A DNA stretch of 21,264 nucleotides, taken from positions 1 through 21,264 of IMG/VR virus record IMGVR_UViG_3300047353_000032; one strand, written 5' to 3'. Positions 1 to 21,264 of this stretch are shown piece after piece (the stretch's first letter is position 1; each line of letters opens with the position of its first letter). Below the pieces are notes generated by a model. The model searched no databases. It worked only from the letters and a program-made list of their open reading frames with translations, and had not been told where the DNA came from. The stretch comes from a virus. The translations under genes were made by a program, and so were the position numbers.

Positions 1-468
1 TTTTATTATCGTTGTTTTGGATACATACTTTTTAATGTTTCTATCCAAAAGTTCTTTGCCGAATCTCTCGGCTATAAATTCTTTGTTCTTGTTAGACAAA
101 TCATAGATGTCATATCCTCTTTTCTGATTGCCTAATACTATTTCCCCTCTATCATAAGTAATGATTGCAGTATCAGTCTTTCCTGATCCTCTCATACCTC
201 TTAGGGTTCTACCAGTTAGTTTCATATTAACAAAAGAAGTTTGGGTGTCAGTAGATTGATTAGCAAATGCTTTAAGCTTTTTCCCAGTTCTAACCCCTCG
301 CATACTATTAGCTTTATACTTTCTATAAGTATCGCTTTTATAGGAGTATCCACTTCTGTCATTCTGAAACTTCCCTTTACTTGCATCTAAGGTAATTTTA
401 TCAATAGCATCTTGTGCTAACTTAGTCATCACTTTAGAATTAGGTTTGACTACTTGGTCTAATCTCAT
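1..468 (-). CDS. Virion morphogenesis (tail completion)-like protein, cut by the window edge
   Basis: The reading frame opens with ATG at 468 and stays open for 156 codons to base 1, so the C-terminus is missing. The ATG overlaps the TGA of the MuF-like gene (ATGA), which fixes the start. The product is basic. Its layout is a charged N-terminal half, then LTGRTLRGMR (about residues 85-94), a strand-rich stretch ending in EIVLGNQKRGYDIYDL, and a closing helix rich in Lys and Glu. A 'tG.L' turn followed by a strand 'ivlG' and a helical tail is the pattern I associate with phage virion morphogenesis / tail completion proteins (gpS-like), and the place behind a MuF-like protein agrees. The motif match is from memory, so the family is tentative. 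That this is a real structural gene is much surer. Confidence 0.7.
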   Translation of the reverse strand, partial: MRLDQVVKPNSKVMTKLAQDAIDKITLDASKGKFQNDRSGYSYKSDTYRKYKANSMRGVRTGKKLKAFANQSTDTQTSFVNMKLTGRTLRGMRGSGKTDTAIITYDRGEIVLGNQKRGYDIYDLSNKNKEFIAERFGKELLDRNIKKYVSKTTIIK

Positions 469-1166
469 ACTCTTACCCAATCATGTCTGCAGTTATATCC
501 ACCTCTATTAGCAAAGTCTACATATCCTAAAGCATCTATTTCTTTTCTTGTAAGAGGTGGTTCTTGTAATGCTCTTTGGCATACTTCTCTTGTCTTATTA
601 TCACTTGTTCCAATGTATTGAAACTTTACTTCAGGAAACTCCTCAAATGCCTTTGCTCTTGTTGTATTACTGAATCGTGAAAAAGCATCATTAATCAAAA
701 AAGAAGTTTCACTTGAGCTAATATAAGTTCCTACACCAAAGGTGCTATTAATGTTATTCATTATCTGAATATTGCTCTCACCAGTTATAATTCCTCTTAG
801 CATTGCAGTCTTTAGTTGATCTGAATACTGCCTTACTCCATTTGTCAAATAAGTCATTTCAAAGTTCTTCAACTCTCTTAAAGCATCGATACTTGCTGCA
901 GATACTTGCCCTAACTCTCGTTTAGATAGTTCTGCAAATACTCTTGCTATCTCATCATCAAAGGTTTTACCTACTCTATTCATTAGCTTAGTAAACCCTA
1001 ATGTTTCCATTTCTGCAAAGAAGTCTATCTGCTTAGCAATCTGCATCAGTTCAGTATCAGTTACTCTACCTAAACCTACTACCAGGTTATCCAATTTGTC
1101 AATTAACTGTTGTTGGATATTCTCTATTTCTTTGTTGTAGAAATCTAAATTAGCCAACTTGTTCAC
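465..1166 (-). CDS. MuF-like head morphogenesis protein
   Basis: The protein has 233 residues. The C-terminal third carries the signature of phage Mu gpF-like minor head proteins: GTSDNKTREVCQ (about residues 185-196), then PPLTRKEID and a closing GGYNCRHDW. The spaced Cys and His residues are typical of this domain, which is found in a few copies per head and is often encoded right after the portal gene, as here. The N-terminal two thirds is helical and probably contacts the portal. The start is GTG at 1166, inside the end of the portal gene (17-bp overlap). Only a weak Shine-Dalgarno is visible, so translation is probably coupled to the portal. The identity is well supported by both motif and position. 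Confidence 0.85.
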   Translation of the reverse strand: MNKLANLDFYNKEIENIQQQLIDKLDNLVVGLGRVTDTELMQIAKQIDFFAEMETLGFTKLMNRVGKTFDDEIARVFAELSKRELGQVSAASIDALRELKNFEMTYLTNGVRQYSDQLKTAMLRGIITGESNIQIMNNINSTFGVGTYISSSETSFLINDAFSRFSNTTRAKAFEEFPEVKFQYIGTSDNKTREVCQRALQEPPLTRKEIDALGYVDFANRGGYNCRHDWVRV

Positions 1167-2481
1167 CTATTCTATCAATGATAGATTGTGTTTCGTCTGC
1201 TTCTTGTGGTTGTTCAGCATCTATCTGTTCCACAATAGCTTGTATTTCTTCTTCCTTGAAGTCAGGATTCTTCTTTCTTAAATAAGATTGTCTTGTTTCT
1301 AAATCGTTCTGGAATGCCCAAGAATAGTATTTGATTTCTTCATCGGCACTCATAGGCACTTCTCTTTCAGCAAAGTCTATACTGAATTGATCCCCAAGAT
1401 TAATACCACCTGATACTTCACATATTCTTTTAGCAATTCTAAATTGTTCTTTCTCAAATGGTCTGTAGATTTGTTCGGTATCTGATCTTAGAGCATCCAT
1501 TAAGTCAAGCTGACTCATTTTTTTACTTAATCCACTTTCCTGGCTCTTATCAGCCCAGTTGATTCGTACATTGTTTGCTTGTGCAATACTATCTACCATA
1601 TACTTTGTAGATTCAATCATTGCTTGAACATTTGCATTTGGTGTTGCATATTGGAAGTTAGCACCTTCAGGCAATACTAAAGCTTTATCTTGCCCCATTG
1701 AGATTCGTTGTTCAGTATCTAATCCTGTAAAGACTGGTTGTCCTAATTGGAATCTTCCATGTAAAGCAAGTTCAGTTAGCATAATATTGATACTTCTCAT
1801 ACCATCTACTAAGTCTGATGCCCCTTCTCTAAAGAAATCTCTTGTGAATGGGTGTCTATGTGCTATGTTAAATGGTAAGACATCTCCATAAGGGTTTCTA
1901 TCGTCAGGAACAATAGAAGTAATCTTACCTCTACTGCTTATCATAAAGTGTTTGCCTTCCATATCATCGGTGTCTTTTGACCAGAACATATATTGAGCAT
2001 CTTCTGTTCTTGCTTGTAATTGTGATTCTGCTTGATACATAATAGCAAAAGGTTCATCTTCGTTTGGTTTAAAGAATGGTGTAAAGAAGTGGATCGGTCT
2101 ATACTTTAGTTTCTTTTGATTATCGTCCCAATGAGTATATAAAGCTTCTGTACCTAATAGATAAGTAAGTTGTTCAAATTGTTTCATAAACGAATCAAAA
2201 TCGCCAATCACATCTGTGTACTTCTCATTAAATCTTACTGGTGCTTGTTGATATACCAATGCTCTACGACTAATAATGTTTCTTACAAGATTAATGTACA
2301 TTGGTGGAATTTGTGATAAGGATTCACTATCAAAGAATTGTTTAATATCATTCTCTAAGTTTAAGCCCTCAAAATAGTCTAAGAGTCTTTCTCTTTCACT
2401 ATGCTCTTTTTCCATTCCTTCTTCTATTGTATCCATTAATAGATCATACAACATCTTTTCTGTCAAATTATAAATTATCAT
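1150..2481 (-). CDS. Portal protein
   Basis: The protein has 443 residues, a usual length for siphovirus portals, and sits directly between large terminase and a MuF-like gene. The portal forms the ring at the head vertex through which DNA enters and to which the tail connects. Features agreeing with this are the N-terminal segment with NIISRRALVYQQAPVRFNEKY (about residues 66-86), a central beta-rich region with repeated aromatic strands (HFFTPFFKP), a long-helix region near 280-330, and an acidic C-terminal tail (about 395-443) with many Glu and Gln residues. The start ATG at 2481 overlaps the stop of the preceding small gene (ATGA), with AAAGG upstream. No single diagnostic motif exists for portals, so the call leans on size, fold-like pattern and gene order. 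Confidence 0.85.
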   Translation of the reverse strand: MIIYNLTEKMLYDLLMDTIEEGMEKEHSERERLLDYFEGLNLENDIKQFFDSESLSQIPPMYINLVRNIISRRALVYQQAPVRFNEKYTDVIGDFDSFMKQFEQLTYLLGTEALYTHWDDNQKKLKYRPIHFFTPFFKPNEDEPFAIMYQAESQLQARTEDAQYMFWSKDTDDMEGKHFMISSRGKITSIVPDDRNPYGDVLPFNIAHRHPFTRDFFREGASDLVDGMRSINIMLTELALHGRFQLGQPVFTGLDTEQRISMGQDKALVLPEGANFQYATPNANVQAMIESTKYMVDSIAQANNVRINWADKSQESGLSKKMSQLDLMDALRSDTEQIYRPFEKEQFRIAKRICEVSGGINLGDQFSIDFAEREVPMSADEEIKYYSWAFQNDLETRQSYLRKKNPDFKEEEIQAIVEQIDAEQPQEADETQSIIDRIGEQVG

Positions 2482-2657
2482 GTTTCATACCTTTTATAAA
2501 ATTTTTGTTCTTCAGTTTCTAAGAACTTATCCTGGAAATCCTTTATCATTTCCCTACTTAGTTCTTCTTCTTTTACACTTAATCGGTATCCCCATACCAT
2601 AGCACTTATCATGCTACCTATAATTCCAACACATAGTCCTAATAAAAACTCTACCAT
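2478..2657 (-). CDS. Small single-span membrane protein between terminase and portal
   Basis: This 59-codon gene fills the apparent gap between TerL and portal. Its ATG at 2657 overlaps the end of the TerL gene (shared bases around GAATGGTAG) and its TGA overlaps the portal ATG (ATGA), so all three genes form one translational chain. The protein starts MVEFLLGLCVGIIGSMIS, a clear hydrophobic helix over about residues 2-22, followed by a soluble charged helix rich in Glu, Lys and Gln. The topology is that of a bitopic membrane peptide with a cytoplasmic tail. A holin, a superinfection factor or a membrane anchor are all possible; nothing in the sequence decides among them. Confidence 0.75.
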   Translation of the reverse strand: MVEFLLGLCVGIIGSMISAMVWGYRLSVKEEELSREMIKDFQDKFLETEEQKFYKRYET

Positions 2658-3844
2658 TCTATTGCCTTTGCTTGTCCTTTGAATCCATATCTGTAATCAA
2701 CTGGATAACATAAAGCATCTAAGAAGTGAGATAAAGTTTCAGTCTTTAATATTTGCCCATTCTCCATAGTACATAGTTCTAAATCTCTAATCGTGTTCTT
2801 ACACTTAGGATTAATAAATAGTCTATGCTTACCAGTAGCATCTTCTAACATCTTATTTAAAGCATTTAGTCTATCCTTTTGAGTTGGATTAGCTTTCTTA
2901 GCTATAACTGTAAACCCAGCTTCTTGTAATATCTTATGGTCAGACTTGGTGCTATTACTGGTTCTTGCCTTTCCTGCTGGATCAGGATATACTGGTAATC
3001 CTCGACCTTTTAACTGCATTAGCTTAGCCAATTCAAAGGTGTTAGAGTTCTGTAATCCAATCTCATCAAATACATATAATTCTCCTGCAGTATTTTCACA
3101 CATTAATAAAGCAGTCATATAAGATGCTACCCCAAAGTCAATTCCCCAGAACATTCTTGGGGACTTCTCCATTACTCTACAATGAATATCTCTACTAAAA
3201 TTGTATGCTGCTCTATTTGCAGCAGTAAGAAAACTTGCAAGATATTCTTGCTCAAAAGTTCTCTTATCTAAATTCTTTTTGGCATTCTCTACCTCTGATT
3301 CAGAAATAAAGCCACCTTCTAATGTGGTAAACTGCCAGGACTTATAATCACTATTCTTAGATTGTCCCTTAACAAATAGATCATAAAAGTGGTTTTGTAC
3401 TCCAGTTGGAGTTCCTACAAATAAAGCCGAACCTTTAGTTTCTGCTAAAGTCGGCTGTATAATCTCTCCCCACACATTCTCTTTCATATAACTGTACTCA
3501 TCAAGCACTACCATTGTTGTAGATACTCCTCTAAGTGAGTCAGGTTTGTCTGCCCCTTTAAGTTCAACTTTTGCACCATTGTCAAGTGTAATAGATAATT
3601 CAGTTTCATTGATACTGACTTCTTTATGTGAAAAGATGTCCTTGAGTATTGACCAAGATACCATCTTAGCTTGTCTATATGTTGGAAAAACAATCCACCT
3701 TCTCTCGTTAGCTTTAAAAGGCTTAGACAATAAAAATAAAATAGAGAAGTAAGACTTCCCCCACCTTCTACCACAGGATAAGATTTTGTATCGTGTATCG
3801 TCTTTAAGGATTGATTTCCTTGTGGCATCAATCGTCCAGTCCAT
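2651..3844 (-). CDS. terL: Terminase large subunit
   Basis: The protein has 397 residues and is the DNA-packaging motor ATPase and headful/cos nuclease. Visible motifs are the Walker A-like GRRWGKS at about residues 27-33, Walker B VVLDEYS near 111-117, and a coupling motif VGTPTG near 143-148. In the nuclease half, WGIDFG (about 232-237) supplies the first metal-binding Asp and the late HFLDALCYP (about 376-384) a further acidic residue, as in the RNase H-like terminase nuclease. It is somewhat shorter than many TerL proteins (often 420-550) but all expected motifs are present. It overlaps the small terminase gene by 17 bp, the usual order TerS-TerL-portal. Confidence 0.95.
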   Translation of the reverse strand: MDWTIDATRKSILKDDTRYKILSCGRRWGKSYFSILFLLSKPFKANERRWIVFPTYRQAKMVSWSILKDIFSHKEVSINETELSITLDNGAKVELKGADKPDSLRGVSTTMVVLDEYSYMKENVWGEIIQPTLAETKGSALFVGTPTGVQNHFYDLFVKGQSKNSDYKSWQFTTLEGGFISESEVENAKKNLDKRTFEQEYLASFLTAANRAAYNFSRDIHCRVMEKSPRMFWGIDFGVASYMTALLMCENTAGELYVFDEIGLQNSNTFELAKLMQLKGRGLPVYPDPAGKARTSNSTKSDHKILQEAGFTVIAKKANPTQKDRLNALNKMLEDATGKHRLFINPKCKNTIRDLELCTMENGQILKTETLSHFLDALCYPVDYRYGFKGQAKAIEW

Positions 3845-4196
3845 CTATATCAAATACCTTAATTGGTTCATCTGAAACATCTTTGATCCCTATGCTTTGA
3901 CTTGGTTTACCCAAGATTCTATCTGCTAAAAAGTTAATGGCAGTCATATTACCATCTAATGCTTCTTCATATACTTTACCTACAACAGCTTCTAACATAG
4001 TCTTTTTATCTTCTAATTCTACATTAGCTAAATCGGTGATATATTCGTTTAAGGCAAAACCAGATTTAGGTCGCCCTTTAGGGTTTCCTGATTGTCCTTT
4101 TTTCCATCTTTTCCCAACAGGTGGCTTCTTATATCCTACTTCGCTGTTGTTCCCCTGTTTTTCAGGGACTATCTTTGTTGTTTTAGCTGCAGCCAA
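3828..4196 (-). CDS. terS: Terminase small subunit
   Basis: The product is about 122 residues and lies directly upstream of TerL with a 17-bp overlap. TerS proteins bind the packaging site and load the motor. The segment GKRWKKGQSGNPKGRPKSG is a basic patch of the kind seen at the N-terminus of many phage small terminases ('GQSGNPKGRP'), followed by helices (EYITDLANVEL, EAVVGKVYEEALDGNMTAINFLADRILGKP) and an acidic end (IDGLDD). The frame is open to a GTG at 4205, but I prefer the TTG at 4196 because GGGGTGAT lies 4-6 nt before it, a good ribosome binding site, whereas the GTG has none. The leader in front holds two hairpins. Confidence 0.85.
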   Translation of the reverse strand: MAAAKTTKIVPEKQGNNSEVGYKKPPVGKRWKKGQSGNPKGRPKSGFALNEYITDLANVELEDKKTMLEAVVGKVYEEALDGNMTAINFLADRILGKPSQSIGIKDVSDEPIKVFDIDGLDD

Positions 4197-4227
4197 ACTA
4201 ATCACCCCACTATTTGAAGGTTATGTG

Positions 4228-4263
4228 TTCGTTATTAAAACGAAAGGGAAGGTGTTACCCTTC
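4228..4263 (-). promoter_or_regulatory. Two hairpins in the terS leader
   Basis: On the transcribed strand the terS leader contains GAAGG/CCTTC (4248-4252 with 4259-4263, loop of 6) and then TTCGTT/AACGAA (4228-4233 with 4239-4244, loop of 5). Neither is followed by a T-run, so they are not terminators. Just upstream, TATATAG at about 4265-4271 could be a -10 element, but no TTGACA stands at the right distance. A late promoter needing a phage activator is therefore one option, and read-through from upstream is the other. Confidence 0.35.
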
Positions 4264-4362
4264 TACTATATAGGGGAAAAGACTACAAGAAACCCTTATC
4301 TAAGAGTTCTAAATGCTTGTAAGTGTTGATATTGTTGAGAAAGATTTTTTTTTGAGGACTAC
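4264..4362 (-). other. Non-coding spacer upstream of terS
   Basis: No convincing gene lies on either strand between the terminator at 4363 and the terS leader. Apart from a possible TATATAG -10 element, the only visible feature is a repeated motif. The plus-strand word GACTACAAGAAACCC at about 4280-4294 returns as GACTACAAAAAACCC at about 4357-4371, where it forms part of the terminator downstream of the 73-residue gene. Confidence 0.4.
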
Positions 4363-4386
4363 AAAAAACCCCTCGATTGAGGGGCT
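4363..4386 (-). terminator. Intrinsic terminator after the 73-residue gene
   Basis: On the minus strand CCCCTC pairs with GAGGGG (4379-4384 with 4369-4374, loop of 4), followed by six T residues (4368-4363). It lies about 30 bases after the stop codon at 4415 and closes the small transcription unit that starts at the promoter near 4694. Confidence 0.9.
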
Positions 4387-4414
4387 TTCTGCACTTAACT
4401 GATATTAAGAGGTA

Positions 4415-4636
4415 TTACATTTTATTCTTTATAGTATATTGTTCTAAGTCTGCTTCAAACTCGGTAATTTGTTTGTCTACTAATAAATCTTTTTGTATTT
4501 CACATTTTTTCAATATGCCATTTAAAAATTCAGGCACATCTTTTCCTTTATCTAAAAATTTATTAGCTTCGTATTGTATTTCCTGTCTTATAAAATTTAG
4601 CTCTATTTTGTTAAATTCTAAGTTTTTTTGTTTCAT
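4415..4636 (-). CDS. Small helical protein in its own transcription unit
   Basis: The protein has 73 residues, is predicted almost fully helical and charged, contains one Cys, and has no signal peptide or membrane span. I recognise no family. The gene is convincing because it has everything a stand-alone unit needs: a sigma-70 promoter (4666-4694), a short leader with the GGAGAATAAA ribosome binding site right before the ATG at 4636, and a strong terminator after the stop. Independent expression from an early-type promoter is how phages often express host-takeover or regulatory proteins, but a function cannot be read from the sequence. Confidence 0.85.
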   Translation of the reverse strand: MKQKNLEFNKIELNFIRQEIQYEANKFLDKGKDVPEFLNGILKKCEIQKDLLVDKQITEFEADLEQYTIKNKM

Positions 4637-4665
4637 TTTATTCTCCTTTATTTAATTAACACTAT

Positions 4666-4694
4666 AGAATAATGATTTCTAAGATCAATGTCAA
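4666..4694 (-). promoter_or_regulatory. Sigma-70 promoter of the 73-residue gene
   Basis: On the minus strand the -35 is TTGACA (4694-4689), the spacer 17 bp and the -10 TATTCT (4671-4666). The start should fall near 4659. The near-palindromic TGTTAATTAA lies over the start site, as in the sister promoters at 5355-5383, 5426-5454 and 10533-10561. Confidence 0.9.
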
Positions 4695-4721
4695 TACTTT
4701 TTGTAAAATAATTTTAGATAC

Positions 4722-4745
4722 AAAAAACCCCCATGTTTCAGGGGG
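4722..4745 (-). terminator. Intrinsic terminator of the large non-coding RNA
   Basis: On the minus strand CCCCC pairs with GGGGG (4745-4741 with 4732-4728, loop of 8) followed by six T residues (4727-4722). It ends the ORF-free transcription unit that starts near 5348 and stands just upstream of the next promoter. Confidence 0.92.
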
Positions 4746-5348
4746 TATTTGGATTGATTGGTTCGTGTTAGCAAGACATTCACCTTTCAAATCATTACTG
4801 AATCAAGCCCTTTAGAGTTTACAAAGCACCATCCTGGAGGTTATTGTAAATTGTCAACATTACATTGACTCTCTATCGTTTCTTGGGTTATAAAGCCAAG
4901 CTTACAAAAGTCCCTATGTTCATCAGTAATTTTTAAATTTTCAAATAATTCTTTTGGAAATCATAGTTGTAATGTTCTTACCTATTTGCCTATCGTTTAA
5001 TCGTTCAATAACTTCACATTGCTAATCCATCTCAGTCCGAAGACTTATATTTGCAGCCCTTGTAGCCGATGGAATCACCTACTTAAAATCTAACTACAAT
5101 CTCTTTGGTTTCTCTCCTAAGTCAATTATAATCATCATTCTTTCAGCCAAAATTCTCGGAGTCCTTCGTTATATCATCTAACCGAATTTCAAAGATTCGT
5201 AAAACTTTAGTACAGGTCGTTAATGTAAGTTTATTGGGAATCCCTAACTAATGCATATGTCTTGTCCCTTCAACATCATTTACAACTCAAACTACCTTTG
5301 AATAGTTTTTTATGATTTCCAAATTTTTAAATAACTTTGTTTAATTAA
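4722..5348 (-). ncRNA. Putative large structured non-coding RNA, about 625 nt
   Basis: This is the largest gap in a tightly packed genome. Neither strand has an ORF of 60 codons or more between 4656 and 5450, yet the stretch has its own promoters (5355-5383 and 5426-5454) and a strong terminator (4722-4745), so a defined RNA of about 625 nt is expected. Inverted repeats indicate extensive folding. TTTGGAAATCATA near the 5' end (5323-5311) pairs perfectly over 13 bp with 4965-4953. TCCATC/GATGGA (5073-5068 with 5031-5026) encloses AGUC-UUCG-GACU (5045-5034), a classic stable tetraloop. Further hairpins are AAACTA/TAGTTT (5308-5303 with 5294-5289), CTTGG/CCAAG (4900-4896 with 4886-4882), GTCAA/TTGAC (4869-4865 with 4857-4853) and TTTACAA/TTGTAAA (4850-4844 with 4824-4818). 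Length and phage origin resemble ROOL and GOLLD RNAs, but I could not confirm membership. A new RNA class or a decayed region are the alternatives. Confidence 0.75.
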
Positions 5349-5354
5349 CAATTC

Positions 5355-5383
5355 AATCTATTAGACTCTAAAACAAATGTCAA
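5355..5383 (-). promoter_or_regulatory. Proximal sigma-70 promoter of the non-coding RNA
   Basis: TTGACA (5383-5378), 17-bp spacer and TAGATT (5360-5355) on the minus strand, with TGTTAATTAAACAAAG at the expected start (about 5348). The spacer begins TTTGTTTTAGA, the same as in the promoter 71 bp upstream, so the two look duplicated. Confidence 0.75.
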
Positions 5384-5425
5384 TATTTTTTTTTATTTTT
5401 TTTCAAATTGTTTAATTAACACTAT

Positions 5426-5454
5426 AGTATATGGAGTTCTAAAACAAATGTCAA
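5426..5454 (-). promoter_or_regulatory. Distal sigma-70 promoter upstream of the non-coding RNA
   Basis: TTGACA (5454-5449), 17-bp spacer and TATACT (5431-5426) on the minus strand, close to full consensus. The -35 hexamer contains the TGA stop codon of the preceding gene (5453-5451). The start-site palindrome TGTTAATTAAACA follows. It would give a transcript about 70 nt longer at its 5' end than the proximal promoter. Confidence 0.9.
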
Positions 5455-6107
5455 GAAAATAAGGAAATTATTTTTTTAGGCAATTTATCGACGAAGTTTG
5501 ATACTATCATTTCTTCAGGTAAGTCATCTATGATATATTTATATCCATACTTCTTTATGGTATCGGTACTAAAGTCCTCTATTAGTCTATATGTGCCTAA
5601 TTCTATTTGATGTGGCTCAAAGACTACTATCTGCCTATGTGGGATATTGAATTGGATCAGGAAACTATTTCTATGGGTTAGCTTTTTGGCTTTATGTTCT
5701 TTGATGTGGAAAAAGGGTATATCAGCAAATAAGGATTGTACTTCTATCTTTATGGTTTTGTTCCTATAAGTTACTTTGAAGTCAGGTGCTGCAGTTATCT
5801 CCCTTCTCATTACTCTTATAATTCTATCTTGATCATGGTTATCAAAGGTCGAAGTTAATTCTTTGTATGGTGGCAATGAGAATAGATAAGTAAATACATC
5901 CTCTACCAACCAACCCCTGCATATATCCATAAAGTGTTGTTCAGGTGTTCTGTTGTCCTGGATATGTGCCATTTCTTTATCCAGTTTATTATTAATGGTC
6001 TTTAGTTGCTGTTTATAAGAATAATACTTGTTATGTAGGTAATGGTGGTAATCTGAATTATTAGATAGTTCTTTTAGTTGATTATATGCTTTATCTAACT
6101 TATTCAT
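5451..6107 (-). CDS. Putative PD-(D/E)XK-type nuclease, last gene of the early operon
   Basis: The protein has 218 residues. A helical, charged N-terminus (about 1-60) precedes a compact domain. In it, APDFKVTYRNKTIKIEVQ (about residues 107-124) reads as a PD ... E-x-Q core of the restriction-endonuclease-like fold: Asp109, Glu122 and Gln124 in place of the usual Lys. Glu70 in a preceding helix could complete the site. The E-x-Q variant is known in some members of this superfamily, but the call rests on one motif. The start ATG at 6107 overlaps the stop of the HTH gene (ATGA) behind AGAAGA. The stop lies within the -35 of the next promoter. A host-DNA-degrading or recombination nuclease fits the context but is inference. 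Confidence 0.6.
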   Translation of the reverse strand: MNKLDKAYNQLKELSNNSDYHHYLHNKYYSYKQQLKTINNKLDKEMAHIQDNRTPEQHFMDICRGWLVEDVFTYLFSLPPYKELTSTFDNHDQDRIIRVMRREITAAPDFKVTYRNKTIKIEVQSLFADIPFFHIKEHKAKKLTHRNSFLIQFNIPHRQIVVFEPHQIELGTYRLIEDFSTDTIKKYGYKYIIDDLPEEMIVSNFVDKLPKKIISLFS

Positions 6108-6406
6108 TTTCTTCTTAATAGGTGAGTTATCAAAGTGGCTTGTTTAGATAGCTTTTTTAATGCTCGATTATAGTAAGTCTTACAAGCCGATTCTGATATT
6201 CTTAAATTGAATGCTATATCTGCAAAAGGGTATTTGTTTACTGCCCTTTCATAGAAGCATTGAAACTCTTGTTCCGATAGTTCCCTTCCCCCTACTACTC
6301 CAGTTAGAACATACTTTAATTCTTTCAGCATTTTTGCTTGTTCTTTTTCTACTTCATCTATTAGGTCTTGATATGATCTTGCTGTGTTTTCGATATTGTT
6401 TTTCAT
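6104..6406 (-). CDS. Small HTH (sigma region 4-like) regulator
   Basis: The protein has 100 residues from the ATG at 6406. The N-terminal half is a charged helix (YQDLIDEVEKEQAKMLKEL). The C-terminal half has a helix-turn-helix pattern: YPFADIAFNLRISESACKTYYNRALKKL (about residues 60-90), with the spacing seen in sigma-70 region 4 and in late-gene regulators of the ArpU/RinA kind. The reading frame is open to an ATG at 6553, but that extension runs through a long RNA hairpin (6424-6495) that has a sister elsewhere, so the later start is preferred. There is no clear Shine-Dalgarno before it. A role in switching on late genes from the terS leader would be reasonable but is not shown. Confidence 0.65.
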   Translation of the reverse strand: MKNNIENTARSYQDLIDEVEKEQAKMLKELKYVLTGVVGGRELSEQEFQCFYERAVNKYPFADIAFNLRISESACKTYYNRALKKLSKQATLITHLLRRK

Positions 6407-6423
6407 ATTAATTTTTTTGGGAT

Positions 6424-6495
6424 ATGTCGCCAGACCAATAAGAATCGAAAGCATATATTTGACCAAAGGTAGACAGGATTGGTTACCTGCGACAC
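6424..6495 (-). promoter_or_regulatory. Long hairpin element upstream of the HTH gene
   Basis: On the minus-strand RNA, GTGTCGC (6495-6489) pairs with GCGACAT (6430-6424), and ACCAAT (6483-6478) with ATTGGT (6439-6434). An asymmetric internal loop separates the two helices and a 38-nt terminal loop contains CCTTTG, ATG and TCGA. The 3' side of the stem ends 17 nt before the ATG of the HTH gene. The same geometry is found at 9397-9458. The first base pair is G-U in the minus-strand RNA but A-C on the plus strand, which favours the minus-strand reading. No T-run follows. Confidence 0.6.
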
Positions 6496-6527
6496 TCCTT
6501 CTAAATGCCAATATATGTTCATTATCT

Positions 6528-6734
6528 TTATCCCAAATCCTTGTTGTAGCCATGTTCTTTGGCTGTTTTTATTATATCTTTTACTGGTATGTACTTGTTG
6601 TACTTAAAGCAATACAATTCCATCATGTCTTGTAGGTCTGATGAAACTCTACCTGAAGATTCTACATATTGAATTTCATAAATATTATTTACTTTACAAT
6701 ATACTAAGATGCTGTTTAGTTCTTTGGTGTCCAC
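6528..6734 (-). CDS. Hypothetical protein, 68 residues
   Basis: The start is GTG at 6734, sharing its G with the TAG stop of the replisome-organizer-like gene (TAGTG), so translation is probably coupled. The protein is soluble, mixed alpha/beta, with a short strand segment (IYEIQYVESSGRVSS) and a C-terminal helix (VKDIIKTAKEHGYNKDL). The pattern of hydrophobic residues is regular. I recognise no family. Its place between a replication protein and an HTH regulator suggests an early accessory protein. Confidence 0.7.
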   Translation of the reverse strand: MDTKELNSILVYCKVNNIYEIQYVESSGRVSSDLQDMMELYCFKYNKYIPVKDIIKTAKEHGYNKDLG

Positions 6735-7093
6735 TAAAAGTTCTCTTGTAGTTCGGGGAAATGTTGATCTAATCCTTTTCTTCTAAGTCGTTCAATGATT
6801 CGTTTGTGAGTTGCTACATTTTCTTTTAGTTCTTTGTACTGGAACTTAATCCAATTAACAAGAAGATATTGTGTGTCATCTACTTGAATCATACCCATCT
6901 TTTCTTTAATTACTTCAGGTATTTCTCCATCATGTCCATTACAATAGAATGCAATACTTTCTTTGTCGTATTCAAAGAAACCATCGTGTGAACAACTTGT
7001 ACTTATGTAATACCAAAGCACTTTTTCGTGAACTGACAACTTTCTAAAAAAAGTCTTTGAGTTAATGTCAGCATCTAAAAATCGTTTTCTCAT
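6734..7093 (-). CDS. Replisome organizer / DnaD-like N-terminal domain protein
   Basis: The protein has 119 residues. The opening KRFLDADINSKTFFRKLSVHEKVLWYYISTSC (about 3-34), followed by SHDGFFEYDKESIAFYC, matches the pattern I know from phage replisome organizer and DnaD-like N-terminal winged-helix domains ('KRF.D..IW....FRKL....K..W.YL...cD..G.....'). The end of the domain (LLVNWIKFQYKELKEN, then THKRIIERLRRKGL) also follows that template. Longer members carry an extra C-terminal domain that is absent here. The ATG at 7093 overlaps the stop of the nuclease gene (TAATG). A role in origin recognition and helicase loading is inferred. The probable origin lies about 3.5 kb upstream. Confidence 0.65.
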   Translation of the reverse strand: MRKRFLDADINSKTFFRKLSVHEKVLWYYISTSCSHDGFFEYDKESIAFYCNGHDGEIPEVIKEKMGMIQVDDTQYLLVNWIKFQYKELKENVATHKRIIERLRRKGLDQHFPELQENF

Positions 7094-7725
7094 TATCTTT
7101 TATTCTCCTGTATTTTTAATAATAACTTAAACATCTTCCAACCCCAGTTCAAGTCTTTAATCTTATAATGGTGTTCTTCATAGACTCCTTTTTCTTCTTT
7201 ATCCAATCTAAGAAGTATTGCACCTCTTATGTCGTGGTCAAGATTTTCTTGGATCAGTTGTCTATAAGCACCTAATTGTATTAGAAATTCTGAATAAGCA
7301 TTATTAGATGTTTTCCAATCACAAATAACTAACTTACCATTAACTTCGCATATCGCATCAAATGTGCCACCGAATTGATATTGTTCTGATACTAATTTAA
7401 GTTCTGTTTCATAAAACTCTACATTATTATCAGCAAACCAATTATAGAAACCATAATAAGCTGTCTTGGCTTTTGATATTACTTCAGGTTCAATTCCATC
7501 TAAATTTACTGCACCACCACATATAAACTGTTCTACCATGTTATGTGCAAGTGTACCAATTTGTCCTGCTTTTTTAAGTTCTGCTCTTGGGTTTAATCCT
7601 TGATCTACCAGTTTAAGATTCCAACCAATTAAAGCCCCAGTTTTCCAACCAAGATTACCATTGATTATAGTGGTAACACTTTTCAATCTCTTTTTTTCCT
7701 TATTCCTATAAATTGTATGTGCCAT
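7093..7725 (-). CDS. PD-(D/E)XK nuclease (RecB/Cas4-like exonuclease)
   Basis: The protein has 210 residues and all motifs of a RecB-type PD-(D/E)XK nuclease. GTLAHNMVE gives His61. Glu108 lies before EQYQFGGTFDAI, which supplies Asp123. VICDWKTS gives the Asp136-x-Lys138 catalytic pair, and QLGAYRQ (150-156) is the conserved Q-x3-Y motif. Such phage enzymes resect DNA ends for recombination and repair, often beside an ssDNA-binding protein as in this operon. The ATG at 7725 is preceded by AAGGAGAATAAAG, the standard early ribosome binding site of this phage. I am confident of the fold; substrate polarity cannot be read. Confidence 0.88.
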   Translation of the reverse strand: MAHTIYRNKEKKRLKSVTTIINGNLGWKTGALIGWNLKLVDQGLNPRAELKKAGQIGTLAHNMVEQFICGGAVNLDGIEPEVISKAKTAYYGFYNWFADNNVEFYETELKLVSEQYQFGGTFDAICEVNGKLVICDWKTSNNAYSEFLIQLGAYRQLIQENLDHDIRGAILLRLDKEEKGVYEEHHYKIKDLNWGWKMFKLLLKIQENKR

Positions 7726-7744
7726 ACTTTATTCTCCTTATTAA

Positions 7745-7834
7745 TTAATCTAATTTGTGTATTTCTTTGTATACTTTTGGAAACAATTTGTAGCAGCCAT
7801 AAAGCACACCTAAAGTAACTATTATATCTATCAT
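7745..7834 (-). CDS. Tiny membrane peptide, 29 residues
   Basis: The ATG at 7834 overlaps the TGA of the 86-residue gene (ATGA), and the frame closes with TAA at 7745. It reads MIDIIVTLGVLYGCYKLF and then a charged tail ending in HKLD. A hydrophobic helix over residues 2-18 with positive residues after it suggests a single membrane span with the C-terminus inside. The gene is supported by coupling and composition only. It is one of several peptides of 28-59 residues with the same layout in this phage. Confidence 0.55.
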   Translation of the reverse strand: MIDIIVTLGVLYGCYKLFPKVYKEIHKLD

Positions 7835-8091
7835 TTTTTTCTTAACCCCTTTCCTCTTGGTCGTCTTGTATCTTCAACATGAAATTGTTCTAACCAAGTC
7901 TTTTTTCTGTTATATCTCATTTCTTTACCTTGAAATAAATACCATGCCCTTCCAAATTGTTTTGCAAAAGCTTCTCTTTCTGCTATTCCTTCTTCACTCC
8001 AAGCATCAGGTATATTTGCATTTTTACATCTTTCTTGTATTGTTCCCATGTGCTTACCAAACACATTATAAGTTGGGTGTGATTTAGCCAT
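7831..8091 (-). CDS. Hypothetical basic protein, 86 residues
   Basis: The ATG at 8091 is the second half of a TAATG junction with the zinc-ribbon-like gene. The product is soluble, rich in aromatic and basic residues, and ends in a strongly basic tail (DTRRPRGKGLRKK). The central section (PDAWSEEGIAEREAFAKQFGRAWYLFQGKEMRYNRKKTW) looks helical with exposed charge. No family comes to mind. The basic tail suggests nucleic-acid contact, which is inference. Confidence 0.75.
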   Translation of the reverse strand: MAKSHPTYNVFGKHMGTIQERCKNANIPDAWSEEGIAEREAFAKQFGRAWYLFQGKEMRYNRKKTWLEQFHVEDTRRPRGKGLRKK

Positions 8092-8273
8092 TATTGTACC
8101 TCACCATAAAATTCAGTATTTTCATAACACTTACTACACATAGCCATAGCTTCTATGTTTTCGCCTTCGCCATCAATGTGTATGTGTCCTTGTGCTTCCC
8201 AACCACAACAACTTGATAGATATATTATATCTTCGTTTTGATCTACTTCTTTGGTGTCTTTTTCTTTATTCAT
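8091..8273 (-). CDS. Small zinc-ribbon-like protein
   Basis: The protein has 60 residues from the ATG at 8273, which is preceded by GGAGAATAAA, the early ribosome binding site. An upstream in-frame ATG at 8309 lies within the end of the HNH gene and has no such site, so it is rejected. Cys residues occur as a CC pair (SSCCGWEAQGHIH) and as CSKC about 30 residues later, with two His between, enough for one zinc site. Small Cys-rich proteins of this kind are common among phage early genes. The exact role is unknown. Confidence 0.75.
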   Translation of the reverse strand: MNKEKDTKEVDQNEDIIYLSSCCGWEAQGHIHIDGEGENIEAMAMCSKCYENTEFYGEVQ

Positions 8274-8292
8274 TTTATTCTCCTTTTTTCTC

Positions 8293-8709
8293 CTAATCAA
8301 TATAGTCATAAAAATCTTCTGACTTTTTAAGATTTAAGTTATCTAACATTAATTCTACTTCTTTTCTAAATTCTTTTGATAATAAGTATTTCTTTTGTCC
8401 TGATTTTAATGCAGTATTTCTTCTTTTCTGTAAGGCATCAAATCTTTCTTGTCCTAATTTATTCAATATAAATTCTCTATGTTCTTGTGGATTACCACCT
8501 AAATAACTATGACAGCCATAACATAATGCTTGACAATTATCTTCATCAAATCTTACACTCCATGATCCTCTACTCCAAAAGTGTGAACAATGTAAAGCAG
8601 AAGTAGGTGGTGCATATTTCTTATCACATCTTTGACAAGTCCAATTATCTCTTGTTCTAATGTATTTACTCCATATAGAGTCGCTTGGGAATATTTTTAG
8701 TTTAGGCAT
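8293..8709 (-). CDS. HNH endonuclease, NinG-like
   Basis: The protein has 138 residues from the ATG at 8709, which has GGAG in front. A longer frame to 8748 lacks a site and runs into the methyltransferase gene. Zinc ligands are CQRC (Cys25, Cys28) and CYGC (Cys63, Cys66). The catalytic beta-beta-alpha core is HCSH (His40, His43) with Asn58 in RFDEDNCQALC. The following GGNPQEHREFILNKLGQERFDAL resembles the lambda NinG (Rap) layout, in which the HNH domain is followed by a helix with G.ER...L. NinG proteins act on recombination intermediates. A packaging or restriction HNH enzyme is the alternative. It overlaps the methyltransferase gene by 8 bp and is probably translated with it. Confidence 0.8.
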   Translation of the reverse strand: MPKLKIFPSDSIWSKYIRTRDNWTCQRCDKKYAPPTSALHCSHFWSRGSWSVRFDEDNCQALCYGCHSYLGGNPQEHREFILNKLGQERFDALQKRRNTALKSGQKKYLLSKEFRKEVELMLDNLNLKKSEDFYDYID

Positions 8710-9379
8710 TTTTCTCCTTTTCTTCGACAAATAGTTGCAATAAAGCATTTAATTGTGCCTTGCCCATTTGTTGAAATAATTCTTCAAATAAATCTGAAGG
8801 TATTTGACTTCTTTCATAAGCACCCTTCAATCCTTGTGTTCCTGTACTACTACCTCTTGGTGCTGGTTGATGATGACATTCCCTATTACCATTTTTACAC
8901 ATTGTTCTTGGATTCCATTTTAAATTAGTCCAAATATCAGTTGGCTTCATTCTCATATCTCCATAAGAACAATAAGTTATTGTATATCTTGGAAACTCAT
9001 TCATCATTTCTTGCTTTCTTAACAACCCTCTTGGATTTTCAATAAAATAAAACATTGGTTTTACTTCTTTTATAATTTCTATGGTTTTCTGTATAATCTT
9101 AATGCCTTCTTTACATCTTTCGGTTTTAGGTGTTCTATCTTTATTCCAATGATAGCCACAACTTGCAATGGAGAATGTGGTACATGGTGGACTTGCCCAT
9201 ATTACATTAGGTTTACCACCAAGTGATTCAATGGCTTTATCAATATCAAAATCAAATATATCGCACACTTGATCTATATTATCAAAGTCTTGATTGTCAG
9301 TAGTATAGGTTTTAAAACCATGCTTTTCAGCAACCTTGCTAAAACTTCTACTACCTGCAAATAATTCTAAAGTTTTCAT
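8702..9379 (-). CDS. C5-type DNA (cytosine) methyltransferase-like protein
   Basis: The protein has 225 residues. Motif I for S-adenosylmethionine binding is LELFAGSRSFS (about 4-14). Motif IV is WASPPCTTFS (61-70), with the Pro-Cys nucleophile of cytosine-5 methyltransferases. Motif VI is FYFIENPRG (110-118), with the ENP variant of ENV. A later YGDMRMKPTDIWTN segment (about 139-152) is one I associate with a compact phage methylase family. The length is well below the 300 or more residues of classical C5 enzymes, so the target recognition domain is small or missing. The start ATG at 9379 has no clear Shine-Dalgarno and lies 17 nt after the hairpin at 9397-9458. Likely roles are protection from restriction or from the phage's own nucleases. 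Confidence 0.85.
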   Translation of the reverse strand: MKTLELFAGSRSFSKVAEKHGFKTYTTDNQDFDNIDQVCDIFDFDIDKAIESLGGKPNVIWASPPCTTFSIASCGYHWNKDRTPKTERCKEGIKIIQKTIEIIKEVKPMFYFIENPRGLLRKQEMMNEFPRYTITYCSYGDMRMKPTDIWTNLKWNPRTMCKNGNRECHHQPAPRGSSTGTQGLKGAYERSQIPSDLFEELFQQMGKAQLNALLQLFVEEKEKNA

Positions 9380-9396
9380 AATTTCTTCAGGAGAAA

Positions 9397-9458
9397 GGGA
9401 CAGCTACTATTCGATTTGATCATGTTAATTAAACAAAGGAATAAGAAGTAGCTGCCCC
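9397..9458 (-). promoter_or_regulatory. Long hairpin element upstream of the methyltransferase gene
   Basis: On the minus-strand RNA, GGGGCAGCTACT (9458-9447) pairs over 12 positions with AGTAGCTGTCCC (9408-9397), with one G-U pair. On the plus strand the same position is an A-C mismatch, so the structure belongs to the minus-strand transcript. The loop is 38 nt and holds CCTTTG, an ATG, TCGA and an inverted copy of the TTAATTAA start-site word. The stem ends 17 nt before the ATG of the methyltransferase gene. No T-run follows, so it is not a simple terminator. RNase III cleavage, translational control or protein binding are candidates. Confidence 0.7.
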
Positions 9459-9463
9459 AGTTT

Positions 9464-9562
9464 CTACATTATAATTAACCCCACAAACATAATTCCAAAT
9501 AATGCAACTATCAACCAAACAATCACTAATAAGAGCATTATTATTGTATTTTCGTTACTCAT
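9464..9562 (-). CDS. Tiny membrane peptide, 32 residues
   Basis: The ATG at 9562 shares bases with the TAA of the upstream gene (TAATG). The peptide begins MSNENT and continues with 26 almost purely hydrophobic residues (IIMLLLVIVWLIVALFGI and on), enough for one transmembrane helix with the N-terminus outside or inside. The coupled start and the strongly biased composition make a chance ORF unlikely. The function is unknown; it could be an early membrane effector. Confidence 0.65.
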   Translation of the reverse strand: MSNENTIIMLLLVIVWLIVALFGIMFVGLIIM

Positions 9563-10188
9563 TAAAATGGTAAATCGTCTGCTTTGATTTCTACCGACTC
9601 TTGAGCAACTGGTTCATTAGGTTTACTTGCTTGTGGTATCGCTTTAGGATTTTCACAAGCTTCTACCCAAGCTTCAACTCTTTTAAAGTTGTTTACAAAC
9701 TCATCAGTAGTCCAAGTCATATCATTGGCAATATACAATTTAACAGTATTATTAAAAATCATACCCATTCTTGCAGGATTGCTATATGCTTGATTAGTAG
9801 TTTCTACTGCTTGTTTTACTGCTTTATCTGCTTGTAGTTTTTGGTCAAACTCATTGATGCTTTTCTTTACATTCTCAAATACTGGATTAGCAGAACTCTT
9901 ATCAGTTGGTTCAACCTTCCAATAATTTCTAAGTTCGCCTGAATCAGTAGTGAATTGTTCCCAACTTAATAGGAAGTCATTTCCTTTTGATATATTCATC
10001 AATTTCCTATGAAGACTATCTGTCGCATCTAATGTGCTTATTGTGCCATCTTGGATCACTTCGTATTTAAAGGTATTAAACTTCTTACCTTGCCATTCTT
10101 TTTCTTCATAGACACCTGCTGAGTTTAAAGTCAATCTCAACTGACCACCTACATTTGCTTTTAGGTCTTTTAAATTTACAAAAGCCAT
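9562..10188 (-). CDS. Probable single-stranded DNA-binding protein
   Basis: The protein has 208 residues. The first 100 form a strand-rich domain with polar and aromatic residues (QLRLTLNSAGVYEEKEWQGKKFNTFKYEVIQDG, then LLSWEQFTTDSGELRNYWKVEP), consistent with an OB-fold. The last 15 residues are Pro/Glu/Asp-rich and end ADDLPF, the acidic tail ending in 'D(D)xPF' used by bacterial and phage SSB proteins to recruit partners. That tail is the best evidence for the call. A helical insertion (about 105-135) is unusual. The ATG at 10188 has AAGGAG upstream. Its neighbours (nuclease, replisome-like protein) fit a recombination/replication set. Confidence 0.75.
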   Translation of the reverse strand: MAFVNLKDLKANVGGQLRLTLNSAGVYEEKEWQGKKFNTFKYEVIQDGTISTLDATDSLHRKLMNISKGNDFLLSWEQFTTDSGELRNYWKVEPTDKSSANPVFENVKKSINEFDQKLQADKAVKQAVETTNQAYSNPARMGMIFNNTVKLYIANDMTWTTDEFVNNFKRVEAWVEACENPKAIPQASKPNEPVAQESVEIKADDLPF

Positions 10189-10197
10189 ATTTTCTCC

Positions 10198-10428
10198 TTA
10201 TTCTATTTCATCTACAGCTGTACTCATAGAAGGGTTTAATCTCACTTCTTCTGATGGCTTATTAGCCAATACTTCTGTATCTGTATTTTTCTTAATTTCT
10301 GCATTCTTACGAATTTGTCGTAGTTCATGCCTTAACTTGTTTTCATCATCATTGTCAATTCGATTTCTTTCCATTACTTCAATTAACAATTCTAATTCTT
10401 TAAAATTAAATTTAATTACTGTATCCAT
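10198..10428 (-). CDS. Hypothetical early protein, 76 residues
   Basis: The ATG at 10428 lies inside the end of the 28-residue gene (13-bp overlap), behind AAGGTGG. The N-terminal half is a charged amphipathic helix (FKELELLIEVMERNRIDNDDENKLRHELRQIRKNAEIKK) that may form a coiled coil. The rest is polar and probably disordered. I recognise no family. It is the first sizeable gene of the early operon. Confidence 0.75.
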   Translation of the reverse strand: MDTVIKFNFKELELLIEVMERNRIDNDDENKLRHELRQIRKNAEIKKNTDTEVLANKPSEEVRLNPSMSTAVDEIE

Positions 10429-10502
10429 TCTTGTACCACCTTTTTAAACATTTCCCAAAAAAATATTGTAAATACTGAATATGCGATTATTTCTACGATC
10501 AT
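10416..10502 (-). CDS. Tiny membrane peptide, 28 residues, first gene of the early operon
   Basis: The ATG at 10502 follows AAAGGAGAATAAA only about 24 nt after the expected start of the early promoter transcript, the best-placed ribosome binding site in the operon. The peptide MIVEIIAYSVFTIFFWEMF plus a short charged tail (KKVVQEWIQ) has a hydrophobic, aromatic helix of about 17 residues. It overlaps the next gene by 13 bp. A leader peptide is an alternative to a functional membrane peptide, but no attenuator-like hairpin follows. Confidence 0.7.
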   Translation of the reverse strand: MIVEIIAYSVFTIFFWEMFKKVVQEWIQ

Positions 10503-10532
10503 TTTATTCTCCTTTGTTTAACTAACTCTACA

Positions 10533-10561
10533 AGAATAATGATTAATATGGAACTTGTCAA
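10533..10561 (-). promoter_or_regulatory. Sigma-70 promoter of the early operon
   Basis: TTGACA (10561-10556), 17-bp spacer and TATTCT (10538-10533) on the minus strand. The start is expected near 10526, where the operator-like GAGTTAGTTAAACAAAGG lies. It reads into the 28-residue gene and the operon down to 5451. Confidence 0.9.
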
Positions 10562-10574
10562 TACTTATTTTGCT

Positions 10575-10708
10575 AATTCTTTTTATTCTTCTGATTCTTC
10601 TTATGCTTTAACTTTATATTAGTCTTTGTCTTTTGTTTCTTTTTGCACCCTTAGGGTAAGGGTTATGGTAAGGGTTAGTTATCCACAAATATTATATAGT
10701 TATCCACA
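10575..10708. other. Probable replication origin
   Basis: Two perfect DnaA boxes TTATCCACA on the plus strand (10679-10687 and 10700-10708) are spaced 21 bp apart, two helical turns, with AT-rich DNA between. Immediately to the left is a tandem repeat (10655-10677). Further left lies a tract of about 70 bases made almost only of pyrimidines and A on the plus strand (10575-10645), possibly the unwinding region. The site sits between the late terminator and the early promoter, a typical place for a phage origin. Confidence 0.65.
10655..10677. repeat. Iteron-like tandem repeat beside the DnaA boxes
   Basis: GGTAAGGGTTA occurs twice, at 10655-10665 and 10667-10677, with a 12-bp period. It overlaps the palindrome ACCCTTAGGGT (10647-10657). 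Short tandem repeats beside DnaA boxes commonly bind an initiator protein. The replisome-organizer-like protein at 6734-7093 is a candidate partner, by inference. Confidence 0.6.
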
Positions 10709-10735
10709 ATTTGAAGGGTTGTTTATTTTAGATAC

Positions 10736-10759
10736 AAAAAAGCCCAAATTAATGGGCTT
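10736..10759 (-). terminator. Intrinsic terminator of the late operon
   Basis: On the minus strand AAGCCCA pairs with TGGGCTT (10759-10753 with 10746-10740), with an AT-rich loop, and the T-run spans 10741-10736. It lies about 50 bases after the stop of the last tail gene at 10808. The 17 bp at 10725-10741 are identical to 4711-4727 at the non-coding RNA terminator. Confidence 0.9.
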
Positions 10760-10807
10760 CCTTGTTTATGGGGTGATTATATACCTTTCAGTATAAAAGT
10801 CTTGTAT

Positions 10808-11572
10808 TTATTGGATTTGCTGTGTCATTTTTAATTGTGTGGAAAAGCGACCATCTGCGATTTCAGTAAATTGCATAGCTTCAAGTCTAACCCAATGATG
10901 ATTTGTCCCATCAAACCAAACCATCTTTTTTGCATTAGCTTTATTTGCATCTTGCATAGTAATTAAATCAGATTTAAATGTGCTTGATATGTTTTGAAAT
11001 GATATAGTAAATACTTCTTGTCCTGGATTTACATTAATAGCATACTCTACACCACCTAAACTTCTTTGAACTTCATTTTCATAATTAATAGATGATTGAA
11101 CATTGACATCAGGTTCTACTTCAAAGTTTAATTTTTTACCAATGAGGATTTCTGATACATTGGATACTGATCCATTAAATTCAGTAAAGAATTTTGTTCC
11201 AGTAGTTTCAGTTAAATCTGTTACTGCCCACCCTGCACCACTTACTGCTGATATAGTTCCTTTGCTTGGTAAACTTGCTCTATCAGTATCTATAAAGAAT
11301 GTCATAATAGTTCCACTTGACACTCCATCATCTCCAGTAAAATATACTGCTGCAGCATCTGCTGTTGCACTACTACCAACTGCATATTCTATTGCATCCC
11401 TATCTGCCACTCCTGAAAGTACAGTACCAATATTTTGATCTGAACTTCTTTCATGCGAAGTCAAAGTATTTGATGCAGAAAATGTTGGTGTGCCACTATC
11501 TGTCATTTGTCCTTCTGTGATTGTGTTATCACTTCTATATTGATTAATTGAATCATAAATAAAGTACGACAT
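10808..11572 (-). CDS. Tail protein, last gene of the late operon
   Basis: The protein has 254 residues and is rich in Ser, Thr, Gly, Asp and Asn, with alternating strand patterns and almost no long helices, as expected of an extended beta-structured virion protein. The C-terminal part (about 175-254) contains YAINVNPGQEVFTISFQNISS and WFDGTNHHWVRLEAMQF, a compact beta domain. The ATG at 11572 directly follows the TAA of the tail-tip gene, with AGAGAGG upstream. Position after the tail-tip gene and before a terminator suggests a distal tail or receptor-binding role. I recognise no named family. Confidence 0.7.
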   Translation of the reverse strand: MSYFIYDSINQYRSDNTITEGQMTDSGTPTFSASNTLTSHERSSDQNIGTVLSGVADRDAIEYAVGSSATADAAAVYFTGDDGVSSGTIMTFFIDTDRASLPSKGTISAVSGAGWAVTDLTETTGTKFFTEFNGSVSNVSEILIGKKLNFEVEPDVNVQSSINYENEVQRSLGGVEYAINVNPGQEVFTISFQNISSTFKSDLITMQDANKANAKKMVWFDGTNHHWVRLEAMQFTEIADGRFSTQLKMTQQIQ

Positions 11573-13858
11573 TTAAACCTCTCTACATTGTACTGAAACT
11601 TTCCCTACCTGTCGTTTCAGATTTGTTATTATAAATTTTTTCCCTGACCAAGCATCTTTAAATAATCTTGTAGGCATAGCAACAAAACTATCAAAGGTGT
11701 CTGATATCTCATTAAATGGACTTCCAAGTTCTTCAAAGGTAATCTCTCCAAAGTCTATGTAATCTCCAACTTGTAGCATTCCATATTTTTCAGGATTTAC
11801 TAAAGTTGCATTTACTGTAGTTTTATAATCCCCAAAAATACTTTCTCTAAAGTTAATCCAACTGGAATTTCTTGATCCTACCACATCTGCTACTGCATCA
11901 TATACTAAATCAAGATTGACTTCTTGTTTTTGAATATCTGCATCACCAAAAATAGTAGTATGAGTAGATGCCTGAAAAGTATCTTGTAGTATATATTCAT
12001 TTTCTGCAGGGTGTTTTTTGTAATTAATTAATAACCTGGTTTCTAAGTCTTGTGCCGAAGTAATACCCAATTCATATCCACTTATATCGTTTTGACTTAA
12101 ATCAACATTAGCAGTAACACTATCTTCTATAGTAAAGTATCGTAATCCTGATACACCACTTATTGCAGTTTGTTGTGCTTGTGGACTAAACTCAAAAAAG
12201 AAACAACCCTCATATTGTAATTGTTCCATAATACTTTCTAAGGATTCTTTTTCATCTAAAGCTAATCGTGTTTTCCAATGTGTTGATGTTGGAGATGTTG
12301 TAGTAGAATCTCTTAGTTCTGCTACTGTTTTAAATCCTGAATTTTCAATATCAGTATCTCCAGTAAAATCAGTTATATTGATTATGCTATGTAATAATTC
12401 TCTATGGATTGCTACTGGATTATCTAAATCTCCAATAGTCGTTGCAGTAGTATGTTCTGTAAATCCAGGTGTTACAATATCTCTACCTAAATATACTTTT
12501 TCAATCCCTGCATTAAATTCTTGTGATGCAATAGGTTCATTAGCTAAATCATTGGTTGCAGTAATAGTTAAAAACATATTACTTAATACTAATTCAAAAT
12601 TGCTATAATCTACATCATCACCTTCTGCATTAAATCTAAAACTCAAATATAATTCATCAGGTAAGGCATTATTTTCTAATATGCTTGCAATATCTGTTGA
12701 TGATGGTAAAGCTACATCACTTCTATCTACCTTATCACCACTTGAAGAAGTTCCTACCAATTCTATATCTCCACTTGATGAACCAAAACTTCCACTTAGT
12801 GCATCTGATAAATTAAAGAATGCCCCATCAGTTCCACTTGGACTACCAGTTATGGTTTGACTATATGTACCTGACAACCCTAATGTGATTGCAGTAATTT
12901 TACCAGTTACTTGTGGCATTTCTAATTTAAACACTACTCCTTTTGATTCACTTCCAAAACCTGCTGTATTAGCATAGGTAGCATTGTTACCTGTATTGCC
13001 ATTATAAGCATTATCAAGACTTCCTGAAGTTAAACTTACACCACTTCCAACAATAGTTGCAGTTACATCATCAGGCAACATCTTAAATTGTCTTGTCATT
13101 AATGTTGGTACTTTTAAGACTTTGACACTATCTACTGTTGCTATGGTAGGTTCAGTATTGATTAATTCTACAAATCGCTTCATCCCCTTATCATAAAACT
13201 CTAATTTATCTGAACCACTTGTACCTTCAGGAATAATGTACATAAAATCTTTACCATCATTTTTAAGAAAAGGACAAGCATAGACATCTTGACCATTGAC
13301 AAATTCAGTATTAGCAGTATAGTCCCCATAAACCAAAGGGACTATCTTATTATTGTATTGAGGATTGTCTGCATTTACACTTCTGCCTTGTGGGATAGAC
13401 ACATTCTGGAATGGTCTGTTAGATATGACATTCAATACAATCGTATTATTTCTATAACCAAAACTTGATACTTTACCACTAAAGATTTGTAAAGCATTAT
13501 TAGCAGTATCATCTCCATCTATTTGAGATAATACATTTACATGACCATTAATATATTCATTTCCTAATAATTCTAATAAGGTCGTTCCATCTAAATCTAT
13601 ATTGGCTATGTTTAAGGTAATATTACCAGTTTTAGTGGTAAACCCTTTTAGATCAAGTGAATAAGATATGCTTGGCTTGTTGAGGATCGCAGGATAATAG
13701 TTTATGCTATTATAGGTAGTAGCAGAAAAACTAAATGTTAAATCAGGGGTATTAGTTGTTAAGATACTCGCATTATTATTTTTAAATATCTGCACTAACC
13801 AGTTTTCAGTCATGGTTGGTGATAGCTTTGATTCATAGTTTGAATTAACAAAACTCAT
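11573..13858 (-). CDS. Large tail-tip / baseplate hub-like protein
   Basis: At 761 residues this is the largest protein here. The N-terminal 170 residues (MTENWLVQIFKNN, SISYSLDLKGFTTKTGNITLNIANID, NKIVPLVYGDYT) resemble the start of phage tail hub proteins that build on the tail tube. A Ser/Thr/Gly-rich middle (about 280-430) may be an inserted beta domain. The C-terminal third (about 480-761) has mixed alpha/beta features (SLESIMEQLQYEGCFFFEF, NATLVNPEKYGMLQVGDYIDFG) that fit the rest of a hub. It starts at an ATG behind TAGGAG and overlaps the preceding stop (ATGA). The position downstream of tape measure supports tail tip; the exact subfamily is not certain. Confidence 0.75.
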   Translation of the reverse strand: MSFVNSNYESKLSPTMTENWLVQIFKNNNASILTTNTPDLTFSFSATTYNSINYYPAILNKPSISYSLDLKGFTTKTGNITLNIANIDLDGTTLLELLGNEYINGHVNVLSQIDGDDTANNALQIFSGKVSSFGYRNNTIVLNVISNRPFQNVSIPQGRSVNADNPQYNNKIVPLVYGDYTANTEFVNGQDVYACPFLKNDGKDFMYIIPEGTSGSDKLEFYDKGMKRFVELINTEPTIATVDSVKVLKVPTLMTRQFKMLPDDVTATIVGSGVSLTSGSLDNAYNGNTGNNATYANTAGFGSESKGVVFKLEMPQVTGKITAITLGLSGTYSQTITGSPSGTDGAFFNLSDALSGSFGSSSGDIELVGTSSSGDKVDRSDVALPSSTDIASILENNALPDELYLSFRFNAEGDDVDYSNFELVLSNMFLTITATNDLANEPIASQEFNAGIEKVYLGRDIVTPGFTEHTTATTIGDLDNPVAIHRELLHSIINITDFTGDTDIENSGFKTVAELRDSTTTSPTSTHWKTRLALDEKESLESIMEQLQYEGCFFFEFSPQAQQTAISGVSGLRYFTIEDSVTANVDLSQNDISGYELGITSAQDLETRLLINYKKHPAENEYILQDTFQASTHTTIFGDADIQKQEVNLDLVYDAVADVVGSRNSSWINFRESIFGDYKTTVNATLVNPEKYGMLQVGDYIDFGEITFEELGSPFNEISDTFDSFVAMPTRLFKDAWSGKKFIITNLKRQVGKVSVQCREV

Positions 13859-14244
13859 GTATATCTCCTAATTCGTTTCGTAGTTTTCTTGGAATAACTT
13901 GCTGATTGTTTTCCCTTTTTTGTTGCTGCTCTTTTCTTTCTTGTTTCATAAGCATATTGTGATGAACTCATAGACTTAATTAGTCTTTCAGGTAGATATC
14001 TTTCACCAGTCTTTGATGATTTCTTTCCTGACTTGGTAGTCCATTTTTGTTTAGTCCACCTTGAAAGAGATTTAGCTGCTTTAGTTTTACCACCTCTATA
14101 TCCACCACCTGCTTTTTTATAAGCTTTGGCAAGAAGTTGAGATTTTCTTGCAGACCATTGTCCTGGTCTACCACCTTTATTACCTCTCATGATACGATTT
14201 TTAATTCGTTCTCTTAGCTTAGGTTTGGTATAATGTTTTGCCAT
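13855..14244 (-). CDS. Basic protein resembling DUF5872-type proteins
   Basis: The protein has 129 residues and is extremely rich in Lys, Arg, Ser and Gly. The order of segments is KNRIMRGNKGGRPGQWSARK, then AKAYKKAGGGYRGGKTKAAKSL, WTKQKWTTKSGKKSS, TGERYLPERLIKSMSSSQYA and TRKKRAATKKGKQ. The combination GxW(S/T)ARK ... L..WT.Q.W.TKSGK ... TGERYLP...I...S...YA.TR.KR..TKKGKQ is, from memory, the pattern of a protein family (DUF5872) shared by phages and large eukaryotic DNA viruses, of unknown function. The start is a TAATG junction with the thioredoxin-like gene. Being so basic it may bind DNA or be packaged in the virion; that is inference. Confidence 0.8.
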   Translation of the reverse strand: MAKHYTKPKLRERIKNRIMRGNKGGRPGQWSARKSQLLAKAYKKAGGGYRGGKTKAAKSLSRWTKQKWTTKSGKKSSKTGERYLPERLIKSMSSSQYAYETRKKRAATKKGKQSASYSKKTTKRIRRYT

Positions 14245-14624
14245 TATCTAATAATCTCTTGTCTTATTTTATTTAAGATTTCTTCTTCTCTAAATTTCAT
14301 AGATAAGTCTGCTTCAAATCGTTTGACCTCTACTCCATACTCAAAGATAATAATAGTAGGTACTACTCTTATGTCCCATTCTTTTTGTATGACTGCACCA
14401 ATGTCTTTATTGGCAATATCTACATATCCAGTATAGCAATTCTGTAATTTCTCTAATGGTATTTTGTTAGCCCAATTCCAAGAAGCATTCACTTCTATGA
14501 CTGCACAAAACTCATTCTTCATTAATTGAATATCTTGAAAACTATCCAAAGATGCTGATTGTGAGTATAGCGATGAAGTAAATAATCCAAGCACCAATAG
14601 CCACATATTTATCAATTTTTTCAT
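14244..14624 (-). CDS. Exported thioredoxin-fold protein without the CxxC active site
   Basis: The protein has 126 residues. Residues 1-22 form a signal peptide (MKKLINMWLLVLGLFTSSLYS), with cleavage likely near Ser22-Gln. The rest follows a thioredoxin fold: a strand CAVIEVNASW, then NKIPLEKLQNCYTGYVDIAN, then WDIRVVPTIIIFEYGVEVKRFEA, where VVPT holds the cis-proline and the next strand pair is typical. Where thioredoxins have WCxxC, this protein has WNWAN, so both catalytic Cys are gone and the redox reaction is unlikely. It sits between a membrane protein and a basic protein in the late operon. Options are a periplasmic lysis helper, a chaperone or a virion part. The fold is inferred from the motif order. 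Confidence 0.65.
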   Translation of the reverse strand: MKKLINMWLLVLGLFTSSLYSQSASLDSFQDIQLMKNEFCAVIEVNASWNWANKIPLEKLQNCYTGYVDIANKDIGAVIQKEWDIRVVPTIIIFEYGVEVKRFEADLSMKFREEEILNKIRQEIIR

Positions 14625-14634
14625 AATTCATATC

Positions 14635-14931
14635 CTAATTGTTATTCATATTAAGTAGGGTTTCATTGATACTTCTTGTATCCTCTTTAATGTCATCTAC
14701 TTTATCTTCTAATTTCTCTACTTTTTCTTCAGTATTTAAAATTGAATTACGAATCATTTGATCCTTTAAATCATATTCTGTTCTACTGATTGGTGGTTCA
14801 GGTAATTGTTTAGCTTCCTCTATATCTGCTTGAAGATTAAACCATAGACCTACTACCATAAATATTGTTACAGCAATACTGATAAGTGTTTCAATACTGA
14901 ATGTAAATTTAGTTCCTTTACTTACTTCCAC
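14635..14931 (-). CDS. Membrane protein with N-terminal span and coiled coil
   Basis: The start is GTG at 14931 behind AAGGAG. The protein has 98 residues. A hydrophobic segment (ISIAVTIFMVVGLWFNL, about 17-33) is followed by a long charged coiled coil (RTEYDLKDQMIRNSILNTEEKVEKLEDKVDDIKEDTRSINETL). One span plus a coiled coil is seen in some phage holins and spanin-like or XhlA-like proteins, and the late-operon setting next to an exported protein makes a lysis role plausible. No endolysin is visible in the window, so this remains inference. Confidence 0.75.
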   Translation of the reverse strand: MEVSKGTKFTFSIETLISIAVTIFMVVGLWFNLQADIEEAKQLPEPPISRTEYDLKDQMIRNSILNTEEKVEKLEDKVDDIKEDTRSINETLLNMNNN

Positions 14932-14932
14932 T

Positions 14933-15052
14933 TTAATATCTCCTTAATTTTAGTTTTGGTTTTTTTAGTTTTTGTTTTATGCTTTTCTTTTTCATACCAA
15001 ATAGTTTTTTAGGTATGTATGCAAAAGCAGTTGATTTTGTTACATTGCTCAT
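14933..15052 (-). CDS. Small Lys-rich peptide, 39 residues
   Basis: The ATG at 15052 overlaps the stop of the tape-measure gene (ATGA) and the frame ends two bases before the GTG of the membrane-protein gene, so it exactly fills the gap. The peptide starts MSNVTKSTAFAYIPKKLFGM and ends in a basic stretch with about 13 Lys or Arg in 20 residues. It belongs to the set of very basic small proteins of this late operon. The function is unknown; DNA or membrane contact is possible. Confidence 0.65.
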   Translation of the reverse strand: MSNVTKSTAFAYIPKKLFGMKKKSIKQKLKKPKLKLRRY

Positions 15053-16608
15053 AAGTTTAATTTTTCTGCTCTCCTAATAGCAGGAATAATATGATCTACT
15101 ACTGTTTCATCTACTAATGGTGCAGATATATTTATTGTGATGTTGTTTCCACTACTTGTAGGACTTGGTAATGGTGTTACATCAATTCGTTCCATACCAC
15201 TTGCATTATCTCCTACTACTACTCCATTTCCAATAGGTAAGGTAGTTCTGCCTTTAGTTACAAAACTACCACCTGTTGCAAAAGAGGAAAATAAAGAATC
15301 TGTTACTTTACCAATCATTCCACCTGCCCCTGCAGCTACTGCAAGATTAATAGGGAATGGCAATGATTTCATAATACTTGAAATTAATCCTGCTTGTGCT
15401 TCAGCCACTTCTGCTTTTACTACTGATATACCTGCTTCTTTAGCAGATTGTCCTTGTAAGATTGCAGATTGTAAATTATTTTGTATTCTTTCTTTGTGTG
15501 CATCAGCTTCAAGTTTTTTTATAAATTCAATGCTTTTCTTTCTTCCTTCTTCGTGTTTTCCTATAATTCTATCAATTTCATCATAAGTTTCTTCTACTAT
15601 TTTCATATCAGGTAAAAACTCATCTTCATCAGGTATTAATGCTTGAAATGGAGAAACATTATCAGGGGAAAATTCCGATGGTTGCATTGGACCGACAAAG
15701 GTATCATAAGTAATTTTAATTTTTTGTTCTTCCCCAATGGAGTCAAATGCTTCTTGAAGTTTTGTAGGAAATCCTTTAATTCCTTCTATAACACCAGGAA
15801 TATTTTCTGACATAATTTGTAAACCTGATATACCATCTGTTAAAAAGTTTATAAAAGAAATACCAGGACCTTCCATAAATTCACCAAAAGCAATTTGTAA
15901 ATTTTCTATAGCAACATCTAATTGTGCAATAGAATCATTAGTATCTAACGATTCTTCTCCAAGATTAGCAACTTTACTTCTTACCGACTCCATAGTAGCA
16001 GTAATAAATGCTTGTTTTCTTTCTAAGTCAGTTAAAGATGCAACTGATTTCCCAGTAGCTAATGCCATCGCTTTATAAGCATCTTCTGCTTTGACAATAA
16101 TACCAAGATTATCTAACATAAGTCTTGATTGACGACCAATACCAGTTGTTAAACTTTCAATACCAAATAAGGTGTCTTTACCTACTGCCTTAGCAAGTCT
16201 TTGTGCCGAATCAATTAATTCTGCAAATTCATTTTCATTTTGAACGATACCAAGCAACATAGCATTATTTGCTTGAACCATTAAATCTATATCAGATACT
16301 GTGCCATTGGTTGCTTTTCTAAATTTTTCTAAAGATTGTTCATTTAGTCCAATTCCTTTACCAAGATTTGTAAATGCTTTTGTTAAAGAATCGGCTCTTG
16401 CTTTTAATACTAACGATTCTTTTGAATAATTTGCTAGTGCTTGAACTGCAAAAGCACTTACAATAGCCCCACCTAAACCTGCAAAACTTTTCTTTAATCC
16501 ATCGTTTTGCTTCTTTATATCTTTTTGTTCTTTTTCTACTTTGTTAAGTGCTTGAACAGCTTTTTTAACTTCGGCTTGAACTAATAATCTTATTTTTTTA
16601 TCTGCCAT
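15049..16608 (-). CDS. Tail tape measure protein
   Basis: The protein has 519 residues. The N-terminus is a charged helix with heptad-like pattern (VQAEVKKAVQALNKVEKEQKDIKKQNDGLKK), then a hydrophobic Gly/Ala segment (FAGLGGAIVSAFAVQALA, about 42-59). Helical stretches continue with the tape-measure-like phrases 'IGLNEQSLEKFRKATNGTVSDIDL' and 'NELID.AQ.LAKAVG' to about residue 240. A second Gly/Ala-rich stretch lies near 415-445, and a 'ATGGSF' tail follows, as in many tape measures. The gene follows the two tail chaperones, as expected. Tape length would imply a tail of about 75-80 nm (about 0.15 nm per residue, a rule of thumb). The ATG at 16608 overlaps the chaperone stop by 11 bp. Confidence 0.88.
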   Translation of the reverse strand: MADKKIRLLVQAEVKKAVQALNKVEKEQKDIKKQNDGLKKSFAGLGGAIVSAFAVQALANYSKESLVLKARADSLTKAFTNLGKGIGLNEQSLEKFRKATNGTVSDIDLMVQANNAMLLGIVQNENEFAELIDSAQRLAKAVGKDTLFGIESLTTGIGRQSRLMLDNLGIIVKAEDAYKAMALATGKSVASLTDLERKQAFITATMESVRSKVANLGEESLDTNDSIAQLDVAIENLQIAFGEFMEGPGISFINFLTDGISGLQIMSENIPGVIEGIKGFPTKLQEAFDSIGEEQKIKITYDTFVGPMQPSEFSPDNVSPFQALIPDEDEFLPDMKIVEETYDEIDRIIGKHEEGRKKSIEFIKKLEADAHKERIQNNLQSAILQGQSAKEAGISVVKAEVAEAQAGLISSIMKSLPFPINLAVAAGAGGMIGKVTDSLFSSFATGGSFVTKGRTTLPIGNGVVVGDNASGMERIDVTPLPSPTSSGNNITINISAPLVDETVVDHIIPAIRRAEKLNL

Positions 16609-17002
16609 TCTTTTCTACCTCATACTCTCTTATGGAGTTTAGTTCGTTATCTATAATTAAAAAATTATCTACAATAAATGAATCTGCTTCATCTAGACTT
16701 CTTGCTATCGGAATATTCAGATTTTTACTCATCTTATATTCTTTAATGGTTTCCCCTATCCAATCATGGTAAAGACATTTTGGATTGCAAAAAAGAGGTA
16801 ATATAAAATATAGGTTTCTACCCATAGAAAATTTAGAATCTTTGAATTTGTCAAACACTCTATCAATTTCCAATAATACATCTTTCTGATCCTTATATGT
16901 CTTTACTTTATTAGTGATTGGACTTTGTCTTTTATAAGGAAACTCTTTGTCGAAGTGTGGATAACCATAGTGGCTAAACCACACATACGACGACAAAGCC
17001 AT
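16598..17002 (-). CDS. Tail assembly chaperone, second frame (GT-like)
   Basis: The frame of 134 codons begins at 17002 with an ATG in a TAATG junction and lies in the -1 frame relative to the upstream 90-residue chaperone. A slippery A-AAA-AAA sits just before the upstream stop, so this part is probably mostly made as the C-terminal half of a fusion of about 225 residues, as in lambda gpG/gpGT. The product is aromatic-rich, with no recognisable motif. Position between a G-like protein and the tape measure gene is the main evidence. Independent translation from the ATG remains possible, since AAAAGG lies upstream. Confidence 0.8.
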   Translation of the reverse strand: MALSSYVWFSHYGYPHFDKEFPYKRQSPITNKVKTYKDQKDVLLEIDRVFDKFKDSKFSMGRNLYFILPLFCNPKCLYHDWIGETIKEYKMSKNLNIPIARSLDEADSFIVDNFLIIDNELNSIREYEVEKNGR

Positions 17003-17274
17003 TAGCCTTTTTTTGAAACATCTAAAAATTCACTTAGACATTTCGAAAGCAAAGCATCTACCTCACCCATTGTTAAGGGCTTATCTTTAGCAACATAATC
17101 ACTTTCTGATAAGCCACTTATCTTTTCTACAAATTCAAGACAATCATAGAACTTTTCGGTATCTACTTTACCAGTAGAATCTAAAGCCATCATTCTTAAT
17201 TTTTGTAGTTCTCGTTTTTCTTTGTAAGTAGGATTCTTCACTTCCCACTCTTTATCGAACATTTTAACCTTCAT
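17002..17274 (-). CDS. Tail assembly chaperone (G-like)
   Basis: The protein has 90 residues, small, acidic to neutral and helical, and sits between the tail tube and a frame-shifted partner upstream of tape measure. This is the standard place of the tail assembly chaperone that coats the tape measure during tail growth. The pattern KMFDKEWEVKNPTYKEKRELQKLRM at the start followed by helices and a conserved end (MGEVDALLSKCLSEFLDVSKKG) suits it. It starts at an ATG behind AAAGGAG. The last codons hold the slippery run used to make the longer fusion. Confidence 0.82.
   Translation of the reverse strand: MKVKMFDKEWEVKNPTYKEKRELQKLRMMALDSTGKVDTEKFYDCLEFVEKISGLSESDYVAKDKPLTMGEVDALLSKCLSEFLDVSKKG
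17008..17014 (-). other. -1 frameshift slippery site (A-AAA-AAA)
   Basis: Minus-strand codons read GAT GTT TCA AAA AAA GGC TAA. The seven A residues at 17014-17008 form A-AAA-AAA, a strong -1 slip site, six bases before the stop. A -1 slip gives AAA AAA AGG CTA ATG and continues in the frame of 16598-17002. The gene order matches the conserved G/GT frameshift of long-tailed phages. Confidence 0.82.
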
Positions 17275-17285
17275 GTTTTACTCCT

Positions 17286-18416
17286 TTACCAACTTGTGTT
17301 ACTTATACCATCACTAAATTCAAACTTAAATGCTGTTCCATTATGTACTCCACCTGTTGTAGTAGGTTGAATAACTTTAAATGGAATTGTAATTATAGCA
17401 CCTGTGTCTGCATTTAGATCATAATTCACAGCAGTTGAATATACTTCTGCAGTAATATTCATTTCACCTGCAGTAGATACTGTACCATCACCTTGTTGTA
17501 GTGTTAATGTAGCAGGAGTTCCACTTAAGAAATCCTGTAATACATTGTCAGCACTATCATTGTAGTTTCCATCATACATGAAAGAAATCTCTCCTGTGAT
17601 GTTTACTGATGGGACACCAAAAGCATAAGCTTCTGCATCGCCATTTGCATCTCTACCTACTCTTGCAACATTGTTTTCAAAAGTAAATGATACTGCAGTA
17701 ACAATAGCATCAGTTACTGATCCATTGACATCAAATTTTTTCGTATCAAAATATGATTCAATTTGTGTTGGTGCAGCACTCATTAAGTTTGGTGTTCCAG
17801 CTACTGTACCACCAGTTAATGTTTGTCCTACTTTAAATCCATCTGAACTTGCAAATCCTGAATAGAAAGTACCATTCAATAGTAATCTACCATCAGTCAT
17901 ATCAAAATTCATTGTTAATGATTGAAGTGTAGCACTTGAAATTAGTTTATCTTCTCCAGTTGCAGGTCCATACAATGCTATATCAAATAAACTCGGTATA
18001 CCATCTCCTACTGCACTTGCACTTGAACTTAAATCAGGTCTTGCAAGTGGTGCAGATGATGACGATTCTATTGTATGTACATAATTTGGTGAACTTCCTG
18101 ATTCTACATGGTCTTGTAATACATTAGCCAACAATCTTGATAATCCTGCTCTTTCTGCAGGAACTTCAAAATCAAGTGTTACAAATCCACCTTTTCTTGT
18201 TCTAAACTGATCAAAGTCAGTTTCAATCATACCTGCATTGTTGCTTCGTATCTCCCCTGATTCTACAAGATTGAGGACTGGGGCAGATACATTGATTACA
18301 GGTAGTAATTGATATGCTGTGTCAGTAGCTGCTGCATCTTCAAATGCAGTAACTGCTTTTTGTTTAATACCTATGGCATATTGGCTTTTACCATAGACTT
18401 TGGAACTTATAGCCAT
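17286..18416 (-). CDS. Major tail tube protein
   Basis: The protein has 376 residues, Ser/Thr/Gly/Ala-rich and almost all beta-strands. The segments IRSNNAGMIETDFDQFRTRKGGFVTLDFEVPAERAGLSRLLANVLQD (about 57-103) and TLQSLTMNFDMTDGRLLLNGTFYSGF (about 163-188) are typical of phage tail tube proteins, which stack in rings to form the tube. It is followed by the two tail chaperones and tape measure, the standard order. At this length it is larger than the minimal tube protein (about 150-250), so the C-terminal part may be an added surface domain. The ATG at 18416 follows GAGGAG. Confidence 0.82.
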   Translation of the reverse strand: MAISSKVYGKSQYAIGIKQKAVTAFEDAAATDTAYQLLPVINVSAPVLNLVESGEIRSNNAGMIETDFDQFRTRKGGFVTLDFEVPAERAGLSRLLANVLQDHVESGSSPNYVHTIESSSSAPLARPDLSSSASAVGDGIPSLFDIALYGPATGEDKLISSATLQSLTMNFDMTDGRLLLNGTFYSGFASSDGFKVGQTLTGGTVAGTPNLMSAAPTQIESYFDTKKFDVNGSVTDAIVTAVSFTFENNVARVGRDANGDAEAYAFGVPSVNITGEISFMYDGNYNDSADNVLQDFLSGTPATLTLQQGDGTVSTAGEMNITAEVYSTAVNYDLNADTGAIITIPFKVIQPTTTGGVHNGTAFKFEFSDGISNTSW

Positions 18417-18422
18417 TTGTTA

Positions 18423-18623
18423 TTACTCCTCTTTTTTAACTTTTTTCTTTTTAGGTTTGTTTTCTACTGGCTTGACTTGAACACCTAACGATTCAAATTC
18501 AGCCACATTTTCTTCACTTAATTCAACTTCTTTACCTTCTAACAATTCTCTAATCTTCTGATTAGGTGTATCTAAGTAAGATGGTTTTTGCAGTTGAAGT
18601 CCTTTAATGTGTTTATATTTCAT
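18423..18623 (-). CDS. Hypothetical late protein, 66 residues, Lys/Glu-rich end
   Basis: The ATG at 18623 shares bases with the stop of the tail completion gene (TAATG). The first 45 residues hold a short conserved-looking segment (KGLQLQKPSYLDTPNQKIRELLEG, then EVELSEENVAEFESLGV), and the C-terminus is a highly charged tail (NKPKKKKVKKEE). The order tail completion, small protein, tail tube occurs in many phages, but I recognise no family. Confidence 0.75.
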   Translation of the reverse strand: MKYKHIKGLQLQKPSYLDTPNQKIRELLEGKEVELSEENVAEFESLGVQVKPVENKPKKKKVKKEE

Positions 18624-19060
18624 TATGAAACCCCTTCATTTACATTACATTCAAAAGTCATTACAAATCGTTCTCTTTCTGTATCTTCTTCGTCTTTTTC
18701 ATAAATAATTTCAGATACATTTCCATTAAACCATTGATTGATATTTAATGCTTCTAAATCTCTATTATCAAAAAATATTCTTTTTACAAGTTCTGCTTTA
18801 TCAGTTAATCGTTGAATATTGGCTCTATTAAATTCAGAACCTGCATGAACTTGAAAACTTATTTCAGTTACATAAGTTCTAATATGTGCATTACTTGCAT
18901 AATCAACAAAAGTATCAGATATAGGTCTGATCAAGAAACTTTCTTGTCCCTTGTGTTCATCATAATACAAAGGGATACCTGGAATAGTTTGTTTGATAAG
19001 TTTTTGAATATTATCTATCACTCTACCTTTAAATATATTTTCAAATTCTACTCTTGCCAT
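18623..19060 (-). CDS. Tail completion / terminator-like protein
   Basis: The protein has 145 residues and sits between head-tail connector genes and the tail tube. The pattern starts with an N-terminal helix (FENIFKGRVIDNIQKLIKQTIPGIPLYYDE). Strands follow (ESFLIRPISDTFVDYASNAHIRTYVTEISFQVHAG), then a helix (NIQRLTDKAELVKRIFFDN), and a last strand (RERFVMTFECNVNE) closes the domain. This is the alpha-beta order of phage tail terminator or minor tail proteins (gpU-like). The call rests on gene order and fold pattern, not on a motif. The ATG is in a TAATG junction. Confidence 0.65.
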   Translation of the reverse strand: MARVEFENIFKGRVIDNIQKLIKQTIPGIPLYYDEHKGQESFLIRPISDTFVDYASNAHIRTYVTEISFQVHAGSEFNRANIQRLTDKAELVKRIFFDNRDLEALNINQWFNGNVSEIIYEKDEEDTERERFVMTFECNVNEGVS

Positions 19061-19197
19061 TATCCTTGTCCTCTACTTCTTTTTTTATAATATTTTGTAC
19101 TTGCTTTTGTACCATACTTGGTTCGTTTACTCATACCTTGTCTGGTTTTCTTTTTACCATTTCTTCTGACAATGTTTATATTACTTTTTCTTGCCAT
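19060..19197 (-). CDS. Small Arg/Lys-rich protein, 45 residues
   Basis: The ATG at 19197 has AGAGGG five bases upstream. The frame continues upstream to 19278, but that portion lies inside another gene and has no ribosome binding site. The peptide MARKSNINIVRRNGKKKTRQ and the rest has about 19 Lys or Arg in 45 residues. It overlaps the previous gene by 17 bp and the next gene by TAATG. The extreme charge suggests DNA or RNA contact, or a role inside the head; this is inference. Confidence 0.75.
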   Translation of the reverse strand: MARKSNINIVRRNGKKKTRQGMSKRTKYGTKASTKYYKKRSRGQG

Positions 19198-19513
19198 AAA
19201 CCCTCTTTTGTGATTTAGGTGGATTCTTTTTTCTACCACCTGCACTCCATAAGAACTTATCTGCCCAATATGCAGCACTTGATTTACCCTTAGCTATGTT
19301 TCTTCTATGTCTTGCTTTAAATGCTTTTCTTGCACCTGCAGAATAGTTATGTCCCATACCTTTAGCACCAAATCTAATCAGTTTGAGTTTATGCCCCACT
19401 TCTGTCAATACAACAGCTTTCTTCGTCTTATGGCTTGGTGTCATCTTCGGTCTATTGACTGCTTTTAAGCCATATCGTTTTAATAGTTTTTTCTTTCTAT
19501 CTAAATGTGCCAC
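19181..19513 (-). CDS. Basic late protein, 110 residues
   Basis: The start is GTG at 19513, sharing its G with the TAG of the 18-residue gene (TAGTG). The segment KLKLIRFGAKGMGHNYSAGARKAFKARHRRNIAKGKSSAAYWADKFLW (about 43-90) contains 'IRFG', 'KAFKARH' and 'AYW.....W', a combination I remember from small basic proteins of phages and cyanophages with no known function. The rest is Lys/Arg-rich. Neighbours are two even more basic genes, so a shared nucleic-acid-associated function is plausible. The family was not confirmed. Confidence 0.82.
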   Translation of the reverse strand: MAHLDRKKKLLKRYGLKAVNRPKMTPSHKTKKAVVLTEVGHKLKLIRFGAKGMGHNYSAGARKAFKARHRRNIAKGKSSAAYWADKFLWSAGGRKKNPPKSQKRVYGKKK

Positions 19514-19569
19514 TATTTTTTCTTACCTTTTTTCTTTTTCTTTTTCTTTTTTCCTTTATGATAAGGCAT
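19513..19569 (-). CDS. 18-residue polylysine peptide
   Basis: The ATG at 19569 is preceded by AAAAGGAGATAAAG, an ideal Shine-Dalgarno at good spacing, right after the stop of the connector gene. The peptide is MPYHKGKKKKKKKKGKKK: 12 of 18 residues are Lys. Its TAG shares the G with the GTG of the next gene, so a ribosome passing through could feed that gene. A short polylysine run may also slow the ribosome, or the peptide could bind DNA. The ribosome binding site and exact fit between two genes are the evidence. Confidence 0.7.
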   Translation of the reverse strand: MPYHKGKKKKKKKKGKKK

Positions 19570-19571
19570 CT

Positions 19572-20558
19572 TTATCTCCTTTTAAGTTGGATTGTTTCAA
19601 TTCCACCACCTGATGTGTGGTCTAATCCAGTTACTTCTACTTCCCATTCATCATTAGCAGTATATACACCAGTTGAGAATCGTACATAGACTCCATGTCC
19701 TACTGGTTGGAATGATCCATCAATAATTTCTGCTTCTTGGTTAGCATTAATCTTTAATCCTGAATCATCACCTACAAAGGTCTTATAGGTTACAGTAGAT
19801 GTTGTTCCTGCTGCGAAAGTACCTCCAGTTTCAATGATAACCTTGATTCTATCATAAGACACACTTGGATAGCCAAAAGTGTCTACAATAGCCCCTGTAG
19901 TAGCACTATCAATCGATACATCTTTTACTATCTTATCTCTACCATCTTCATCTTGATCTAAACTGATTACTCCTTTTCTAATTAGGTCTAATAGTCCAGT
20001 TCCACCTTCTGTGTCATATACTTGGATTTGTAATCGTAGTCCATGTTGTTCATCGTATGGTAAGATTGCCATAGATGCTGCTAACAATGCAGTAGCCCTA
20101 ACGATTACTTCAGGATAATCCCTACCTAAACTATCCCCAGTTCCGACACCCTTGTTCTTGTAGATTGGTTTATTAATATAAGAACGAACAAAGTCAGAAC
20201 TTCTCGATATAAACTCATTAAAGAGTGTTTTATTATCCCTACCAGCTGTCATAGTTACATCGTAATTGGGATTGCTATTTGTGCTTGGTCTGAAGTAAAC
20301 AACATCATCATCTTCATCAAAGTAGTATTTTCCATCTGCATCTATGCTTGGAATATCTGCTACTAATGTTTGTTCAATGTCATTTTCAAAAAGCATGGTA
20401 AATTTACCAACACTTCCTGCTTTCCAAACCTCGTCATTCCCACTACCACTATGACTTACCCAGTTTGTGATTGTTCTTTTCCTGTCATAATCAAATACAA
20501 ATGGGGCTACCAGTTGTATATCATCTATTGTGCAATATGTATCAAGATATGTACTCAT
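19572..20558 (-). CDS. Head-tail connector-like protein
   Basis: The protein has 328 residues. The first 130 residues hold strand segments and an acidic stretch (KYYFDEDDDVVYF). The middle (about 115-175) has a helical domain, FNEFISRSSDFVRSYINKP ... VIVRATALLAASMAILPYDEQ, resembling the four-helix connector fold of gp6-like head-tail adaptors. The C-terminal 130 residues are beta-rich (VSYDRIKVIIETGGTF, GVYVRFSTGVYTANDEWEVEVTG) and may be an added domain. The position in front of the tail completion gene agrees. The ATG at 20558 has AGGAG upstream. The connector call is moderately supported, the structural role more so. Confidence 0.7.
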   Translation of the reverse strand: MSTYLDTYCTIDDIQLVAPFVFDYDRKRTITNWVSHSGSGNDEVWKAGSVGKFTMLFENDIEQTLVADIPSIDADGKYYFDEDDDVVYFRPSTNSNPNYDVTMTAGRDNKTLFNEFISRSSDFVRSYINKPIYKNKGVGTGDSLGRDYPEVIVRATALLAASMAILPYDEQHGLRLQIQVYDTEGGTGLLDLIRKGVISLDQDEDGRDKIVKDVSIDSATTGAIVDTFGYPSVSYDRIKVIIETGGTFAAGTTSTVTYKTFVGDDSGLKINANQEAEIIDGSFQPVGHGVYVRFSTGVYTANDEWEVEVTGLDHTSGGGIETIQLKRR

Positions 20559-20712
20559 TCTCTAATTCTCCTATTAGTTGAGGAACTTCTATTTTATCTA
20601 CCAGGCGAAACAATTCAGGTAGGTAATATTCTTTTTCTCTATCTGATATAGTTTTTGCTTGTAGTATAGCAGATAGTTCTTTTAATCGTTTTATTGCTTC
20701 GCCTAAATCCAT
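20542..20712 (-). CDS. Hypothetical helical protein, 56 residues
   Basis: The ATG at 20712 shares bases with the TAA of the metallophosphoesterase gene (TAATG) and the frame ends with TGA at 20542, overlapping the connector start by 17 bp. The product (MDLGEAIKRLKELSAILQAK, then SDREKEYYLPELFRLVDKI and IGELENEYIS) is charged and helical throughout. Tight coupling on both sides supports a real gene. No family is recognised. Confidence 0.7.
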   Translation of the reverse strand: MDLGEAIKRLKELSAILQAKTISDREKEYYLPELFRLVDKIEVPQLIGELENEYIS

Positions 20713-21264
20713 TAGTTCCCCTTTATAATCTTATTGTTCCAAGTTGTCATTCCATTATGTATGTCTAAGGTAATCAAGTTAAACCACCCATCTGTAAAGA
20801 AATCAACAATTCCTACATTGTGAGTCCAGTTTACCTTTCTACCTTTTAAAAAGTCTTTCTTCATCTTACACAAGCACCCCATACTTTGTGCTATATGTAT
20901 GCCTGAAATGTGTTGCATTACACTTCGTTGGCAATCATGAGTATGCCCATAAATCACATTACACCCAAGATTCTGTACTGTACTTCTTGCATGGTTGACT
21001 GATCCATAATGTCCCCCATGATAAGCATATAGCTTACTATTCTCTACTTTAAAGAGTTCTCCATAAGGATGCCACTCATAACCCCTTTCTTCTATCTTAA
21101 ATAGATTCTCTGGCTTATATTGTTCCAAATATGGATTCTCATCAACAAATTGATTATACCAAGCATCATGGTTTCCCATAGCCAAATACTTCTTTTTACA
21201 CCCTACTTTATCAAGTGCTTTATCAATTCTATCCATGTGGTAATTGACTTCATCTGCTTCTTTA
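20712..21264 (-). CDS. Metallophosphoesterase (calcineurin-like), 5' part cut off
   Basis: The frame is open to the right edge of the window (the codons upstream of the first internal ATG at 21236 have no stop), so the N-terminus is missing. Visible motifs are LAMGNHDAW (the GNHD metal-ligand motif) and VIYGHTHDC (the GHTH motif), separated by about 75 residues that include AYHGGHYG (the third His-containing motif). These mark the calcineurin-like metallophosphoesterase fold; the DxH and GDxxD motifs should lie in the missing part. The gene leads into connector and tail genes. The substrate is unknown; phosphodiester or nucleotide hydrolysis is the family activity. Confidence 0.85.
   Translation of the reverse strand, partial: KEADEVNYHMDRIDKALDKVGCKKKYLAMGNHDAWYNQFVDENPYLEQYKPENLFKIEERGYEWHPYGELFKVENSKLYAYHGGHYGSVNHARSTVQNLGCNVIYGHTHDCQRSVMQHISGIHIAQSMGCLCKMKKDFLKGRKVNWTHNVGIVDFFTDGWFNLITLDIHNGMTTWNNKIIKGN

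Follow-up and report, generated by a model that had tools for sequence, protein, structure and literature searches.

A modular structured non-coding RNA encoded by a phage, with a core conserved in other phages

A stretch of several hundred nucleotides that holds no gene of ordinary length, in the genome of a phage, raises the question of what the phage keeps it for. The locus considered here lies in an IMG/VR virus record whose whole analysed stretch of 21,264 nucleotides is called the window, and the phage is presumably marine, judging from an earlier note on this DNA and from the sample context. That note had proposed that the locus encodes a large structured non-coding RNA of about 625 nt, and had brought up membership of the ROOL or GOLLD RNAs. 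ROOL is a multimeric RNA nanocage and GOLLD a 14-mer nanocage. The question is accordingly whether the locus encodes an RNA at all, which part of that RNA is conserved, and whether it belongs with these cages.

A predicted transcription unit between two genes

The gap is flanked on the window by a 218-aa gene (5451-6107) and a 73-aa gene (4415-4636). As the earlier note had held, it is free of long reading frames: no ORF of at least 50 codons lies on either strand within 4656-5450, the longest inside encodes 47 aa, and the sole exception of at least 50 codons between the flanking genes is a frame antisense to the 73-aa gene. The predicted non-coding transcription unit of about 620 nt (626 nt) runs along the minus strand from about 5347 to 4722, with the following signals.

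5426-5454, minus strand: upstream sigma-70-type promoter, TTGACA-17-TATACT, followed by GTTAATTAAAC; the same promoter occurs in L085
5355-5383, minus strand: proximal promoter, TTGACA-17-TAGATT, with the expected start near 5347; conserved in L085
5322-5338, minus strand: AU-rich conserved leader AAAGTTATTTAAAAATT, the 5' end of the RNA; common to the six homologues and L030
4722-4746, minus strand: intrinsic terminator, ACCCCCTGAAACATGGGGGT+TTTTT; conserved in L085 and L030

Both tandem sigma-70 promoters and the strong terminator had been read from the window earlier, and all three were confirmed on the minus strand. As read from the sequence, the RNA gene is a self-contained promoter-to-terminator unit in the window and in L085. 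In the approximately 0.92 Mb of loci fetched from IMG/VR contigs (the L-numbers), the only other gaps of at least 450 nt without a 55-codon ORF are those of L085/L086 and an unrelated one in L112, and a gap of this kind is therefore unusual for these phages. Of the 51 distinct TTGACA...GTTAATTAA promoter units in the loci, 47 have an ORF of at least 38 codons within 140 nt; the exceptions are both promoters of the window's RNA, one in L085 and one in L030. The element GTTAATTAA is itself nearly palindromic and stands just 3' of the -10 box in the promoters of this phage group (4651-4694, 5355-5383 and 5426-5454 in the window, together with the 51 units in relatives), where it may be an operator.

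Other features of the window were recorded alongside. A small protein with sigma-70 region 4 (PF08281, E 8.5e-9), possibly a phage transcription factor, is encoded at 6104-6553 on the minus strand, and its gene adjoins this cassette region in many relatives. The gene at 3828-4205 (minus strand; PF18932, DUF5681, E 5.6e-16), upstream of the large terminase gene, is likely to encode the small terminase. An intergenic stretch of about 380 nt at 10429-10807 holds a part-copy of the terminator sequence (10725-10745) and, solely on the opposite strand, an ORF of 56 aa.

Relatives of the RNA and their surroundings

A search for homologues, which the earlier note had called for, found a full-length relative and four further loci that carry the core. 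Two protein-anchored scans gave about 100 related loci, in most of which the slot upstream of the small terminase gene shares only the repeated promoter and terminator, with different small genes between them. The full-length homologue is that of the L085/L086 contigs, which are identical to each other over the 900 bases compared. Aligned with the window over 853 columns it is 76.5% identical, and it lies in the same slot, with the same promoters and terminator. Its 5' end and 3' part are conserved, and its middle is diverged and variable in length. The neighbouring genes differ: in L085 the RNA comes directly after the sigma-region-4 gene and before a 79-aa ORF, whereas the next gene in the window is p73. 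The pattern ATAAACTTACATTAACGRC brought in L144, L145, L146 and L147, which match only the 5' part, or core, of the window's RNA and whose records lack the 3' extension. The core of L146 sits in the same slot, between a sigma-region-4-like gene and the small terminase, and the window's large terminase has no match in the L144, L145 and L147 records, which may be fragments.

Several other scans added nothing to this set. The patterns ACCTCCAGGATGGTGC and GCTTGGCTTTATAACCC matched many loci, all of them except L085/L086 by chance and mostly in coding DNA, and ATGATTTCCNNAAGAATTATTTGA and AAAGGTGANTGTCTTGCTAA matched only in the L085/L086 contigs. Gapped patterns run on viral and genome collections added L148-L155, again chance matches only; L149 among them looks non-coding, yet had no match to the profile of the core. 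No homologue of the RNA came up in BLAST comparisons with phages and plasmids, and similarity in 50,697 phage records was confined to short promoter-like or low-complexity stretches.

The flanks of the core vary with the phage that carries it. In L146 an AT-rich region of its own lies upstream, and the core is followed by the sequence AGTTTC-TTTG-GGAACT-ATTTTTTTTT, which by eye resembles a terminator. The RNA leader of L145 and L147 is directly preceded by a local promoter-like motif, TGGGAAC[C/T]TT...TATAAGTAGTAT, and another copy follows the core. Motifs of this type recur in L144, L145 and L147, mostly upstream of genes, and the motif is absent from the window, L085 and L146. The RNA appears, from these flanking motifs, to carry the promoter type of whichever phage bears its gene. 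Upstream of the core, L144 (about 505-650, minus strand), L145 (about 1963-2135) and L147 (about 2199-2360) have a further, separate stretch that resembles a structured RNA, domain X, with fold z values of -2.5 to -4.0; known phages gave no match to the copy in L145.

A short ORF-free unit in L030 (5690-5960) occupies the same slot and has the same promoter, leader and terminator as the window's RNA. It has its own P1 (GGATATTAAAAA with TTTTTTAATATCC) closing a 192-nt domain, an ACAAAG motif spaced from P1 as in the core, and also an AGAGAAACC motif; the antisense strand gives it the more stable fold, which counts against membership. On these sequence features, L030 is probably a divergent short member of the RNA family.

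A core domain held together by compensating changes

The comparison rests on six distinct core sequences, from the window, L085 (equal to L086), L144, L145, L146 and L147, which range from about 326 to 365 nt in length and fall into two interior types, so that few independent mutational events are available. The features of the RNA, from its 5' end in the window, are as follows.

4956-5320, minus strand: the 365-nt core domain that P1 closes, shared with L085/L086, L144, L145, L146 and L147
5312-5320, minus strand: 5' arm of P1, GGAAATCAT (GGAGATTAT in L144-L147); compensatory with the 3' arm
5289-5308, minus strand: P2 hairpin, AAACTAT-TCAAAG-GTAGTTT; nearly invariant, paired in six of six
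5272-5286, minus strand: 5' arm of P3, pairing with 4976-4966, about 300 nt apart; arms change together in L085 and L145
5218-5235, minus strand: invariant AATAAACTTACATTAACG, identical in six of six, whose CTTAC can pair with GTAAG at about 4981-4977 (P4)
5092-5133, minus strand: P7, a long helix with a 2x1 internal loop and the apical loop GGAG[A/C]GAAAC
5026-5073, minus strand: closed P8 domain, found in type A only, with the AGUC-UUCG-GACU hairpin, whose loop is not conserved
4956-4964, minus strand: 3' arm of P1, ATGATTTCC (ATAATCTCC in L144-L147); compensatory with the 5' arm
4747-4955, minus strand: 3' extension; strongly conserved with L085/L086 only (89% identity)

The proposal of a unit of about 625 nt stands as far as the large structured RNA is concerned, but what is widely conserved is its 5' core of 365 nt. 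The extension, which makes up the 3' approximately 230 nt of the RNA, is seen in only two distinct phage sequences; its covariation gives z values of +4.9 on the sense and +2.5 on the antisense strand on the thin basis of a two-sequence alignment, and in the window it is no more stable alone than shuffled sequence (z 0.25).

The perfect 13-bp long-range helix described earlier is exact (5323-5311 with 4965-4953), and when the 626-nt RNA was shuffled 500 times with its dinucleotides preserved, a perfect helix of at least 13 bp arose only 3 times. The part that matches among the six sequences spans, in each of them, the region between the two arms of P1 (5320-5312 with 4964-4956 in the window). 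The arms read GGAAATC[A/G]T and ATGATTTCC in the window and L085, and GGAGATTAT and ATAATCTCC in L144-L147, with 54 of 54 cells paired and two pairs changed on both sides. The two arms of any one sequence form a duplex of -9.2 to -10.0 kcal/mol, as against -2.1 or -7.5 for arms exchanged between the types. P3 is formed by GTTGTA..ATGTT with AACATTACAAC, in place of which L085 and L145 have GTTGATAGGGTT with AACGCTAACAAC; its pair count rests on a 4-bp stub. L144 combines the interior type of L085 and L145 with the P3 arm pair of the remaining sequences, as expected from recombination together with a need to pair. P4 is invariant, and covariation is for that reason uninformative there.

P7 differs in sequence between the two types but not in shape: in both, a long stem leads through a 2x1 loop to a short stem that carries the GGAG[A/C]GAAAC loop. 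Five of its pairs are changed on both sides, 95.6% of its cells are paired compared with 51% at most for slid partners, and its covariation score was reached by none of 500 shuffles. These counts were made on motif-centred, gap-free 58-nt pieces because MAFFT places P7 with a gap, and those of P1, P2 and P3 on joined end pieces; both alignments favour the helices counted, a bias that the slid controls answer in part. The AGUC-UUCG-GACU hairpin of the earlier note is present at 5046-5033 and its stem is kept in the relatives of type A, but its UUCG loop is not conserved, being UUAU in L146 and UUAG in L147.

The interior is of type A in the window, L146 and L147 and of type B in L085, L144 and L145. 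The genetic surroundings of the core thus vary, as do the pieces that flank it, its interior takes either of two forms, and the combination of two divergent interiors with different ends indicates that the RNA is modular and recombining.

Folding energy alone would have said less. The whole 626-nt RNA has an ordinary energy (z = -0.95), so that from the window by itself the structure could only be suggested. The 365-nt core and its counterparts fold better than shuffles in all six sequences, with z values of -1.7 to -3.2 in the sense direction and -0.2 to -1.5 in the antisense direction. The energy of the six-core alignment, however, is better than that of shuffles on both strands, and it is therefore covariation that gives the strand: the RNAalifold covariation term of the six-sequence core, which we read as a bonus when positive according to our understanding of its sign convention, has z = +3.0 on the transcribed strand and 0.1 on the other (column shuffles). 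Covariation among homologues, on which the earlier note had staked its proposal together with the lack of an intact ORF in them, is found in P1, in P7 and in the alignment as a whole. No reading frame is shared by the six cores, none of which stays free of stops in the sense direction for longer than 34-41 codons.

Taken together, sequence comparison establishes the fold (P1, P3, P2 and the P7 arm) and the modular build, and a phage-encoded large structured non-coding RNA with a covariation-supported structure and no ORF is what the locus encodes. Read from the alignments, the conserved fold is real and kept by compensating mutations, in an RNA that matches no Rfam family.

Relation to known RNAs and other readings

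The suggested membership of ROOL or GOLLD was not borne out. Rfam 15 gave nothing on the window at the gathering threshold and only chance matches at E<=10, among which weak snoRNA and leader matches are counted, and scans of the homologues (L086, L144-L147) with a relaxed threshold gave no family match. Neither the ROOL (RF03087) nor the GOLLD (RF02032) model matched the window at E<=10; the control of the models, made for ROOL only, picked out one of 200 control genomes at E=4.5e-75, and the RNA resembles that ROOL sequence only in A-rich chance matches. There is no tRNA in the window, L144-L147, L085 or L030, and the location of ROOL near tRNA islands is a tendency and not a strict rule. 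ROOL is likewise large, ornate, non-coding and borne by phages and prophages, with its function not known, whereas the present RNA lacks a match to the model, does not lie beside tRNAs and has a different modular core. GOLLD is a phage RNA comparable in size and likewise divided into a conserved and a variable region, but its 3' region is the conserved one and its 5' region the variable one (PMC12286853), while the present RNA, with no model match and no accompanying tRNA, has its conserved part in the 5' core. A divergent true ROOL or GOLLD RNA, against which these results speak, or the same kind of multimeric cage, is an improbable identity, even though the size, the phage location, the intricate helices and the placing of a conserved domain beside variable ones would suit it.

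Other large RNAs can be compared in the same manner. The ICP1 transcript of approximately 800 nt and the lncRNAs of kayvirus phage K are abundant, ORF-less and likened to ROOL and GOLLD by their authors (PMC7567579, PMC9241854); they share with the present RNA the lack of an ORF, but nothing in the 50,697 phage records resembles the latter beyond the stretches described above. ROOL, GOLLD and OLE RNAs self-assemble, and OLE is also large and ornate, self-association being a feature of OLE itself (PMC12286853); it differs as a bacterial gene of extremophiles, and the present RNA has no Rfam match.

It is more doubtful still that the folded core is a cis-acting leader or attenuator that controls the downstream gene. 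The downstream gene does lie close to the core in L144, L145 and L147, and the promoter-like motif, a ribosome-binding site and a small ORF come no more than about 60 nt beyond the core of L145 and L147. In the window and L085, however, a terminator, placed at the far end of the 620-nt unit, and a new promoter separate the RNA from the next gene, and that gene is p73 in one and the different 79-aa ORF in the other. A mobile RNA element, either a self-splicing intron or the guide RNA of a transposon or defence system, could account for a core with paired ends that has moved between lineages and has two interior types, but is very unlikely in view of the lack of Rfam matches to introns, HEARO or ribozymes, the location between promoter and terminator (in the window, L085 and probably L146) instead of inside a gene, and the lack of a consistently adjoining nuclease or reverse transcriptase in an unsystematic look through the ORF lists. 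The least credible reading is that of decaying DNA or an unrecognised small-protein gene: antisense stop-free frames of approximately 60-75 codons in the relatives speak for it, but those of the window are shorter (at most 51 codons stop-free, with a longest ORF of 47 aa), and compensatory pairing and the conservation of promoter and terminator would not be expected of decay.

The sequence evidence thus favours a free-standing non-coding phage RNA gene of a new structured family, probably a trans-acting structural RNA, and we are fairly confident in that reading. Host RNA polymerase would transcribe such an RNA from the two tandem promoters and stop at the terminator, and transcription from tandem host-type promoters would be strong and probably early. 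The RNA would then fold into a compact particle and act in trans as a structural RNA, neither by translation nor by cis control of the next gene. By analogy with ROOL, GOLLD and OLE, the particle may hold or decoy a host or phage factor, or may assemble with its own copies. A further and more speculative possibility, which we advance only tentatively, is that this is a new class of phage RNAs with interchangeable modules, in which the interior of a closed core can be exchanged and flanking domains may be present or absent, that has moved between unrelated phages and assembles with itself or a host factor into a particle early in infection.

Few known RNAs are as elaborate as ROOL and GOLLD, for which we know of no function. 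A new family, not related to them and smaller in its core (about 326-365 nt, and 192 nt in the probable member L030), indicates that RNAs of this kind are wider than those catalogued, and the phages in which it occurs represent two gene contexts or more. Its small core offers a compact construct for structure work. The natural swaps between its two types of interior, in which paired arms change in concert, map the parts of the RNA that must fit one another.
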